Part shown: positions 1 to 64,000 of the stretch, one piece after another
Numbering within the stretch: the first letter of the stretch is position 1
Layout of the letters: every line of letters starts with the position of its first letter
DNA from: Acidobacteriota bacterium
GTDB taxonomy: Bacteria; Acidobacteriota; Vicinamibacteria; Vicinamibacterales; 2-12-FULL-66-21
Direction of reading: 5' to 3'
Assembly (NCBI GenBank): GCA_003222675.1
Contig: QHWT01000040.1
Coordinates: 1 to 64,000, forward strand
Length of the DNA stretch: 64,000 nucleotides
Program-made: the position numbers and the translations under genes
The notes under the pieces: generated by a model
Databases searched by the model: none
Seen by the model: the letters and a program-made list of their open reading frames with translations, nothing else
What the model was told of the DNA's origin: nothing

Positions 1-957
1 CCGCCCAGGAACGTGCTCGAGCGCGGTGATGCCGGCTTCGATCGCGGAGAACGGCAGGTCGAGCGCCATCGCGGCGGCGGATGCGGCGAGGATGTTGTAG
101 GCGTTTGGCCGGCCGACAAGGCGCGAGCGAACGTGAATGGCGCCACGCGGCGTGCGGATGTCGAACGTCAGGCCGTCGAGCGAGAACGTCAGTGGGCCCG
201 GGCGCACGTCGGCGGCCCCGTCAATCGCGTACGTGACCGGGCGCTTCGCCGCCGCCGCCATCTCGGGACCACGGCGATCATCGATATTGATCACGCCGAC
301 CGCCCCTTCGGGCAGCAGCTCGAACAGCCGTCGCTTGGCGACGAAATACGCCTCCATGTCGCCATGGAAGTCCAGGTGGTCGCGCGTGAGGTTCGTGAAG
401 ATGCCCGCGGCGAAACGAAGATAGTCGACGCGGCGCAGTGAGAGGGCGTGCGACGAGACCTCCATCACGCACGCGCCGCAGCCCTGCGCCAGCATGCTGC
501 GGAACATCTGCTGCAGGTCTGGCGCCTCGGGCGTCGTGCGCGAGGCCTCGATCTCACGTCCGCCGACTCTGTAGCCGATAGTACCGATGCGCCCGCACTT
601 GATTCCCGCGGCCTCGAAGATCGACGCGAGAATGTAGGACGTCGTCGTCTTGCCGTTCGTGCCCGTGATCCCGACGAGTGCGAGATCGTCGGTGGGGTTG
701 CCGTAGTAGGCCGCCGACAGCGCCGCCAGCGTGTCGCGCGCGTTCGACACCTGGACCCAGGGCACACTGATGCCGGCGAGGGGAGCACTCTCCGCCACGA
801 CTGCGATGGCCCCCTTCGCGATCGCCTGCGGCGCGAACCGCGCACCATCCGCGTGGAGTCCGCGCAGCGCGACGAACACCGCGCCCGGCATGACGCTGCG
901 CGAATCGTACGCAATCGACGTCACCGGCAGACGCTCCAGCAATTCCTGGAGCATCAT
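1..957 (-). CDS. murE: UDP-N-acetylmuramoyl-tripeptide synthetase MurE (partial, C-terminus off window)
   Basis: Cytoplasmic Mur ligase that adds the third stem residue (normally diaminopimelate or lysine) to UDP-MurNAc-L-Ala-D-Glu during peptidoglycan synthesis. It is missing from the ORF track because it runs off the left edge; I translated it from the sequence, giving 319 codons without a stop. The ATP-binding GTNGKTTT lies near residues 99-106, followed by TTPEAPDLQQ, MEVSSHAL and TNLTRDHLDFHGD, and the AYFVAKRRLF stretch that holds the lysine carbamoylated in this family. The start is the first ATG of ATGATG and overlaps the ftsI TGA as ATGA, so the two are translationally coupled. Residues deciding DAP or lysine specificity are outside the window. 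Confidence 0.95.
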   Translation of the reverse strand, partial: MMLQELLERLPVTSIAYDSRSVMPGAVFVALRGLHADGARFAPQAIAKGAIAVVAESAPLAGISVPWVQVSNARDTLAALSAAYYGNPTDDLALVGITGTNGKTTTSYILASIFEAAGIKCGRIGTIGYRVGGREIEASRTTPEAPDLQQMFRSMLAQGCGACVMEVSSHALSLRRVDYLRFAAGIFTNLTRDHLDFHGDMEAYFVAKRRLFELLPEGAVGVINIDDRRGPEMAAAAKRPVTYAIDGAADVRPGPLTFSLDGLTFDIRTPRGAIHVRSRLVGRPNAYNILAASAAAMALDLPFSAIEAGITALEHVPGR

Positions 958-3074
958 GGCGGTGATCCCCCCGCTGCGGCGGAAGAGAGCCGCCGTCCGA
1001 GCCGGAGGTTGCAGGCGTCACCGCGCACCAACGCGGATCCCGGCTCCGGATTCTGCGAGACGACGAAACCGTCACCGCTCATGCGCGCGGACATGCCGAT
1101 GCGCGAGAGGAGACGGAGCGCTTCGCGCGCGCTCAGACCACGCAGATCCGGCACGAGCCCGTTGCGCGCGGGCTCGAACGGCGCGGTCAGGACGGCGGTA
1201 CCCGCCGGCCGCTTGACGACTTCGAGCTCACCGCCGGAATCGTGACGTGCCACGAGCACCGGCGGCGGAGCGTTGATCGTGGGCCCGATGCCAAGATATG
1301 TCAGCGACGCTTCAGCGATTCGCTTGAACACTGGCGCGGATACGGCACCGCCGGTGTAGCCGTTACCGTGCGGCGAGTCAATCACGACGAGGATGGTCAA
1401 GCGGGGCTTACGCGACGGGATGAAGCCGACGAACGACGCGTTGTAGTCAGACTTCTGGTAGCGGCCGTTCACGAGCTTCGCCGCGGTGCCGGTCTTACCG
1501 GCAACCGTGTAGCCGGAAATCTGGGCGGCCCTCGCGGTGCCCCGCTCGACCACCTGCTCCATGATCGTTGTCAGCGTCGCGGCGGTTTCGGCCGTGATCG
1601 CCTCGTGCAGCACCTTGCGCGGCACATCGAGGCGCTTGGCGTCCTTGATGAACGCACGTACCACGTGCGGCTGCACGAGGTGCCCGCCGTTGGCGACGGC
1701 GCTGACCGCGGTCGTCATCTGCAGCGGCGTTACGCCCACCTGGTATCCCATCGACACCGACGCCAGCGCGCTCGGATCCAGACGATCCGGGCTCCAGACA
1801 ATCCCGGGCGTCTCACCACGGAAGTCGGGCGCGAGTGCTTGGCCGAAGCCAAAGCGGTTGACGTACTCGCCCAGGAGCTGCGGGCCGAGCTTCTGCCCGA
1901 CCTTGATTGCGCCGACGTTGCTCGATTTCACGATGACGTCCGTGAACGACAGCAGACCGTAATGATGCGTGTCGTGGATGATGCGCGAGCCGAATGTGAT
2001 GTAGCCGGGCGTCGTATCGACGGGCGTCTTGGAAGTGATGATTCCGTGCTCCAGCGCCGCCGATGCCGTGACGATTTTGAAGGTCGATCCGGGCTCGTAG
2101 AGATCCTGGATCGCGCGATTGCGCCGGGCGTCATCGTCGGCCTTGGTAAAGGCGTTCGGATTGAACGTCGGCCAGTTCGCCAGCGCGAGTATCTCGCCGC
2201 TGCGCGGATCCATGATGAGCGCGGTGCCGCCAGCCGCACGATTCGCTTCCACACCGGCGCGGAGCTCCCGTTCGGCGATATATTGAAGGTACTGATCGAT
2301 CGTGAGCTCGATGTCCGCGCCTGCCGTCGCGGGACGCTCGACACGGCTGAACAGCGCGTGACGCTTCGCGTCGGTCTGGATGAGGACCTTGCCCTCCTTG
2401 CCGCGGATCTGCGAGTCGTACGCCGACTCGATGCCGCCGAGGCCGACGTTGTCGAGACCCACGTAACCCAGCACGTGCGCGGCGAGCTCCGCCTTCGGAT
2501 AGTACCGGCGGCTTTCCTTCAGCAACATGATGCCCGGCAGGCCGAGATCCTTCACCTTCCGCGCTTCGGATGGCGTGACTTGCCGCGCGACGTACACGAA
2601 CGCGCCGCGGCGACCGAGTTTCTTTGCCATGTCCGTCCGGCGATCCGCGTTGCAGCCATCGAGCACCGTACAGAGACTCGCGGCCACGCCGGCCGCGTCG
2701 TCGATTTCCGAAGGGTCCGCGGCGATGGTATCGGCGTCGACGCTGTAGGCGAGCAGGCGACCGTTGCGGTCGAAGATCTCGCCGCGCTTGGCCGGCGGGA
2801 CGACAGTACGCGTCTGCTGACGGTCGGCCCGCGCCATGAGATCGGGGTGGTCGACGACCTGCAGGTAGACGAGGCGCGCCTCGATCGCGGCCGTCCACAA
2901 GCCGAAAATCGCGGCACATACGATCAGACGCGCACGGACGGCATCGCGCCAGCCCGCCAAGGTCGCAGGATCGCGCCGGACGACGTGCGGCGCGGACGGC
3001 TGCCCCCTGCGCGGAAGCCCCCACGGACGTCGGAATCTGCTGCTGCCGTCTACATCGGGCACCGAATCCCTCAC
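954..3074 (-). CDS. ftsI: Peptidoglycan transpeptidase FtsI/PBP2-type with one PASTA domain
   Basis: Class B penicillin-binding protein that cross-links septal peptidoglycan in the periplasm. The 706-residue product has a cytoplasmic N-terminus, one membrane anchor near residues 47-70, a PBP dimerisation region, and the transpeptidase domain with all three catalytic motifs: STFK near 330, SSN near 384 and KTGTA near 527. A single PASTA domain follows at about 637-695 (VPDLRGLSAREALRLLSRIG region). PASTA tails on FtsI occur in Gram-positive and several other phyla but not in E. coli FtsI, which helps place the organism. The start is GTG, 22 bases after ftsL. Its order in the mraZ-rsmH-ftsL-ftsI-murE cluster supports the septal role. 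Confidence 0.95.
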   Translation of the reverse strand: MRDSVPDVDGSSRFRRPWGLPRRGQPSAPHVVRRDPATLAGWRDAVRARLIVCAAIFGLWTAAIEARLVYLQVVDHPDLMARADRQQTRTVVPPAKRGEIFDRNGRLLAYSVDADTIAADPSEIDDAAGVAASLCTVLDGCNADRRTDMAKKLGRRGAFVYVARQVTPSEARKVKDLGLPGIMLLKESRRYYPKAELAAHVLGYVGLDNVGLGGIESAYDSQIRGKEGKVLIQTDAKRHALFSRVERPATAGADIELTIDQYLQYIAERELRAGVEANRAAGGTALIMDPRSGEILALANWPTFNPNAFTKADDDARRNRAIQDLYEPGSTFKIVTASAALEHGIITSKTPVDTTPGYITFGSRIIHDTHHYGLLSFTDVIVKSSNVGAIKVGQKLGPQLLGEYVNRFGFGQALAPDFRGETPGIVWSPDRLDPSALASVSMGYQVGVTPLQMTTAVSAVANGGHLVQPHVVRAFIKDAKRLDVPRKVLHEAITAETAATLTTIMEQVVERGTARAAQISGYTVAGKTGTAAKLVNGRYQKSDYNASFVGFIPSRKPRLTILVVIDSPHGNGYTGGAVSAPVFKRIAEASLTYLGIGPTINAPPPVLVARHDSGGELEVVKRPAGTAVLTAPFEPARNGLVPDLRGLSAREALRLLSRIGMSARMSGDGFVVSQNPEPGSALVRGDACNLRLGRRLSSAAAGGSPP

Positions 3075-3096
3075 TCAGCTCAGGAGGCGCCGCGTT

Positions 3097-3489
3097 TCAG
3101 CGCGCCGCAACGACCGATTTGTCGGGCGGCGCCGCCGGCGTCACGCGCTCGATCACAATTGCCTGATCGCGCGTGGGCGCGACGAGGTGCAGCTGTTCGG
3201 TCGCGATCTTCTCGATGCGGCGGGGCGCGCGCAGCGTCTCGATCTCTAGGCGTAGATGACGATTGATCTCTTCTTCCGCCGCGCGTTCCTGCTGCATGCG
3301 CTCGATCTGGTAGCCGTGGCGGAGCAGCTCGAAGTGCTGCCACGCCGAGAACAGCAGCACCACGACCAGGAACATGCCGATTCCCATCGAGCGCCACAAC
3401 TGGCGCTGCCGCGCTTGGTCCACTTCGCGGACGATCGGATTGTTCCGCACGTCCTTCTTGATCGCGTATTCGAAATCCATCGTGCTCAT
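3097..3489 (-). CDS. ftsL: Cell division protein FtsL
   Basis: Small bitopic divisome protein of 130 residues, probably partnering FtsB and FtsQ and activating FtsWI. A charged cytoplasmic N-terminus of about 35 residues precedes one membrane helix (GIGMFLVVVLLFSAW, about 36-50). A periplasmic heptad-rich coiled coil follows (about 58-95), then a proline-rich tail. Sequence identity across the FtsL family is low, so the call rests on topology, size and position between rsmH and ftsI. Its start overlaps the rsmH stop by four bases. Confidence 0.85.
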   Translation of the reverse strand: MSTMDFEYAIKKDVRNNPIVREVDQARQRQLWRSMGIGMFLVVVLLFSAWQHFELLRHGYQIERMQQERAAEEEINRHLRLEIETLRAPRRIEKIATEQLHLVAPTRDQAIVIERVTPAAPPDKSVVAAR

Positions 3490-4318
3490 GCGACCCTCTC
3501 AATCGCGCGCAGTTTCGCGCTGCGCGCCCGCGGATTCCGCGCCAGTTCCGCGTCGGCCGGCACGAGCGGCCGCTTCGTCAGAATGCGCATCGCCTCTTCG
3601 GCCTTCTCGATCGCGCGGAACGTATGCTTCACGATCCGGTCCTCGAGGGAGTGAAACGTGATTACGGCCAGGCGCGCCCCCTGCAGCAGCCGCCGCGTGG
3701 CGCCGACAAGAAACGTATCGAGGTCCTCGAGCTCCCGGTTGACCCAGATGCGAAGCGCCTGGAACGTCCGCGTCGCCGGATCGATCCGCTGGTAGCCGCG
3801 ATGCGGGATCGCGCGCCGCACGATTGCCGCGAGCTGTCCCGTGGTTTCGACCGGCACGGATGCGCGCGACGACACGATCGCCCTCGCGATCCGCCGCGAG
3901 TACCGCTCTTCGCCGTACTCGAAAATCACGTTCGCCAGCTCCTCTTCGTCCACGGTGCGCAGCCACTCCGCCGCGCTCGCCCCGCTCGTCTGGTCCATCC
4001 GCATGTCGAGCGGCTCGTCGCGCCGGAAGCTGAACCCCCGGCCTTCGGCGCCGGGATCCCTCGCGCGTCGAGGACCCGATCGAGCTCACGATAATCCGCG
4101 TGGACCAGTTCCACGCGATCCCGATACGGCGCGAGCGCCTCTCCCGCCAACGCGAGCGCGATCGGATCACGATCGAGACCCAGCACCCGGGTCGCGCCAC
4201 CCTCGAGCAGCGCGCGGCTGTGTCCGCCGAGGCCGACCGTGCAGTCGACGAACAGGCCGCCCCGCGCCGGCGCGAGCAGGTCCAGCACTTCGGCCACCAT
4301 CACCGGCTCGTGCAACAT
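3486..4318 (-). pseudogene. rsmH: 16S rRNA m4C1402 methyltransferase RsmH (MraW), interrupted by internal loss and frameshift
   Basis: RsmH methylates N4 of C1402 in 16S rRNA using SAM. The 5' part ([17 protein letters not shown], the [15 protein letters not shown] loop, LGLDRDP) reads in one frame. The 3' part (the GFSFRRD...PLDMRMDQ region, [42 protein letters not shown]) reads in another. Between DARGIP and the [11 protein letters not shown] stretch, around 4040-4062, the usual segment of roughly 16-20 residues with the DLGVSS and QLD motifs is absent and the frame changes. This is therefore a loss whose length is not a multiple of three, not a single-base error. As written it cannot make a working enzyme. 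It could be a true pseudogene or an assembly deletion. The start ATG lies 4 bases after mraZ. Confidence 0.85.
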
Positions 4319-4322
4319 GGCG

Positions 4323-4763
4323 TCAGATGCCGAACTCCGAAAGAGCCTTCGCGTCGTCGTCCGTGTACGGATCACGCTGCAGCTTGGCGACGAAGCGCTC
4401 GTGATTCCAGACGTCCAGCCAATCTACCTGCCCGAGCACGTCGACCTCGCCTGCCATGCCGGCCGAGTCCCGCAGCCGTGGGTGGATCACCACGCGTCCC
4501 TGCGTATCGATTTCCGCCGTCTGCCCGTAATAACTCACGCGGTCGAGAAATTTGAGCCGCGCGGGGTGCGTTGAAGGGGCGCGTGCGAGTTTTTCCTCGA
4601 GCGCCAGCCAGACCGGCATGGGATAAACGCGGACATACTCCCCCGTCAGGCTCGTCACGAACAGCTCGGTCCCGTGCTTCCCCTCGACGAAGGCACGAAA
4701 GGCGTTCGGGATCTTGAGCCGCCCCTTGTCATCGATTTTGGCGGCGTAATTGCCCCGGAGCAC
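4323..4763 (-). CDS. mraZ: Transcriptional regulator MraZ
   Basis: First gene of the division and cell-wall operon. MraZ forms a ring of SpoVT/AbrB-like units and binds direct repeats in its own promoter. The 146-residue product has both tandem SpoVT-type halves: N-terminal [18 protein letters not shown] and C-terminal [16 protein letters not shown]. The start is GTG; the GGAG ribosome-binding sequence falls inside the last of three GTGGA repeats upstream, so binding could affect translation initiation as well as transcription. Autoregulation of the operon is expected from the family and supported by the boxes at 4774-4798. Confidence 0.95.
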
Positions 4764-4773
4764 GTCGCTTTAC

Positions 4774-4798
4774 TCCACTTTGCTCCACAAAATTCCAC
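4774..4798 (-). promoter_or_regulatory. MraZ operator: three GTGGA direct repeats, 10-bp period
   Basis: On the minus strand the sequence reads GTGGA-N5 three times in exact 10-bp register (plus-strand TCCAC at 4774, 4784 and 4794). This matches the TGGG-N5/GTGGG-type repeats known to bind MraZ. The upstream copy sits where transcription should start and the downstream copy supplies the mraZ ribosome-binding sequence. Confidence 0.85.
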
Positions 4799-4802
4799 GC
4801 AG

Positions 4803-4831
4803 ATAGTAGGGGAGGCATCGGATGATGTCAA
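4803..4831 (-). promoter_or_regulatory. Sigma70-type promoter of the mraZ operon
   Basis: The minus strand shows a perfect TTGACA (4826-4831), exactly 17 bases, then TACTAT (4803-4808). The predicted start site, about seven bases downstream, falls within the first MraZ box, which predicts direct occlusion by MraZ. It is the strongest promoter match I found in the window. Confidence 0.85.
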
Positions 4832-4940
4832 CGCCAAAATGCAGAGTCTCAGTGTGTTACGCTCTATTTTTGCCAGGAGAAGAAATAGCGAACCAGGCGC
4901 ACCTGAGCTGCTGTCGCGTGCTACGATGCGCAGATCTGCC

Positions 4941-6032
4941 ATGCTGCGTGCCGGCCTCATTGGATTCCCGTCCTCGGGAAAGACCGCCCTCTTTCAACTC
5001 CTGACCAGCGCTCGAGAAGCCCCACGCAGCGGTGGCAAGCCAGAAGCGAACGTCGGCGTCGCGCGCGTGCCGGATGAACGCCTGGACAGACTGACCGCTC
5101 TCTTCAATCCGAAGAAGCACGTTCCCGCGGCCGTGGAGTTCGCCGACATGGGCGGCGCCACCGGCGCAAAGACAGGCGCGGCCGCGCTCCTCGACGTCGC
5201 TCCGTTTCGCAATGCCGACGCGCTGCTGCACGTCGTGCGCATGTTTCGGGATCCGTCGGTCCCTCATGCATCCGGCTCGGTCGATCCGGGCCGAGACGTT
5301 CGCACGATGGAAGACGAGGTCCTCCTCGCGGACCTCGGGGTCGTCGAGCGAAGGCTCGAACGCCTCGATCGCGATCTGAAAAAGGCTGGCAGCAACACGG
5401 AACTGAAGAAGGAGCAGGAGATCCTGCAGCGCTGCCGCACGGCGCTCGAGGACGGGCGGCCGCTGCGCGCGCTGGAGCTCGCCGGCGAGGAGGCGAAGCG
5501 TCTCCGTGGCTTTCAGTTCCTCTCGGCAAAGCCGCTGCTGCTCGTGCTGAATCTCGACGAAGCGGATCTGGCGCAGGCCGACCGAGCGATCGAGCTGGCG
5601 GGCCTGAAGGAGTTCATCAGGGGCGCCGCGACTCGCGCCGTGCCGATCTGCGCGAAGATCGAGCTCGAGATCGCGCAGCTCGACGAGGCGGACGCGCAGG
5701 CGTTCATGGCGGATCTTGGTCTCCGGGAATCAGGCCTCGATCGCGTGATTCGCGCGAGCTACGACCTGCTCGGATACATCTCGTTCTTCACCGTTGGCGA
5801 GGACGAGAACCGCGCATGGTCGATTCCGCGCGCGACAACCGCGCAGAATGCCGCCGGAGAGATCCACACCGACATCCAGCGCGGTTTCATCCGTGCCGAA
5901 GTCGTGCGCTACGAGCACCTGCTCGCCCGCGGCTCGCTCGCCGCGTGCCGCGAGCACGGCGAGCTTCGTCTCGAAGGCAAGGAATACATCGTCCTCGACG
6001 GCGATGTGATCAACTTTCGTCATGCCACGTGA
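4941..6032 (+). CDS. ychF: YchF/Ola1-family P-loop NTPase
   Basis: Cytoplasmic Obg-like ATPase associated with ribosomes and stress responses. Starting at ATG 4941 gives 363 residues, the usual YchF length; the longer ORF-track start at 4674 would run back through mraZ. The P-loop GFPSSGKT is at residues 8-15, where YchF normally has a GxPNxGKST form. NLDE stands at the G4 position, as expected of this ATP-preferring family, instead of NKxD. A charged helical insertion (about 130-190) and the C-terminal TGS-like DUF933 region (GYISFFTVGEDENRAWSIPR, HTDIQRGFIRAEV, GDVINFRH) complete the family plan. It is divergent from mraZ. A TACGAT hexamer at 4922-4927 is a possible -10. Confidence 0.85.
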   Translation: MLRAGLIGFPSSGKTALFQLLTSAREAPRSGGKPEANVGVARVPDERLDRLTALFNPKKHVPAAVEFADMGGATGAKTGAAALLDVAPFRNADALLHVVRMFRDPSVPHASGSVDPGRDVRTMEDEVLLADLGVVERRLERLDRDLKKAGSNTELKKEQEILQRCRTALEDGRPLRALELAGEEAKRLRGFQFLSAKPLLLVLNLDEADLAQADRAIELAGLKEFIRGAATRAVPICAKIELEIAQLDEADAQAFMADLGLRESGLDRVIRASYDLLGYISFFTVGEDENRAWSIPRATTAQNAAGEIHTDIQRGFIRAEVVRYEHLLARGSLAACREHGELRLEGKEYIVLDGDVINFRHAT

Positions 6033-6053
6033 TAGCATCACGAAAAACGGTTC

Positions 6054-7097
6054 ATGCCTGTACGGACGGTTTTAGTCTGCGAAGCGCAGGTGCCGTTCGT
6101 GCACGGCGGCGCGGAAGTGCACGTTCGCGAGCTCACGCGGGAACTGACGGCGCGGGGCTACCTGGCGGAGTTGGTCAGCATCCCGTTCAAGTGGTATCCG
6201 AAAGAGGAAATCCTTCCGCACGCCGCTGCCTGGCGGCTGATCGATCTCAGCGAAAGCAACGGCCGGCCCGTCGACCTGGTCATCGCCTCGAAGTTTCCGA
6301 CCTACTTCGTCCGCCATCCGAACAAGGTGGCGTGGCTGATTCACCAATACCGGGCGGCGTACGAGTTGTGCGGGACCGTTTACAGCGACTTCGGGCACAA
6401 CGAGCGTGACGTCGGCTTGCGCGACACGCTCGTGCAGCTCGACACGCAGATGCTCGGGGAATGCCGGCGGTTGTTCGCCAACGCGCGCAACACCGCGAAC
6501 CGCGTCACGAAATTCAACGGTTTGCCGGCCGAGCCGCTGTATCATCCGCCACGACTCGCATCGCGGCTCGAAGCCGGAATCTACGGCGACTACGTGTTGT
6601 CAGTGGGCCGGATCGAATCGGTGAAACGCGTGGATTTGCTCGTCTCGGCGATGGCGCACGTCGATCGACCGATCCGCTTGATCGTGGCGGGTGACGGAAC
6701 GCAGCGCCCGAACGTCGAGCGGCTCGCCGCCGAACTCGGCGTCAGCGATCGCGTCGATTTTCTCGGCACTGTGGACGATGACGCGCTGGTCACGCTGTAT
6801 CGCGACACGCTGGCCGTCGTGTATCCGCCCTTCGACGAAGACTTCGGATACGTGACGCTCGAAGCGTTTCTCGCGCGCAAGCCGGTCGTGACCGCGACCG
6901 ACTCCGGTGGTCCGATCGAGTTCGTCGTCGACGGTGTGAACGGGTTCGTCTCGCCGCCGGAACCCGCGCCTATCGCCGCGGCGATTAATGCGCTCGCGTC
7001 CGATCGGCGGCGCGCCGCGGCGCTCGGAGACGCGGGCTACACACGCGCGCGTCAAATCACCTGGGACGGCGTCATCGAAAAGCTGGTCTCGTCTTGA
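6054..7097 (+). CDS. Family 4 glycosyltransferase (GT-B)
   Basis: Probable retaining nucleotide-sugar glycosyltransferase of 347 residues acting on the cytoplasmic face. The N-terminal half begins with a Rossmann strand and the glycine-rich FVHGGAEVHVRELTREL acceptor loop. The C-terminal half has LSVGRIESVKRVDLLV, GDGTQRPNVERLA, and the donor-binding DEDFGYVTLEAF with its acidic pair, followed by ATDSGGPIEFVVDGVNGF. It opens the glycan cluster 21 bases after ychF and overlaps the next gene by four bases (TTGA). Donor and acceptor cannot be read from the sequence. Confidence 0.85.
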   Translation: MPVRTVLVCEAQVPFVHGGAEVHVRELTRELTARGYLAELVSIPFKWYPKEEILPHAAAWRLIDLSESNGRPVDLVIASKFPTYFVRHPNKVAWLIHQYRAAYELCGTVYSDFGHNERDVGLRDTLVQLDTQMLGECRRLFANARNTANRVTKFNGLPAEPLYHPPRLASRLEAGIYGDYVLSVGRIESVKRVDLLVSAMAHVDRPIRLIVAGDGTQRPNVERLAAELGVSDRVDFLGTVDDDALVTLYRDTLAVVYPPFDEDFGYVTLEAFLARKPVVTATDSGGPIEFVVDGVNGFVSPPEPAPIAAAINALASDRRRAAALGDAGYTRARQITWDGVIEKLVSS

Positions 7098-8104
7098 AGC
7101 TCATCATCCAGATCCCGTGCCTGAACGAAGCGACGACGCTCCCGTCGACGCTGGCGGATCTTCCGCGCAGCATCCCGGGGATCGACGCTGTCGAGACGCT
7201 CGTTATCGATGACGGCTCGCGCGACGGCACGTCGGAGGTCGCGATCGCGTGCGGCGTGAACCACGTCGTGCGGCTGCGCCGGAACAAGGGGCTGGCGGCG
7301 GCGTTCCAGGCGGGCATCGATGCCTGCCTCAAGGCGGGCGCCGACATCATCGTCAATACGGACGCCGACAACCAGTACGCGGGCCGCGATATCCAGAAAC
7401 TGATCGAACCGCTGCTCCGCGGCGAGGCGGACATCTGCATCGGCGATCGCAACATTGCGGAGCTCGAGCACATGTCGTGGCGGAAGCGGCAACTCCAGCG
7501 GCTCGGGAGCTGGGTCGTCCGCCAGGTCTCGAGCACCACGGTGCCCGATACGACGAGCGGGTTCCGGGCCTACACGCGCGACGCGGCGCTGCGCATGACG
7601 ATCGTCTCGGAGTTTTCCTACACGCTCGAGTCGATCATCCAGGCCGGGAAGAAGCGGATGGCGATCGCGCACGTGGCCATCGCGACCAATCCGCGGACGC
7701 GCGAGTCGCGCCTCTTCGACAGCATCTTTTCGTACATCAAGCGCTCGAGCGCGACCATCGTCCGCATCTATGCGATGTACGAACCGTTGAAGGTGTTCAC
7801 CTACATCGGGCTGACGCTGTTCGGCGCGGGGTTCCTCATCTCGCTGCGATTCCTTTACTACTACCTCACCTCGTTCACCGGCGGCGGCCGCTATCTGCAG
7901 TCGCTGATCTATGCGGCGGTCCTGATGATCGTCGGGTTCCAGGTCGTGTTGATCGGGCTACTCGCCGACGTCATTTCCGCCAACCGGAAGCTGCTGGAGG
8001 ATCTGCTCTATCGCGTGCGCTCGCTCGAGTTGCCGGCGCGGGATGCAGAGCCGCCCGAGAGGGCGCTGACCTCGCGCGATCGCGCGTCGCGCTGGGAGCA
8101 CTGA
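7094..8104 (+). CDS. Family 2 glycosyltransferase with C-terminal membrane helices
   Basis: Inverting GT-A transferase, 336 residues, of the polyprenyl-phosphate glycosyltransferase type. Motifs seen: IQIPCLNEATTLPSTL near the N-terminus, VIDDGSRDGTSE for nucleotide binding, NTDADNQY (DxD region) and TSGFRAYTRDA. Two hydrophobic helices follow (about 235-260 and 275-300), so it is probably anchored in the inner membrane and may load sugar onto a lipid carrier. The start is TTG, overlapping the preceding TGA; translation therefore probably depends on coupling. Confidence 0.85.
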   Translation: MKLIIQIPCLNEATTLPSTLADLPRSIPGIDAVETLVIDDGSRDGTSEVAIACGVNHVVRLRRNKGLAAAFQAGIDACLKAGADIIVNTDADNQYAGRDIQKLIEPLLRGEADICIGDRNIAELEHMSWRKRQLQRLGSWVVRQVSSTTVPDTTSGFRAYTRDAALRMTIVSEFSYTLESIIQAGKKRMAIAHVAIATNPRTRESRLFDSIFSYIKRSSATIVRIYAMYEPLKVFTYIGLTLFGAGFLISLRFLYYYLTSFTGGGRYLQSLIYAAVLMIVGFQVVLIGLLADVISANRKLLEDLLYRVRSLELPARDAEPPERALTSRDRASRWEH

Positions 8105-8965
8105 GTGGCGGATCCGTCCAGCGTTTCAATCGTCATTCCGGCGTACAACGAGGAAGAAGGCATCGCGGACGTCATTTCGACGCTGCGCCTCGCCGCCTCA
8201 TGGCACGAGATCATCGTCGTCGATGATGGCTCAGCAGACGGCACGGGGGACCGCGCCGCCGCGGCGGGAGCGGCTGTCGTCACGCATCCGTACAACAAGG
8301 GCAACGGCGCCGCCGTGAAGAGCGGCATCCGGCGCGCCACTGGCGAATACGTGCTGATCATCGACGGCGACGGCCAGCACCCCCCGGAAGATGCGCTGCG
8401 GCTCGTCTCACGACTGGGCGAGTACGACCTCGTGATCGGCGCGCGCGCGGGCGCGACACAGGCAACGCAGACGCGCAGGGCCGGGAACTCCGCTTTGAAC
8501 CGGCTCGCGAGTTACCTGACCGATCGGGAGATCCCCGATCTGACGTCGGGATTTCGCGGCGCACGGCGCGAGCATCTGCGCGAGTTCCTGCACCTGCTGC
8601 CAAACGGTTTCTCCACGCCGACCACGACGACCCTGGCGTTCATCAAGGTCGGATACAACGTCATCTTCGAGCCGGTGGAGGCGCGTCAGCGCGCGGGGCA
8701 ATCAAAGATCAAGCTCGCGCGCGACGGCACGAAGTTCCTGATAATCATTTTCAAGATCGTCACGCTCTTCAGCCCTCTCCGCATTTTCCTGCCGCTCAGT
8801 CTCGCATCGTTCATTGTGGGCGCCGGCTACGCGGCATGGACGATCGCGACGCAAAGCCACGTTACGAACTCGTCCGTGCTCCTGATTCTCTTCGCCGTCG
8901 TCGTGTTTCTCGTCGGTCTCGTGTCCGAGCAGATTTCCGCGCTGCGCTTCGAAGGCCGGCAGTGA
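8105..8965 (+). CDS. Family 2 glycosyltransferase, polyprenyl-phosphate type
   Basis: A GT-A enzyme of 286 residues: SIVIPAYNEEEGIADV, IVVDDGSADGTGDRA, IIDGDGQHPPEDA (DxD) and TSGFRGARRE. Two C-terminal membrane helices follow (about 215-240 and 250-275). It starts with GTG immediately after the preceding stop and ends overlapping the GT39 gene by four bases. A lipid-linked sugar made here could feed that GT39 enzyme; this is inferred from the pairing of DPM-type and GT39 enzymes in general. Confidence 0.85.
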   Translation: MADPSSVSIVIPAYNEEEGIADVISTLRLAASWHEIIVVDDGSADGTGDRAAAAGAAVVTHPYNKGNGAAVKSGIRRATGEYVLIIDGDGQHPPEDALRLVSRLGEYDLVIGARAGATQATQTRRAGNSALNRLASYLTDREIPDLTSGFRGARREHLREFLHLLPNGFSTPTTTTLAFIKVGYNVIFEPVEARQRAGQSKIKLARDGTKFLIIIFKIVTLFSPLRIFLPLSLASFIVGAGYAAWTIATQSHVTNSSVLLILFAVVVFLVGLVSEQISALRFEGRQ

Positions 8966-10236
8966 CCCGCTCGCGACGGTGGATCGTCGCGGCGATCGCG
9001 GTGGGCTTCGCAGTGCGCGTCGCGTTCGCGCTCGGCTACTGGGTGGAACAGCCGCTCACCCACGACGAGCGGGAGTACCTCGCGCTCGCGCGCAGCATCG
9101 CGCGAGGAGACGGCGTCGTGTATCCGGCCGACGAACCCGTCACCGGCACGGCGCAGCGGTTCGGCCGCGCTCCGGGATACCCGGTCTTTCTGGCGATGCT
9201 TCACGTCACGCAGCCGGTGGACACCGTCCCGGCGAGGGTGAAGATTGCGCAATCGGCCGTCGGCGCGATCGGGGTCTGGTTGATTGCGCTGATCGGCGGG
9301 CGCGCCGCGGGACCGAGGGGAGCCGTCGCGGCGGCGGGGATTGCCGCGGTCTATCCACCGCTCGTGTTCATGCCGGCGTACGCGCTGAGCGAGACGCTCT
9401 ACTGCACCGTCGCGCTCGCGGCGGCGTGGGTGCTCGGAACGGTGACACTCACACTTTCCGAGCGGCCAGGAAGTGTGACAGTCACAGTTCCGAACCGCAA
9501 AAGTGTGACTGTCACCGTTCTGGGCGCTGGACTGACCGGAATCGGGATTCTCGTCAGGCCGGCGATGCTGTTCTTTGTTCCGTTCGCGGCGGCGTGGATG
9601 GTCTGGAAGCGCGAAACGAGACACGCGGTCATCTTCGTGCTGGTGACGCTCGCGTCGGTGGCGCCGTGGACCGTCCGCAACGCGCGCGTGCATGGACGGT
9701 TCGTCCTCGTCGCGTCGGAAGGCGGCGTGACGTTCTGGACCGGCAACAACCCGCTCGCCCGCGGCGAAGGAGATATGGCCGCGAATCCCGAGTTGAAGCG
9801 CGCGGAGCTCGAATTCAGAAACCGGCACGCGGACCTGACGCCCGAGCAACGCGAGCCGCTCTACTACCGCGAAGCGTTCGCCTGGATTCGCAGGCATCCC
9901 GCTCAATGGACGGCGCTTCTCGCGCGCAAGGTCTTCTACACGATCGTCCCGCTCGGACCGTCGTATACGCTACACTCGAAGAAGTACCTGGTCGCATCCG
10001 CCGGCGCGTATCTCCTCCTGCTGCCTCCTGCGCTCGCCGGGGCGTGGCGGCTGCGGCGCGGGTGCGCACCGGTTGCGCTCTGGTTGCTGGCCGCGTCGAC
10101 GGTCTTCGTCAGCGTCGTATTCTTCCCGCAGGAACGGTTCCGGATTCCCGTGATCGATCCCGCATTGATCGTTTCGGCTGCCGCGCTGGCCGCGGCGCGT
10201 TCGCATGAACATACTGGTTGTCGTTCCAACCTATAA
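8962..10236 (+). CDS. ArnT/GT39-type membrane glycosyltransferase with in-frame repeat insertion
   Basis: Multi-pass GT-C enzyme expected to transfer a sugar from a polyprenyl phosphate on the outer face of the inner membrane. GTG 8962 overlaps the previous TGA and gives 424 residues; the ORF-track start at 8836 lies inside the preceding gene. The first periplasmic loop has the family acidic pair (HDEREYLALARSIARG). The loop after about residue 155 is made of three copies of a 20-bp repeat, encoding the unusual run TVTLTLS...SVTVTV...SVTVTV between membrane segments. The tail overlaps the next gene by 32 bases. Confidence 0.8.
   Translation: MTRSRRWIVAAIAVGFAVRVAFALGYWVEQPLTHDEREYLALARSIARGDGVVYPADEPVTGTAQRFGRAPGYPVFLAMLHVTQPVDTVPARVKIAQSAVGAIGVWLIALIGGRAAGPRGAVAAAGIAAVYPPLVFMPAYALSETLYCTVALAAAWVLGTVTLTLSERPGSVTVTVPNRKSVTVTVLGAGLTGIGILVRPAMLFFVPFAAAWMVWKRETRHAVIFVLVTLASVAPWTVRNARVHGRFVLVASEGGVTFWTGNNPLARGEGDMAANPELKRAELEFRNRHADLTPEQREPLYYREAFAWIRRHPAQWTALLARKVFYTIVPLGPSYTLHSKKYLVASAGAYLLLLPPALAGAWRLRRGCAPVALWLLAASTVFVSVVFFPQERFRIPVIDPALIVSAAALAAARSHEHTGCRSNL
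9438..9520. repeat. Three copies of a 20-bp repeat, AAAGTGTGACTGTCACCGTT, inside a GT39 gene
   Basis: Copy 1 (9438-9457) is in reverse orientation; copies 2 (about 9471-9489) and 3 (about 9500-9519) are forward. Each contains a GTGAC-N-GTCAC palindrome. Spacing keeps the GT39 reading frame open. Confidence 0.85.
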
Positions 10237-10915
10237 CGAGCGCGAGAACCTTCCGCTGCTCGCCGCCGGCGTGCTCAAACACGACGGTGTTCGCATGCTC
10301 GTCGTCGATGATGATTCGCCCGACGGTACCGGTGCCATCGCGGATCAGCTCGCGCGCGAGCATCCGGGACGCGTCGAAGTCATGCACCGCACGGGAATTC
10401 GCGGCCTCGGCCGCTCGTACGTCGACGGCCTGCTTCACGCCTTGAAGGAGGGCACCGCGGACTTCATCTGCCAGATGGACGCCGACCTCTCGCACAATCC
10501 CGATTACCTGCCCGAACTGGTCGGGGCTGCGGCAACCTACGACCTCGTGATCGGCTCACGGTACCTGAAAGGGGTCAGCGTCGTGAACTGGCCGCTGCAC
10601 CGCATCATCCTCAGCGCCTTGGGCAATCGCTACATTCGCCTGATCACCAACCTCGCGACGAGCGACTGCACGAGCGGCTTCCGCTGCTGGCGGCGCGAAG
10701 CGCTGTCCCGACTGCCGATCGCCGGTATGGTGTCCGATGGGTACGCGTTCCTCGTCGAGATGCTCTACAACGCGAAAACGCTCGGACTTCGGATCGGCGA
10801 GGTGCCGATCATCTTCGTCGAGCGCCGGCAGGGTCAATCGAAGCTGTCGTCCACCGTGCTGCTCGAGTCGCTCGTGATGCCCTGGCGTCTTGTGTTCCGC
10901 GGCTCCAACTCCTGA
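10205..10915 (+). CDS. Polyprenol monophosphomannose synthase-like GT2 (DPM1 family)
   Basis: Soluble GT-A enzyme of 236 residues lacking membrane helices, like DPM1-type synthases that make polyprenyl-phosphate mannose or a related sugar. Motifs: VVPTYNERENLPLLAAGV, VVDDDSPDGTGAIAD, QMDADLSHNPDYLPEL with DxD, GSRYLKG, and TSGFRCWRREAL. The C-terminal EVPIIFVERRQGQSKLS is also typical. It could supply the lipid-linked donor for the GT39 enzymes in this cluster; the sugar itself is inferred from the family only. Confidence 0.88.
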   Translation: MNILVVVPTYNERENLPLLAAGVLKHDGVRMLVVDDDSPDGTGAIADQLAREHPGRVEVMHRTGIRGLGRSYVDGLLHALKEGTADFICQMDADLSHNPDYLPELVGAAATYDLVIGSRYLKGVSVVNWPLHRIILSALGNRYIRLITNLATSDCTSGFRCWRREALSRLPIAGMVSDGYAFLVEMLYNAKTLGLRIGEVPIIFVERRQGQSKLSSTVLLESLVMPWRLVFRGSNS

Positions 10916-10916
10916 G

Positions 10917-12149
10917 ATGCCCCACGTTGTCGTGATGGTGACGACGTCGTTTCCCCGATTTCCGGGAGACAGCGTCGGCACGTTCATGGAACCGATCGCG
11001 ACCTGCATCGCCGCTCGCGGGCACGAAGTCCACATCATCGCGCCATGGCATCCTCTCGTACGGCGAGCGCGCAAGGAGCGCGGCATCTTCTTTCACTTCT
11101 TCAGGTACGCGCCCGTGCCGGCGTTGAACGTGTTCGGGTACGCCGCCGGCATGCGAGCGGACGTGCGCCTCCGCGCCGCCGCGTGGGTTGCGGCGCCTCT
11201 GGCCCTCACGGCGGGCTGGTTCAAGGCAATGCGTGTTGCGCAGAAACGGCGCGCGACCATCATCCACGCGCACTGGGTGGTGCCCGGTGGCCTGATGGGA
11301 GCCGCCGCCGCACCGGGCTTACCGCTCGTCGTCAGTCTGCACGGATCGGACGTATTCGTCGCGGAGCGCGTCGGCTTGGCGCGCGTCGCGGCGCGGGCCG
11401 TGTTTGGACGCGCAGGATTCGTGACGGCGTGCAGCGCCGATCTCGCGCGACGTGCGGTCGCACTCGGCGCGCCGGAGGATCGACTCGAGGTCGTGCCCTA
11501 CGGTGTCGACACCGCCCGATTCAAGCCCGATCCCTCGTCGCGCGCGACGCACCGCGCCGAACTCGGTCTCCGTGAAGATGCTCCGCTGCTCTTTACTGCG
11601 GGCCGCCTCGTGAGGAAAAAGGGATTCGAGTACCTGATCGATGCGGTGTCGCGCCTGCCCGCGAATACGACACTGGCGATCGCTGGCACGGGCGATCTCG
11701 AGGCGGAACTCGAGGCGCGCGCGCGGGAGGCACACGTCGCGGACCGTGTGCGGTTTCTCGGCAACGTAACGCAGGACGCCGTTGGCTCATGGTTCGCGGC
11801 GGCGGACATCGCCGTCATTCCGTCGGTCCGCGACGACAGCGGTAACGTTGATGGGCTGCCCAATACCGTGCTCGAAGCGCTCGCCACCGGAACGCCGGTC
11901 ATCGCGACGTCAGCCGGCGGAATCGGCGCGGTGATAATGGATGGTGCGACCGGGCTCCTCGTCCGCGAGCGGGATCCGGAAGGATTGGCGTTTGCCGCGG
12001 ACGCGCTGCTGCGCGATCGCCCGCGCGCGACCACTCTTGGCCGTGCCGCGCGTGAGATGGTCGACGCAAAGTTCGGCTGGCCCGCGACCGCCGCGCGGTT
12101 CGAGGCCGCGTACGAGCGTGCGCTTGCCTTCAAGTCACTGGGTCGCTAA
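10917..12149 (+). CDS. Family 4 glycosyltransferase
   Basis: A 410-residue GT-B enzyme starting at ATG 10917, one base after the previous stop; the track start at 10890 is inside the upstream gene. Features: FPGDSVGTFMEPIATCIAARGHEVH, HAHWVVPGGLMGAAAA, LHGSDVF, VVPYGVDTARFKPD, TAGRLVRKKGFEYLIDAV, and the donor site DGLPNTVLEALATGTPVIA with an ATSAGGIGAVI loop. Probably assembles the repeat unit in the cytoplasm. The specific linkage is unknown. Confidence 0.87.
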   Translation: MPHVVVMVTTSFPRFPGDSVGTFMEPIATCIAARGHEVHIIAPWHPLVRRARKERGIFFHFFRYAPVPALNVFGYAAGMRADVRLRAAAWVAAPLALTAGWFKAMRVAQKRRATIIHAHWVVPGGLMGAAAAPGLPLVVSLHGSDVFVAERVGLARVAARAVFGRAGFVTACSADLARRAVALGAPEDRLEVVPYGVDTARFKPDPSSRATHRAELGLREDAPLLFTAGRLVRKKGFEYLIDAVSRLPANTTLAIAGTGDLEAELEARAREAHVADRVRFLGNVTQDAVGSWFAAADIAVIPSVRDDSGNVDGLPNTVLEALATGTPVIATSAGGIGAVIMDGATGLLVRERDPEGLAFAADALLRDRPRATTLGRAAREMVDAKFGWPATAARFEAAYERALAFKSLGR

Positions 12150-12166
12150 GATTTACGGTTCATTCG

Positions 12167-12958
12167 ATGGCGAACCTACACGAGCGGGCGGCGGCCGGAC
12201 TGAGCGTTTTCTTTCCCGCCTACAACGATAGCGCGACGATCGCGAGCCTCGTGATCACCGCGGTTCGGACCGCGCAGCGGCTGACGGCGGACTACGAAGT
12301 CATCGTCGTCAATGACGGCAGCGCGGACGGAACGGCCGAGATTCTCGACGAGCTCGCGCGGCTGTATCCGCAGGTCCGAATCGTTCATCACGAAGGCAAT
12401 CGCGGCTACGGCGGAGCGCTCCGCACTGGATTTGAAACCGCGTCGCGCGAGCTCGTGTTCTACACGGACGGCGACGCGCAATACGATCCCGCGGAGATGG
12501 AAGCGCTGTGGCGTCGGCTCGACGATCGCGTCGACATGGTGAACGGCTACAAGATCAGCCGTTCGGACCCGCTGCACCGCATCATCATCGGGCGCGTCTA
12601 CCACCACGCCGTCAGCATGTTGTTCGGCCTCAGAGTGCGCGACGTCGACTGCGATTTCCGCCTGATGCGCCGGGCGATTTTCCAGAGAGTGCGGCTCGAG
12701 AAGAATAGCGGCGTGATCTGCCTGGAGATGATGAAGAAAATCCAGGACGCCGGCTTTCACATTGCCGAAGTGCCCGTACATCACTATCACCGCGCGCACG
12801 GCAAGTCACAGTTCTTCAACTTCCGCCGGCTGTATCGCACCGCGATCGACGTGATGAAGCTCTGGATGGCGCTCGTGGTCCGTCGCGAACACGAAAGATC
12901 CGAGGTGGCGGGCCTTCCGGCTGCGTCAGCTGCGCCGGGCACCAAGGATCGTTCGTGA
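12167..12958 (+). CDS. Family 2 glycosyltransferase, DPM1-like
   Basis: A GT-A protein of 263 residues with SVFFPAYNDSATIASLV, VIVVNDGSADGTAEIL, YTDGDAQYDPAEMEAL (DxD) and VDCDFRLMRRAIF. The HYHRAHGKSQFFNF tail resembles polyprenol-phosphate glycosyltransferases. No clear membrane helix is present, so it is likely peripheral. It ends overlapping the epimerase gene by four bases (GTGA), suggesting that its donor sugar and the epimerase product belong to one pathway. Confidence 0.85.
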   Translation: MANLHERAAAGLSVFFPAYNDSATIASLVITAVRTAQRLTADYEVIVVNDGSADGTAEILDELARLYPQVRIVHHEGNRGYGGALRTGFETASRELVFYTDGDAQYDPAEMEALWRRLDDRVDMVNGYKISRSDPLHRIIIGRVYHHAVSMLFGLRVRDVDCDFRLMRRAIFQRVRLEKNSGVICLEMMKKIQDAGFHIAEVPVHHYHRAHGKSQFFNFRRLYRTAIDVMKLWMALVVRREHERSEVAGLPAASAAPGTKDRS

Positions 12959-13971
12959 CCGAGGCCAGCGTCAGGTACCGCGATTTCTATCGCGGGCGAC
13001 GAGTGATGGTCACGGGGGGGCTCGGGTTCATTGGCAGCAGCCTCGCCCATCACCTCGTCGATCTCGGCGCCGACGTGCTGCTCGTCGACGGGATGATCCC
13101 GGATTACGGCGGCAACCTGTTCAACATCGCCGACATCGAGGGGCGCGTGCGCGTCAACATCTCTGACGTGCGCAACGATGCGGCGATGGCCGTCCTCGTC
13201 CGCGATCGCGAGCTGATCTTCAACCTTGCGGGGCAGGTGAGCCACATCGATAGCATGCGAGACCCGTATACCGATCTGGACATCAACTGCCGCGCGCAGC
13301 TTTCGATGCTCGAGGCGTGCCGCCGGCACAACCCCGCTGTCCGCGTAGTATTCGCGGGCACGCGACAGGTCTATGGCAGGCCGGAACGATTGCCCGTCGA
13401 CGAGCGTCACCTCGTACGGCCGATGGACGTGAACGGCGTCAACAAGGCCGCCGGCGAGTACTACCATCTGCTCTACAGCAATGTGTTCGGCGTGCGTGCG
13501 TGCTCGCTGCGCCTGACGAACGTCTACGGTCCACGGCAGCTGATCAAACACAACCGGCAGGGATTCATCGGCTGGTTCATCCGCCTCGCCATCGAGGGCG
13601 CCGAGATCCAGGTGTACGGCGACGGCACGCAGATGCGGGATTTCGTGTTCGTCGACGATGCCGCCGATGCATTCCTTCGGGCGGGCGCGTGCAGTGGATG
13701 CGACGGCGAAGTGTTCAATGTCGGCGGGCTCGAGCCGATCAGCCACCGCGACCTGGTCGCGATGCTCATCGAGGTGGCGGGCTCCGGGTCGATGCGCTAC
13801 GTGCCGTGGCCGCCCGAGAAGCAGCGCATCGACATCGGGAGCTTCTACTCCGATTCGTCCAAGTTCACCGGCACGACGGGGTGGCGGCCGGCCGTGACAC
13901 TGCGGGAAGGGCTCGGCCGAACGGTCGCGTTTTATCGGGCGAACATGCCGCATTACCTGGAGGCGGCGTGA
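12955..13971 (+). CDS. NAD-dependent epimerase/dehydratase (extended SDR) lacking the usual catalytic Tyr
   Basis: Probable nucleotide-sugar epimerase or dehydratase of 338 residues. The N-terminal TGGLGFIGSSLA binds NAD, FNLAGQVSHID and VVFAGTRQVYGRP follow, and GDGTQMRDFVFVDDAADAF is the usual substrate-side motif. In SDRs the catalytic pair is YxxxK; here the lysine near 164 is kept (NGVNKAAGEYY) but the residue four before it is Asn. Either another tyrosine substitutes (two follow near 169-170) or the chemistry differs. GTG start, coupled to the preceding transferase, and overlapping the aminotransferase downstream. Confidence 0.85.
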   Translation: MTEASVRYRDFYRGRRVMVTGGLGFIGSSLAHHLVDLGADVLLVDGMIPDYGGNLFNIADIEGRVRVNISDVRNDAAMAVLVRDRELIFNLAGQVSHIDSMRDPYTDLDINCRAQLSMLEACRRHNPAVRVVFAGTRQVYGRPERLPVDERHLVRPMDVNGVNKAAGEYYHLLYSNVFGVRACSLRLTNVYGPRQLIKHNRQGFIGWFIRLAIEGAEIQVYGDGTQMRDFVFVDDAADAFLRAGACSGCDGEVFNVGGLEPISHRDLVAMLIEVAGSGSMRYVPWPPEKQRIDIGSFYSDSSKFTGTTGWRPAVTLREGLGRTVAFYRANMPHYLEAA

Positions 13972-15056
13972 TTCCGTTCCTCAACCTCACGCCGGGCGCG
14001 GACGCGGTCGAGGTGCGCGCCGCGATCGATCGCGTCATCACGCGCGGCTGGTTCGTGCTCGGCCCCGAGCTCGAAGCCTTCGAGCGCGGCTTCGCCGCCG
14101 CGTCGCAGGCGGCGCATGCCGTTGGCGTCGGCTCCGGGACCGATGCGCTCGCGATCGCGCTGCGCGTGCTTGGAATCGGCCGCGGCGACGAGGTGATCAC
14201 ATCGCCGCTCTCGGCGGCGTACAGCGCGCTGGCGATCATGATGGTTGGTGCACGCCCGGTCTTCGCGGATATCGATCCGGCGCGGCTGACCATGGATCCC
14301 GACGCGACGGCCGCGGCCGTGACGCCGCGGACACGGGCGATCATGCCCGTGCATCTGTATGGCCAGACCGCCGATATGCCGGCCTTGATGGATGTCGCGC
14401 GACGGTACAATCTTGTGATCGTGGAGGACTGCTGCCAGGCCCATCTCGCAACGTGCGCGGGACGGCCGGTCGGATCGTTCGGAACTGTCGCCGCATACAG
14501 CTTCTATCCGACGAAGAACCTCGCCGCGCTCGGCGACGGCGGCGCGCTCACGACAAACGATCCCGGCCTCGCCGATCACGCGCGCCGGCTGCGCAACGGC
14601 GGCCAGACGGATCGCTATCATCACGCGGAGTTCGGCGTGAACTCACGCCTCGACGAGATCCAGGCCGCGGTCCTCGCGGCGCGGCTCCAGTGGCTGCCGC
14701 GGTGGACGGCCGAGCGGCGCGCGCTCGCGCGGCGCTATCGTGCGTCGCTCGCGAACGCGCCCGTCGCCGTGCCGCCCGAACGTGACGCGGGGCACGTCTA
14801 TCACCTCTTCCCGGTGCTCAGCGACAGCCGCTCGGCACTGCAGGGATATCTCAAAGCGCGCGGCATCGAGACGCTGATCCACTACCCGGTTCCGATTCCG
14901 CGGCAGCCCGCGGTTGCCTCCGAGCAGCCCGCCGAATGCCCCGTCGCGGATCGCGTCTCGGCGCAAGTGTTGTCGCTGCCGCTGCATCCGGGAATGACGC
15001 CGCAGGCGATCGACGAGATCGCGGCCGCCCTGCACGCGTTCCACGCGGCCGTTTGA
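13968..15056 (+). CDS. DegT/DnrJ/EryC1/StrS sugar aminotransferase
   Basis: PLP-dependent enzyme of 362 residues that would aminate a keto nucleotide sugar, giving an amino sugar for the glycan. GTG 13968 overlaps the epimerase TGA; the 579-residue track ORF extends falsely upstream. Visible: VGSGTDALAIALRVLGIGRGD, VEDCCQAHLA, and AYSFYPTKNLAALGDGGAL with the PLP-binding lysine. The substrate loop GVNSRLDEIQAAVL and a C-terminal HYPVPIPRQPA complete the fold. The adjacent epimerase/dehydratase plausibly supplies the keto sugar. Confidence 0.92.
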   Translation: MIPFLNLTPGADAVEVRAAIDRVITRGWFVLGPELEAFERGFAAASQAAHAVGVGSGTDALAIALRVLGIGRGDEVITSPLSAAYSALAIMMVGARPVFADIDPARLTMDPDATAAAVTPRTRAIMPVHLYGQTADMPALMDVARRYNLVIVEDCCQAHLATCAGRPVGSFGTVAAYSFYPTKNLAALGDGGALTTNDPGLADHARRLRNGGQTDRYHHAEFGVNSRLDEIQAAVLAARLQWLPRWTAERRALARRYRASLANAPVAVPPERDAGHVYHLFPVLSDSRSALQGYLKARGIETLIHYPVPIPRQPAVASEQPAECPVADRVSAQVLSLPLHPGMTPQAIDEIAAALHAFHAAV

Positions 15057-16165
15057 TGGCATGGTTGGCGCGCCGCGCGCTGTTGTTGCTCGCGATCGGC
15101 GGCGCACAGTTCGCCGCCTTCGAAGGCGCGCTCCGGACCTGGGGACATTCGGAGGCCGCGCCGTCCTTTCAGGCGCTGTTCGTACCCGACGCGCAGATCG
15201 GCTATCGACTGCGCCCCAACGCGCGCACCCGCTTCGTGACGTCGGAGTTCGACGCGCACATCGCCATCAATGCCCAGGGCGTACGTGACGATCGCGATAT
15301 CGGTCCGAGGCCCTCGAACGAGCGGCGCATTGTCGTCCTCGGCGATTCACTCGTGCTGTCTGTCCAGGTCGATCGCCAGCAGACGTTCTGCAGCCTCCTC
15401 GAAGCGCGGCTGAATCGTGACGGCGGTCGGTATACCTATCGCGTGATCAACGCGGGCGTCCAAGGATACGGGCCGGTCGAGGAGCTGCTGTTTTTCCGGG
15501 AGATTGCGCGTCAGTTTCAGCCGGATCTCGTCATCGAGGCTATCTTCGTGGGGAACGACGCGGAGGAAGCCGTCGCCTCCGCGCCGCGGCTCGGCCGCGC
15601 CGGAGCTGCTACGGCCGCCGTCATGACGTCGGAGACTCTTATCACGCGGCTGCGCAGAATCGTGCGACACAGCATGGTGCTGCAGGTTCTCCGACTGAGA
15701 ATCGTCTCCCTCGTCGATCGCCTGCCAACGTGGACGGCGCCGCCGGAGGCGCCGCTCCAGAGCTACGCCGCGAAGCCGGCGCCGCGCATTGCCGACGGCC
15801 TTCGGATCTCCCGCGACTGCATCGAGAGCATCGCGAACGATGCCGCGAACACCGGCGCGCGCACGATGGTGATGTTGGTCCCCGCACGCTTCCAGGTTGA
15901 CGCTGCGGATTATGACAGGTTAAAGGCCGCGGTCGCGCAAGCTGGCGGCGAGCTCGTACGCGATGCGGCAACCGAGCGATTCAACGCAGCCCTCGCCGAC
16001 CTGCCGCTGCCCCGTCTCGACGTGCTGCCTGCCTTGCGCGCGGCAGCGCCTGCAGGCGATGTGTTTTTTCAGCAGACGGTGCACCTCACCCCGCGCGGGC
16101 ACGAGGTCGTGGCGGACGCAATGGAGCGGTTCATCCGCGAAAAAGGTCTGGCGAGTGGTCTTTAA
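15056..16165 (+). CDS. SGNH/GDSL-type hydrolase-fold protein, probable polysaccharide O-acetylation partner
   Basis: 369 residues, starting at ATG 15056 overlapping the previous TGA. An uncleaved signal-anchor-like helix (about 4-20) places the body in the periplasm. The SGNH blocks are visible: VVLGDSLVLSVQV with the nucleophilic Ser, NAGVQGYGPVEE, FVGNDAEE, and VHLTPRGHEVVA with the His. It directly precedes and overlaps an MBOAT gene, the AlgJ/AlgX-AlgI type of arrangement in which MBOAT moves acetyl groups across the membrane and the SGNH protein transfers them to the polysaccharide. The partner role is inferred from this pairing. Confidence 0.85.
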   Translation: MAWLARRALLLLAIGGAQFAAFEGALRTWGHSEAAPSFQALFVPDAQIGYRLRPNARTRFVTSEFDAHIAINAQGVRDDRDIGPRPSNERRIVVLGDSLVLSVQVDRQQTFCSLLEARLNRDGGRYTYRVINAGVQGYGPVEELLFFREIARQFQPDLVIEAIFVGNDAEEAVASAPRLGRAGAATAAVMTSETLITRLRRIVRHSMVLQVLRLRIVSLVDRLPTWTAPPEAPLQSYAAKPAPRIADGLRISRDCIESIANDAANTGARTMVMLVPARFQVDAADYDRLKAAVAQAGGELVRDAATERFNAALADLPLPRLDVLPALRAAAPAGDVFFQQTVHLTPRGHEVVADAMERFIREKGLASGL

Positions 16166-17660
16166 CTCGCTGCAGTTCGTCTGGTTCTTCCTCGTCGTTT
16201 ACGCGCTGTACCGCGTCCTTCCGCACAGAGGCCAGAACTGGCTGCTCCTGACAGCCAGCTATTACTTTTATGCAGCGTGGGACTATCGCTTTCTCGGGCT
16301 GCTCGTCGCGTCGACGCTCGTCGACTACACGTGCGGGCTCGCGCTGGGCGCGATTCAGGTTCAGCGCCGGCGTCGGGCGGTGATGTGGGTGAGCATCGGC
16401 TTCAATGTGACGCTGCTGGGTTTTTTCAAGTACTTCAACTTTTTCGCCGATAACCTGCACGTCGTCTTCGGCGCGCTCGGCTGGCGGCTGGATTTCGTCA
16501 CCGTGCGCGTACTGCTGCCGGTCGGAATCTCCTTCTACACGTTCGTCACGATGAGCTATGTGATCGACGTGTATCGCCGCGACATCGCGCCTACGCGGAA
16601 CCTTCTCGATTTCGCGGTCTTCGTCGCGTACTTCCCGCACCTTGTCGCCGGTCCGATCCTGCGCGCCACGACGCTGCTGCCGCAGATCGCAACGCCGCGC
16701 CGCGTCACGGGGCCGCAGATCCGCGAGGGACTCTGGCTGATCGCGTGGGGCTTCTTTCAGAAGATCTTCGTCGCCGATAACCTGGCGCCGCTCGCGTCGC
16801 GCGTGTTCGCGCCCGGCGCGCACGAGACGGGCATCAACGTGCTGCTGGGCACATACGCGTTCGCCTTTCAGATCTACGGCGACTTTGCCGGCTACTCGAA
16901 CATCGCTCGCGGCACGTCGAAGCTGATGGGCATCGAGCTCATTGAGAATTTTCGATTTCCATACCTGGTCCTCACGCCGCAGGAGTTCTGGCGCCACTGG
17001 CATATCAGCCTCTCGACGTGGCTGCGCGACTATCTGTACATCCCCCTTGGCGGCAATCGTGGTCCGAAGTGGAAAACTCAGCGAAATCTACTGATCACCA
17101 TGCTGCTCGGTGGACTGTGGCACGGCGCCGCGTGGACGTTCATCCTGTGGGGTCTGTATCAAGGCCTGCTGCTGATGCTTTATAGACCCTTTGAGTCCGC
17201 CTTCGCCGCCCTCCGCCACAGAAAGGGCAGCCAGGGCGCGACAGGCGCCGCCTTCGCAGAGACCCAGCGTTACCGCCGCTTCCACCTTCGCGCTTCGCGC
17301 TTCGGCGGACAAGTCGACGCGGCAGGCTCTGCCTTCGCGGCGTGCATCATGTTTCATCTGACGTGCTTCGGCTGGCTGATCTTCCGCGCGCCCTCGCTCC
17401 GCGGCCTCGGCGTCCTTTCGCGCAGCGTCTTCACACATTTCGCGCCCGCCACCGTTGACGTGACCGGACTGCTGGTTCCGCTGCTGCTCTACTCCGTACC
17501 GCTGTTGATCGTCCATGCGCTCGAGGCTCGCGCGGATGACGTGCTGGTCGTGCCCCGCATGCCCGTAGTCATCCGCTATACGGTGTACGTGGCGACGATG
17601 TACCTGATCTTTCTATTCGGGAACTTCGGCGGGTCCGAGTTCATCTACTTCCAGTTCTGA
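16155..17660 (+). CDS. MBOAT acyltransferase, AlgI-like
   Basis: Multi-pass membrane O-acyltransferase of 501 residues, starting at GTG 16155 (MVFNSLQFVWFFLVVYALYR) and overlapping the SGNH gene by 11 bases. Family signatures: LLPVGISFYTFVTMSYVIDVYR, GFFQKIFVADNLAP, YGDFAGYSNIARG, FWRHWHISLSTWLRDYLYIPL, and GGLWHGAAWTF with the active-site His. It should carry acetyl groups across the inner membrane for the SGNH partner. Between helices near residues 345-390 a repeat-derived, basic loop (about 17196-17312) enlarges a normally short connection while keeping the frame. Confidence 0.92.
   Translation: MVFNSLQFVWFFLVVYALYRVLPHRGQNWLLLTASYYFYAAWDYRFLGLLVASTLVDYTCGLALGAIQVQRRRRAVMWVSIGFNVTLLGFFKYFNFFADNLHVVFGALGWRLDFVTVRVLLPVGISFYTFVTMSYVIDVYRRDIAPTRNLLDFAVFVAYFPHLVAGPILRATTLLPQIATPRRVTGPQIREGLWLIAWGFFQKIFVADNLAPLASRVFAPGAHETGINVLLGTYAFAFQIYGDFAGYSNIARGTSKLMGIELIENFRFPYLVLTPQEFWRHWHISLSTWLRDYLYIPLGGNRGPKWKTQRNLLITMLLGGLWHGAAWTFILWGLYQGLLLMLYRPFESAFAALRHRKGSQGATGAAFAETQRYRRFHLRASRFGGQVDAAGSAFAACIMFHLTCFGWLIFRAPSLRGLGVLSRSVFTHFAPATVDVTGLLVPLLLYSVPLLIVHALEARADDVLVVPRMPVVIRYTVYVATMYLIFLFGNFGGSEFIYFQF
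17196..17312. repeat. Dispersed GTCCGCC...GGCGGAC repeat inserted in frame in the MBOAT gene
   Basis: The segment starts with GTCCGCCTTCGCCGC and ends with CGCTTCGGCGGACAAG, in inverted orientation. It codes a basic stretch (RHRKGSQGATG, FHLRASRFGG) that is unlike the flanking membrane helices. Confidence 0.6.
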
Positions 17661-20134
17661 TGCCGCTCATCGCGCTGCTCGTCGTCACATGGCTGCCAGG
17701 GGCGGTCCTGTTCAGGGCACCGTGGTGGGACCGCGATCGCCGCGCGTCGCTCGGTGCTGACGAGCGCGTGTTCTGGGCCGTGGTGCTCAGCGCAGCCATG
17801 TCGCTGGCGACGGTGCTCGCGCTGGCTGCCGCGCACCGGTACAGCTTCACGCGCCTGCTGATCACGGACGTCTCGATCGCTGCGGCAATCGCGCTCTCCG
17901 CGCGGCTTCGGCTGCGGCTCGGCGCCGCGGCGCGCCCCCCGGGACCCACGGCGCTCATTCCGATCGCGCTCGTGTTGATCGGGTGCTGGCGCTTTTTCCC
18001 GTCGGCGGAGTACATCATCGGCGGGAAGGATCCCGGCGTCTACATCAACGAAGGGGTCCAGATCGCACAGCGCGGCGCGCTCGTCGTGCACGACGAGACG
18101 ATCGCGTCACTGCCGCCATTTGCGCGCGATCTCTTCATCCCGTCGCACCAGCGCCGGGAGTACTACAGCGTCCGTTTCATGGGGTTCTTCGTGAGCGAAC
18201 CGGACAATGGTCTGGTCGTGGGCCAGTTTCCCCACCTCTACCCTGCATCGATCGCGATTGGGTACGGAATTGACGGACTCAGCGGCGCGCGGCACATGTC
18301 GGGCGTGTGGGCGATCCTCGGCCTGCTCTCGGTGTATTTCGCCGGTGCGCGCCTGCTCGGAAAGCCAGCAGCCGCGGCCGGCGCGCTGCTGCTCGCCTTG
18401 AACGTGGTGGAGGTCTGGTTCGCGCGTTATCCCAACGCCGAACTCGTCATGCAGTCGCTGCTCTTTGCGGCGCTGCTCGCGAACGCGCGCGCGCATATCG
18501 ACGGCGACCCGTTCTTCGCACCCCTCGCGGGCGTCCTGCTCGGACTCCTGCTGTTCCTCCGCATCGATGCCGCCATTGCGGCCGCGGCAGTGCTCGCGGG
18601 ACTGGCGCTCGGCTCCATAGCAGGAAAACGCCCGCACTGGAGCTTCTGGCCCCCGCTCGCGATCGCGGCGGGGCTCTGCTCGTGGTACCTGCTCGGACCG
18701 ATGCGCGCATACACGGAGCTTCCGCGCATTTTCATTTCGCATCTCGCCTGGTGGCAATACGGCGTGTTCTCAGGGGGCATCGTCGTCGCTGGTGCTCTGT
18801 TGCTGGCCGCCTCCCGCACGCCGGTGGTCTCGCAGCGCCTCGTATCGTGGACGCCGACGCTGCTCGTGGGGATCGTGGTGACACTTGCGGCGTACGCGCT
18901 CTACATTCGCGCGCCCGCCGGAAAGCTGGCGGCCTACGACGCATACGCGTTGAGAACGTTCGCGTTGTACTACGTGACGGTTCCGGCGCTGATCGCGGCG
19001 CTGATTGGATACGTGATCGTCGTGCGGCCGCTGTTCTGGCGCGACCCGGCGCTCGTCGTGACGATCACCGCATTTGCGCTGTTCTTCTTCTATAAGATCC
19101 ATATCGTCCCGGTGCACTTCTGGATGGCGCGCCGCTTCCTGCCGGTGATCCTGCCGGGCACGCTGCTGTTCGCCGCGGCGGCGGCGCTCACGGGGATCCG
19201 CGGCCGATTCCTCCTCACGAGGGTCATCCGTGGCCCAATCGGGATCGTGTTTCTCGCGCTGCTCGCGGTGGACTACGCACGCGTCGCGAAGCCGATCGTC
19301 GAGCACGTCGAGTACGCCGGCATCATCCCCAAGCTTGAACAGCTCGCGTCGAGCCTGAAGGACAGTGACCTGCTCGTCGTCGAGTCTCGCGACGCCTCCG
19401 ACGTGCACGTGTTCGCGCTGCCACTCGCGTATGTGTATGCGAGGAACGTGCTCGTGCTCGCCTCAGCGGCGCCCGACAAGCCGACGTTCGCTGCCTTTCT
19501 CGAGTGGGCGCGGACCCGATATCGGCGCGTCCTGTTCATGGGAGGAGGAGGCACCGACCTGCTCTCGTCGAAATGGAGTGTCGAGCCGATCGCAAGCGAT
19601 CGGTTCCAGGTGCCGGAGTACGAATCGACGAGCGACAGGTATCCAAAGGTGGTACGCCGGAAGGAGTTCGACTACACCATCTACGCCTTTACGTCGGCCC
19701 GCGGCGCGCGGCCGTTCGATCTGGACGTCGGCGTCAACGATGACCTGAACGTCATTCGTTTCAATGCCAAGGAACAGACCGAGGGACGGACATTCCGCTG
19801 GTCGCAGGACCAGTCCTTCGTGGTTCTCACGCACATCGGCGCCGGGGATCGCACGCTCGCACTCTGGATGAGCAACGGCGGCCGCCCGGCGGCGGCGCCT
19901 CCGGCGGATGTGACTCTCTTGATCGGCGGCAGGCCGCTTGGCACTGTTCGAGTCGCCGCTGGATTCGCGGAGTACGATTTCGCGATTCCGCCGGATATCG
20001 GACTGAGCGCGGCCACTCTCGGTGAACCAGTACGCGTCACGCTTCGTACGAGCACGTGGAATCCGCTACGTACACTCGGCACGCCGGACGATCGTGACCT
20101 CGGCGTCATGGTCGATCGGGTGGCGGTAAGATAG
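17660..20134 (+). CDS. Large polytopic membrane protein, GT-C-like, with C-terminal beta-sandwich module
   Basis: 824 residues, ATG overlapping the MBOAT stop. About a dozen hydrophobic helices occupy residues 1-520. The first periplasmic loop carries acidic residues in GGKDPGVYINEGVQIA, as GT-C transferases often do, so a glycosyltransferase role is likely but not proved. A soluble region follows, then a final module (about 690-824) ending STWNPLRTLGTPDDRDLGV. A closely similar module stands at the N-terminus of the membrane protein at 41184, which suggests a shared extracytoplasmic carbohydrate-related domain. Confidence 0.6.
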   Translation: MPLIALLVVTWLPGAVLFRAPWWDRDRRASLGADERVFWAVVLSAAMSLATVLALAAAHRYSFTRLLITDVSIAAAIALSARLRLRLGAAARPPGPTALIPIALVLIGCWRFFPSAEYIIGGKDPGVYINEGVQIAQRGALVVHDETIASLPPFARDLFIPSHQRREYYSVRFMGFFVSEPDNGLVVGQFPHLYPASIAIGYGIDGLSGARHMSGVWAILGLLSVYFAGARLLGKPAAAAGALLLALNVVEVWFARYPNAELVMQSLLFAALLANARAHIDGDPFFAPLAGVLLGLLLFLRIDAAIAAAAVLAGLALGSIAGKRPHWSFWPPLAIAAGLCSWYLLGPMRAYTELPRIFISHLAWWQYGVFSGGIVVAGALLLAASRTPVVSQRLVSWTPTLLVGIVVTLAAYALYIRAPAGKLAAYDAYALRTFALYYVTVPALIAALIGYVIVVRPLFWRDPALVVTITAFALFFFYKIHIVPVHFWMARRFLPVILPGTLLFAAAAALTGIRGRFLLTRVIRGPIGIVFLALLAVDYARVAKPIVEHVEYAGIIPKLEQLASSLKDSDLLVVESRDASDVHVFALPLAYVYARNVLVLASAAPDKPTFAAFLEWARTRYRRVLFMGGGGTDLLSSKWSVEPIASDRFQVPEYESTSDRYPKVVRRKEFDYTIYAFTSARGARPFDLDVGVNDDLNVIRFNAKEQTEGRTFRWSQDQSFVVLTHIGAGDRTLALWMSNGGRPAAAPPADVTLLIGGRPLGTVRVAAGFAEYDFAIPPDIGLSAATLGEPVRVTLRTSTWNPLRTLGTPDDRDLGVMVDRVAVR

Positions 20135-20153
20135 CGGCCCGGCCTGCGATACG

Positions 20154-21252
20154 ATGCCTCGGCTCAATATCTACGATCGCCGGGAGCGCGCGCTGGTTGC
20201 GGCGGCGGACGCGGCGCTCTGGCCTGCGGGAGTGGCACGCCGAGCAATGCGCCGAGCGGCAGCCGACCCGCCGCGTCGAATCCTCTGCCTTCGACTTGAA
20301 CGAATTGGCGATCTGATCATGGTGATCCCCGCGATCGCGGAGTTGCGCGCGCTCGCCCCGAGCGCCGCGATCGACCTGGTCGTCGGAAGCTGGACGCCGA
20401 CTGCTCGGCTTTATCGCCGAGGCCCGCCGATGGCGCTCGCGGCAGTACGATCTCGCGATCAACTTCGAGCCGGACATCCGCAGCAACCTCCTGCTCGCCG
20501 CGTCGGGCGCCAGGCGGGTCGCCGGGTTCGCGAGCGGCGGCGGCGGCGTATTACTCGATCTCGCACTCGACTACGATTCGCGCGCGCATACCTCGGATAA
20601 CGCAATCGCACTCGTTCGGGCTGCCCTTGGCACCGCGCGGGCGGTGACTGTCTCGTCGATGCTTTCGCTACCCGAGACCGCGCGTGCGGAAGCGGCGCGC
20701 CTCTTACAGGCGCTGCCGCCTGCCGCGCGAATCGGTATCCATGCAGGCGGCGGCAGAGAGATCAAGCAATGGCCGGAGGCGCGTTTCGCCGAGGTCGCCG
20801 CGCGCATGATCGCGGATCGCCATGCCGTCATCGTCCTGACCGGCGCGCCTGGCGATCGCCCGCAAGTGGATCTGGTCAAGAGACAGCTCCCCACCGAGCG
20901 CGTACTCGATCTCTGCGGACGCGTTGATCTGGTCACGCTTGCCGCGGTCCTTGCTGAGATCGATCTCCTCGTGACGGGGGACACCGGACCGATGCATCTG
21001 GCTCACGCCGTCGGCACGCCAGTCGTCGCCGTCTTCGGTCCGTCCGATCCGGCGCGGTACGCTCCGCGCGGCACGCGCGATCGGCTCGTCCGCATCGATC
21101 TGCCGTGCAGCCCGTGCAACCGCATCCGCCTGCCACCCACGCGCTGCGCCGGCCACACGCCGGACTGCCTTGCCGGCGTCGACGTTGCGCAGGTGGTGCA
21201 TGCCATTGATAACGTGCTCTGCGAGCGCGATCAGCGGGACCGGCGCTCATGA
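20154..21252 (+). pseudogene. Family 9 glycosyltransferase (heptosyltransferase-like), broken by internal loss and frameshift
   Basis: The N-terminal part reads in one frame (PRRILCLRLERIGDLIMVIP, SAAIDLVVGSW). From about 20405 the match continues in the next frame: LLGFIAEARRWRSRQYDLA, INFEPDIRSNLLLAASGARR, HAGGGREIKQWPEARFAEVA, VTGDTGPMHLAHAVGTPVVA and FGPSDPARYAPRG, the last two forming the donor-binding signature. Between GSW and LLGF the usual GT9 segment (a PGVDRVxxLDAPWL-like stretch, roughly 25-30 residues) is missing. The track shows this as two ORFs (20154-20600 and 20644-21252). It may be a decayed gene or an assembly deletion. It is ATGA-coupled to the next gene. Confidence 0.82.
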
Positions 21253-23090
21253 TCGTGCTTCGCATCGACAGCGGAACCGGCCCGCGTGACGTCGAGCTCT
21301 TTGCGTATCTGGATCCCGACCAGGAGGAGCAGGCACACGAGGATAGCTACGCGTGGATCAAGGCACTGCGCCACATGCGGGTCGACGGCGTGCCGCTGCG
21401 CTCGCGATTCACGTGCCGCGGCGACTCGCTCTGGTGGTTCGCGGAGCTCTATCTCCACAAGGAACAGGTCGTTCTCGGCCTGATGCGTACGGTTGCCGCT
21501 TTCGACACGCTCGTCGCGCGCGAGCGTCCGCTGAGGGTTGCAGTGGTGAATGGACGCAGTGATGCTGTGGTCGCGGAGCTCTGTCGCGTTCGACAGATCC
21601 GCTTCATGGGCAGCGCGAGCTCCTCGAGGTGGCGGCCGATGGCGCTGATCGACATCCGCGCCGCGTCGCTTGCAGCCGGCGCCTATCTGTCCCGACTTCG
21701 TGCGCACAGCGCGCCTCGCTCCAGAGGAGGCGTCGCCGCGTTCGTGCATCGCGCCTTCTGGCGGACTGACGCGGGTGACGGAAGCGCGGAGGCGTACATC
21801 GGACCTGTGCTACGGGAAATTGAATCGCGCCTGGCACGCGGTGCGGTGCATTACGTCGGCGTCGGGCCGCGGACGAATTTTCGCGCTCGCCGCTGGTGGC
21901 ACGCGTTCGGCGTGGACCGCGCGCGCGGCGTCGTCGCGATCGAGCGCTATGCGCCGGCGCGGGCGTTGGCGTCCGCGCGCACAATCTGGCGCGAACGTCA
22001 TCGCATTCGCCGCGCGCTCTGGACGAGCGCCGAGATTCGCGCACACGCCGTGATTCGCGGCTGTGATTGCTGGCCGATCGTCCGGCATCAACTCGCGGGC
22101 ATTGCCCTGCTGCAATTTCCCTGGTCCGTGCGCGCCATGGACGAAGCGGCGGCCGCACTCGATGCGCTCGCGCCCGATGTCGTCGTTACGTATGCGGAAG
22201 CCGGCGGCTGGGGACGCGCGCTGGCGCTCGAGTGCCGGCGCCGCGGCGTTCCGCTCGCGGGATTGCAGCACGGCTTCATCTATCGGCACTGGCTGAACTA
22301 CAGACACGAACCCGACGAGATGCTGCCGGATCCGCTCAACGGGAACGATCATGGATTTCCTCGTCCGGCGCTGACGTTGTTGTTCGACGAATACGCGGCA
22401 CGGCATCTGCGCTCCGCGGGCCGATTTCCGGTGACGACGTTACGAGTGACCGGCAGCGCGCGGCTCGATGAACTCGTCTCGTCGATGCGGCGCCTGACGC
22501 CCGCGCGGATCGAGGAAATCAGGACCGAGGCGGGTGCCACTCGCGATCGGCCGCTCGTCGTGCTCGCAACCAAGCAGCGCGAGGCCCGACGCGTGCTTCC
22601 CGATCTCATCGCCGCCATCCGATCGATGCCAGACGTGCAGCTGGCGATCAAGCCGCACCCGGCTGAAACCGCGGGCGCATACGAAGACGCCGCCGGCGCG
22701 CCCAACGTGAAGGTGCTGTCCGAATCCGCGCCCCTCGCAGATCTTCTCGCGGCGGCGTCGGCGCTCGTGACCGTCAACTCGACGGTCGCGATCGACGCGC
22801 TCGCACTCGGTCTCCCGTCGCTCGTCATCGGCCTCCCGAACAATCTGACGCCGTTCGTCGAGGCGGGCACGATGGCGGGTGCGCGATCGAGTGAGGAAAT
22901 ACGCGCATCTCTCGAGCGACTCCTGTATGATCAGGAATTCCGCCGTCAGCTTGCGCGCGCCACGGAGAGCTTTGTGGCCGAATTCCGCCCGGCAGCCTCC
23001 AGCGTGTCTGACGACGCAGGCGGGGCGGCCGCGCGCGCAGCGGCGGCGGTGCTGGCGTTAGCAAGGCGCGCCGCTGTTAGCGAAGGATAG
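21249..23090 (+). CDS. GT-B-like surface carbohydrate biosynthesis protein
   Basis: Soluble protein of 613 residues without membrane helices. The C-terminal third has PLVVLATKQREARRVLPDLI, AIKPHPAETA and a LVTVNSTVAIDALALG stretch, and the middle has AGLQHGFIYRHW. KPHPxE and QHG motifs are typical of capsule, Kdo and glycerophosphotransferase-type GT-B enzymes, so a role in transferring a nucleotide-activated unit to the glycan is likely. The first 200 residues resemble nothing I recognise. It starts overlapping the GT9 stop by four bases. Confidence 0.65.
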   Translation: MIVLRIDSGTGPRDVELFAYLDPDQEEQAHEDSYAWIKALRHMRVDGVPLRSRFTCRGDSLWWFAELYLHKEQVVLGLMRTVAAFDTLVARERPLRVAVVNGRSDAVVAELCRVRQIRFMGSASSSRWRPMALIDIRAASLAAGAYLSRLRAHSAPRSRGGVAAFVHRAFWRTDAGDGSAEAYIGPVLREIESRLARGAVHYVGVGPRTNFRARRWWHAFGVDRARGVVAIERYAPARALASARTIWRERHRIRRALWTSAEIRAHAVIRGCDCWPIVRHQLAGIALLQFPWSVRAMDEAAAALDALAPDVVVTYAEAGGWGRALALECRRRGVPLAGLQHGFIYRHWLNYRHEPDEMLPDPLNGNDHGFPRPALTLLFDEYAARHLRSAGRFPVTTLRVTGSARLDELVSSMRRLTPARIEEIRTEAGATRDRPLVVLATKQREARRVLPDLIAAIRSMPDVQLAIKPHPAETAGAYEDAAGAPNVKVLSESAPLADLLAAASALVTVNSTVAIDALALGLPSLVIGLPNNLTPFVEAGTMAGARSSEEIRASLERLLYDQEFRRQLARATESFVAEFRPAASSVSDDAGGAAARAAAAVLALARRAAVSEG

Positions 23091-23097
23091 ATAACTG

Positions 23098-24060
23098 ATG
23101 CGTGTACTCATCACCGGTGGCGCCGGGTTTGTGGGCTCCCACCTCTCCGAAGCGCTGCTCGAGCGCGGCGACGAAGTGTTCGTGCTCGACAACCTGTCCA
23201 CCGGGTCGATCGACAACATCACGCATCTGAAGCCGAACCCGAAGTTTCACTACACGATCGACAGTGTCACCAACGAGCCGCTGCTTGCGGAGTTGATTGA
23301 CAGCACGGACGTGGTCGTCCATCTCGCCGCCGCGGTCGGCGTGAAGCTGATTGTGGAGGCGCCCGTCCACACGATCGAGACAAACGTGCACGGGACCGAG
23401 GTGGTCCTCAAGCACGCGAACAAGAAAAAGAAGCTCGTGTTAATCGCTTCGACTTCGGAGGTATACGGCAAGAGCGTGAACGTGCCGTTCCACGAAGACG
23501 CGGACCTGGTGCTCGGACCGACGGCGAAGCACCGCTGGGCCTACGCCTGCAGCAAGTTGATCGACGAATTCCTTGCGCTCGCCTACTGGAAAGAGCGGAA
23601 GCTGCCGGTGATCATCGTGCGGCTCTTCAATACAGTCGGACCGCGCCAGACCGGTCAGTACGGGATGGTGATCCCGAACTTCGTGCGACAGGCGCTGGCC
23701 GGCCAGCCAATCACGGTGTTCGGCGACGGCACGCAGTCGCGCAGCTTCACGTATGTGGGGGACGTCGTGAAGGCTATGGTAGCCTTGATGAACGAGCCTC
23801 GAGCAGTCGGGCAGGTCTTTAACATCGGCAATGGCACCGAGATCACCATCGGTGCGCTGGCCGCCCGCATCAAAGAAATGGCTGGCAGCGCCTCGCCGAT
23901 CGTGACGATCCCGTACGACCAGGCGTACGAGTCAGGCTTCGAGGACATGCCGCGGCGCGTGCCGGACATCTCGAAGATTCACGCGCTGGTGAATTATCGG
24001 CCAACCGTCGAGCTCGACGAGATCCTGACGCGCGTGATCGCGTATTTTCGCGAGCAGTAA
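23098..24060 (+). CDS. NAD-dependent nucleotide-sugar epimerase/dehydratase (extended SDR)
   Basis: 320 residues with the full catalytic set: TGGAGFVGSHLSEAL for NAD binding, HLAAAVGVKLIVE, IASTSEVYGK with the catalytic Ser/Thr, and YACSKLIDEF giving YxxxK. GDGTQSRSFTYVGDVVKAM and NIGNGTEITIGALA are standard in UDP-glucose/UDP-glucuronate-type epimerases and decarboxylases. It probably makes an activated sugar for the cluster. A GAAGGA ribosome-binding sequence stands about eight bases before the ATG, one of few clear ones in this region. In contrast to the epimerase at 12955, its tyrosine is present. Confidence 0.88.
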   Translation: MRVLITGGAGFVGSHLSEALLERGDEVFVLDNLSTGSIDNITHLKPNPKFHYTIDSVTNEPLLAELIDSTDVVVHLAAAVGVKLIVEAPVHTIETNVHGTEVVLKHANKKKKLVLIASTSEVYGKSVNVPFHEDADLVLGPTAKHRWAYACSKLIDEFLALAYWKERKLPVIIVRLFNTVGPRQTGQYGMVIPNFVRQALAGQPITVFGDGTQSRSFTYVGDVVKAMVALMNEPRAVGQVFNIGNGTEITIGALAARIKEMAGSASPIVTIPYDQAYESGFEDMPRRVPDISKIHALVNYRPTVELDEILTRVIAYFREQ

Positions 24061-24075
24061 GAAGCGAACCCCGAA

Positions 24076-25032
24076 ATGCCCCGAACAGGTCTCAAGGCCG
24101 CCGCGCGGCGCCTGGCCGAATCCGCGCTCCGCAACAACGCGAAGCCCGTTCGCCGGCTGCTGCTCGCGACCGGACGCGATCGCGCGCCCGTGCTGCCGGA
24201 GATCGTCCAGATCGAAAGCACGAACATCTGTAACGCGAAGTGCGTTTTCTGCCCGCGCGACGACATGCATCGCCGCCAGGGCGTCATGAACTTCGATTTG
24301 TTTCGGAAGATCGTTGACGAGTGCGCAGAGCTGGGCATCACGCACGTCCGCGTGCACAATTACGGTGAACCGTTCCTCGATCGGCACCTTACCGATAAAG
24401 TCAGATACGCGAAAGAGAAAGGCATCAAGGAAGTCGGGATGATCAGCAACGGCTCGCTCATCACCGAGCGGGTCGCGCGCGGCATGATCGAGGCGGGGCT
24501 CGACGCGATCAACATCAGCATCGATGCGTCCGGCAAGGACGTGTTCGAGTCGACACGCGTCGGCCTCAATTACGACAAGGTGATCGCCAACGTCGAGCGG
24601 CTCATCCGCATTCGTGCGGAGCTCGGCCGCCGCCGGCCGAAGCTGATTCTGTCGTTCGTGCGCCAGAACAATTCGACGGACGAACAGGCGTTCATCGAGC
24701 ATTGGCGCAACATCGCGGACAAGATTCACATCACCGATCTGCACAATTGGGCGGGGACGCTGAATACCGGGTCGGACGTGAATTATCCGTGCTACCGTCC
24801 CTGGCTGACCTTCACCGTTCTGTGGGATGGTCGGGTGTCGCTCTGCTGCGCCGATTTCGATGGTCGGACGATTCTCGGCGACCTCAACCACTCGTCAATT
24901 CAGGAGATCTGGAACGCGGAACCGTACCGGCTCGCCCGGCGCCAGCACCTCGAGAGCGGGGGCCCCGATATCTGCCGTGCGTGCGACTTGCCGCGCAAAG
25001 ACTCGCCGCTCTGGATTACGAAACTGGCGTAA
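24076..25032 (+). CDS. Radical SAM enzyme with SPASM-type C-terminus
   Basis: 318 residues. The cluster-binding CNAKCVFC (Cys near 52, 56 and 59) binds the 4Fe-4S that cleaves SAM. The C-terminal CYRPWLTFTVLWDGRVSLCC and the later CRACDLPRK supply the extra cysteines of a SPASM/twitch auxiliary-cluster domain. Such enzymes modify peptides or sugars; no precursor peptide gene is visible nearby, so a sugar or lipid substrate in glycan synthesis is the more economical idea. It follows the epimerase by 15 bases and is one of three radical-SAM genes in this cluster. Confidence 0.87.
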   Translation: MPRTGLKAAARRLAESALRNNAKPVRRLLLATGRDRAPVLPEIVQIESTNICNAKCVFCPRDDMHRRQGVMNFDLFRKIVDECAELGITHVRVHNYGEPFLDRHLTDKVRYAKEKGIKEVGMISNGSLITERVARGMIEAGLDAINISIDASGKDVFESTRVGLNYDKVIANVERLIRIRAELGRRRPKLILSFVRQNNSTDEQAFIEHWRNIADKIHITDLHNWAGTLNTGSDVNYPCYRPWLTFTVLWDGRVSLCCADFDGRTILGDLNHSSIQEIWNAEPYRLARRQHLESGGPDICRACDLPRKDSPLWITKLA

Positions 25033-25171
25033 ATTTCGGCTCCGGGCCTCAGGCTCCGGACTTTCGGGCTGGCGGCCCCCGAAATCGAACCTCGAACCTC
25101 ACCCACGAATTCACGGCCGTCCAGCTCGCGTCCGCGTCTTATCAGGCGTATACTTCGTGAAGAGCAATCCC
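25033..25171. repeat. Spacer with degenerate GGCTCCGG/GGCCTCAGG repeat tract
   Basis: The 139-base gap holds a short run of CTCCGGGCCTCAGGCTCCGG-type units followed by TCGAACCTCGAACCTC. The same kind of tract is at 28321 and 51275. A TATACT at 25149-25154 could be a -10 for the next gene. Confidence 0.5.
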
Positions 25172-25933
25172 ATGAAAAACCTATTACGCTGCGCTTTCGT
25201 GGCAGCCTTGGCATTCGGCATACCGCTGTCCGCCACGGCCCAAGGGCAGAACCTGCAGCTGACGATGCAGGACGGCCGTGTGACGATCATCGCGACGGAT
25301 GTCCCCCTGCGCCAGATCCTTCAGGAATGGTCGCGCATCGGACAGACGAAGATCATCAACAGCGAGAAGCTCGCGGGCCCGCCTGTCACGTTGCAGCTCG
25401 TGAATAAGAGCGAGCGTGAGGCGCTCGACATTCTGCTGCGTTCCGCTGCGGGTTACATGGCGGCCACGCGGCCCGAAGGTGCGGAAGGCCTTTCGGCGTA
25501 CGACCGCATAACGATTCTCGCGACGAGCAAAGCGCCGACGGTTGCGGCCGGGCCGGTCGCCACTCCTCCTCAGCCGTTCCAACGTCCTCCAACGCCGGTG
25601 GTCGCCGACGACGACGACGAACCGGTGAACGTGAACGTGCCGCCGCAACAGATTCCGCAGCAGCCTCCGGGCATGGCGCCGTTCCCCGGTGCCGCGCCCA
25701 CGGCACCGTTTGCGACACCAACGCCGCAGATCGAAGGTTCCCAGCCGCGGTTCCAGCCGGGCATGATGCCAACGCAGCAGCCCGGCCAGCAGGCCGTGCC
25801 GCCGCCGATGACGTCACCGCGTCCGGGCCTGCTGCCGCAGGCGCCGAATGGCGTCCAGAATCCGTATCAGCAGCCAGGCGTCCGACCTGGCGGCCCGGGC
25901 GGACCGGGCGGCGAAGGCGGCGAGGGGGAATAG
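25172..25933 (+). CDS. Secreted protein with STN-like domain and Pro/Gln-rich tail
   Basis: 253 residues from ATG 25172; the track ORF starts far upstream in the radical-SAM gene. A signal peptide (MKNLLRCAFVAALAFGIPLSATAQG) ends with an AxA-type cleavage site. Residues about 28-100 resemble the secretin/TonB short N-terminal (STN) domain: VTIIATDVPLRQILQEWSRI, VTLQLVNKSEREALDILLR. The remainder is a low-complexity Pro, Gln and Gly tail ending GGPGGPGGEGGEGE, probably disordered. It could be an accessory of a secretin or export channel; no secretin gene is in the window. The role is uncertain. Confidence 0.65.
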   Translation: MKNLLRCAFVAALAFGIPLSATAQGQNLQLTMQDGRVTIIATDVPLRQILQEWSRIGQTKIINSEKLAGPPVTLQLVNKSEREALDILLRSAAGYMAATRPEGAEGLSAYDRITILATSKAPTVAAGPVATPPQPFQRPPTPVVADDDDEPVNVNVPPQQIPQQPPGMAPFPGAAPTAPFATPTPQIEGSQPRFQPGMMPTQQPGQQAVPPPMTSPRPGLLPQAPNGVQNPYQQPGVRPGGPGGPGGEGGEGE

Positions 25934-25984
25934 TTCGAGCGGGCAGCCGCGTTCTCCGCAGCTGCGCTACAATCCAGCGCATCT

Positions 25985-26692
25985 ATGGCGAGCCCGCAGA
26001 TGGTACGCCGCGGGGAGTACGCGGCGCGCGGGGACTACCACCGTACGCTCGATCCCGCCTGGGAGTTTTATCCGACCTATCTCGCCAAGCTCTCCGCCGT
26101 GCGCCGCTACCTGGACGCGCTGCCGCGAGAGACGCGCGTGCTCGATGCGGGCTGCGGTGAAGGCGTTCTCGTCGATGAGTACGCGGAGCGTCTCGCGATC
26201 ACCGGCGTCGATGCGAACTACTCGTCTCCACACGTCGCGACAGCATCGCTGACGGCGCTTCCCTTCGGAGATGGATCGTTCGATCGCGCGCTGTGCCTCG
26301 ACGTGCTCGAGCATCTCTCGTACGAGGATCAGCCACGGGCGCTCGCCGAGCTGCATCGCGTGCTGCAGAGCGGCGGCGAACTCTTCGTGTCGGTGCCGAA
26401 CCTCGCGCACCTCCAGTCCCGCGTCCATTTCCTGCTGCGCGGACGATTAATCCGGACCGCGTCTGAATACAAGCATCCCGGCGATCGTCCAGCCGCGGAA
26501 TATGTGCACCTCGCATCGCGCGCGGGCTTCACGCTCATCGCACGACACGGCATCTTTCCGACGGTTCCCGTGCTGACCCGCCTGATTCGCCGTCATCCGC
26601 GCAGGCTGGCGCCTCTGCATCGGTTGCTCACGCGAGCGCTGCCGGTCCCTGGCTGGTGCTTCCTGAACCTGCTCACCTTCCGGAAGGGGTGA
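25985..26692 (+). CDS. Class I SAM-dependent methyltransferase
   Basis: 235 residues with Rossmann motif I RVLDAGCGEGVLVDEYA, motif II-like AITGVDANYSS, and the LCLDVLEHLSYEDQPRALAEL segment typical of UbiE/COQ5-like small-molecule methyltransferases. Within this cluster it probably methylates a sugar or glycolipid. TACAAT lies 11 bases before the ATG (25968-25973), so it may have its own near-leaderless promoter even though it sits between cluster genes. Confidence 0.85.
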   Translation: MASPQMVRRGEYAARGDYHRTLDPAWEFYPTYLAKLSAVRRYLDALPRETRVLDAGCGEGVLVDEYAERLAITGVDANYSSPHVATASLTALPFGDGSFDRALCLDVLEHLSYEDQPRALAELHRVLQSGGELFVSVPNLAHLQSRVHFLLRGRLIRTASEYKHPGDRPAAEYVHLASRAGFTLIARHGIFPTVPVLTRLIRRHPRRLAPLHRLLTRALPVPGWCFLNLLTFRKG

Positions 26693-26701
26693 GCCGCCGC
26701 C

Positions 26702-28318
26702 TTGCTGCTGAAAATTCGCGAGCTCTCGAAGAACATGGCGATCTACGGCCTCGGCGACGTGGCCGTGTCGATCGTCAACTTTCTCCTGCTCGGCATCTTC
26801 GTCAAATATCTGACCGCCGCGGATTACGGCGTGCTCGGTCTGCTCGGCAGCGTCGAGGTCGTGGCGAAGATCGTCTTCCGTTTCGGTCTCGACGGATCGT
26901 TCATGCGGCTCTTCTACGAAGTCGATGACGAAACGTCGCGGCAGCGGCTCGCCAGCACCATCTTCTTCTTTCTGCTCGCGCTCAACGGCGCGGTGATGGG
27001 CGTGTTGCTGGCAGCGGCGCCGGCGATCGCGCGCGTCCTCCTGGGCGGTCCCGCGCATGCGCTCGCGCTTCGATTCGTCCTGCTGAACACGTTCCTCATA
27101 GGCTTCACGTTTCTCCCGTTTCACGTGCTCCGGATCGAACGCCGCGCCGTCACGTTCAGCATTCTGACCTTGGCGCGATCGGTCCTCACGATCGTGCTGA
27201 GGCTGGTGCTCGTCATCGACATAGGCCTCGGCGTACTCGGGGTCGTCCTTGCCGATCTGCTCGTCACGATCGCGTTGACGGGCGTGATGGTGCGCTGGTT
27301 CGCGCCGCTGATTCGCGCGATGTTCTCCCGCGCCGTGCTGCGCGACGCGCTCTCGTTCGGCCTCCCGCGTGTGCCCCATGCCGCGGCGCAACAGGTCATG
27401 GCCGTCGGCGACAAACCGATCCTGAAGCTGTTCACAACCTTCCAAGAGATCGGCATCTATTCGATGGCCGTCAGCTTCGGCCTGACGCAGAAGCTCTTTC
27501 TGAGCGCCTTCGAGTACGCATGGGCGCCGTTCTACTACGCCGCCCTGCGCGAGCCGGACGCTCCACGCGTCTTCCGCGTCGTCACAACCTACGCCGTCGC
27601 GGTGCTGGCGCTGCTGACGGCGGGACTTTCGTCCATCGGGCGCGATCTGGCGCAGGCGATGACGCACGGGTTCTTCCTCGCGCCGGAGGATCCGCGATGG
27701 CACGCATTCGCCTCGGTCATCACGTGGACCTCGATCGGCGTTCTGCTGCAGGGGGTCTACCTCCTCACGTCGATTGGTCTGAACATCACGAAGCGTACGC
27801 ACTACTACCCGATCGCGACGGCGGCGGCCGCGGGCACCAATGTGGCGCTGAACTTTCTGCTGATTCCGCACTATGGGATTGTCGGTGCCGCGTGGGCGAA
27901 CGCCGCGGCGTACGGGACGCAGGCGGCGCTCGGGTTCAGGTTCTCGCAACGCTTCTATCGGATCGATTACGAGTGGGGACGGCTCGCACGTGTCGCGGCC
28001 ATTGCGATCGTAGCCGCCACGATCGCGCGAACGCTGCCGTCCGTCCGGCTGGAGGGCGTCGATCCGCGCGGCTCGATGGCGTCAATTCCGGATGTTTTTC
28101 TGCGCGGGACGACCGTTATCGTTGTGTATGGCGGACTGCTGGCGATCACGGGGTTCTTCAACGCGGCGGAGTTGCGATGGCTGCGCGCCCTTGGCCGTCG
28201 CAGGCCGGGGCCGGGCGTCGCCCGGGCGCCCGACAGTACGGAAATGGCGGGTGAGATCGTCGCAACCGACGTGATGGACTCATCCGACGTGCCCGTCGTC
28301 GCGGAGCGGGTGCGGTGA
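26702..28318 (+). CDS. Wzx-like polysaccharide flippase (MOP superfamily)
   Basis: 538 residues with about fourteen hydrophobic segments, matching the Wzx/MATE-like flippases that move undecaprenyl-linked oligosaccharides to the periplasm. N-terminal NMAIYGLGDVAVSIVNFLLL and YLTAADYGVLGLLGSVEVV are the usual opening of the family. The start chosen is TTG 26702, behind an AAGGGG sequence; ATG at MAIYG would trim 11 residues. A charged cytoplasmic tail follows the last helix. Its presence implies a lipid-linked unit built by the transferases here. It overlaps the next GT39 gene by four bases. Confidence 0.85.
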   Translation: MLLKIRELSKNMAIYGLGDVAVSIVNFLLLGIFVKYLTAADYGVLGLLGSVEVVAKIVFRFGLDGSFMRLFYEVDDETSRQRLASTIFFFLLALNGAVMGVLLAAAPAIARVLLGGPAHALALRFVLLNTFLIGFTFLPFHVLRIERRAVTFSILTLARSVLTIVLRLVLVIDIGLGVLGVVLADLLVTIALTGVMVRWFAPLIRAMFSRAVLRDALSFGLPRVPHAAAQQVMAVGDKPILKLFTTFQEIGIYSMAVSFGLTQKLFLSAFEYAWAPFYYAALREPDAPRVFRVVTTYAVAVLALLTAGLSSIGRDLAQAMTHGFFLAPEDPRWHAFASVITWTSIGVLLQGVYLLTSIGLNITKRTHYYPIATAAAAGTNVALNFLLIPHYGIVGAAWANAAAYGTQAALGFRFSQRFYRIDYEWGRLARVAAIAIVAATIARTLPSVRLEGVDPRGSMASIPDVFLRGTTVIVVYGGLLAITGFFNAAELRWLRALGRRRPGPGVARAPDSTEMAGEIVATDVMDSSDVPVVAERVR

Positions 28319-30186
28319 GAAGACAGGCTTCAGGCTTCGGGCTTCACGCTTCAGGCTTCAGGCTTCGGTCGGGGCAGCCTGCACGCTTCCGCTCGGCGTT
28401 TTTCCGTGTTTTTCTGTGGTCGGTGATTGCGCTCGCCGCGCTCGTGCTGCGGTTGATTGGCTTGCGGTATGGCCTGCCTGCCGTCTACAACCCCGACGAG
28501 GTGGCGATCATGTCGCGCGCCCTTGCGTTCGCGAAAGGTGATCTCAATCCTCACAACTTCCTCTACCCGACGTTCTATTTCTACGTGCTCTTCGCGTGGG
28601 AAGCCCTGACGGCGCTGCTGGCGGTCGCGACGCGCGCCGTTGCCTCCTTCGGTGCGTTCCAGCGCGAGTTCTTTCTCGATCCCACACGCGTGTTCGTCGC
28701 CGGACGCCTGCTGACGGCCCTTCTCGGAACGTTGACGGTCCTCGCGACAGGCATGCTCGGGACGCGCGTCGGCGGGCGGTTCGTGGGAATCGCGGCGGCG
28801 ATGCTGCTCGCGGTCGCGCCGCTGCACGTACTCAATTCGCATTACGTGAAGCACGACGTGCCCGTCACGTTCGTGATCGTGCTCGCGTATCTGGCGTATG
28901 AGCGGTTGTGGAGGGGCAGTGATCTTCCGCCTAAAGGCGGCAGCCACGAGAGTCGAAAGGACAACGCCGGAAGCTACTCATCTCTCTCCCAATCCCATGG
29001 CTTCCGTCTTCAGGCGGAAGGAAGACTGGTCGCTGGCGCTGCCGTGACCGGCGTCGCGTTCTCGACGCATTACTACACGATCTTTCTCGTCATTCCGCTC
29101 GCGTGGGCAATCATCCACAGCTCACGCAGCACCCGAGAGGCGATCACTCGGCTCGCGATGGCGGCGTTTATCTCCGCGGTCGTCTTCTTCCTGCTGTCGC
29201 CGTTCCTCCTCGTAGAGCCGGTGACGGCGCTGCGCGACATACGAGCGAACCGGCAGATCGTCCTCGACCGAGCGGTCGCGAAACTGGGTTATCTGGCGAG
29301 CGCGGCGCGCTACGCGAAGCTGCTGCTCTTCGATACGGTCGGTTTTCCCGCTGCGATCCTCGGCTTGGCGGGGATATTCACCGGCATGCTACGGGAGCCC
29401 ACACGCACGGCCTGGCTTCTCGCGTTCACGATTCCGTTCCTGCTGTTCATCTCCAGCACCTATCCGGCCAGCCGATACCTCGTCCCCCTGACACCGTTTG
29501 TCGCGCTGTTCGCGGCGATTACGATCGAATCCGTCTGGAAGGCGCAAGCGGGCCGGCGCCTTGCCACAACCGTCCTGCTCGTCATTGCCATCATTGCGGC
29601 ATCGCTCAACAGCGTGCGGGCGGACCTCTTCATCCGTCGCACGGATACCCGCACGCTGGCCCTCGACTACATCAACGGGCACGTCCCGTCCGGCGCCACG
29701 ATCCTGACCCAGCCGTATTCGGTTCCGCTCGCGCCAACAGCGGACGTCCTCCGCGAAGCCGTCCAGCGGTCGGGTCGCGAGATGCCGAAAAAGACCGAGC
29801 TGCAGATCGCCGCCGAGCCCTATCCGAAGCCGGCGTTTCGACTGATATATCTGGGAAGGGGCCTGGACACGGACAAGGTGTATTTACCGTATGATCAGCT
29901 CGGCGGCAGCGATCCTCTGCGCGCGGTACGGGCAGAACACGTGGCGTTCGTAGTCTTAAAGCGCTACAATGACTCGGATCCAGCTACGTTGCCGTTCCTC
30001 ACTGCCTTGGCCCGTGAGGGCCGGCGGATGGCCGTGTTTTCGCCGTATCGGGATGCACTCGCGGCGCGCGACGCCGGAGCGCGGCCCGAGCCTTTCCTGC
30101 ACAATACCGATGCCCGGATCGACGCGTCGCTCGAGCGACCGGGTCCGGCCGTGGAGATCTGGCAGCTCGATGGTCCTGGTTCGTAA
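28315..30186 (+). CDS. GT39-type membrane glycosyltransferase with repeat-coded N-terminus and loop
   Basis: 623 residues, GTG overlapping the flippase stop. The first 25 or so residues (RRQASGFGLHASGFRLRSG) are coded by a GGCTTCAGGCTTCGG tract, so the real start may be a later GTG near SVIALAALVLR. The GT-C body has the acidic loop YNPDEVAIMSRALAFAKGD and many membrane segments. Between helices near residues 202-240 an inserted pair of inverted palindromic repeats codes the hydrophilic LPPKGGSHESRK...GFRLQAEGRL. It probably transfers a sugar from polyprenyl phosphate in the periplasm. Confidence 0.8.
   Translation: MRRQASGFGLHASGFRLRSGQPARFRSAFFRVFLWSVIALAALVLRLIGLRYGLPAVYNPDEVAIMSRALAFAKGDLNPHNFLYPTFYFYVLFAWEALTALLAVATRAVASFGAFQREFFLDPTRVFVAGRLLTALLGTLTVLATGMLGTRVGGRFVGIAAAMLLAVAPLHVLNSHYVKHDVPVTFVIVLAYLAYERLWRGSDLPPKGGSHESRKDNAGSYSSLSQSHGFRLQAEGRLVAGAAVTGVAFSTHYYTIFLVIPLAWAIIHSSRSTREAITRLAMAAFISAVVFFLLSPFLLVEPVTALRDIRANRQIVLDRAVAKLGYLASAARYAKLLLFDTVGFPAAILGLAGIFTGMLREPTRTAWLLAFTIPFLLFISSTYPASRYLVPLTPFVALFAAITIESVWKAQAGRRLATTVLLVIAIIAASLNSVRADLFIRRTDTRTLALDYINGHVPSGATILTQPYSVPLAPTADVLREAVQRSGREMPKKTELQIAAEPYPKPAFRLIYLGRGLDTDKVYLPYDQLGGSDPLRAVRAEHVAFVVLKRYNDSDPATLPFLTALAREGRRMAVFSPYRDALAARDAGARPEPFLHNTDARIDASLERPGPAVEIWQLDGPGS
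28321..28370. repeat. GGCTTCAGGCTTCGG tandem tract at the start of a GT39 gene
   Basis: Degenerate direct repeats of about 7-8 bases (AGGCTTC, GGGCTTC, ACGCTTC). The same tract type is at 51275-51436. Confidence 0.75.
28924..29020. repeat. Paired palindromic repeats CTTCCGCCTAAAGGCGG / CTTCCGTCTTCAGGCGGAAG inside a GT39 gene
   Basis: Left unit at 28924-28944 and right unit at 28999-29020, separated by about 54 bases, with the host frame kept open. Related units occur at 35798 and 50120-50266. Confidence 0.8.
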
Positions 30187-31402
30187 GCTTCGCGATCGGC
30201 TCGCCACGCAGGCGCGCGCGCTGCCAGTGGCACGCCACGCGTGGGCACGTTATCGCCGCCGCAGGTACGAAGAACGTATCGAGCGCTTCCTCAGCGAGCG
30301 GACCGGGCGTGCCGATCGACTCCCGATCGGCGCCGTCTACGAAGCGACGATGCGCTGCAACCTGCACTGCGAGTTCTGCTACGTCGGCGACCTGCTGAAC
30401 ATCGAGGGTGAATGGCAGCAGGAACTGGATCTCGACGCGCTGTCGCGCGCATTTCCCACACACGATGGCTTCCAGGTCAGCCTCACCGGCGGCGAGATTT
30501 TCATGCGCAAGGACATCATGTCCGTGCTCGATCTCTTCCGCGAGAAGGGCTACGCCTGCGGCTATCTGACGACGAACGGCACGATCATCACCGACGATCG
30601 CGCCGAAGCCTTGGCGGACTTGGCGGCGCTGGGATTCCTGAAGCACATCAGCGTCTCGATTGACGGCCCGAAGGAGCTGCATGACGAGGCGCGAGGTCTG
30701 AAGGGGACGTTCGAGCGCACATGCGCCGGTCTGCGACGGCTGCAGGACGCGGCCCGGAAGAAACAGGCGCCGCTGCGCGTCAGCATCAACACCACGGTCG
30801 CGCACGAGAGCCTCGATGCACTCGATCAGATGGTTGACGTTGCGCAGGAGCTCGGCGTCGATGCGATCGGTCTCAACCATCTGATGTACAGCACTCCGGA
30901 GGAAGTTGCCGAGACCGTGCGGCTGATCGGCGCGCCGGATGCCTCCGTGGTTGCCACGTTCGTGACGGCCGATCCGGGAATCGACGTGAGGAAGGTGCGC
31001 GAGAAGGTGGCGGCGCTCCAGCAGAAATGCAAAGACCGCAACATCTTGTTCGACTTCCGTCCGAAAGTGCATCCGCCGTTGATGGACAACTACTACACGC
31101 CGGGAACGAAGCTCGAAGGGCGCTGCCTCTATCCATTCCTTCACGCGCGAGTGTCGTTCTCCGGCAAGGTGTATTTCTGCCCGTTCATCCGCGTGGAAGT
31201 GGGTGACTTGTCGAAGAATTCGCTCGAAGAAGTCTGGAATGGTGAGCGCTACGTCGAGATGCGGCGGCGGCTGCTCGAAAACGGAATTTTCCCGGTGTGC
31301 CGGCGCTGTTGCAAGGTGGAGCTCTCGCCGGAGCCCGTCGCGGTCGCGGCCGATGATCAATCGCGCGCGCGCCGCGCGATTCCACTGACGGTGGTACGCT
31401 GA
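30170..31402 (+). CDS. Radical SAM/SPASM enzyme
   Basis: 410 residues from ATG 30170, overlapping the GT39 gene by 17 bases; the longer track start lies in that gene. ATMRCNLHCEFCYVG (Cys near 63, 67 and 70) is the radical-SAM cluster site. SLTGGEIFMRKDIMSVL and YLTTNGTIITDDRAEAL are typical of the MoaA/PqqE-like group. The C-terminal RCLYPFLHARVSFSGKVYFC and CRRCCKVE carry SPASM auxiliary-cluster cysteines. The substrate is unknown; it is followed two bases later by a second radical-SAM gene, so the two probably act in sequence. Confidence 0.88.
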   Translation: MVLVRKLRDRLATQARALPVARHAWARYRRRRYEERIERFLSERTGRADRLPIGAVYEATMRCNLHCEFCYVGDLLNIEGEWQQELDLDALSRAFPTHDGFQVSLTGGEIFMRKDIMSVLDLFREKGYACGYLTTNGTIITDDRAEALADLAALGFLKHISVSIDGPKELHDEARGLKGTFERTCAGLRRLQDAARKKQAPLRVSINTTVAHESLDALDQMVDVAQELGVDAIGLNHLMYSTPEEVAETVRLIGAPDASVVATFVTADPGIDVRKVREKVAALQQKCKDRNILFDFRPKVHPPLMDNYYTPGTKLEGRCLYPFLHARVSFSGKVYFCPFIRVEVGDLSKNSLEEVWNGERYVEMRRRLLENGIFPVCRRCCKVELSPEPVAVAADDQSRARRAIPLTVVR

Positions 31403-31404
31403 AC

Positions 31405-32901
31405 GTGATGCTTGGCCGAAAGACCCTGCTCGTCAACCCTCCGCTCGTCAACGGCATTGCCTTCACCCGTCAGGGCCGTTGCCAGGAGCGCGAAGAAGTG
31501 CTCGGCACCACCAAGCCGCCGTATACGCTGGCGGTGCTCGCATCGCTCCTGCGGAACGCCGGCTGCGAGGTCGTGCTCGCGGATCTCACCTCCGAGCGAC
31601 GGACCGTCGACGATCTCATCGGCCAGCTCGATCGCGCCGCGTTCCATCCGACGCTGATCCTGTTCCCGAGCACGACGCCAACGCTGGACGCCGACGTCGC
31701 CGAAATGGCGAAGCTCAAGGCCGATTACGGCGCGCCGCTCTTCTGTTTCGGGCCGCATGCCTCCACGAGCCCGCAGGCCTCGATGCTGCGCGCGCCGATC
31801 GTGGACGGCATGTTCGTCGGGGAGCCTGAAGATGCGGCGCTGCAGCTCGCGCGCCTCGATGCCGCTGACGGCTGCCCGTCGATTCCCAGCCTCACGTGGC
31901 GCCGCGCAGGCGAAATCGTTCCGCATCGCGCCGTCGGATCGTTTGCCGGCTTCCTCGAGATGCCGTATCCCGCATGGGACCTGGTGCAGCTGCGGTCGTA
32001 CTCGCTTCCGCTCGTCCGTCGACCGTACGTAATCGTCGAGACAAGCCGCGGCTGCCCGTACTCCTGCGACTTCTGCGTCGCGCCCATCCACCAGGGGCAC
32101 AAGTTCCGCGAGCGCAGCGCGAAGGCGCTGGTCGATGAGATGGAGCGCGGCTATCGCGAGTTCGGCATCGACTTCTTCTATCTGTGGGGGGACACCGTCA
32201 CACTGAACGTGAAATCGTTCAGCGCATTCTGCGACGAGTTGATCGCGCGCCGGCTTCCGGTTCGCTGGTTCGGCAATGCGCGCGCCGACAATCTCACCGA
32301 TGCGGCGTTCGTCCATCGTCTGCGCCGATCGGGGTGCTGGATGCTCGCGCTCGGCATCGAATCGGAGTCCGAGGACATCCGGAAGGACATGGTCAAGCGG
32401 CTCGAGCGGGGGAAGATCCGGACGGCCTTTCGCAACATGCGCGACGCCGGGATCAAGTCATTTGCCTTTTTCATCTTCGGGTATCCGGGAGAGACGCTCG
32501 AGACGATCAATCGGACCATCGCCTACGCGATCGAGCTGGACCCGGATTTCGCCAACTTCTACCCGGCGGTGCCCTATCCGGGCACGGCCCTCTACGACAA
32601 GGTTGTCCGCGACGGGCTGCTCACGGCAGAGGACTGGTCGCGGATGGAGTACTCGTACTACCTGCTCAACGGCAACGGCCTCGACGAGCGCGTCGTGATG
32701 GCCGCGATCAACCGCGCCAAACGGCGGTTCTTCATGCGTCCCGCTTACGTGGCGCGGAATTTCCGCGCGGTGGTCAAGCTTGCGGCGACCAAGCCCGGTA
32801 TCGTCTACGAGATCCTGGGTCGCGCCGTCTTCGGCGCGCGCGTGCAGCACGCACACACGCCATCGACGGAACTAGGCGAGATCGAGCTCGCGCGTCGATA
32901 G
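31405..32901 (+). CDS. B12-binding-type radical SAM protein (BchE/HpnR-like architecture)
   Basis: 498 residues; GTG ATG start pair. The N-terminal domain (KTLLVNPPLVNG, PPYTLAVLASLLRNAGCEV, LILFPSTTPTLDAD, FGPHASTSPQ) has the cobalamin-domain plan, but I do not see the DxHxxG histidine loop, so cobalamin may be bound base-off or not at all. The radical-SAM site is ETSRGCPYSCDFC (Cys near 217, 221 and 224), followed by ALGIESESEDIRKDMVKR and FGYPGETLETINRTI. The family carries out methylations and cyclisations on lipids, tetrapyrroles and sugars. Its 3' end overlaps the convergent GT2 gene by 30 bases. Confidence 0.85.
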   Translation: MMLGRKTLLVNPPLVNGIAFTRQGRCQEREEVLGTTKPPYTLAVLASLLRNAGCEVVLADLTSERRTVDDLIGQLDRAAFHPTLILFPSTTPTLDADVAEMAKLKADYGAPLFCFGPHASTSPQASMLRAPIVDGMFVGEPEDAALQLARLDAADGCPSIPSLTWRRAGEIVPHRAVGSFAGFLEMPYPAWDLVQLRSYSLPLVRRPYVIVETSRGCPYSCDFCVAPIHQGHKFRERSAKALVDEMERGYREFGIDFFYLWGDTVTLNVKSFSAFCDELIARRLPVRWFGNARADNLTDAAFVHRLRRSGCWMLALGIESESEDIRKDMVKRLERGKIRTAFRNMRDAGIKSFAFFIFGYPGETLETINRTIAYAIELDPDFANFYPAVPYPGTALYDKVVRDGLLTAEDWSRMEYSYYLLNGNGLDERVVMAAINRAKRRFFMRPAYVARNFRAVVKLAATKPGIVYEILGRAVFGARVQHAHTPSTELGEIELARR

Positions 32902-33642
32902 CGCGCGGTACTCCGGCGAACGGCCGCCGTGTGCGCGGCGGAATCGGTGCAGGTCGCGCAACTGCGCCAGGTAGCCGGTCACTTCCTTCAGGTGCATCTT
33001 GCTCTCGCCGGCAGTGCGTCCCACGAATACGTAGGGCACTTCGATCACGCGTGACGGCTGGCTGCGGATCAACAGCTCGAGGCAGATCTTGAATCCTCCT
33101 GCCGAGATCGTGACGGCGCGGGCAAGCTCCCGCCGAATGAGGAACAGCCCCGACGTGGCGTCGCGAACGGGCGTCAGCCCGCGGGCGAGGAGGCACGCGA
33201 ACTTCGACATCGCGAGCCGCGACAGCTCCCAATCGCGGGTGCCGCCGCCGCCAATGTAGCGGCTGCCAATCACGACGTCCGCCGCGTGCTGCCGCATGAC
33301 GGCGAACATGCGGGGAATGATGTCGGGAGGATGGCTCAAGTCCGCATCGATGACGCCGACGATCGGCGCCGTCGCGGCGTTGAAGCCCTCGACCACCGCG
33401 GTGCCGAGCCCCAGCTTGCCGGCGCGATGTACGACGCGCACTGGATATTTCGTGGCGAGATCGTCCGCGAGCTGTCCCGTTCCGTCCGGGGAGTTGTCGT
33501 CGACGACGACGAGCTCGCCGTAAAGACCGGCAGCGCGGTACGCAGAGAAGACCGCCTGCGCGAGCTCGGCAAGCCTGTCACGCTCGTTGTAGGTCGGCGC
33601 GATCAGCGAGAGCGCGAGGGGAGGGACGGAGCCGGCGGACAA
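32872..33642 (-). CDS. DPM1-type family 2 glycosyltransferase
   Basis: The only minus-strand gene in the glycan cluster. The start is taken at TTG 33642 (256 residues), because the track start at 33756 would run into the divergent GT39 gene. Motifs: SLIAPTYNERDRLAELAQAV, VVDDNSPDGTGQLADDL, GVIDADLSHPPDIIPRM, GSRYIGGGG, and TSGLFLIRRELA. A KICLELLIRSQ stretch and the final FVGRTAGESKMHLKEV match polyprenol-phosphate mannosyltransferases. Probably makes a lipid-phosphate sugar used by the GT39 enzymes. The exact start is uncertain. Confidence 0.82.
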   Translation of the reverse strand: MSAGSVPPLALSLIAPTYNERDRLAELAQAVFSAYRAAGLYGELVVVDDNSPDGTGQLADDLATKYPVRVVHRAGKLGLGTAVVEGFNAATAPIVGVIDADLSHPPDIIPRMFAVMRQHAADVVIGSRYIGGGGTRDWELSRLAMSKFACLLARGLTPVRDATSGLFLIRRELARAVTISAGGFKICLELLIRSQPSRVIEVPYVFVGRTAGESKMHLKEVTGYLAQLRDLHRFRRAHGGRSPEYRALSTRELDLA

Positions 33643-33660
33643 GATTTTTGAGTCGACAGC

Positions 33661-33668
33661 ACTATAAT
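33661..33668. promoter_or_regulatory. Candidate overlapping -10 elements for divergent genes
   Basis: The sequence ACTATAAT gives TATAAT on the plus strand (33663-33668), 30 bases before ATG 33699, and TATAGT on the minus strand (33661-33666), 18 bases before TTG 33642. No convincing -35 is visible for either. Confidence 0.4.
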
Positions 33669-33698
33669 TCAATCTTTTCGGCTCTCCTATTCCCGCGC

Positions 33699-35193
33699 AT
33701 GTCGACCCGCCTGTTCCTCGCGCTTGCCGGAGCGCTGCTGGTGCTTCGCCTGCCATCGCTCGTGCAGCCGATGGGACCGGACCAGGGTCTCTATGCGTAT
33801 ATGGGCGCGCGCATTCTTCACGGCGAGCTCGCGTATCGCGATGCCTGGGACCAGAAGCCGCCCGGCATTCACTACATCTACGCCGGATTGCGATACGTGT
33901 GGCCGGGCGACGCGGTGGTCCCGGCCGCGGATCTGGTCGCCGCGGCGATCGTGACGGCGGTGTTGTGGTCGCTGGGTAGTCGGCTCGGCGGCCGGGCCGC
34001 CGGCAGCATCGCCGGCCTTCTCTTCCTGCTGCTCTCTGATCCGTCGTTCGCCCGGTACGGCGGCGTCCGCGTGCGCGCGCAGTGTGAGACGTTCATTGCG
34101 CTCCACGGCGCGGTTTTTCGCGTCGGGCGTGCTGCTCGGCGGAGTGTTCGCGCTGAAATACAACGCGGGACTGTACGGCGCCGTCGTGTTGCTTGCGGTC
34201 GCGCTGACGAGCGGCCTGACCGCGCGCGACGTCCTGATGCTGCTGGCCGGCGCCGTCCTCATTCCTGGGACGCTCGTGGCGGTGTTCCTGGCGGGTGGCG
34301 CGGTGCGCGATCTATACCAGGCGACGATCGCGTACAACGTCCATTACTCCGGCGAAACCTACGCAGGGCCGCTGCAGATGGGATCGTACCTGCTGTGGTT
34401 TCCAGTCGATCACGCGCGCGTCGACGCGCTCTGGTTCGTCGGCGGACTCGGGTCCACGGTGCTGCTCGTCGCCGCTTTCAGGAACCGCACCGCGTGGGTC
34501 CCCGTTGCATGGGTCGCGGCGGCGTGCCTCTCGATCGCGATCAATGGCAGCCGGGGGCTGCCGCAATATTTCCTCCAGGCCGCGCCTGCGCTCGCGCTTG
34601 CCGCCGGCCTTGGCGCGTCGCTCGTGCTGCCTCGGATGCCACGCGTCCTTGCATGGATCGTCGTCGCGCTCGTGGCAGTTGGCGTGTGGCGCGTCAACGA
34701 CTTTCCGAAACTGGCGTCGAACGTCTGGCACGACGCCCGCTATGTCACGGGAGAGATCGACTGGCGCACGCACCGCGCGCGTTATGGCGGCCAGCGTGAG
34801 ATCGACAAGTACTCCGCGCTCGACAACGCGGACCTCGGCGCGATGATCGCGCAGCGCTCTCGCCCCGACGATACGGTCTACGTGTTCGGCTTCTCACCGG
34901 CCGCGTACGTCTACGGCGGGCGCCGCAGCGCGTCGCGGTTCTTCTGGAGCCGGCCGGTGATCCTGAACTTCAACGGCGGGGATCCGCGGTATGGCGTCGC
35001 GGGCCTGCTCGACGATCTGCAACGCACTCGTCCCGCCATCGTCGTTCTCCAGCAGCATGACTGGTCACCCGACGTCCAGGATTCGGCGCCGTTCTTCCTG
35101 TCGCAACCCTCGCTGGCCGCGTTTCTCCACGGCGGTTATCACGAAGTGCCGGCGATCGAAGGCTTCGCCAGCTGGGAACGCAACGATCGATGA
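33699..35193 (+). pseudogene. GT39-type membrane glycosyltransferase, broken by internal loss and frameshift
   Basis: The 5' part reads in one frame from ATG 33699: signal-like first helix, the acidic loop MGPDQGLYAYMGARILHGEL, and then FARYGGVRVRAQCETFIAL. The rest reads in another frame (STARFFASGVLLGGVFALKY and onward to the end at 35193), seen in the track as 33648-34799 and 34084-35193. Around 34093-34112 a membrane helix and loop of about 20-30 residues expected between these parts is missing. It is a pseudogene or an assembly deletion. The final part overlaps the next gene by four bases (ATGA). Confidence 0.8.
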
Positions 35194-36908
35194 CGGCACG
35201 CGCGTTCTGGATGTGGCTGATCGCAATCGCGCTCGTGGCCATCGCCGTGCGCGCGATCTACCCGGCGGCGGATCCCCCGTGGCGCACCACCGTCGGCGTC
35301 GTGTGGCACGACGAAGGCGCCTGGGCCCACAACGCGCGCAACAAGGCGTTGTTCGGAACCTGGCGCGAGGACGAGTGGAACCCGATCTACATCGCGCCGG
35401 TGTACACCGGCCTCGAGTATCTGTCGTTCGCCGCATTCGGTGTGGGCGTCCGGCAGGCACGCCTCGTCAGCGAGCTGGCCGGCGTCGGATCGGTCCTGCT
35501 GCTCGCGCTGGGAGTGCGCCGGATTGGAGGTAATGTCGCCGGCGTGATCGCGGGTGGACTGCTCGCGACCAACTACGTGTACGTCATGTACGATCGCGCG
35601 GCCATCATGGAAGCATTGATGGTCGCGTTCATCGTTGCTTCGTGGTACTGCTCCGTTCGCGCGGCGGAGCGCCCGCGGTGGGGTGCGCTGGCCGGCGTGA
35701 CGGCTGTCCTCGCGTTCTTCACGAAGGCGGCCGCGGCGTTCTACATCGGCGCGCTCGGATCGGCGGCTGTGATGCAGGTTCTTCCGCTTGAAATTGTGCT
35801 TCCGCCTAAAGGCGGGAGCTCCCAGACAGTGGGGAGTGCAGACCAGCAGAGCGCGAGGAGAGCCGCGCTGTGGACGCTTGCGGGGCTTGCGATCGCATCC
35901 GGTGTGATCGCCGCGGTGTTCGTGCTTCCAAACTGGAGCGAGTACCGCTTCTACAATTGGCAGATCTCCGTGACGCGCAAGCCGTCGTACGACCTGAAAT
36001 CGATTGTCGACCGTGTGTCGTGGTTCCCGGTTCTGCACGACACGTTCACGAGGATGTGGTTCGTGGTTTCGGTTGGCGTGATCGGCGCGTGGGGCCTGCT
36101 CCTTCGGTGGCGCACGACGGGCATGGCCGAACGGCTGCTGGTGCTCTGGCTGGCGGTCGGCACGATCGAACTGCTCGTGCACGATGTGGGCAACGAACGC
36201 CGTCTCGTGTTTCTCATACCGGCGCTCGTCGGAGTCACGAGCCTCGTGCTCGGGCGCGGCGCCGGTCTGCTGCCTGACGAAGCGGCGCGCATTCCGCAAC
36301 GACGAGCCTGGCTCGCCGCCCCACTCATTCTTTACACGGCGTACGTGCTCGTCGGACCGATTGCTCGGCTTCCTTTTCTCTACGTCGTTAAAGACAGCGT
36401 GCGGTTGGCCGCGGCGCTCGCGCTGGCGCTGGGGACCGTCGTCGTTTCAACGTGGCCGCGGGCCATGCGACTGCTGAGCCGTGGCGGATGGCGCGTGCAG
36501 GCCGCCGCCGGACTGACGGCCGCAATCATGGCAGCCGACCTCGTCCAATTTCTCCAGTGGGCATCGATCCGCACGTATAAGAACTACGAAGCGTCGCGCG
36601 CGATCGGCCGTGCGCTGCCGGATGGCACGCTCGTCCACGGCAAGCTCGCCAACGGCCTCGCGCTCGAGAATCGGATCAAGCCCGTGTTCGTCGGCCACGG
36701 GTTCGGCAATTTCGAGGACCGGAAGCGACGCGACGATGTGCGATATATTTTGACGTATATCGAGCCGTCGCCTGGCTACGAGGGGTCGCAGATCGAAGAC
36801 ATCCTCGACGCGTATCCACACAGGCGCATCATCATGACCTTCGACGTCGCGGAAACCCCTTCGGGCCACGATCGCGCCGCACTGATCGACAAGCGTGCGC
36901 GCGATTGA
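35190..36908 (+). CDS. GT39-type membrane glycosyltransferase
   Basis: 572 residues, ATG overlapping the previous TGA. The first periplasmic loop has WHDEGAWAHNARNKALFGTW, the acidic pair expected of GT-C transferases, and about ten membrane helices follow. The C-terminal 130 residues are soluble (GRALPDGTLVHGKLANGLAL, GHGFGNFEDRKRRDDVRYIL) and probably periplasmic. A palindromic repeat (35798-35819) codes LPPKGGSSQ in a loop near residue 205. Donor and acceptor are unknown. Confidence 0.8.
   Translation: MTARAFWMWLIAIALVAIAVRAIYPAADPPWRTTVGVVWHDEGAWAHNARNKALFGTWREDEWNPIYIAPVYTGLEYLSFAAFGVGVRQARLVSELAGVGSVLLLALGVRRIGGNVAGVIAGGLLATNYVYVMYDRAAIMEALMVAFIVASWYCSVRAAERPRWGALAGVTAVLAFFTKAAAAFYIGALGSAAVMQVLPLEIVLPPKGGSSQTVGSADQQSARRAALWTLAGLAIASGVIAAVFVLPNWSEYRFYNWQISVTRKPSYDLKSIVDRVSWFPVLHDTFTRMWFVVSVGVIGAWGLLLRWRTTGMAERLLVLWLAVGTIELLVHDVGNERRLVFLIPALVGVTSLVLGRGAGLLPDEAARIPQRRAWLAAPLILYTAYVLVGPIARLPFLYVVKDSVRLAAALALALGTVVVSTWPRAMRLLSRGGWRVQAAAGLTAAIMAADLVQFLQWASIRTYKNYEASRAIGRALPDGTLVHGKLANGLALENRIKPVFVGHGFGNFEDRKRRDDVRYILTYIEPSPGYEGSQIEDILDAYPHRRIIMTFDVAETPSGHDRAALIDKRARD
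35798..35819. repeat. Palindromic repeat GCTTCCGCCTAAAGGCGGGAGC inside a GT39 gene
   Basis: A near-perfect 22-bp palindrome of the same family as 28924 and 50120, in the same reading frame as the 28924 copy so that both encode LPPKGGS. Confidence 0.8.
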
Positions 36909-37743
36909 CGAGCGCGCCATCCAGGCGCACGCCGATCAGCGTTTCCGTTCCGAGTACGACTACGCGCTCTTCGAGTACTACCGCAGCGCGAAGGTGATTG
37001 CGTTTCTCGAACGCGCAGGGGTGGCAATCCGGGGACGCGTGCTGGACGCGGGCTGCGGCGGCGGCGGGATGCCGCTGTCGCTCGCCGAGGAAGCACGTCA
37101 CGTCGTGGGCATCGATCCAATCAACCGGTTCGGCGACGCCGGGGTCCGCCTTGCGCGGGAGCGTGCCCTGCCCAACCTGCACTTTGCGCTCGCTGACGGC
37201 ATGGCGCTTCCCTTTGCGACCGGCGCGTTCGATCTCGTGCTCTCGCACGCGGTCATCGAGCACGTCGCGGACGCGCCGTTGTACCTGCGCGAGTGCGCGC
37301 GCGTGCTCGCGAAGAATGGCCGCGTGTATCTCTCCACGGCGCCCTACCTGTCGTTCGCGGGCGCGCATCTGCCGCGGCTGAAAGTTCCCGTGCCATTGCA
37401 CCTGATCTTCGGCCGGCGGGTCGCGTTCGCGACGTTCCAGTTCCTCGCGCGTCATGCCACATGGACGCTGAAGGAGCCTGCGAACGAGAACTCGTTCATC
37501 AAGCTGGCGCGGCGCGGCGATATCAAGGAAGACGACCTGCTCGAGAAAGTCCGTGTGGCGCGGCTGCGATCGCAGATCGCTGCCGCCGGCCTCCGCATCG
37601 TCCGCGAAGAATTGCACGTGACGGCGACGGTGCGCCGGCTGCCCGCGGCGCTCGCCCGTCGCGTGCGCGACAGCCGCGCGATCCAGGACCTCTTCATCAG
37701 CAACATGGAATACGTGCTGGCGCACAACGGAGCGGGAGCCTAG
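36895..37743 (+). CDS. Class I SAM-dependent methyltransferase
   Basis: 282 residues from GTG 36895, overlapping the GT39 gene by 14 bases. Motif I is RVLDAGCGGGGMPLSLAEEA, motif II HVVGIDPINRFGD, and the LVLSHAVIEHVADAPLYLREC region matches ubiquinone/sugar methyltransferases. The C-terminal basic region from about 180 may contact a lipid-linked substrate. Probably an O-methylation step in the glycan. Three bases separate it from the GNAT gene. Confidence 0.83.
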   Translation: MRAIDERAIQAHADQRFRSEYDYALFEYYRSAKVIAFLERAGVAIRGRVLDAGCGGGGMPLSLAEEARHVVGIDPINRFGDAGVRLARERALPNLHFALADGMALPFATGAFDLVLSHAVIEHVADAPLYLRECARVLAKNGRVYLSTAPYLSFAGAHLPRLKVPVPLHLIFGRRVAFATFQFLARHATWTLKEPANENSFIKLARRGDIKEDDLLEKVRVARLRSQIAAAGLRIVREELHVTATVRRLPAALARRVRDSRAIQDLFISNMEYVLAHNGAGA

Positions 37744-37746
37744 GGC

Positions 37747-38796
37747 GTGCCCCTGCCGGACGTCGATCGCTATCGTCCGGAAGATCGTCGCGCGGTCGAC
37801 GCGCTGTATCGCCGCGTCTTCGGCAACGACGCAGCCGACGCGAGCCGGCTTCGCTGGGAGTGGCAGTACCGCCGCAATCCGAACAATCCCGGCGGAGAGC
37901 CCGAGATCTGGATCGCGCGGGAGGGACGCGCCATCATCGGCCAGTATGCGACGATGCCCGTGCGCCTCGACGTGAAGGGACGCGAGGTGCGAGGATCGTG
38001 GGGCATGGACGTGATGGTCGCGCCGGAGCGGCAGCGCCGAGGCCTCGGCGAAGTTCTCTTCCGCACCTGGGATCGCAACGTCGGCGCGTCGCTCGGCCTC
38101 GGCCTGTCGGACGCCTCGTACCGCCTGTTCCAGAAGCTCGGCTGGCCAGACGTCGGTCCCGTGCCCTGCCTGGTCAAACCGCTGACGCGACGCGCGTTCC
38201 GCCACCCGCGCTGGCCGATGCCGATCAACCGGCTGATCTCGGCCGTCACGTGGCCGTTCGTGGTGATCATCGCGCGCGCGCGCCCGCTCCGGGCGGAAGT
38301 ACGAATGGTCCAGCGGTTCGACGACAGCTTCACGCGGCTCTGGGAGAAGCTCGCCGGCAAGTTCGACCTGGCCGTCCGACGCGACGCGGCGTACTTGAAC
38401 TGGAAATTCGTCGGCGCGCCGCACGTCCGCTACTCGCTCGCCGCGCTGCTGCGCGAAGGGCAGACCGCGGGCTACGCAGTTTACCGTCACCTGCACGAAC
38501 CTCGAGGCCGGGTCACGCTGCTCGTCGACTTTCTCGCCGATCCGGAAGACGAGGAAGGATTCGAGACGCTGCTGCGATGGGTTGACCGTGAGGCGCGCCA
38601 CGAGGACTCCGATAAGATCCGCGCGTTCGCGATGCATGCCGGCTTTCGGCACCTGATGCGGCGTTCGGGGTACTTCCAGGTCAAGTCGACGATGGAGTTC
38701 GTCGTCAAGGTGAATGGCGCCGATGTCGCCCCGGATTTCTACGAGCACACCGACGCGTGGCACGTGACGCTGGGGGATTCTGATCAAGATAGGTGA
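37747..38796 (+). CDS. GNAT-family N-acyltransferase
   Basis: 349 residues, GTG start. The N-terminal half contains the acetyl-CoA loop VAPERQRRGLGEVLF (Q/RxxGxG/A type) preceded by the RGSWGMDVMV strand. The remaining 200 residues form a second, degenerate GNAT-like half (RRDAAYLNWKFVG, HLMRRSGYFQVKS), as in double-GNAT proteins of polysaccharide clusters. It may acylate an amino sugar made by the DegT aminotransferase; that link is inferred from context. Confidence 0.75.
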   Translation: MPLPDVDRYRPEDRRAVDALYRRVFGNDAADASRLRWEWQYRRNPNNPGGEPEIWIAREGRAIIGQYATMPVRLDVKGREVRGSWGMDVMVAPERQRRGLGEVLFRTWDRNVGASLGLGLSDASYRLFQKLGWPDVGPVPCLVKPLTRRAFRHPRWPMPINRLISAVTWPFVVIIARARPLRAEVRMVQRFDDSFTRLWEKLAGKFDLAVRRDAAYLNWKFVGAPHVRYSLAALLREGQTAGYAVYRHLHEPRGRVTLLVDFLADPEDEEGFETLLRWVDREARHEDSDKIRAFAMHAGFRHLMRRSGYFQVKSTMEFVVKVNGADVAPDFYEHTDAWHVTLGDSDQDR

Positions 38797-38799
38797 GGT

Positions 38800-38950
38800 T
38801 GAGGGAGGACGGAGGACGGAAAATACAGAATGCAGATCTCCGACGACCGACAGCCGGCCTCTGACAGCCGTCAACCGTCCTCCGACTCCTCCGACAACCG
38901 ACGTCCGGGAACCGACCGGCAACCGCCCTCCGGCAATCGTCCTCCGACAA
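38800..38950. repeat. Degenerate tandem tract CTCCGACAACCGAC / GGAGGACGGAGGACGG
   Basis: The gap between the GNAT and deacetylase genes is filled with repeats around CTCCGACAACCGACG and, at its left end, GGAGGACGG units. It is non-coding; no promoter is evident. Confidence 0.65.
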
Positions 38951-38954
38951 CGAC

Positions 38955-39971
38955 ATGCATTTACTCGTAGGCATCGATACAGAAGGCGACAACCAGTGGG
39001 ACGCGGCCGCGCGCGCCAACCAGCGGTTCGAGAACATCTACGCGCTGCCGCGGCTGCATGCGCTGTTCGCGCGGCACGGTCTCAGGCCGACCTACGTGAT
39101 CACGTATCCCGTAGCGGTCGATCCGCGGTCGGTAGACGTGTTACGCCGGCTGAAAGCGAGCGGCGACTGCGAGATCGGCGCGCATCATCACGCCTGGGAG
39201 ACGCCACCCTGCACCGCCGAGGACGTGAAGCGGCATCCATACGCGTCCAACCTGTCGCTCGCGCAATTCGAGCAGCAGCTCGCGGCACTGACCGACGCGA
39301 TAGGCGCCGCCGTTGGCGAACGTCCCGTCTCGTATCGATCGGGCCGGTTCGGGTTCTCCGCCGCACACGTCGCCTCGCTCGAGCGGCTCGGGTACCAGAT
39401 CGAATCGAGCGTTGCCCCGCTGTTCTATGAGGCGCACAAGAACGGGCCGGACTTCGTCGAGGCCCCGCTCCGGCCCTACTTCCTCGCGTACGACAACGCG
39501 ACGTCACCGGGTACGAGCCAGCTGCTCGAGGTGCCGCTGTCGGCTGCGTTGAACCGCCGGCTGCCGCGCCGCCTGCAGTTCCTTTATGCACGCGCGCCGC
39601 GCAACTACATGACGAAACGCGTGCTCCGAAAGCTCGGCATCGCGTACGTGCGGTGGCTGCGTCCGTCGTACTCGTCGCTCGACGACATGATCGCGCTCGC
39701 GACCGAGCTCGCGCGCGCAGGTGAGCCGGTCCTCAACCTCCTCTTCCATTCGAGCGAGGCCATCGTCGGCGGGAGCCCCTACAACAGGACCGCTTCGGAA
39801 CTGGCGGCATTTTGTAATCGGTTGGAGCAGTTCTTCGCATTCGCGACCGGTCCGCTGAACGCCCGACCCGCGACATTCGCCGAATTCCGCCGCGCGTATC
39901 TGACGCCCCATGGCTCACGGCTTCTGAACGGCGGCCCTGAAGGTCCGCCCTACAGCGCACTGCACCCGTAG
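38955..39971 (+). CDS. Polysaccharide deacetylase-like (NodB-fold) protein
   Basis: 338 residues. The catalytic-site features of the carbohydrate esterase 4 fold are partly visible: GIDTEGDNQW at the N-terminus (first aspartates), CEIGAHHHAWE (metal-binding His pair) and SYRSGRFGFS. No signal peptide is seen, so it probably acts in the cytoplasm on a nucleotide or lipid-linked sugar. The last 14 residues (GGPEGPPYSALHP) are coded by a dispersed repeat whose core palindrome lies just after the stop codon, so the original C-terminus has probably been replaced. Confidence 0.75.
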   Translation: MHLLVGIDTEGDNQWDAAARANQRFENIYALPRLHALFARHGLRPTYVITYPVAVDPRSVDVLRRLKASGDCEIGAHHHAWETPPCTAEDVKRHPYASNLSLAQFEQQLAALTDAIGAAVGERPVSYRSGRFGFSAAHVASLERLGYQIESSVAPLFYEAHKNGPDFVEAPLRPYFLAYDNATSPGTSQLLEVPLSAALNRRLPRRLQFLYARAPRNYMTKRVLRKLGIAYVRWLRPSYSSLDDMIALATELARAGEPVLNLLFHSSEAIVGGSPYNRTASELAAFCNRLEQFFAFATGPLNARPATFAEFRRAYLTPHGSRLLNGGPEGPPYSALHP

Positions 39972-39991
39972 GCCGGGTCTTTAGACCCGGC
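39925..39991. repeat. Composite dispersed repeat with GCCGGGTCTTTAGACCCGGC palindrome
   Basis: The perfect palindrome (39972-39991) is preceded by AACGGCGGCCCTGAAGGTCC and GCACTGCACCCG. The same order occurs, inverted, at 62371-62437. Shorter copies are at 47500 and 63902. Confidence 0.85.
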
Positions 39992-40035
39992 ACCACGAGC
40001 CACCATGAGCCCTGACTCCTGAGCCCTAAGCCGCT

Positions 40036-41187
40036 TTGATGCGTATCGTCCACATCACCCCTCACCTTCCTCCCGACCAGGCGGCGAACGCGTTGCTGCC
40101 GTACCACCTCGGCGAATGGGCGGTCGCGCGGGGCGACAGCGTGCACTACATCGCGCATCCACCGGCAGCAGCACGACCGATGTCTCTGCCGGGGCCGGTG
40201 AAGTGGATCCCCAGAAGGCGCAGCGATTGGCTCCAGCGATGGCTGCGTCTCGGTTCCATCGCGAACGCGAGGCGCATTCTACGTGAGGCGCGTCCCGTCA
40301 TTGACCGGGCTGATATCGTTCACGTGCATAGCAACGGCTTGCTTTCGGAGCTGGGCGCGGCTCTCGCCGTCAGGCACCGCAAGCCCTTCGTGATCACGCT
40401 GTACGGGACGGAGATCTGGCACTACAGGCCAAAGCGATTCGGGCCTGACCTCTTCACGCGGGCGTATCGCGCGGCAGGCGCGGTGACGTTCTACAGCGAT
40501 CGTCTCCTGCTGCGCGCGCGCGAGCTCGGCCTCGGGCGGCCGCAGTGCCACGTGATCTACCCATCGGTCGCGCCCGCGTTCGCGTTTCACGACGAACGAT
40601 CGCAGCTGAACGAACGACAGGCACTGGGACTGCCGCACCGGCACCTGCTCGTGAATGTGAAGCGGCTGCATCCGCTCGCCGGCCAACGGTTCCTCATCGA
40701 GGCGATGGGTGACGTGGTGCGCGAGCATCCGGACATCCGCCTCGTGATCTGCGGCACGGGCGCACTCCTTGCCGAGCTCCAGAGTGTGGCACGATCGGCA
40801 GGCGTGGAGCGGCACATCACGTTTGCCGGACTCGTGGACAACACGACGGTCGCGCGGTACACCGCTGCCGCCGATCTGTTCGTGCTGCCATCGTTGCTCG
40901 AGGCGCTGCCCACGGTCGCCGTCGAAGCGCTCGCGTGTGGCACGCCTGTGCTCTCGTCCGACAACCCCGGCGGACTGGAGCTGAACGATGTGTTCGGAGC
41001 GGACGTGGAGATCGTACCGCGGGAAGACTGGCAGGCGCTCGCGAATGCGATACGCGCGCGGCTCCGGCAGAAACGCCGGACGCTGCCGTCGACGCGTGCG
41101 ATCGTCGAGGCGCGGTTTCGCGCCGACGCGGTCGCCGCCCAGTATTGGGAGGTCTACGCGCGCGCGGCTGCGGGAGAGCCGGAGTGA
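40036..41187 (+). CDS. Family 4 glycosyltransferase
   Basis: 383 residues of GT-B type: HITPHLPPDQAANALLPYHL at the acceptor loop, VHVHSNGLLSELGAAL, ITLYGTEIWHYRPKR, VNVKRLHPLAGQRFLIEAM, GTGALLAELQSVARS, and the donor site LPSLLEALPTVAVEALACG with its acidic pair. Probably a cytoplasmic transferase of the repeat unit. It overlaps the following membrane protein gene by four bases (GTGA). Confidence 0.85.
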   Translation: MMRIVHITPHLPPDQAANALLPYHLGEWAVARGDSVHYIAHPPAAARPMSLPGPVKWIPRRRSDWLQRWLRLGSIANARRILREARPVIDRADIVHVHSNGLLSELGAALAVRHRKPFVITLYGTEIWHYRPKRFGPDLFTRAYRAAGAVTFYSDRLLLRARELGLGRPQCHVIYPSVAPAFAFHDERSQLNERQALGLPHRHLLVNVKRLHPLAGQRFLIEAMGDVVREHPDIRLVICGTGALLAELQSVARSAGVERHITFAGLVDNTTVARYTAAADLFVLPSLLEALPTVAVEALACGTPVLSSDNPGGLELNDVFGADVEIVPREDWQALANAIRARLRQKRRTLPSTRAIVEARFRADAVAAQYWEVYARAAAGEPE

Positions 41188-43073
41188 TTCGCGCGCTGGG
41201 ACGCGCCGGCGCCGCGGGCACGTTGAGCGCGCTCCTCGCAGCGGCCTGGCTCGCCGTGTGGTACGCGTGGCATGCTGCGCTCACAATCGATTTGAATACA
41301 GATCCGCCGAGTCTCGTCTCCGGGATCTATCCTGCGGAGCACAACGACGAGGCACGTCTGACCTTCGCCTGGACGAAGCAGGACGTGATGATCCACCTGC
41401 CGGGAGTCGACCGGCGCGTGGAGTGGACGTTGAGCCTGCGTGTGCGCGGCGCACGGGCCGTCGCGGCAGAAAACCCGCGACTCGACGTGTTCGCCGATGG
41501 CGCTCCCGTCGGCGGGCGGCAGCTCAGGGCGGAGTTCGACGACATCGCGATTGCAATCCCCGCGCGTCCGGAACGGCGCCGCGGTCTCGTGATTGCCCTG
41601 CACAGTTCGAGAACGTTCGTGCCCGGACCCTCCGATCCGCGGCCGCTCGGCGTGATGCTCGATCGGATTACGCTCGCACCTTCGGGCGCCGTGCTCGCGC
41701 CGCGCGGCGCTATCGCGGGCGCCGCGATTTCTGCGGGAGCGATGGCGGCCGCCATCGCGCTGCTCGGCGTGACGGCTGGATCCGCGGTCATTGCGGCTGT
41801 GCTGGTCAGCGCGGGCGATGCCGCGGTGATTGCGCGCGGGTTCGGCCCGTTTACGGATTTCCCCCGCCTCGCCATCATCCTGGGCTGCGCGATTGGCTTC
41901 GCGCTCGTGCTGATTGCCTGGGCCACCGAGCGCCTGCACGGCCAGCCGCTCCGCAATACGGCGCGGTTCGCCGCGGGGTTTTCCGCCTGCGCCCTCTTCC
42001 TCAAGCTGCTCGTGCTGCTGCATCCGGACATGCCGGTCGGAGACACGCTGTTCCAGGCCCACCGCTTTCAGGCTGTCCTTCGCGGCAACCTGTTCTTCAC
42101 GTCGATCGCGCCCGGAGGCTATTCGTTTCCGTACTCGCCAGGGCTCTACATCTTCGCGGCGCCGTTCGCCCGATTCGTGCACTGGGGTTCAGCCCACCTG
42201 ACGCTCCTGCGCGTGATCGTCTGCAGCGCTGATGCAGTCGCCGCGGTGCTGTTGTATCGAGCCGTGATCCACGCGTGGGGCGATCGACTCACAGCCGCGA
42301 TTGCCGTCGCGCTCTACCAGCTCCTCCCGATCGGTTTCGCGGTGATCGCCACCGGGAATCTCACGAACGCGTTCGCGCAGTCGCTGGCCGTCGCCGCGTT
42401 CGTGGTCATGAGCTCTGCCGCGCTGCGCGTCGAGCGCCCATTGGCGCTCGTCCTGCTCGTCGTGCTGCTCGCGGCGGCATATCTGTCGCACACGAGCACG
42501 CTGGCGATCCTGTTCGTCGCGACGATCTGTATCGCGGCCTTCTTTCGTCTGCGTGGCGGCCCTGCGCTTCGATCGCCTTCTGCCGCGGTGCTCGCCGCAA
42601 CCGCCATTGCATCGGTGCTCGCGATCGTCTTGTACTACGGACATTTCATGGCGACATATCGCTCGGAGTTCAACCGGCTGTCCGGGGAAGCGGCGTCCGC
42701 CGCGGTGGACGCCGGCGGGCGCACGATTGGCGATCGATTGCGCATTGTTCCGTTCTACGTGAAAAATTATTTCGGCGTATCGGCGATTCTGTTGTCCGCG
42801 CTCGGCTGCTCGTGGATGCGGACGCTTCGCGATCGGCTCGCGCTGACGATCTGGGGATGGGGACTGTCGTGCGCGGTGTTCATGGCAATCGGCATTCTCA
42901 CGCCGATGGATGTGCGGTATTACCTTGCTGTCGTTCCCGCGATCGCGCTGACGGCGGCCTACGGCGCGTCGCACGCGTGGCAACTGAGCGCGGCGTGGCG
43001 TGGCGCCGCCGTCCTCCTGTTGGCCGGCGCGATCGCCGCCGGGATCAACCGCTGGTGGAGCGCGTTAGGATAA
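41184..43073 (+). CDS. Polytopic membrane protein, GT-C-like, with N-terminal beta-sandwich module
   Basis: 629 residues from GTG 41184. One N-terminal helix (about 8-28) exports a soluble domain (about 35-165) that ends TFVPGPSDPRPLGVMLDRIT, closely like the C-terminal module of the protein at 17660. About twelve membrane helices follow. The loop with HPDMPVGDTLFQAHRFQAVL has the acidic residue expected of a GT-C enzyme, so an extracytoplasmic glycosyltransferase or polymerase role is plausible but unproven. It is the last gene of the glycan cluster. Confidence 0.6.
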   Translation: MIRALGRAGAAGTLSALLAAAWLAVWYAWHAALTIDLNTDPPSLVSGIYPAEHNDEARLTFAWTKQDVMIHLPGVDRRVEWTLSLRVRGARAVAAENPRLDVFADGAPVGGRQLRAEFDDIAIAIPARPERRRGLVIALHSSRTFVPGPSDPRPLGVMLDRITLAPSGAVLAPRGAIAGAAISAGAMAAAIALLGVTAGSAVIAAVLVSAGDAAVIARGFGPFTDFPRLAIILGCAIGFALVLIAWATERLHGQPLRNTARFAAGFSACALFLKLLVLLHPDMPVGDTLFQAHRFQAVLRGNLFFTSIAPGGYSFPYSPGLYIFAAPFARFVHWGSAHLTLLRVIVCSADAVAAVLLYRAVIHAWGDRLTAAIAVALYQLLPIGFAVIATGNLTNAFAQSLAVAAFVVMSSAALRVERPLALVLLVVLLAAAYLSHTSTLAILFVATICIAAFFRLRGGPALRSPSAAVLAATAIASVLAIVLYYGHFMATYRSEFNRLSGEAASAAVDAGGRTIGDRLRIVPFYVKNYFGVSAILLSALGCSWMRTLRDRLALTIWGWGLSCAVFMAIGILTPMDVRYYLAVVPAIALTAAYGASHAWQLSAAWRGAAVLLLAGAIAAGINRWWSALG

Positions 43074-43077
43074 GGGC

Positions 43078-43533
43078 ATGACACTGTACGATCGCATCAC
43101 CCACGACATCGCCGCGGCGATGAAGGCCCGTGAGCAGGGCCGTCTGTCGGCCCTGCGTATGGCCAAGGCCGCTTTGATGAACGCGAGCGTGTCGAAAGGT
43201 CGGGATCTCGAGGAGGCGGAGGCGCAGCAGGTCCTCGCGGGACTGATCAAGCAGCGACGGGACTCGATCGAACAATTTCGTGCGGCAGGACGGAACGATC
43301 TGGCTGACCGCGAGACAGCCGAGATCGGCGTCCTCGAGCGCTATGCGCCGCCGGCCGCCAGCGCGGACGATATCGCCGGCGCCCTGGATGCGGCAATCGT
43401 GGAAACCGGCGCCAGCACTCCGAAAGACATGGGTCGCGTGATGAAAGCGGTGATGAACGCCCTGAGCGGGAAGACGGTGGATGGAAAGGCGGTGAACGAG
43501 CTCGTCAGGAAAAAACTTTCGGGCGGGACGTGA
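43078..43533 (+). CDS. yqeY: GatB/YqeY domain protein
   Basis: 151 residues related to the tRNA-binding tail domain of GatB. Seen: LYDRITHDIAAAMKARE, LSALRMAKAALMNASVSKG, QRRDSIEQFRAAGRNDLAD, ETAEIGVLERYAPP and MGRVMKAVMNALSGKTVDGK. Free-standing YqeY is widespread; its function is unclear, possibly a tRNA or amidotransferase accessory. It follows the membrane protein by four bases and ends before a structured spacer with a terminator. Confidence 0.93.
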   Translation: MTLYDRITHDIAAAMKAREQGRLSALRMAKAALMNASVSKGRDLEEAEAQQVLAGLIKQRRDSIEQFRAAGRNDLADRETAEIGVLERYAPPAASADDIAGALDAAIVETGASTPKDMGRVMKAVMNALSGKTVDGKAVNELVRKKLSGGT

Positions 43534-43767
43534 CTGACATGGGGCTCCGCCCCAAACCCCGGCTCGGTCGCTCGCGGACCCCTCCGTCCCGCTCCGCTCC
43601 CTCGCAGGCGCGCCGTGCGCGCCTAGCCTGTTATGCGGCTCGCTCGGTGCGAGGACACAATTCTCGTTGTGAGCCGCATAACGGGCTAGCCCGGCAAACT
43701 TTTTTGCCGGGTCGCCGTCTAATCTTTCGAAAGGCAACGCACAAGCCTCTCATCCATCCTCCATGGG
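43534..43767. repeat. Structured 3' spacer: GGGGCTCCGCCCC repeat, long inverted repeat and strong hairpin
   Basis: First part of the only gene-free stretch over 300 bases (43534-43980). It begins with GGGGCTCCGCCCC. A 21-base inverted repeat follows (43621-43641 with 43671-43691, 19 of 21 paired) enclosing a smaller CGAG...CTCG stem. Next is the hairpin CCCGGCAAACTTTTTTGCCGGG (43690-43711). I see no open reading frame of merit in it. It may be a mobile palindromic repeat or a transcribed structured RNA. Confidence 0.7.
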
Positions 43768-43798
43768 AGCCCCCGCCGAAAGACGGGGGTTCTTTTTT
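43768..43798 (+). terminator. Rho-independent terminator after yqeY
   Basis: CCCCCG (43770-43775), loop CCGAAAGA, CGGGGG (43784-43789), then TTCTTTTTT. It probably ends the long plus-strand transcript. Confidence 0.85.
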
Positions 43799-43834
43799 GT
43801 ACTCCTTTCCTTCGGCAGTGCTGAAAACCCTCAA

Positions 43835-43900
43835 TGTCAAATGCCGAATGCCGTCGGAGTGGGCATTTGGCAGGTGGCATTCAGCATTGACAGGCTACAG
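43835..43900. repeat. Inverted AATGCC/GGCATT repeat upstream of murJ
   Basis: AATGTCAAATGCCGAATGCC faces GGCATTTGGCAGGTGGCATT-CAGCATTGAC, giving an imperfect inverted repeat of the dispersed type. A TACGCT at 43964-43969, 11 bases before the murJ ATG, is a possible -10. Confidence 0.6.
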
Positions 43901-43980
43901 CCGAGTGTCCGCAGTGGTCGAATGCGAACGCTCTGCGATTCCGGACAGATCGGACCCGTGTGCTACGCTCGCACCAGCGC

Positions 43981-45570
43981 ATGAGCACACGCCTCGTACG
44001 ATCGGCCGGCCTCATTGGCGCGGCCACGATGACGAGTCGCGTGCTCGGCGTCGTCCGCGAAACCGTCCTCGCCGCGCTCTTCGGCGCGGGCAACGACATG
44101 GACGCCTTCAACGTGGCGTTCCGAATCCCCAACCTGCTGCGCGACCTCTTCGCCGAAGGCGCTATGAGTGCGGCGTTCGTCGCCACGTTCACACGCCACC
44201 TCGCCACCCGCGGGCGCGCAGCCGCATGGCGCCTCGGCAACCTTGTAATGAACGCGCTGGTCGCGATTACGGTCCTCTGCGTCGTGGGAGCGTGGGTGTT
44301 CGCTCCCGGCATCGTGCGCGCGATCGCGCCTGAATACGCGGCGATCCCGGGCAAGCTGGATCTGACGATCATCCTCACGCGGATCATGCTGCCGTTCATC
44401 CCGTTGGTGGCCTTGAGCGTTGCCATGATGGGGATGCTCAACTCGCTGCGGCGGTTTTTCGTTCCTGCCCTTTCTCCCGCCATGTTCAACGTCGCGACGA
44501 TCGCGGCGGCGTTCACGATCGTGCCGCTGATGCCGCGGCTCGGATGGCCACGCATCGCGGGGATCGCCATCGGTACACTGATCGGCGGCCTCGGACAGAT
44601 CGTGTTGCAGTGGCCCGTGCTGAGACGCGAGGGCTGGCGCTACGCGCCCGTGCTGGAGAACCGCGATCCCGGCCTCCGGGAGGTGCTGCTGCTGATGGCG
44701 CCGGGGACACTTGGTCTCGCTGCGGTGCAGGTGAATGTATTCGTGAACACCGTTCTCGCCACCGGTGAAGGGACAGGCGCCGTCTCGTGGCTCAACTATG
44801 CGTTCAGGATTATGTACCTGCCGATCGGCCTGTTCGGTGCATCGATCGGCACCGCCGCGCTGCCGGAGATCGCGCGGCATGCCGCAGTCGAAGACCTCGC
44901 GGGCATGCGCCGCACCGTGTCGGGCGCGCTGCGCCTGATGCTGATGTTGAACATTCCGGCGACCGTGGGTCTCCTGCTCCTCGCACACCCGATCGTGGCG
45001 ATGCTGCTCGAGCGTGGACGTTTCGGTCCGGCCGACAGCGCAGCCACGGCAGCGGCGCTGATGTGTTATGCGCCGGGGCTGATTGGATATTCCACGGTGA
45101 AGATCGCCTCGCCAAGCTTCTACTCGCTGCGCGACAGCCGGACGCCCGTGATCGCGAGCGCGGTGGCCGTGGCAACGAACCTCGCACTGAACCTCACGCT
45201 CGTGCGCGTCCTCGGATTCCAAGGCCTCGCGCTCGGCACCGCCATGGCCGCGATCGTGAACGCCGCGATCCTGCTCGTGTGGCTGCGACGACGGCTTGGT
45301 GGGCTCGATGGGCGACGAAACGCGCAGGCCGTCGCGGCAATCGTCGCGGCGTCTGCCGCGATGGGCCTCGCGGTGTGGCTCACGCAGCACGCGCTTGAGG
45401 GCATCATCGCCGGCCGGGGCACACTCGTCCGCGCGGTTCGTGTGTTCACGTCGATTGGCGCCGGCATGATCGTCCTGACGGGGGCGGCGCGCCTGCTCCG
45501 GATCGAGGAATTCAACGAAGCGCTCGGCCGCGTGACCTCGCGGGCGACTGACGGGCTGCCGCGTGGCTAG
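43981..45570 (+). CDS. murJ: Lipid II flippase MurJ (MviN)
   Basis: 529 residues from ATG 43981. MurJ moves lipid II to the periplasm for peptidoglycan synthesis. Visible: the opening SAGLIGAATMTSRVLGVVRE, AFNVAFRIPNLLRDLFAEGA with its conserved basic residue, LIPLFSP-region equivalents, and YLPIGLFGASIGTAALPEIA. About fourteen membrane helices. A solute-polysaccharide flippase is the alternative, but the RIPNLLR motif strongly favours MurJ. It overlaps the following MFS gene by eight bases. Confidence 0.93.
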   Translation: MSTRLVRSAGLIGAATMTSRVLGVVRETVLAALFGAGNDMDAFNVAFRIPNLLRDLFAEGAMSAAFVATFTRHLATRGRAAAWRLGNLVMNALVAITVLCVVGAWVFAPGIVRAIAPEYAAIPGKLDLTIILTRIMLPFIPLVALSVAMMGMLNSLRRFFVPALSPAMFNVATIAAAFTIVPLMPRLGWPRIAGIAIGTLIGGLGQIVLQWPVLRREGWRYAPVLENRDPGLREVLLLMAPGTLGLAAVQVNVFVNTVLATGEGTGAVSWLNYAFRIMYLPIGLFGASIGTAALPEIARHAAVEDLAGMRRTVSGALRLMLMLNIPATVGLLLLAHPIVAMLLERGRFGPADSAATAAALMCYAPGLIGYSTVKIASPSFYSLRDSRTPVIASAVAVATNLALNLTLVRVLGFQGLALGTAMAAIVNAAILLVWLRRRLGGLDGRRNAQAVAAIVAASAAMGLAVWLTQHALEGIIAGRGTLVRAVRVFTSIGAGMIVLTGAARLLRIEEFNEALGRVTSRATDGLPRG

Positions 45571-46738
45571 CGTGCGCATTCATCCCACCGTGCTGCTGAT
45601 GGCGAGCGCGCACATGGTGGTCGATGGCTACGGCAATATCTACGCGCCGCTTCTGCCGCTGCTCATCCCGAAGCTCGGCCTCACGCTTGCCGCGGCCGGC
45701 ACCTTGACGATGCTGTATCAGATGTCGGCGTCGGTGGCGCAGGTGGGGTTCGGCCATCTCGCGGACCGCTGGCGTCCGCGACTGCTCGTCATGGCGGGAC
45801 CGATCATCTCGGTGTCGATCCTCGGCCTCGTGGGGATCGCGCCGTCCATTCCACTCCTTGCCGCGACGCTGATCGTGGGCGGACTCGGTGGCGCGGCATT
45901 TCATCCTCCGGCGGCCGCACTGGCCCACCGCCTCGGCGGCAGTCAGCCGGGCCTGGCCATGTCGGTGCACATCACGGGAGGCACGCTTGGCTTTTCGTTG
46001 GGGCCGTTGCTGTTCGCGCCGGTTGCGCAGCGTTTCGGGCTCGCGTGGACGCCGCTGCTCGTGGTCCCGGGCTTGCTCGTGATCGCCTTCTTCCTTTCGC
46101 GCGTGCCGCCAATTCCGTTACATACCGATTCGATCGCCGGCTTCGGTGCGCTGCGGCCGTACGCCAGGCCGTTGTCGCTTCTCTATTTGATCGTCGTCTT
46201 CCGGACACTGACGTCGCTGGCATTTGCCACGTTCGTTCCTGTGATGTTGACGCGGCGCGGCATGACGCTCGGACAGGCAGGCGCCGCCGTCGCTTTGTAT
46301 CTGTTCGCGAGCGGCCTCGGCGGACTCTTTGGAGGGCCGGCGGCAGACCGGTTCGGCGCGCGACGCGTGATCGCATTGTCGCTCGTGCTCTCCACTCCAT
46401 TCCTTCTCGCCGCGCCGCTGCTGTCGGGTTGGCTCTTCCTGACGATGCTCGCCCTCGGCGGATTCTTTCTGCAGTCGACGCTCCCCGTGAACGTGACGTT
46501 CGGCCAGGCGCTCGCGCCGGTGAGCGCCGCAACGGTGTCGTCCCTGATGATGGGATTCGCCTGGGGCACCGGCGGATTGAGCGCGCCGCTCGTCGGTCTG
46601 ATTGCTGACAGGTTTGGGATCGAGTCCACGCTCGTCGGGCTCGCGTGTGTGCCGGTGGTCGCTGCGGTGTTTGCGCTTCCGTTGCCCTCGAGCACAAATG
46701 GGGCGCGGATTTTGCGAGAAGGGGGTGTGGTACGATAG
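45563..46738 (+). CDS. MFS transporter, fosmidomycin-resistance (Fsr)-like
   Basis: 391 residues, GTG start. Twelve membrane segments with the first HMVVDGYGNIYAPLLPLLIP, the GHLADRWRPRLL loop-2/3 motif of the MFS, GGLGGAAFHPPAAALAHRL, and the second-half equivalent GGPAADRFGARRVI. This matches the Fsr-like group of drug exporters and related permeases. The substrate cannot be deduced. It is coupled to murJ and followed by a rhomboid gene 19 bases later. Confidence 0.85.
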   Translation: MASVRIHPTVLLMASAHMVVDGYGNIYAPLLPLLIPKLGLTLAAAGTLTMLYQMSASVAQVGFGHLADRWRPRLLVMAGPIISVSILGLVGIAPSIPLLAATLIVGGLGGAAFHPPAAALAHRLGGSQPGLAMSVHITGGTLGFSLGPLLFAPVAQRFGLAWTPLLVVPGLLVIAFFLSRVPPIPLHTDSIAGFGALRPYARPLSLLYLIVVFRTLTSLAFATFVPVMLTRRGMTLGQAGAAVALYLFASGLGGLFGGPAADRFGARRVIALSLVLSTPFLLAAPLLSGWLFLTMLALGGFFLQSTLPVNVTFGQALAPVSAATVSSLMMGFAWGTGGLSAPLVGLIADRFGIESTLVGLACVPVVAAVFALPLPSSTNGARILREGGVVR

Positions 46739-46757
46739 CTGTTCTGGACGCTCTGTA

Positions 46758-47498
46758 ATGCCCCGTCATCCTCGCGTTGCCAGTCTTACGTACGCCTTCG
46801 GCCCAGGCCCGATAACTCCCGCGGTCAAGTACCTGCTGTGGGCAAACATCGGCATGTTCCTCGCCACGTCGCTGTACGGTCCGTTGCGCGAATGGCTCGG
46901 CCTGGTGCCGGAGTACGTGATCCAGCGTCACTGGTTGTGGCAGCCGGCGACCTACCTGTTCGTGCACGGCGGAATCGTGCACATCCTCTTCAACATGCTT
47001 GCGCTGTGGATGTTCGGCGTCGAGCTCGAGCGCATGTGGGGCACGCGGTTCTTCGTCAAGTACTACGCAATCACCGGCATCGGCGCCGGCGTGCTGACCG
47101 TCGTCGTGTCACTGCTGCCGTTTCCAGCGACCCGTCACGTGTTTGGCGAGATCACGATCGGCGCGTCCGGCGCCATCTACGCGCTGCTCATCGCGTTCGC
47201 GCTCTATTATCCGCACCGGCCGATCCTGATGTTCATGCTCTTTCCGGTGCCCGCGAAATACTTCGTGATGATCATCGGCGCGATCTCGTTCCTGAATTCC
47301 GCGAGCGTGAATTCGCGGGTCGCCGAGTTCACGCACCTCGGCGGCCTGCTGATCGGGTATCTGTACCTGAAGGGGGGACGCGGAGGTTTCACCGCCGAAA
47401 TCAAATATCGCTACTTGAAGTGGAAGATGAACCGGCTCCGCCGCAAGTTCGACGTCTATTCCGGCGGCCGGTCCGACTGGGACCGGCGCGTTCACTGA
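46758..47498 (+). CDS. Rhomboid-family intramembrane serine protease
   Basis: 246 residues from ATG 46758; the track start lies inside the MFS gene. WQPATYLFVHGGIVHILFNM holds the conserved first-loop and HxxxN-type region. ITIGASGAIYALL supplies the catalytic Ser in GxSG, and FTHLGGLLIGYLY the catalytic His, so the dyad is intact. Six membrane helices are predicted by eye. The C-terminal cytoplasmic tail is short and basic. It ends immediately before a GCCGGGTCTAAAGACCCGGC palindrome. Confidence 0.92.
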   Translation: MPRHPRVASLTYAFGPGPITPAVKYLLWANIGMFLATSLYGPLREWLGLVPEYVIQRHWLWQPATYLFVHGGIVHILFNMLALWMFGVELERMWGTRFFVKYYAITGIGAGVLTVVVSLLPFPATRHVFGEITIGASGAIYALLIAFALYYPHRPILMFMLFPVPAKYFVMIIGAISFLNSASVNSRVAEFTHLGGLLIGYLYLKGGRGGFTAEIKYRYLKWKMNRLRRKFDVYSGGRSDWDRRVH

Positions 47499-47499
47499 C

Positions 47500-47560
47500 G
47501 CCGGGTCTAAAGACCCGGCCTTCCGCCTCAGGGGTCCACAAGACCCGGCCTACTCTGAAA
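47500..47560. repeat. Dispersed GCCGGGTCTAAAGACCCGGC palindrome and partial second copy
   Basis: The palindrome at 47500-47519 is followed by CTTCCGCCTCAGGGGTCCAC and AAGACCCGGCCTAC. It lies between convergent genes. The right part codes the last residues (SRPGLVDP) of the cupin gene. Confidence 0.8.
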
Positions 47561-47908
47561 ATACGTATCCGTGTGATCCAGCCAGTCCTGGCGGATCGGA
47601 CTGAAGACATCGAGCTCGAACGTGTCGTCGAGCGCTTCGGCCTGGTGCTGGACCCAGGACGGAATATGAAGGACTTCCCCTTCTCGCACCGTGATCTCTT
47701 CCCCGCCGATGAGGAACTTCAACGCCCCCTGCAGCACGTACGTCATCTGCTCGCTCTCGTGCGAGTGCATCGGCACGAGCGCGCCTTTTTTCAGGTAAAC
47801 CTGCGCGAGCATCTCGCGCTCGCCCGTGACGATCTTGCGCGAGATCATCTCGGTCACCTTCTCGAGCGCCAACTCGTCCCACCGATACAGGCTGACGGTG
47901 CCGTGCAT
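47528..47908 (-). CDS. Small cupin-domain protein
   Basis: 126 residues, one beta-barrel. Cupin motif 1 is [20 protein letters not shown] (two His, one Glu and the Gln-Met-Thr region) and motif 2 [12 protein letters not shown] (metal-binding His), so a metal site is likely. Such single-domain cupins may be enzymes or ligand sensors; nothing here decides. It is divergent from the E1 gene, with facing TATAAT elements in the shared spacer. Its last residues come from a dispersed repeat. Confidence 0.85.
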
Positions 47909-47933
47909 CCAAAAAACCCCGAAAAGACGGGCG

Positions 47934-47967
47934 ATTATACCCTGCGGCCGGCGGCACGCCGTATAAT
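47934..47967. promoter_or_regulatory. Divergent -10 elements between cupin and E1 genes
   Basis: TATAAT on the plus strand (47962-47967) lies nine bases before the E1 ATG. TATAAT on the minus strand (47934-47939) lies 25 bases before the cupin ATG. Between the minus -10 and the cupin start is CCCGTCTTTTCGGGGTTTTTT, a short stem with a T run that might attenuate. No -35 match is seen for either. Confidence 0.6.
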
Positions 47968-47976
47968 TGTCGCCAC

Positions 47977-50115
47977 ATGAAAGGCGCAGTGAGCAACGCG
48001 AAGCGCGCGACAGAAGCGCCGGAGCGGTCCTACGAGGGTCTATCGGGCGCAGACCTTTTGCGCGCCTATCGGGTCATGGTGACCTCACGCAAACTGGACG
48101 ACAAGGAGATTCAGCTCAAGAACCAGAGCCTCATCTTCTTTCAAATCAGCGGCGCCGGACACGAAGCGGTGCTCGTCGCGGCCGGGATGACGTTGAAGCC
48201 GTCACACGACTGGTTCTATCCCTATTACCGCGATCGGGCGCTCTGCCTGATGCTCGGAGTCACGCCGCTGGAGATGCTCATGAGCGCTGTAGGCGCGAAG
48301 GACGATCCAAGCTCCGGCGGGCGGCAGATGCCCTCACACTGGGGACACAAAGGCCTGAACATCGTCTCGCAGTCGAGTCCTACGGGCACGCAGTGCCTGC
48401 AGGCGATCGGCTGCGCGGAAGCAGGCCGTCTCTACGACGAGATCGCGGAGATTCCCGATCGGATCTCGAAGTTCGCGCCGCGCGAAGTGACCTACGTGTC
48501 GGTCGGCGACGGGACGACCAGCGAGGGAGAATTCTGGGAGTCGCTCAGTTCCGCGTGCACGCTCAAGCTTCCTGTCGTATGCCTCGTCGAGGATAACGGC
48601 TACGCAATCTCGGTCCCCGTCGAGGTCCAGACGCCTGGTGGCGACATCTCGAAGATCGTCAAGTCGTTTCCCGGTCTGCTCGTGCAGAGCATCGACGGCA
48701 CGGACCTCGTCGCGAGCTACAACGCCATGACGACCGCGGTCGAGTACGCGCGCGCTGGGAAAGGTCCCGCGCTCGTGCACGCGAAGGTGATCCGCCCGTA
48801 CTCCCATTCGTTGTCCGACGATGAGCGGTTGTATAAGACGGCGGACGAACGGGCGGCCGAATCGAAGCGCGATCCGATTACGCGTCTCGCCGCGTTCCTG
48901 GTGGCCGAGGGGCTCGCGTCGGAAGCGGAGCTGCACCAGATGGTCCGCGAGGTGGAAGCAGAAGTGAATGCGGCGACCGACCAGGCGATCAAGTCCGAGA
49001 AGCCAGGTCGCGAGACGGCGCAGCGATTCGTGTACTCGCCCGACATCGATCCCACAGCGTCGGCCTTCGCATCCGAGGCGGTGCTGTCCGGCAAGCCCGA
49101 TACGATGGTTGCGGCCATCAATCGGACCATGAAAGACGAGATGGCGCGCGATCCGCGTATCGTTGTCTTCGGGGAGGACGTCGCGGATTGCACGCGCGAG
49201 AGCGCGCTCGAGACCGTTCCCGGCAAGGGAGGTGTCTTCAAAGTGACGCACGGTCTGCAGCGGGCGTTTGGCAGCGCACGCGTGTTCAACTCGCCGCTGG
49301 CAGAAGCCAACATCATCGGCCGCGCGATCGGAATGGCGACGCGCGGCATCAAGCCGGTCGTCGAAATCCAGTTCTTCGATTACATCTGGCCCGCGATGAT
49401 GCAGATGCGCGACGAGATGTCGATGCTGCGGTATCGCTCGAACAACGCGTTCTCCTGCCCGATGGTCATCCGCGTGGCGACGGGCGGCTATTTGCGCGGC
49501 GGCGCGCCTTACCACAGCCAGTCGGGCGAGAGCATCTTCGCGCACTGTCCGGGCATCCGGATCGCATTCCCATCGAATGCGCAGGATGCCGCAGGCCTGC
49601 TTCGTACGGCCATCCGCTGCGACGATCCGGTCCTCTTCCTCGAGCACAAGCACCTGTATCGCCAGACCTACAACAAGGGTGAGTACCCGGGCGCCGACTA
49701 CATGGTGCCATTCGGCAAGGCGGCTGTGCGCCGCGAAGGGACGGACGTGGTGGTGCTCACTTATGGCGCGCTCGTGCAGCGGTCGCTGCTCGCCGCGCAG
49801 CAGGCGGAGAAGGAGGGCATCAGCGCGATGGTCGTCGACCTTCGAACGATTGCTCCCTTCGACTGGAACACGATCGCATGGGCAGTACGAAAGACCAATC
49901 GCGTCGTCATCGCGCACGAGGATCAGTTGACGTGCGGGTTCGGCGCCGAGCTGGCGGCCCGGATTGCCGACGAGCTCTTCGAGAGCCTCGATGCGCCCGT
50001 CCGGCGCGTGGCCGCGCTCGATACGCCCGTCGCGTACTATCCCGACCTCGAGGAAGCCATTCTTCCACAGTCGAGCGATGTGCTGAAGGCGATCCACGCG
50101 ATCGCCAGATACTGA
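47977..50115 (+). CDS. 2-oxoacid dehydrogenase E1, alpha-beta fusion
   Basis: 712 residues joining both thiamine-diphosphate E1 chains. The alpha half (about 1-340) has [14 protein letters not shown], the [17 protein letters not shown] segment, and the ThDP/Mg site [14 protein letters not shown]...EDNGYAIS. The beta half (about 380-712) has [46 protein letters not shown] and [15 protein letters not shown]. It should decarboxylate a branched-chain 2-oxoacid or pyruvate in a mitochondrial-type complex; the E2 and E3 genes are not in the window. The ATG is nine bases after a TATAAT, close to leaderless. Confidence 0.92.
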
Positions 50116-50266
50116 GGTCCTTCCGCCTGAAGGCGGAAGTCACAAACGTGGAAACGGTGCAGGCCGCGCGGCCCCTCGATAATCCTGTGGCTTCCGCCTT
50201 CCGCCTTCGCGCGAAGCGCTTCCGCGAGACCGCCGCAGCCTTGGCGAAGGCGGTCAGGCGGAAGTT
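50116..50266. repeat. Repeat block CTTCCGCCTGAAGGCGGAAG plus TTCCGCCTTCCGCCTTC hairpins
   Basis: A palindrome just after the E1 stop, then at 50190-50266 a compound inverted repeat (CTTCCGCCTTCCGCCTTCGC ... GCGAAGGCGGTCAGGCGGAAG). It overlaps the supposed N-terminus of the next gene. Confidence 0.8.
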
Positions 50267-51272
50267 TTCGCTCGTCATCGTGCTCGCGACCACCGGTGTC
50301 ATTCACTCAGATGCCCGAGACCGGATCGAGGTCCTGCGATCGATCGGCGGCCTGCCGGCGCACGTGGCCGGCGCCTTCCGCACTCCGCTCGCATTCCAGC
50401 AGGCCGATGATGGCCGGTACTTCGTATTCGATCGGCGGGCTCATGCGGTCTACACGATCACGGGAGACGATCCGCCGCGCAAGATCATCGAGGTTGGACA
50501 GGAGCAGGGACGCGTGCTCGATCCGAGCGCGTTCGATATCGATCCCGCGGACGGAACCTTCGTCATCGCAGACGCGCCAGCGGGACGGCAGCGCGTCCAG
50601 ACCTTCACCGCAAGCGGCAGTCAGCTCGGAGGATTCACGCTGCCGGGACGCGAAGTCCCGCGGCTCACGCTCGGTCCCCTCGTGCTGAACGGCGTCGGAT
50701 CGCTGCAGTTCACGGGACGCAGCGTCCTCTTGAATCAGCCCGAGCGGGGCGCGCTCGTGACGGAGCTCGCGTTCGACGGATCGACGGTGCGCGCGTTCGG
50801 CGAACTGCGCGCAACAGGCCACGAGGCCGACTCCGATCTCCACCTGGCGTTCAACGCGGGGCTGCCGCTGATCGATCCGACCGGCGGGTTCTACTTCGTT
50901 TTTCAAGCGGGGATCCCGGTGTTCCGGAAGTTCGATGCACGAGGCGCGCTGCTGTTCGAGCGCCACATCGAAGGAGCCGAGGTCGATGAGTACCTGCGCA
51001 CGATGCCAACGAGCTGGCCTCGCCACCGTACCGAAGACGGCGACGTGGTCCCATTGGTGCCGCCCGCCGTTACGACGGCCGGCGTCGATCGCGGCGGTCG
51101 CTTGTGGGTGTCGCTAGCGGCGCCATTCACCTATGTGTACGACGCATCGGGAGACAAGATTCGCACAGTGCAGTTCAAAGGGGCCGACCTGCTCACGCCA
51201 ACGAGCCTGTTCTTCACGAAAGACGACCGGATCCTGGTGACCCCAGGATGTTACGCGTTCAAAGCGCGGTAA
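50148..51272 (+). CDS. Beta-propeller-like (NHL-type) protein of unknown function
   Basis: About 374 residues if GTG 50148 is used; GTG 50187 is an alternative and the true start is uncertain because the first 40 or so residues are repeat-coded. A hydrophobic stretch (KFSLVIVLATTGVIHSDA) could be an export signal. The body has repeated DxxPxDGTFVIADAP, YFVFDRRAHAVYTI and GFYFVFQAGIPVFRKFDARG units resembling six-bladed NHL propellers. No catalytic residues are evident. The role is unknown. Confidence 0.55.
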   Translation: METVQAARPLDNPVASAFRLRAKRFRETAAALAKAVRRKFSLVIVLATTGVIHSDARDRIEVLRSIGGLPAHVAGAFRTPLAFQQADDGRYFVFDRRAHAVYTITGDDPPRKIIEVGQEQGRVLDPSAFDIDPADGTFVIADAPAGRQRVQTFTASGSQLGGFTLPGREVPRLTLGPLVLNGVGSLQFTGRSVLLNQPERGALVTELAFDGSTVRAFGELRATGHEADSDLHLAFNAGLPLIDPTGGFYFVFQAGIPVFRKFDARGALLFERHIEGAEVDEYLRTMPTSWPRHRTEDGDVVPLVPPAVTTAGVDRGGRLWVSLAAPFTYVYDASGDKIRTVQFKGADLLTPTSLFFTKDDRILVTPGCYAFKAR

Positions 51273-51274
51273 CG

Positions 51275-51436
51275 TTTCGGGTCTCGGGCTTCAGGCCTCA
51301 GGCTTCAGGGGCTTCGGGTCTCGGGCTTCGGGTCTCGGCCTCGGGCCTCAGGCTTCGGGTCTCGGGCCTCGGGCCTCGGGCCTCGGACCTCGGACTTCGG
51401 ATCTCGGACTCGCACCTCGGACTCGCACCTCACCTC
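51275..51436. repeat. Long GGCTTCGGGTCTCGGGCCTC tandem tract
   Basis: About 160 bases of degenerate 7-8-base units (GGGTCTC, GGGCTTC, AGGCTTC, GGGCCTC, GGACCTC, then GGACTCGCACCTC). It separates the propeller gene from the convergent end of the gas-vesicle operon. No terminator hairpin is obvious. Confidence 0.85.
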
Positions 51437-51439
51437 GAT

Positions 51440-51847
51440 TTACATCAGTTTGCCCACCGGCCCCAGATCCAGATTGAGATCGTCGGGCGCGATGTCGAAC
51501 TGTTTCGCGAGATCGAGGATGGTCTCCCGCAGCCGCATCAGCGCCAGGCCCACCGACTCGGTCTCCTCCTCTGTCAGCGTGCCGTTCTCCATTCGCCGGA
51601 TCGCCTGGCGCTCCAGCAACTGACGGATCAGTTCGACGAGCGTCAGGACGAGCTTCAGCACGGATCGCTTCACGTCCTCCGGATCCGCATTCCACCGCGG
51701 CGGGCGCTCGGCGGCCACCTGCGCAATCTGCTTGCGGATTGCGTCAATCTGCGCCGCATCGGCCGGTTGGGCCATGCGCGTCTTCCGTGCGGTCTTCCGC
51801 TGCCTGCCCGCCCCTTTGTGCCGGCTGCCTCCGGAATGCCTTTTCAT
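51440..51847 (-). CDS. gvpK: Gas vesicle protein GvpK
   Basis: 135 residues, the last gene of the gas-vesicle operon. The core RWNADPEDVKRSVLKLVLTL, VELIRQLLERQAIRRMENG and LTEEETESVGLALMRLRETI leads to a C-terminus with the family DLNLDLGPVGKLM. A basic N-terminal tail of about 25 residues (MKRHSGGSRHKGAGRQRKTA) precedes it. GvpK is required for vesicle maturation; its molecular job is unclear. The ATG overlaps the gvpL-like stop by four bases. Confidence 0.93.
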   Translation of the reverse strand: MKRHSGGSRHKGAGRQRKTARKTRMAQPADAAQIDAIRKQIAQVAAERPPRWNADPEDVKRSVLKLVLTLVELIRQLLERQAIRRMENGTLTEEETESVGLALMRLRETILDLAKQFDIAPDDLNLDLGPVGKLM

Positions 51848-52503
51848 CCCAGCAGCTCCGGTACGAAAGCATATGGAGGAAACGGGCCGCTCAGCGTAGG
51901 CACGACAGAAGATGACGATGGGATCTGCGAAGCGGCCGAAAGATATGCGTCGATGCTTTTGCGCTCCACGAGGTGGTAGAGCGTTTCAGGTAGTGCAGAA
52001 CGCGAAGGCTCGTAGCGTTCGGCCGAGATGAACGGCGCGAGGCGGCGCCGGATCGACGAGAAGCGCGGCGGAGGCGTTATCGCGCGAGCGGCACGACAGA
52101 GATACTCCGTGCCCGACATCGTATCGGGCCGTTGGATGATCGTGGCGGAGGTTCGGCGCCGGTCCCTGCGTGGCGCGCGCCATGAGAACTGGGCGCGCCC
52201 GCGCACGAGATCGAAGGCCTCTGCCAGTTCCTCGTCCTTGCCGTCGAGCGCATCAGCAATCTCTGTCGAGTCGAGGAGTGTCCCGAAGCGCACCGGCAGG
52301 ATCGCAGGGACATGCTTCCACAGCCGGGCGACGACAACGTGATGCTTTTTCAACGCGCCCAGTTCAACTGGCGGGACGTCGGCCCGCCGTTCGGCGGCGA
52401 CATAACACGCGGCCATCTCCCTCACAGCGATCGGCCCACTCAATCCCTTTCCCGCTCTTCGCAACGGCGGCGCATCGAGCAGGGCGAAGACATACCAGGC
52501 CAT
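51844..52503 (-). CDS. GvpL/GvpF-family gas vesicle protein (third copy, divergent)
   Basis: 219 residues from ATG 52503 (ATGA overlap). MAWYVFALLDAPPLRRAGKG matches the opening beta strand of GvpF/L. HHVVVARLWKHVPAILPVRFG is the VxPxxFGT-type motif, and the C-terminal LSGPFPPYAFVPE is the GPWPPYxFV signature in altered form. The family caps and nucleates vesicle assembly through contacts with GvpA. It is the most diverged of the three copies here. Confidence 0.85.
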   Translation of the reverse strand: MAWYVFALLDAPPLRRAGKGLSGPIAVREMAACYVAAERRADVPPVELGALKKHHVVVARLWKHVPAILPVRFGTLLDSTEIADALDGKDEELAEAFDLVRGRAQFSWRAPRRDRRRTSATIIQRPDTMSGTEYLCRAARAITPPPRFSSIRRRLAPFISAERYEPSRSALPETLYHLVERKSIDAYLSAASQIPSSSSVVPTLSGPFPPYAFVPELLG

Positions 52504-52856
52504 CAGCGCCTGGCGCCCGGCATCACGCGGTCCGCGGCGCACAGGAGCGCGGACAGCCGGATGTACACCAGATCGACGTTCGCGAGCGCGAGAATCACGT
52601 CGGCATTGAGCACGACACCCTTGTTGAGCAGGTTGTCGAGCACGTCGAGCAGCGTCGACTCCTCATCCTCGATCGGTCGCGCGATCCGGCGTTTCGCGGG
52701 TGGCCTGCGACTGGGTGAACTCAGGGTCAGCTTCGGAACGAGCGGCCGTTCAGGCGGTGGCGCGACTCTCGGCCTTGTCGGCGGCTTGCCGCTGACGGTC
52801 GTATGCCGCCTGCGCGGCGACACCGTGGAATACCGCGGAACGCAGGGAGGCCTCAC
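52503..52856 (-). CDS. GvpA-family minor gas vesicle protein (GvpJ/M/S-like)
   Basis: 117 residues: a Pro/Arg-rich N-terminal region of about 65 residues (RPPCVPRYSTVSPRRRH, PPERPLVPKL) followed by one GvpA-like core, STLLDVLDNLLNKGVVLNAD, then ILALANVDLVYIRLSALLCA. The core matches minor GvpJ/GvpM/GvpS proteins, which are involved in nucleating the vesicle and are not its main wall. GTG start, coupled to the gvpL-like gene before and ATGA-coupled to the next. Confidence 0.82.
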   Translation of the reverse strand: MRPPCVPRYSTVSPRRRHTTVSGKPPTRPRVAPPPERPLVPKLTLSSPSRRPPAKRRIARPIEDEESTLLDVLDNLLNKGVVLNADVILALANVDLVYIRLSALLCAADRVMPGARR

Positions 52857-53656
52857 GAGCGATCCTCGACGGCAGCGACGAAGTTATAGGCGGGCCAAGG
52901 TCCACTCAGCGTGATTCCGGCGCCCGCGCTCGCGCACGCGACAGCCTGGCGCCGTGCTTCCGCCTTGAACCGCGGGCGCGCGGCGGTTGTGACGAGAAAC
53001 GCTGCCTCGAGAAGCGGTGGGTTCAATCCCGGCTCTGGTCGACGCTCGCGTCGTCGCGCGTCACGTGCGAATCTCCGCAACCGCGCGTATGCGCGGTCCG
53101 CGGCGGTAATCGCTTCCACGCGCGCGGCTCTCGCCGCATCGCGCGCTTCCTTCCGCGCGACGAGAAAGGCTGTGCCACCTTTGTGGAAACCGCCAGTGGA
53201 TTTCGAGGTCCGGCGCGACGCTCGCGGCATGCTCTCTGTGACCGAACGCGTCACGCGAATGCCCCATTCCTCGCAGCCGGCAATATGCCGCATCGCGCGT
53301 TCCAGCGAAACGCGGCGCGCGCGCACGTCCGAGACGGCTTTGTCGGCTGACGAGAACATCGTGAACAGCTTCATCGGGAGGACCGTCGTGCCGCGCATCC
53401 GCGCGAAGTGCTCGACCACGCGTTCGTGCGCCACCGCAGCCTGTGACACCCATTCGAGATCGCGCAATCGCGGCTCGAGTCGCGATGGTCCGTAGATGTC
53501 GAGCGGCACGTCCGCCGCGATCAGCCATAACCTGGCGGCCGCCTTGACTGGTTCGGGTCGAGTTGCCCCGTCGAGCCCGCTGGGCACGCGCGCGACGGAC
53601 GGTTGCCGGGCCGCACGGACCAGACAGTAGAGATACACAGCGGAAGTCGCAGACAT
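52853..53656 (-). CDS. GvpL/GvpF-family gas vesicle protein (second copy)
   Basis: 267 residues from ATG 53656 (track start 53686 lies inside the ATPase gene). SAVYLYCLVRAARQPSVARV begins the N-terminal GvpF/L domain, TTVLPMKLFTMFSSADKAVS the middle, and LSGPWPAYNFVAAVEDRS is the C-terminal signature. An Arg/Ala-rich helical stretch (about 150-215) is typical of the coiled-coil part. ATGA overlap with the ATPase gene indicates strict co-production. Confidence 0.87.
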   Translation of the reverse strand: MSATSAVYLYCLVRAARQPSVARVPSGLDGATRPEPVKAAARLWLIAADVPLDIYGPSRLEPRLRDLEWVSQAAVAHERVVEHFARMRGTTVLPMKLFTMFSSADKAVSDVRARRVSLERAMRHIAGCEEWGIRVTRSVTESMPRASRRTSKSTGGFHKGGTAFLVARKEARDAARAARVEAITAADRAYARLRRFARDARRRERRPEPGLNPPLLEAAFLVTTAARPRFKAEARRQAVACASAGAGITLSGPWPAYNFVAAVEDRS

Positions 53657-55737
53657 CAATTGATTCGCCGCCAGAAGGACGCCCACCGCGCCAGCGACTC
53701 GACGCCATGCGGCGGTGGCACCTCGGCGGGAGCCTCGATGATAGTGTAAGGTCGTTTACCGCGGGCTCGCGTCAGCAGCAGCGTGATTTCGCGTGCCTCC
53801 GCGCGTTCGATCGTCTCGCACCTCGCGCACGTGCCCGCGCCCACCGCATTCACGATCGAGCCGGTGACGGCGATTCCGAGCCTGTCAAGCGCCTGCTGCA
53901 AGCGAATCGACTCGGCGCGCGGCAAGGCCGCCGCCCGCGTGACAATCACGAACTGCGCCTGCGAGCCGTCGCGCAGAATCGCCTCCACACGGCGCAGCCG
54001 CTTCGAGAACTGCACCAGCAATTCCGCGAGCGTGCCCGCGCCGATGATCTCGTGGTACTTGAGGAGGATGGCCATCAACGCCTGCGTCCACTCGCGCAGG
54101 AGTGCTGGTGTCTCGAGCAGCCGAAGCGCATGACCTGTGGGGGCCGTATCGGATACGATAATCTCCCCGCTTCGGGCCGAATCGGCGAGCGTGTCGGCCA
54201 CGTCTCCTATCGCGATCACCTCGTCGATGCCAGGCGGCGCGAGATCGATCAGTTTGCGGAAGGCCGCTCGATCGGCCCCGACCTGAACCGCGCCGCGCGC
54301 GATGTTCTCGAATGCCTTGTCGACCGAATCGAGATAGCGCGTCCGAAAGCGCGCAAGGCTGGCCGCCGCATCGATCTCGCGAACCCGCAGATTCCCGGGC
54401 GCACCATGGATCCCCACAGCGCGGTCGCCGATGCGTGCAGCCAGCACGTCGCCAAGCGAGTGCGCTGGATCGCTTGACAGCAGCAGGATGCGCCGATTCG
54501 GATGGCGGGAGGCCAGTTGCAGCGCAAATGCCGCCGCACATGTCGACTTCCCGACGCCGCCTTTGCCGCCAAAGAGTATCCAGCGCGAGTTCTCTGCGAA
54601 GTCTGTAAACCAGCGACCGGGATCTGACGCTTGTGTAAACGACCGACCGGGGTCTGACCCCGGTGTCCCAGAACGAACACTCCGTCGCTGCCCGCGCACG
54701 CGGCGCGCCACAGGCGGCAACGACACGGGCCGCGACCATCGCCGCATTGACCGCGCGACGGAGCGTAGCGCGCGAACGCCGCGCGGCTCGGCATCGAGCT
54801 GTGGCAGCGTGACGATTTCCACATCCGAGAAGCGCGACGCGATCGGCCGGATCGCGCGCGATTCGAACCGCCGCCGGGCATCGCACCACTCGCAGGGCTT
54901 CGGCGGAGCGGGCGTGGCCCGGTTCACCAGCAGCGATCGCACGGTGATTCCCACGCGCGCGAGCGCCGACATCGCATCGCTCGTCTCCTCGAGCGCCATC
55001 GGTTCCGGCAACGTGACCCACGTGATCCTCGTCAGCGCCTCGTCCCTCAGCCGCGCGGCGAGCGACCGGCCCTCGCCCTCGATCTCCGCGATCAACGCGT
55101 CCGCGGCATCTGCCGCGTAGCGTCCGCGCAGCGCGCTGACCACCATCCGATGGTGCGCCTGCAGGGTGTCGAGCAGCTCCGCAACCCGTTCAAGGAGGAC
55201 GGGCGTGGACAACAATCGCAGCGTATGACCGGTCGGCGCCGAGTCGACGACGACCACGTCGTAGCTGTTGGCGGCAACACGCGCAATCTCGAGCAGCCCG
55301 ATGACCTCATCGATCCCGGGCAGCGACAGCTTGAGCAGACGGCCGATATCTTCTTCGTCGAGATAGGTGCCGCGAAGCGCGATTGCGGACAGCAGGTCAC
55401 GCCGCGGGGCGAGCCATCGATCGAAGGCGCGCGTGGCGTCGAGATCCACGGCGCGGAGGCGGGGCACTCCGGCGACCGCGCGCGGCACGGAGGCTACGCG
55501 CACACCCAGGACATCACCGAGCGAGGAGGCAGGATCGGTCGAGACGAGCAGCGTGCGATTGGTGCGCGCCGCCTCGATCGCGAATGCGGCCGCGCACGTG
55601 GTTTTGCCGACGCCACCCTTGCCACCGACCAACGCAAAAGACGGAAGGCGGAACACAGAAGACGGAAGTACTTCCTTCTTCTTTCTTCCGACTTCCGTCC
55701 TGGGTCGTGTTCGTCTTCTAGTGTTCTTCGCCCTCAA
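53656..55737 (-). CDS. Tandem ArsA/Get3-like ATPase in the gas vesicle operon
   Basis: 693 residues made of two ArsA/Get3-type halves. Each has the deviant Walker A (GGKGGVGKTT near 38-46, GGKGGVGKST near 390-398), a switch I (STDPASSLGDVLG; SSDPAHSLGDVL), a switch II (VDSAPTGHTLRLL; SDTAPTGHALRLL) and a CxxC (CEWC near 282, CARC near 637), as in zinc-bridged Get3 dimers. No arsB, arsC or arsD is near, so arsenite pumping is unlikely. A chaperone or targeting role for hydrophobic GvpA-type proteins is the inference. The linker and the N-terminal 30 residues are repeat-coded; an in-frame GTG at VFRLPSF is an alternative start. It overlaps gvpG by 20 bases. Confidence 0.88.
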   Translation of the reverse strand: MRAKNTRRRTRPRTEVGRKKKEVLPSSVFRLPSFALVGGKGGVGKTTCAAAFAIEAARTNRTLLVSTDPASSLGDVLGVRVASVPRAVAGVPRLRAVDLDATRAFDRWLAPRRDLLSAIALRGTYLDEEDIGRLLKLSLPGIDEVIGLLEIARVAANSYDVVVVDSAPTGHTLRLLSTPVLLERVAELLDTLQAHHRMVVSALRGRYAADAADALIAEIEGEGRSLAARLRDEALTRITWVTLPEPMALEETSDAMSALARVGITVRSLLVNRATPAPPKPCEWCDARRRFESRAIRPIASRFSDVEIVTLPQLDAEPRGVRALRSVARSMRRWSRPVSLPPVARRVRGQRRSVRSGTPGSDPGRSFTQASDPGRWFTDFAENSRWILFGGKGGVGKSTCAAAFALQLASRHPNRRILLLSSDPAHSLGDVLAARIGDRAVGIHGAPGNLRVREIDAAASLARFRTRYLDSVDKAFENIARGAVQVGADRAAFRKLIDLAPPGIDEVIAIGDVADTLADSARSGEIIVSDTAPTGHALRLLETPALLREWTQALMAILLKYHEIIGAGTLAELLVQFSKRLRRVEAILRDGSQAQFVIVTRAAALPRAESIRLQQALDRLGIAVTGSIVNAVGAGTCARCETIERAEAREITLLLTRARGKRPYTIIEAPAEVPPPHGVESLARWASFWRRIN
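54603..54665. repeat. Repeat GACCGGGATCTGAC / GACCGGGGTCTGACCCCGG coding the ATPase linker
   Basis: Two direct GACCGGG(A/G)TCTGAC units, the second extended into the palindrome GGGGTCTGACCCC. On the minus strand they code SDPGRSFTQASDPGRWFTDF between the two ATPase halves. Confidence 0.75.
55635..55712. repeat. GACGGAAGGCGGAACACAGAAGACGGAAG tract at the ATPase N-terminus
   Basis: Purine-rich repeats on the plus strand followed by ACTTCC/TTCCGACTTCCGTCC on its right side, an imperfect inverted repeat. It codes the N-terminal stretch of the ATPase before the first P-loop. Confidence 0.65.
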
Positions 55738-56017
55738 AGGTGGCTTCGATGCCGGTGACCTTCATCTCGCCGCGAGCGATGGCAGCAGGCTGTCCGCCGC
55801 CTTGGCGTTCCTTGATCTCGCGGATCCTCGCGATGATCTCCACCTCGAGCTCGTCGAATTCTTCCTGGCTCATCTCGCCGAGCTCGACGCGCATCTGGCC
55901 CGCCAGCAGCTGATCGCGCAGCTTGCTGTCGTCGTTCATCTCGGTCTCGACGGCCGCCGCGATCTTGTCGAGCACGAAGCGAATGCCGCCGACGAGGAGA
56001 CTGTCGATGATCAGCAT
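55718..56017 (-). CDS. gvpG: Gas vesicle protein GvpG
   Basis: 99 residues. The core LLVGGIRFVLDKIAAAVETE plus the acidic helix LRDQLLAGQMRVELGEMSQE and FDELEVEIIARIREIKERQG matches GvpG, a small amphipathic assembly factor found beside gvpF/L. Its tail (MKVTGIEATFEGEEH) overlaps the ATPase start. It begins nine bases after gvpF/L. Confidence 0.92.
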   Translation of the reverse strand: MLIIDSLLVGGIRFVLDKIAAAVETEMNDDSKLRDQLLAGQMRVELGEMSQEEFDELEVEIIARIREIKERQGGGQPAAIARGEMKVTGIEATFEGEEH

Positions 56018-56026
56018 CGGCTCATG

Positions 56027-56950
56027 TCAGTGCGCCCGCTCGAGCTTCAGGCGGATATTGACGAAGTTGTACGGCGGCCACGGGCCCGTGTACTTGAAGG
56101 TGAGCTTGTCGTATTGCTGGCCGATTTCCTTGACGCGCGCGTCGAAGGCCTGCTCCATCTGCCGCGAGACCAGGAACGCCGCGTTCATGATCATCTTGTC
56201 GCCGATCGGCTTGTTCGACCGGGAAGCGACCGACACGCTTCTGAGCGCATCGAAGATTTCGGCGACATAGCGCTCCGAGCGCGACTGGAGCGCGGCGTCG
56301 ATCAGCCGGCCGTACTGCATGCGCGCGAAATACGTGGACCCTTTCTGCGAAGAGATCTCGCTCTTCAGACGCCGGATGTCCTCGTCATCTTCCTCGATCT
56401 CCCGAACGATGTGATCCCGATCCCACAGGACCTTCAGTCCGAACTCGAACTTCCCCTGCATCTTGCTCAGCACGTCGCTGAAAGCGTCATACGCGGAGCG
56501 GAGCAGCTCGATAATATCGTCGTTGGTCTTGAACACGGTGCCGAACGACATCGGAATGACCGTGTGCTTCTGCATCACGGTTTCGTTCACCTGCTGGTGC
56601 CGGAGCACGTTCTCGCGCGTCGGATCCTGAACGACGATCGGCGTCTTCGAGACCACTGCCGCGATGTCCCGATGATGGACGGTGTGCACTTCCGACGGCT
56701 CGGGCCCGAGGCCGAGCGGCCCGAAGCTCAGAGGCTCATTGGAACGAATGACGCAGTAGACATATCGGCCCTCGGTCGAATCGTCGCGCCGCGCGGATGT
56801 CGACGGCACGCGCACGCGTTCGAGCTTGCGGCGTGACGTCTCCTCGCTCGTGCCGCCCGCCCGGCGAGCGGTTTCCGCCTTACGTGTCGCGGTTGGCGCG
56901 GCTTTACTCGTGCGCCCTCCCTTTCCGGGTTTTTTTACTGATTTCGCCAT
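56027..56950 (-). CDS. GvpL/GvpF-family gas vesicle protein (first copy, with basic N-terminal extension)
   Basis: 307 residues from ATG 56950, behind GGAG at six bases spacing; the track uses a GTG one codon earlier. Residues 1-60 form a Lys/Arg/Thr/Ser-rich extension (KSVKKPGKGGRTSKAAPTAT). The GvpF/L body follows: GRYVYCVIRSNEPLSFGPLG, TVIPMSFGTVFKTNDDIIEL, KFEFGLKVLWDRDHIVREIE, and the signature YTGPWPPYNFVNIRLKLERAH. It is the most canonical of the three copies. Confidence 0.93.
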   Translation of the reverse strand: MAKSVKKPGKGGRTSKAAPTATRKAETARRAGGTSEETSRRKLERVRVPSTSARRDDSTEGRYVYCVIRSNEPLSFGPLGLGPEPSEVHTVHHRDIAAVVSKTPIVVQDPTRENVLRHQQVNETVMQKHTVIPMSFGTVFKTNDDIIELLRSAYDAFSDVLSKMQGKFEFGLKVLWDRDHIVREIEEDDEDIRRLKSEISSQKGSTYFARMQYGRLIDAALQSRSERYVAEIFDALRSVSVASRSNKPIGDKMIMNAAFLVSRQMEQAFDARVKEIGQQYDKLTFKYTGPWPPYNFVNIRLKLERAH

Positions 56951-56963
56951 CACCGACTCCGCC

Positions 56964-57404
56964 TCAGGACCGTTTCATCGACCTGCGGGCTGCGCGTCCC
57001 GCGTCCTCGGCGCTGCGCGGCGGTGATTCGAGCAGGCGCTTGATTTCGGCGACGAGTGCGTCCGGTAAACAGGGCTTCGTCACAAACGCGTCACAGCCCG
57101 CCTGACGCGCACCTTCCGCGTGTCCGGCGAGCGCGTGGCCCGTCAACGCGACGACCGGAATGTGACGCGTGCGGTCGTTTCCTTTCAATCGCCGGGTGGC
57201 TTCCCAGCCGTCCATCCTCGGCAACGCGAGATCCATCAGGATGATGTCCGGCATCAGCGTCTCCGCCATCTCGACTGCCTCGAGCCCGTTGGTTGCTTCC
57301 GCCACCTCGAACCCCGAGAACTGCAAGTACGCCGCGTACATCTCGCGCGCGTCGGGATAGTCTTCCACCACGAGGACAAGAGGCTGGGCCCGGGTGGTTG
57401 TCAT
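56964..57404 (-). CDS. Single-domain response regulator (CheY-like) in the gas vesicle operon
   Basis: 146 residues from ATG 57404, overlapping the kinase TGA as ATGA. One receiver domain: VLVVEDYPDAREMYAAYLQF (acidic pocket), ILMDLALPRMDGWEAT with the phospho-accepting Asp, VVALTGHALAGHAEGA (Thr/Ser switch) and FVTKPCLPDALVAE (conserved Lys). After residue 120 there is only a short Arg-rich tail and no DNA-binding or enzyme domain. It must act by protein contact or as a phosphate relay. It precedes gvpF/L by 13 bases. Confidence 0.92.
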   Translation of the reverse strand: MTTTRAQPLVLVVEDYPDAREMYAAYLQFSGFEVAEATNGLEAVEMAETLMPDIILMDLALPRMDGWEATRRLKGNDRTRHIPVVALTGHALAGHAEGARQAGCDAFVTKPCLPDALVAEIKRLLESPPRSAEDAGRAARRSMKRS

Positions 57405-59539
57405 CGACGCTTCACCTTGACCGGAATGCGCAGCGTAAATGTAGACCCTTTGCCGAGCTGACTCTCGAGCTCTATCGATCCGCCGAGCATCACCGAGAGG
57501 CGCCGGCAAATCGACAAACCGAGGCCCGTGCCGCCATACCCCCGGGCGGGTGAACTATCGAGCTGCCGGAAATCCTCGAACACCCTGGACTGATCCTCTC
57601 CGGCGATCCCGATACCCGTGTCGCGGACCGCCATGACCATCTGATTACCTCGCGCATCATACGCCGCCGACATCGTGACTGAACCGGAGGGCGTGAACTT
57701 CAGCGCGTTACTCAGGAGGTTCAGCAGGATCTGCTTAATCTTCTGTCGATCCGACCGCAAAGGGGGAAGCCTGCTCCGCATTTGCGATTCGACCGTGATG
57801 TTCGAACGGCGGATGATCGGCTCCAGTTCCGACATGACCTCATCCACGAGCTCGGTGACGCCGAACTTGGTGATGTTCAGCGGCATGCGCCCCGCTTCGA
57901 TGCGCGTGATGTCGAGGATGTCGTTGATGAGCGCGAGCAGGTGCCGCGCGTTCGAATCGATGCGCGAGAGGCTCTTGCGCTGCGGATCCGTCACCTGCCC
58001 TGTGACGTTGTTCAGCAGCATGTGGGTGTAGCCCAGAATCGCGTTCAGCGGCGTCCTGAACTCGTGCGACATGTTCGCGAGGAACTGCGACTTGAGCGCA
58101 GACGCCTGTTCGAGCGCGATGTGCTGCCTGCGCAGCAGCTCGTTCTGCTCGGCGAGCTCGGCCGTGGCTTCCTGGACGTTCTGCTCGAGCTCCTGCGACG
58201 CTTCCTTCAATTGCTCGTAGAGGCGGGCCTTCTCGATCGCTTCGGTCAGGTCGTGCAGGATCGTCACGACCCACATCAACTCTCCCTGTTCCGAGAGGAT
58301 CGTGCCGGCGAGCGCCTCGACCGGCAACGGGCGGCCGCTCACCGGGTCGGCCAGCTGGATCTCTCCGCGATACCGCTGCTCGCCCGAGCGCGTGAGCACG
58401 TTCGAGACAAACGACGTCAGGTTTGCGCCGTTCGCTTGCACACGGCGCAGCGCGGCCTCGTCCTCCACTCCCGGGACGTTGAACAGCCGCTCGGCCGGCG
58501 TGTTCATCAGGACGATGTCCCCTTCCTGATCGGTGACGAGAATCGGGTCGGCGACCGAATCGATGATCAGGTCAAGCCGATGGCGCTCGTCGCGAACTTC
58601 CGCCTGCGCGACCCGCAGCGTGCGGTAGCTCTCCTCGATCTCTTCCTTCGCGCGCGCCAGGTCGGTGACGTTGCGCAGAATCGACACGACGTAAGTGCCT
58701 TGCCGCTCGTCTTTTGCCCGTGAGCTCAGGAGCTCGAACAACAGGTCGGAGCCTTCGAGCGGATCGACCAGCAGGAGCTCGCGCCGCGCGAGTTCCGCCA
58801 TTCCGACGGCGCTCGTCGAGAGCGCCGCCGAAAAGAGCATGTTGTTCAGGCCGACGGCGCGCCGCCATCCCTCACTCGCTTCTTCCGGCGCCGCGAACAG
58901 CTTTTCCGCATGGCTGTTCGCGATGATCAGCTTTCCCTCCGTATCGGTCAGCAGGATGGGGTCGGTAACGGCGTTGATGATGCTATAAAGGAGCATCCGC
59001 TCCTGGCCGAACCGCGTCTCCGAGAGCGATTGCCGGCTCAGAAGCCGCGAAACCTGCTTTCCAAGCGTCCGGCCGAGCCACACGACGTCGGCGTCCAGCT
59101 CCGGGCCGATCGCGTTGACGAGGAGCAAACCCTGGCCGAGTTCACGTTCTTCCGCACGCAGCGGAATCGCGTGGAATGAGCGCCCCTCGAGCGGAACGCG
59201 ATACCGGGTGCTGATGAGCCCTTCAATGAAGACCGGATCCGGGCTGTTGAGCGCCTCGACCAGCGGATGCATGGCGTCAGCACGGCTGACCGAAAAATCA
59301 ACGACCGCGCTGCTGGGCACACCGTGGTCGGCGACCAGCACCATCTCGTTCGAGACTGCATCGGCGACCAGCACGACCGCTTGTGAAACGGAAGAATGCG
59401 CGACGAGCCATTCGATCGACCGGCGGGCAGAATCCTGAATATCGATACTCGTCAACAGAAACTCGACGAGCGCGAGCTTGGCGTTTGTGGCGAATCCGGG
59501 AACCGGCACCGCCGGTGCGGCCACGCGCGGCACGGACAT
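57401..59539 (-). CDS. Soluble GAF-PAS-PAS hybrid-free histidine kinase in the gas vesicle operon
   Basis: 712 residues with no membrane helix. In order: GAF-like sensor (about 20-175), PAS (about 180-300, IINAVTDPILLTDTEGKLII), PAS (about 315-435, IIDSVADPILVTDQEGDIVL), a coiled coil, HisKA with SHEFRTPLNAILGYTHML (His near 492), and HATPase with N box LLNLLSNALKFTPSG, DTGIGIAGEDQ and GGTGLGLSICRRL. It probably phosphorylates the regulator encoded next. Its start directly abuts the gvpA stop (TAAATG), so it is made with the vesicle wall protein. The signal is unknown; a cytosolic cue such as energy, redox or a small ligand is inferred. Confidence 0.93.
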   Translation of the reverse strand: MSVPRVAAPAVPVPGFATNAKLALVEFLLTSIDIQDSARRSIEWLVAHSSVSQAVVLVADAVSNEMVLVADHGVPSSAVVDFSVSRADAMHPLVEALNSPDPVFIEGLISTRYRVPLEGRSFHAIPLRAEERELGQGLLLVNAIGPELDADVVWLGRTLGKQVSRLLSRQSLSETRFGQERMLLYSIINAVTDPILLTDTEGKLIIANSHAEKLFAAPEEASEGWRRAVGLNNMLFSAALSTSAVGMAELARRELLLVDPLEGSDLLFELLSSRAKDERQGTYVVSILRNVTDLARAKEEIEESYRTLRVAQAEVRDERHRLDLIIDSVADPILVTDQEGDIVLMNTPAERLFNVPGVEDEAALRRVQANGANLTSFVSNVLTRSGEQRYRGEIQLADPVSGRPLPVEALAGTILSEQGELMWVVTILHDLTEAIEKARLYEQLKEASQELEQNVQEATAELAEQNELLRRQHIALEQASALKSQFLANMSHEFRTPLNAILGYTHMLLNNVTGQVTDPQRKSLSRIDSNARHLLALINDILDITRIEAGRMPLNITKFGVTELVDEVMSELEPIIRRSNITVESQMRSRLPPLRSDRQKIKQILLNLLSNALKFTPSGSVTMSAAYDARGNQMVMAVRDTGIGIAGEDQSRVFEDFRQLDSSPARGYGGTGLGLSICRRLSVMLGGSIELESQLGKGSTFTLRIPVKVKRR

Positions 59540-59863
59540 TTACCCCTCGGTGGAACGACGCCGACCCCGGCGTCTGGATGCCGCGAGCTCCGCGCGAAGC
59601 GAGGCGTTCTCCGCGCTGAGAACCTGAGATGACGGGAGTTCGGCCACAGGAGAAGGCCGCGAAATCGGCGCCACCGAGCCGACCGCCTCGGAATATTTCA
59701 GATACGTATCGATAGAGGCCACGACGATCCGCGCTTCGACGGTGATCAGGTCGATGCCAACCAGCGAGACGCGGACCCACGCGTCGATGACGATTCCCTT
59801 GTCGAGCACCCGGTCCAGAACATCGATGAGACTGGTACCGCCCGGGGCGCGTTCAACTGCCAT
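59540..59863 (-). CDS. gvpA: Gas vesicle structural protein GvpA
   Basis: 107 residues. The wall-forming core is nearly canonical: [40 protein letters not shown] and [13 protein letters not shown] non-standard C-terminal tail of about 40 residues follows ([20 protein letters not shown]... ending Arg-rich), longer than usual GvpA. AGGAG stands six bases before the ATG, the best ribosome-binding sequence in the operon, fitting a highly translated structural gene. Confidence 0.95.
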
Positions 59864-59894
59864 TCTGTGCTCCTGCTCAGAGACTCAGACCGTT

Positions 59895-60230
59895 TCAACG
59901 TCGCCGACGGGATCCGCCACGCGTCGCTGTGAGCGCTTCCACACGCGCCTGCAGCTTTCGGATCTCTGCTCGAAGATTCTCGTTCTCCGCTATGCTGCCC
60001 CGCAACTTTCCTGGAGACAGATCGCGATCGTACCGCCACCAGTCCAATCCGATCTCCTGTGCCTTGTCCAGCGAGCACACGAGAAGCCGGATACGAATTG
60101 TTAGAAGCTCTACCTCGGCCAGCGAGACTCGGATATCCCCGGCAATCACGAGCCCTTTGTCGAGCACGCGGTCGAGCACGTCGACCAGTCCGCTGCCGCG
60201 ATGATGGGACCCTGGCAGGTCGATAGCCAT
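59895..60230 (-). CDS. GvpJ-like minor gas vesicle protein
   Basis: First gene of the operon; 111 residues from ATG 60230 (the track's GTG at 60251 lies upstream of the predicted start of transcription). The GvpA-family core reads [40 protein letters not shown] and LDKAQEIGLDWWRYD, the last being typical of GvpJ-type nucleation proteins. The tail ENENLRAEIRKLQARVEALT is a coiled coil ending in basic residues, like that of the GvpA next door. Confidence 0.88.
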   Translation of the reverse strand: MAIDLPGSHHRGSGLVDVLDRVLDKGLVIAGDIRVSLAEVELLTIRIRLLVCSLDKAQEIGLDWWRYDRDLSPGKLRGSIAENENLRAEIRKLQARVEALTATRGGSRRRR

Positions 60231-60239
60231 GAGGCAGCG

Positions 60240-60268
60240 ACTATAGCGCACGGCCTGAGGGCAGGCAA
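60240..60268 (-). promoter_or_regulatory. Promoter of the gas vesicle operon
   Basis: Minus strand TTGCCT (60263-60268), exactly 17 bases, TATAGT (60240-60245), then nine bases to the ATG. The predicted start site leaves only a few bases of leader, so the first transcript is nearly leaderless. Confidence 0.7.
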
Positions 60269-60312
60269 CCGCGCGAGGCGCGTGTTCCCACCCTCATGGT
60301 GCCACAGTTGGG

Positions 60313-60741
60313 CTAGCCTCGCTCAGAAATCGCTTCAACCAGCTCGCCAGTCGTACGATCGTGATGGGCGCGCGTCGCAATATCCGCCTGCGAAACGATT
60401 CCCGTCAGCTTCCCGTTCGCATCGACCACGGGAACACGGCGAATCTGCCGTTGGCTCATCACGTGTACGGCCTCATCCACGTCGGCGTCCTCGGGCACCG
60501 ACACCGGATTGGGCGTCATCGCGTCCTTCACCGTTGCGGATCGGATATCCCTCCCCGCAGCCACGATCTTCACGACGATGTCGCGGTCTGTCACTATGCC
60601 GACCAGGCGCTGCTCGGGGCTGTCGACTACGGGAAGTGAGCCGATGTCTTCTTTACGCATCGTGTCCGCTACGCTGACAATCGGATCCTCCGCATGGCAC
60701 GCGACAGGGTTCGCCGTCATGATTTCCCGGCTTTTTGGCAT
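60313..60741 (-). CDS. Two-CBS-domain protein
   Basis: 142 residues from ATG 60741, behind GGAGG at four bases, a strong ribosome-binding sequence; the track start is further upstream. Two CBS motifs fill the chain: MTANPVACHAEDPIVSVADT with GSLPVVDSPEQRLVGIVTDRD, and MTPNPVSVPEDADVDEAVHV with RRVPVVDANGKLTGIVSQAD. Stand-alone CBS pairs bind adenine nucleotides and act as energy sensors. It is on the same strand just upstream of the gas-vesicle promoter, but with a gap of 82 bases to the first gvp start. Confidence 0.92.
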   Translation of the reverse strand: MPKSREIMTANPVACHAEDPIVSVADTMRKEDIGSLPVVDSPEQRLVGIVTDRDIVVKIVAAGRDIRSATVKDAMTPNPVSVPEDADVDEAVHVMSQRQIRRVPVVDANGKLTGIVSQADIATRAHHDRTTGELVEAISERG

Positions 60742-60790
60742 GCATCCTCCTTTTTGCGGCACAGAAGAGCGGATATACGCAAAAAGGGTG

Positions 60791-62353
60791 CTAGGCCCTG
60801 CGGAGCTCGCGTTTGAGGATTTTTCCAGTCGCGTTCGTCGGCAGCGCATCGCGAAACTCGACGTACCGGGGGTATTTGTACGCGGCGAACTGCTCTCGCG
60901 CCCAGGCGATCAATTCCGTCTCCGTCACGGGCGCTGAAGGACGCCGTACCACAAATGCCTTGATCTCCTCGCCAAGCCGATCGTCCGGAACGCCGACGAC
61001 CGCGCAGAGCGCCACGTCTGGATGCGTCATCAGGACTTCCTCGATTTCTCTCGGATACACGTTGAAGCCGCCGCGCAGGATCATGTCCTTCTTGCGATCG
61101 ACGATGGCAAGGTAGCCGTCCTCGTGGATGACCCCGATGTCGCCCGTGTGGAACCAGCCGCCACGCAGCGCTTCGGCGGTTTCCGCCGGCCGTCCGTAAT
61201 AACCCTTCATCACGTTGGGTCCACGGGCTACTACTTCACCGCACGTGCCGCACCGCACAGGACGGTCCTCCTCATCGACGCAGCGGATGTCGACGCCGAA
61301 GATTGGAAGGCCGACGGTTCCGGGCTTTGACGGCCGATGGAGCTGGTTGAACGAGAGCACCGGCGCGGTCTCGGACAGGCCGTAACCCTCGAGAACGCGC
61401 GTGTTGAACGCGGCTTCGAATCCACGCAGCACCTCGAGGGGCATCGGCGCGCCGCCGGATACGCACAAGCGAAGCGACGCGGCCATCGACGACAGGTCCA
61501 CACCTGTGCTGCGCGCATGCTGCAGCAGCGCCCAGTACATCGTCGGCACGCCTATCCAGACGGCGATGTGCTCGCGCTCGAATGATTCGAGGACCGAGGC
61601 CGGATCGAAGCGGGGATGAAGGACGAGGCGCATTCCGCCGTACAGGCCGGCGTTCATCTGGCACGTCTGGGCGGTCGAGTGAAAGAGCGGCAGTGTGATG
61701 AGGGCGACGCTCTGAGTGGTTCCCCGTTCGAGCGCCGGCGCAAACATGTCGAACGAGACGATCGCGTTTGTCACCATGTTGGCGTGCGTCAACTCCGCGC
61801 CCTTTGGCTGTCCCGTCGTGCCCGAGGTGTAAAGGATGACGGCGGTGTCGGTGATCTCGCGCGATGGCGGAACGAACGAGCCGGCATCCACGGTCATGAG
61901 CGCGAGCATCGACGTCGCCTGGATAGCAGGCGGACGCGCCGGATCGAGCGGCATGACAATCAACGAGCCGCAACCGGCCTCGTCACATGCGGCGCGCGCC
62001 ATCGCAGCCATCGGAAGTTCCGGCGTTCCTTCGAACGCCAGCATCGCACGCGCACCGCTGTCGCGCAGGTGATACGCAATTTCGCGCGGCTTCAGCAGGA
62101 CGTTGATCGGAACGACGATCGCTCCCGCCTTGAGGATGCCGAAGTACGCGATCGGAAACCACGAAACGTTGGGACAGGAGAGCAGGACTCGATCGCCCGG
62201 CGAGATCCCGATTGACGCCAATCCGGCGGCGACGCGTGTCGCGCGCGCCTCGAGCTCCGCGTATGTGATCTGCTGCGCGCCGCACGAGATCGCGATGCGA
62301 TCCGGAATGAGCCGCGCGGAGTGATCGAGGAGCGATGAGAGATTCAGAGTCAT
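60791..62353 (-). CDS. Long-chain acyl-CoA synthetase-like AMP-dependent ligase
   Basis: 520 residues of the ANL superfamily. ILYTSGTTGQPKGAELTH is the phosphate-binding loop, GYGLSETAPVLSFNQLHR holds the family motif, GDIGVIHEDGYLAIVDRKKD the hinge, and LPTNATGKILKRELR the catalytic lysine. It probably activates a fatty or aryl acid with ATP and CoA; the chain length cannot be told. A dispersed GCCGGGTCTGAAGACCGGC repeat separates it from the gene upstream. Confidence 0.88.
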   Translation of the reverse strand: MTLNLSSLLDHSARLIPDRIAISCGAQQITYAELEARATRVAAGLASIGISPGDRVLLSCPNVSWFPIAYFGILKAGAIVVPINVLLKPREIAYHLRDSGARAMLAFEGTPELPMAAMARAACDEAGCGSLIVMPLDPARPPAIQATSMLALMTVDAGSFVPPSREITDTAVILYTSGTTGQPKGAELTHANMVTNAIVSFDMFAPALERGTTQSVALITLPLFHSTAQTCQMNAGLYGGMRLVLHPRFDPASVLESFEREHIAVWIGVPTMYWALLQHARSTGVDLSSMAASLRLCVSGGAPMPLEVLRGFEAAFNTRVLEGYGLSETAPVLSFNQLHRPSKPGTVGLPIFGVDIRCVDEEDRPVRCGTCGEVVARGPNVMKGYYGRPAETAEALRGGWFHTGDIGVIHEDGYLAIVDRKKDMILRGGFNVYPREIEEVLMTHPDVALCAVVGVPDDRLGEEIKAFVVRRPSAPVTETELIAWAREQFAAYKYPRYVEFRDALPTNATGKILKRELRRA

Positions 62354-62370
62354 GGCGAGTCGCTGAGAAC

Positions 62371-62437
62371 GCCGGGTCTGAAGACCGGCCTGCGCTGCAG
62401 TGCACCGGAGGGACCTTCCGGTCCGCCGTTCATGAGC
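62371..62437. repeat. Composite dispersed repeat, inverted copy of the one at 39925
   Basis: GCCGGGTCTGAAGACCGGCC, then CTGCAGTGCACCGGAGGGACC and TTCCGGTCCGCCGTTCATG. It reads as the reverse of 39925-39991, with the same order of parts. Confidence 0.85.
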
Positions 62438-63857
62438 CCTGAGTCATTCCCCAGTCTGCGTGAATGAATCCGGGTCGCTCCACTCGCTCGAACTTATGTG
62501 CCCCGAACGCGTCCCGCTGCGCCTGTGTAAGGTTCTGCGGCAGCCGCGCCGTGTGATAGCTGTCGAAATACGCGAGGCTCGCGCCGAGGGCGGGTACCGG
62601 GATGCCAGCCAGGGCGGCGGCGCTGACCGCGCGGCGCCAGCCTTGCTGTGCCCGCTGCGCTTCCGCGCCGACGGTAGCGTCCATCAACAGATTGATCAGA
62701 TCGGGCTTTTTCTTGAACGCCTGGCGGACCGGATCGAGGAGCTTCGCGCGGATAATGCAGCCGCCTTTCCAGATGCGGCCGATCTCCGACAAGTCGATCG
62801 TCCACTTGTATTGCGCCGCACCCGCCGCGATGAGCGCCATGCCCTGCGCATAGCTGCAGATCCGCGCGGCGTGCAGCGCGTCGCGCAGATCGCTGATGAC
62901 GCGCGCGCGATCCTGCGAGGCGAACGGAGCTTTCGTGTCGGCAGCGCCGAACCGCGCCGCTGCCGCGACGCGCTCGTCCTTCATGCTGGAGAGCACGCGC
63001 CCATCGAGCGCGGCGCCGATCGTCGGAATGGAGACACCCAGTTCGAGGGCGACCTGCGCTGTCCACCGTCCTGTGCCCTTCTGCCCGGCTTTGTCGAGGA
63101 TCACGTCCACGAGTGGCTGGTTCGTCTCCGGATCCATCACGCGGCAGACGTGCGCGGTGAGCTCGACCAGAAACGATTCGAGCGGGCCGCGGTTCCAGCC
63201 GTCGAAAATCGCGCCGACCTCAGGTGTCGAGAGGCCGAGTCCGCGGTGCAGCACGTCGTACACCTCGGCAATCAACTGCATGTCGCCGTACTCGATGCCG
63301 TTGTGCACCATCTTGACGAAGTGTCCCGCGCCATCGGAGCCGACGTGGGTGACGCATGGGCCGGCCTCTGTCTTCGCAGCGATCGCCTCGAGCACGGCCC
63401 GGAGCCGCTCCCACGCGTGATCCGATCCACCCGGCATCAGCGACGGCCCGAACCGCGCCCCTTCCTCGCCGCCCGACACGCCACACCCCACGAAGTCCAG
63501 TCCGTTGCCGCGCATTGCCGCCTCGCGGCGACGCGTGTCCTCGAAGTACGAGTTGCCGCCGTCGACGAGAATGTCGCCCCGCTCGAGCAGTGGCGTGAGC
63601 TGTCCGATCATCTGATCGACGGGCGCACCGGCGGGAATCATCATCATGAGCCGCCGCGGGCGTTCGAGCGCCCCGATCAGCTCCTGCAGCGAGCGCGTGC
63701 CGGCGAACTTCTGCTGCGCGTGATCGCGGAGAAACGCGTCCGTCCACTCCGTCTCGAGATTCCAGACGGCCACGGGAAAGCCATGCGACTCGATGTTCAG
63801 CGCAAGATTGCGTCCCATCGTCCCGAGACCGATGATGCCGAACGTGCTCTGAGTCAT
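62430..63857 (-). CDS. gnd: 6-phosphogluconate dehydrogenase, decarboxylating
   Basis: 475 residues, full length for the NADP-type tetramer-forming group. It oxidises and decarboxylates 6-phosphogluconate to ribulose 5-phosphate. Visible: GLGTMGRNLALNIESHGFPV, DGGNSYFEDTRRREA, GCGVSGGEEGARFGPSLMPG, KMVHNGIEYGDMQLIAEVYD with the catalytic Lys, and KAGQKGTGRWTAQVALELGV. It is preceded by another dispersed palindromic repeat. The gene upstream ends within the window but is not identifiable. Confidence 0.95.
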   Translation of the reverse strand: MTQSTFGIIGLGTMGRNLALNIESHGFPVAVWNLETEWTDAFLRDHAQQKFAGTRSLQELIGALERPRRLMMMIPAGAPVDQMIGQLTPLLERGDILVDGGNSYFEDTRRREAAMRGNGLDFVGCGVSGGEEGARFGPSLMPGGSDHAWERLRAVLEAIAAKTEAGPCVTHVGSDGAGHFVKMVHNGIEYGDMQLIAEVYDVLHRGLGLSTPEVGAIFDGWNRGPLESFLVELTAHVCRVMDPETNQPLVDVILDKAGQKGTGRWTAQVALELGVSIPTIGAALDGRVLSSMKDERVAAAARFGAADTKAPFASQDRARVISDLRDALHAARICSYAQGMALIAAGAAQYKWTIDLSEIGRIWKGGCIIRAKLLDPVRQAFKKKPDLINLLMDATVGAEAQRAQQGWRRAVSAAALAGIPVPALGASLAYFDSYHTARLPQNLTQAQRDAFGAHKFERVERPGFIHADWGMTQGS

Positions 63858-63901
63858 GCTGACACCCCGGCGGCTCTACGAGCCGCCCTACGTATCTGCA
63901 G

Positions 63902-63921
63902 GCCGGGTCTTTCGACCCGGC
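63902..63921. repeat. Dispersed palindrome GCCGGGTCTTTCGACCCGGC upstream of gnd
   Basis: Preceded at 63871-63895 by CGGCTCTACGAGCCGCCCTACG. Fourth copy of the family in the window. Confidence 0.85.
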
Positions 63922-63923
63922 GT

Positions 63924-64000
63924 TCACGAGACCGACAATTCGCGCGCGGCGCCGAGCGCGCGCTCGAACGCGAGGTCACGGGTACGGATGCCGAGCTCCT
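63924..64000 (-). CDS. C-terminal fragment of an unidentified protein
   Basis: The reading frame is open from the right edge to a TGA at 63924-63926 and codes ELGIRTRDLAFERALGAARE followed by LSVS. Too short to assign. Its position before gnd would suit a pentose-phosphate gene, but nothing in the sequence shows it. Confidence 0.4.
   Translation of the reverse strand, partial: ELGIRTRDLAFERALGAARELSVS

Follow-up and report, generated by a model that had tools for sequence, protein, structure and literature searches.

Gas-vesicle regulation is known mainly at the level of transcription, in Serratia, haloarchaea and cyanobacteria. In Serratia sp. ATCC 39006 the regulators GvrA, GvrB and GvrC are encoded in the gas-vesicle cluster and are needed both for vesicles and for transcription of gvpA1 (PMC4982088). 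Haloarchaeal GvpE activates transcription and GvpD has a repressing function (PMC9501494). Outside the gas-vesicle field, the EpsW-EpsZ system of Myxococcus shows that a receiver-only regulator can act post-translationally by binding an enzyme (PMC12802240), and is a direct precedent for this kind of output. The locus described here shares features with each of these systems. As with GvrA, GvrB and GvrC its regulators sit inside a gas-vesicle cluster, but they are a soluble histidine kinase (hereafter HK) and a receiver-only partner (hereafter RR) placed within the structural operon, which encodes no DNA-binding protein. As with haloarchaeal GvpD and GvpE there is dedicated gas-vesicle regulation, although those two proteins involve no phosphotransfer pair. 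RR resembles CheY, DivK, Spo0F and EpsW in being receiver-only with all catalytic residues, whereas those regulators belong to other operons and have other targets and RR is tied to gvp genes. HK has the HisKA, HATPase, PAS2 and GAF fold of cytosolic HisKA kinases with GAF/PAS sensors and differs from them by a PAS1 signature that is conserved among the gvp-linked kinases (LNN..FS..L / RELLLVDP.EGSDLLFE). Histidine kinases, single-domain regulators and regulators in gvp clusters are all known; a soluble HK with a receiver-only RR inside the gvp operons of several phyla is apparently new, since no earlier description of kinases or receivers in gvp clusters that matches this pair was found in the open-access literature, subscription papers lying mostly outside the search.

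The window, a 64,000-nucleotide stretch of DNA from an Acidobacteriota bacterium, carries a single gas-vesicle operon on its minus strand, the sole GvpF/L-bearing one in the 7.16-Mb genome. It opens with a GvpJ-like protein of the GvpA family (59895..60251, with a likelier ATG start at about 60230) and gvpA (59540..59863), followed by HK (57401..59539; 712 aa) and RR (56964..57404; 146 aa). Downstream come gvpF, the first GvpF/L (56027..56953; 259 bits), gvpG (55718..56017), a double ArsA/Get3-type ATPase (53656..55737), gvpL/gvpF (52853..53686), a small protein of the GvpA/J/S family (52503..52856), a third gvpF/L (51844..52542) and finally gvpK (51440..51847), all on the minus strand, so that the GvpA, GvpF/L, GvpG and GvpK that mark a gas-vesicle operon are all present. 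A reading of this DNA made from the sequence only had placed the pair at 56964-59539, between gvpA and gvpF/L, with the HK start abutting the gvpA stop, RR overlapping HK and three GvpF/L proteins in the operon, and each of these points agrees with what we found: the gap between the gvpA TAA and the HK ATG is 0, the last 4 nt of HK (ATGA) belong to RR as well, and gvpF follows RR after 10 nt. The neighbour that it called gvpA is a GvpA, more exactly a C-terminally extended one (107 aa) behind a GvpJ-like gene. Since the intergenic gaps from gvpJ through gvpK all lie between -40 and +31 nt, one transcript is likely, and HK is in all likelihood co-transcribed with gvpJ-gvpA upstream and with gvpF onward downstream. 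A gene for a CBS-domain protein (60313-60849) lies 61 nt before gvpJ, a position conserved in the window's family.

The operon holds the double ATPase and lacks GvpN, for which no match above cut-off was found anywhere in the genome. The ATPase consists of two fused ArsA/Get3-type units in one gene, which several phyla conserve in their type-1 gvp clusters; it is a candidate for a functional replacement of GvpN. The same genome also contains, distant from the operon, an orphan intact GvpA-like gene of 105 aa (L237:7907-8224, contig C61); its neighbours are a kinase homologous to receivers (8764-10899) and a further receiver-like ORF.

The catalytic half of HK is complete. Its HisKA (residues 483-550; 57890..58093) and HATPase_c (residues 597-708; 57416..57751) domains both exceed the Pfam cut-offs, the phospho-acceptor H492 (58064-58066) sits in a standard H-box, SHEFRTP, and is invariant across 24 orthologues, and the HATPase motifs, N and G boxes included, are all present. 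In the sensory half, PAS2 (residues 321-430; 58250..58579) passes the Pfam cut-off over residues 321-427. PAS1 (residues 187-300; 58640..58981) gives a weak Pfam match (187-224) and is clear in the AlphaFold model (190-290), with A228, N232, N233, L240, E254, P260, G263, F268 and E269 invariant across phyla. The GAF-fold domain (residues 16-165; 59045..59494) has no Pfam match in the window's HK; the best Foldseek matches in the PDB of a model of residues 1-190 (pLDDT 90.5) are the GAF-type structures 5w10 and 3ci6 (E about 1e-7), and a related kinase, that of L233, passes the Pfam GAF cut-off. Modelled together with the 24 orthologues, HK runs GAF-like, PAS, PAS, long helix, HisKA, HATPase, at a pTM of 0.36, for which reason the packing of the domains should not be interpreted. 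Its hydropathy over 19 residues peaks at 1.51, which indicates that there is no membrane helix. From these features HK reads as an intact cytosolic kinase of the HisKA type with three sensory domains and predicted kinase activity.

RR consists of a single Response_reg domain (residues 10-121) and a short basic tail. The catalytic set is complete, with the acidic pair, the phospho-acceptor D58 (57231-57233), T88 and K110, and the solved single-domain regulators nearest to it by profile are of the DivK and CheY types. Only 1-22 aa extend beyond the end of the receiver profile in 42 orthologues, and RR can be taken on its domain content as an intact receiver-only response regulator. No DNA-binding or sigma54-interaction domain was found in RR or in the other operon proteins, so that a regulator of the GvrA type, with such a domain in the cluster, is absent from this operon. 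The sequence-only reading had described a sensor with a GAF and two PAS domains but no membrane helix, and a regulator without an output domain; this description stands, for the GAF by fold and without a Pfam match in the window protein.

That reading had also proposed a functional tie of the pair to gas vesicles, with co-conservation as a check, and the check supports it. In a collection of 193 genomes of the class, GvpL/F is present in 36, of which 29 carry the first GvpF in a strong form (gvpF1). When the sensor part of HK alone was used as the query, HK was found in 28 of the 29 genomes with gvpF1 (E<=1e-86) versus 2 of the 164 without it, where E was about 1e-48 to 1e-58; no remaining match was better than 1e-8. 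The search scores were bimodal, with a Fisher p of 3e-30 uncorrected for kinship, and in the sole gvpF1 genome that misses HK (G079) the contig starts inside gvpF. A second collection, of 80 loci, was obtained by scanning GTDB genomes with an alignment of GvpF; 48 of the loci are of the window type, and 46 of these 48 have sequence upstream of gvpF. RR lay immediately upstream of gvpF in 44 of the 46, a count that is not independent of the first collection because some class genomes recur in the scan. The record titles of these loci name Acidobacteria, Myxococcota, Rokubacteria, Deltaproteobacteria and Planctomycetota, mostly as MAGs, and two planctomycete loci have a tandem RR pair. The exceptions were L118, whose contig is short, and L109, where RR has shifted ahead of gvpJ; the same shift is seen in G189, a single-contig genome with both HK and RR. 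The HK-RR pair co-travels with gvp operons across several bacterial phyla and is no chance insertion. The distances of HK, RR and GvpF also correlate (r 0.69-0.80), a relation too general to single out a partner among the Gvp proteins.

The two gvpF-free genomes with HK, G062 (L183) and G139 (L184), proved informative about what the pair may do. In both, recognisable gvpJ and gvpA pseudogenes stand ahead of HK and nothing is left downstream of RR. The gvpJ-gvpA region of G062 has 17 indels in 668 aligned nt, many of 1 nt; its HK (1768 nt) has just three, with lengths of 6, 3 and 417 nt, and its RR a single one of 3 nt, every length being divisible by three. Compared with the nearest intact pair, the relic pair shows omega values of 0.185 for HK and 0.074 for RR, like those among intact pairs. 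By these measures HK and RR remain intact and under constraint after the gvp operon has decayed in G062 and G139. No GvpA or GvpF match was found in G062; since G139 also bears a fragment of another, type-2 gvp cluster, only G062 is fully without vesicle genes. What both relic kinases have lost is PAS1, through in-frame deletions of 417 nt (G062) and 411 nt (G139) that are separate events with different end points in different families, and among the genomes searched PAS1 is absent only where the operon has been lost. On these two cases, a small number, our reading is that PAS1 may be the vesicle-linked sensor and that the remainder of HK would serve another use. The survival of the pair after decay of the operon argues for a target outside it.

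That the gas vesicles of these bacteria are served by a signalling module of their own is thus well supported, and the module appears to work through another protein and not through DNA binding of its own. In the reading we favour, to which we give an even chance, a co-inherited pair links vesicles to the rest of the cell as follows. HK would sense some condition of the cytoplasm that is linked to gas vesicles, most likely via PAS1, its most gvp-specific domain, and would pass phosphate to RR. Phosphorylated RR would then act by contact with another protein, in the manner of CheY, DivK or EpsW, and not on DNA. GvpF would be the likeliest Gvp contact of HK; the partner of RR is probably not a Gvp protein alone, because the pair persists where the vesicle operon has decayed, and vesicle state would be coupled to one or more targets encoded elsewhere than in the operon. 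Rather less probably, the pair could be a surveillance system, in which HK would use PAS1 to sense the assembly state of the vesicles, with free GvpF or GvpA as conceivable cues, and RR would report both to assembly and to an outside process. On loss of the vesicles PAS1 would have been dropped and the rest retained for that other process.

Control could also be post-translational and strictly local, an option already raised by the sequence-only reading, with phosphorylated RR binding a Gvp protein (GvpF likeliest, or GvpG or the ArsA-type ATPase) and so gating assembly or buoyancy. The place of the pair between gvpA and gvpF, fixed in several phyla, the constant adjacency of gvpA and HK, and the retention of the pair while the promoter type differs (see below) speak for this, as does a published proposal that during assembly GvpA has GvpF as its primary partner (PMC11445434). 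We nevertheless consider it rather unlikely, since the pair of G062 is intact and constrained in a genome without GvpA or GvpF matches, and RR is missing from the operons of Gemmatimonadota. There gvpF comes first and gvpJ-gvpA-kinase last, the kinase having 38-40% identity, and a receiver gene was looked for in these operons and not found. The ORFs downstream of the kinase were rejected as regulators, those tested being purA (in several), priA or a tRNA synthetase. Elsewhere in these genomes only generic RR relatives occur (45-50% identity, where the window's own genome has relatives of up to 56%), so that no RR orthologue can be named. Two Gemmatimonadota loci, L135 and L152, are second loci with a bare gvpF-kinase pair ahead of priA, in L135 with the likely kinase start overlapping the gvpF stop, an arrangement that again favours local control. 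In L152 (6867-8581) a GvpF/L-like gene also overlaps a Ser/Thr protein kinase ORF.

Two further arrangements count in favour of a local target. In G429 (L234:7488-11351), whose genome gives no GvpA match, a GvpF/L-like gene, a PAS kinase and a receiver-only regulator are neighbours, and in type-2 gvp clusters of the class unrelated kinase-receiver pairs lie beside gvpF/L and gvpA. Such kinase and receiver-only pairs were seen in L057:5170-16832, L058 and L236, with at least two pairs in L057 and in L058. In Angelobacter (L150) another kinase fills the same slot together with a receiver of 25% identity, in L120 and L233 HK is followed by a receiver-kinase fusion, and in G187 RR remains with just a GvpF/L-like gene. 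Across these variants, a kinase with a receiver-only regulator recurrently partners gas-vesicle genes. Seven clusters of a related gvpF type (L122, L126, L128, L131, L132, L142, L149) share the rotated gene order of the Gemmatimonadota operons and lack an operon-borne kinase, which makes the HK module an add-on and not a requirement. Rokubacteria (L096, L100, L101, L103, L104, L107) have an extra kinase gene right after gvpF and, where visible, before gvpG; that of L101 is DUF4118-HisKA-HATPase-receiver by Pfam.

Alternatively the output could be transcriptional by proxy, HK mainly phosphorylating a DNA-binding regulator encoded elsewhere and RR serving as a phosphate sink or a phosphorelay step. 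The window's genome has 103 receiver-domain matches from which such a regulator might come, and the regulation by GvrA-C in Serratia is transcriptional (PMC4982088). In a sister family a conserved sigma54-type -24/-12 promoter, TGGCAY-N5-TTGCT, lies upstream of gvpJ in five loci (L082, L094, L099, L113, L116), compared with 0.08 expected from shuffles. In six loci, three of Labilithrix and three of Rokubacteria, NtrC-type regulators lie a few kb upstream (Pfam was run on L090 only) and make a transcriptional output possible there. The window's family, however, has no -24/-12 match. Its putative operon promoter, TTGCCT-N17-TATAGT at 60240..60268 (minus strand), is of the sigma70 type; the hexamers are conserved in the family and the spacer varies, TTGCCT-N17-TATA(G/T)T occurring just before gvpJ exactly in 5 loci searched, the window included, and more loosely elsewhere in the alignment. 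The same pair under two promoter types is a mild argument against control of one promoter. A search for a DNA-binding partner, which covered the operon itself and, for related loci, a distance of 6 kb, found one just in the two other lineages: outside the six NtrC loci no receiver that clearly has an output domain was seen within 6 kb of gvp genes, kinase-like and unchecked ORFs aside. The retention of a receiver-only gene beside HK also tells against this proposal, and we consider it, too, rather unlikely.

We regard it as very unlikely that a broad housekeeping kinase-regulator pair, without special tie to gas vesicles, merely rides in the operon. The pair does outlive the gvp operon in two genomes, but HK is nearly absent without this gvp type, the two cases among 164 being relics beside gvp pseudogenes, and the restriction of PAS1 loss to decayed operons among the genomes searched fits a general role poorly. 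A chance or annotation artefact, in whose favour nothing was found, can practically be dismissed, given intact domains, conservation across phyla and low omega.

The favoured reading, of a dedicated module with a reach beyond the vesicles, concerns a signalling pair that sits inside a structural operon, in lineages that are mostly uncultured and whose vesicles are hardly studied. The pair offers a testable entry to the question of which signal controls the vesicles of these bacteria and whether vesicle assembly is under post-translational control. Having been lost naturally in the two relics, PAS1 stands out as the domain of interest for vesicle sensing.
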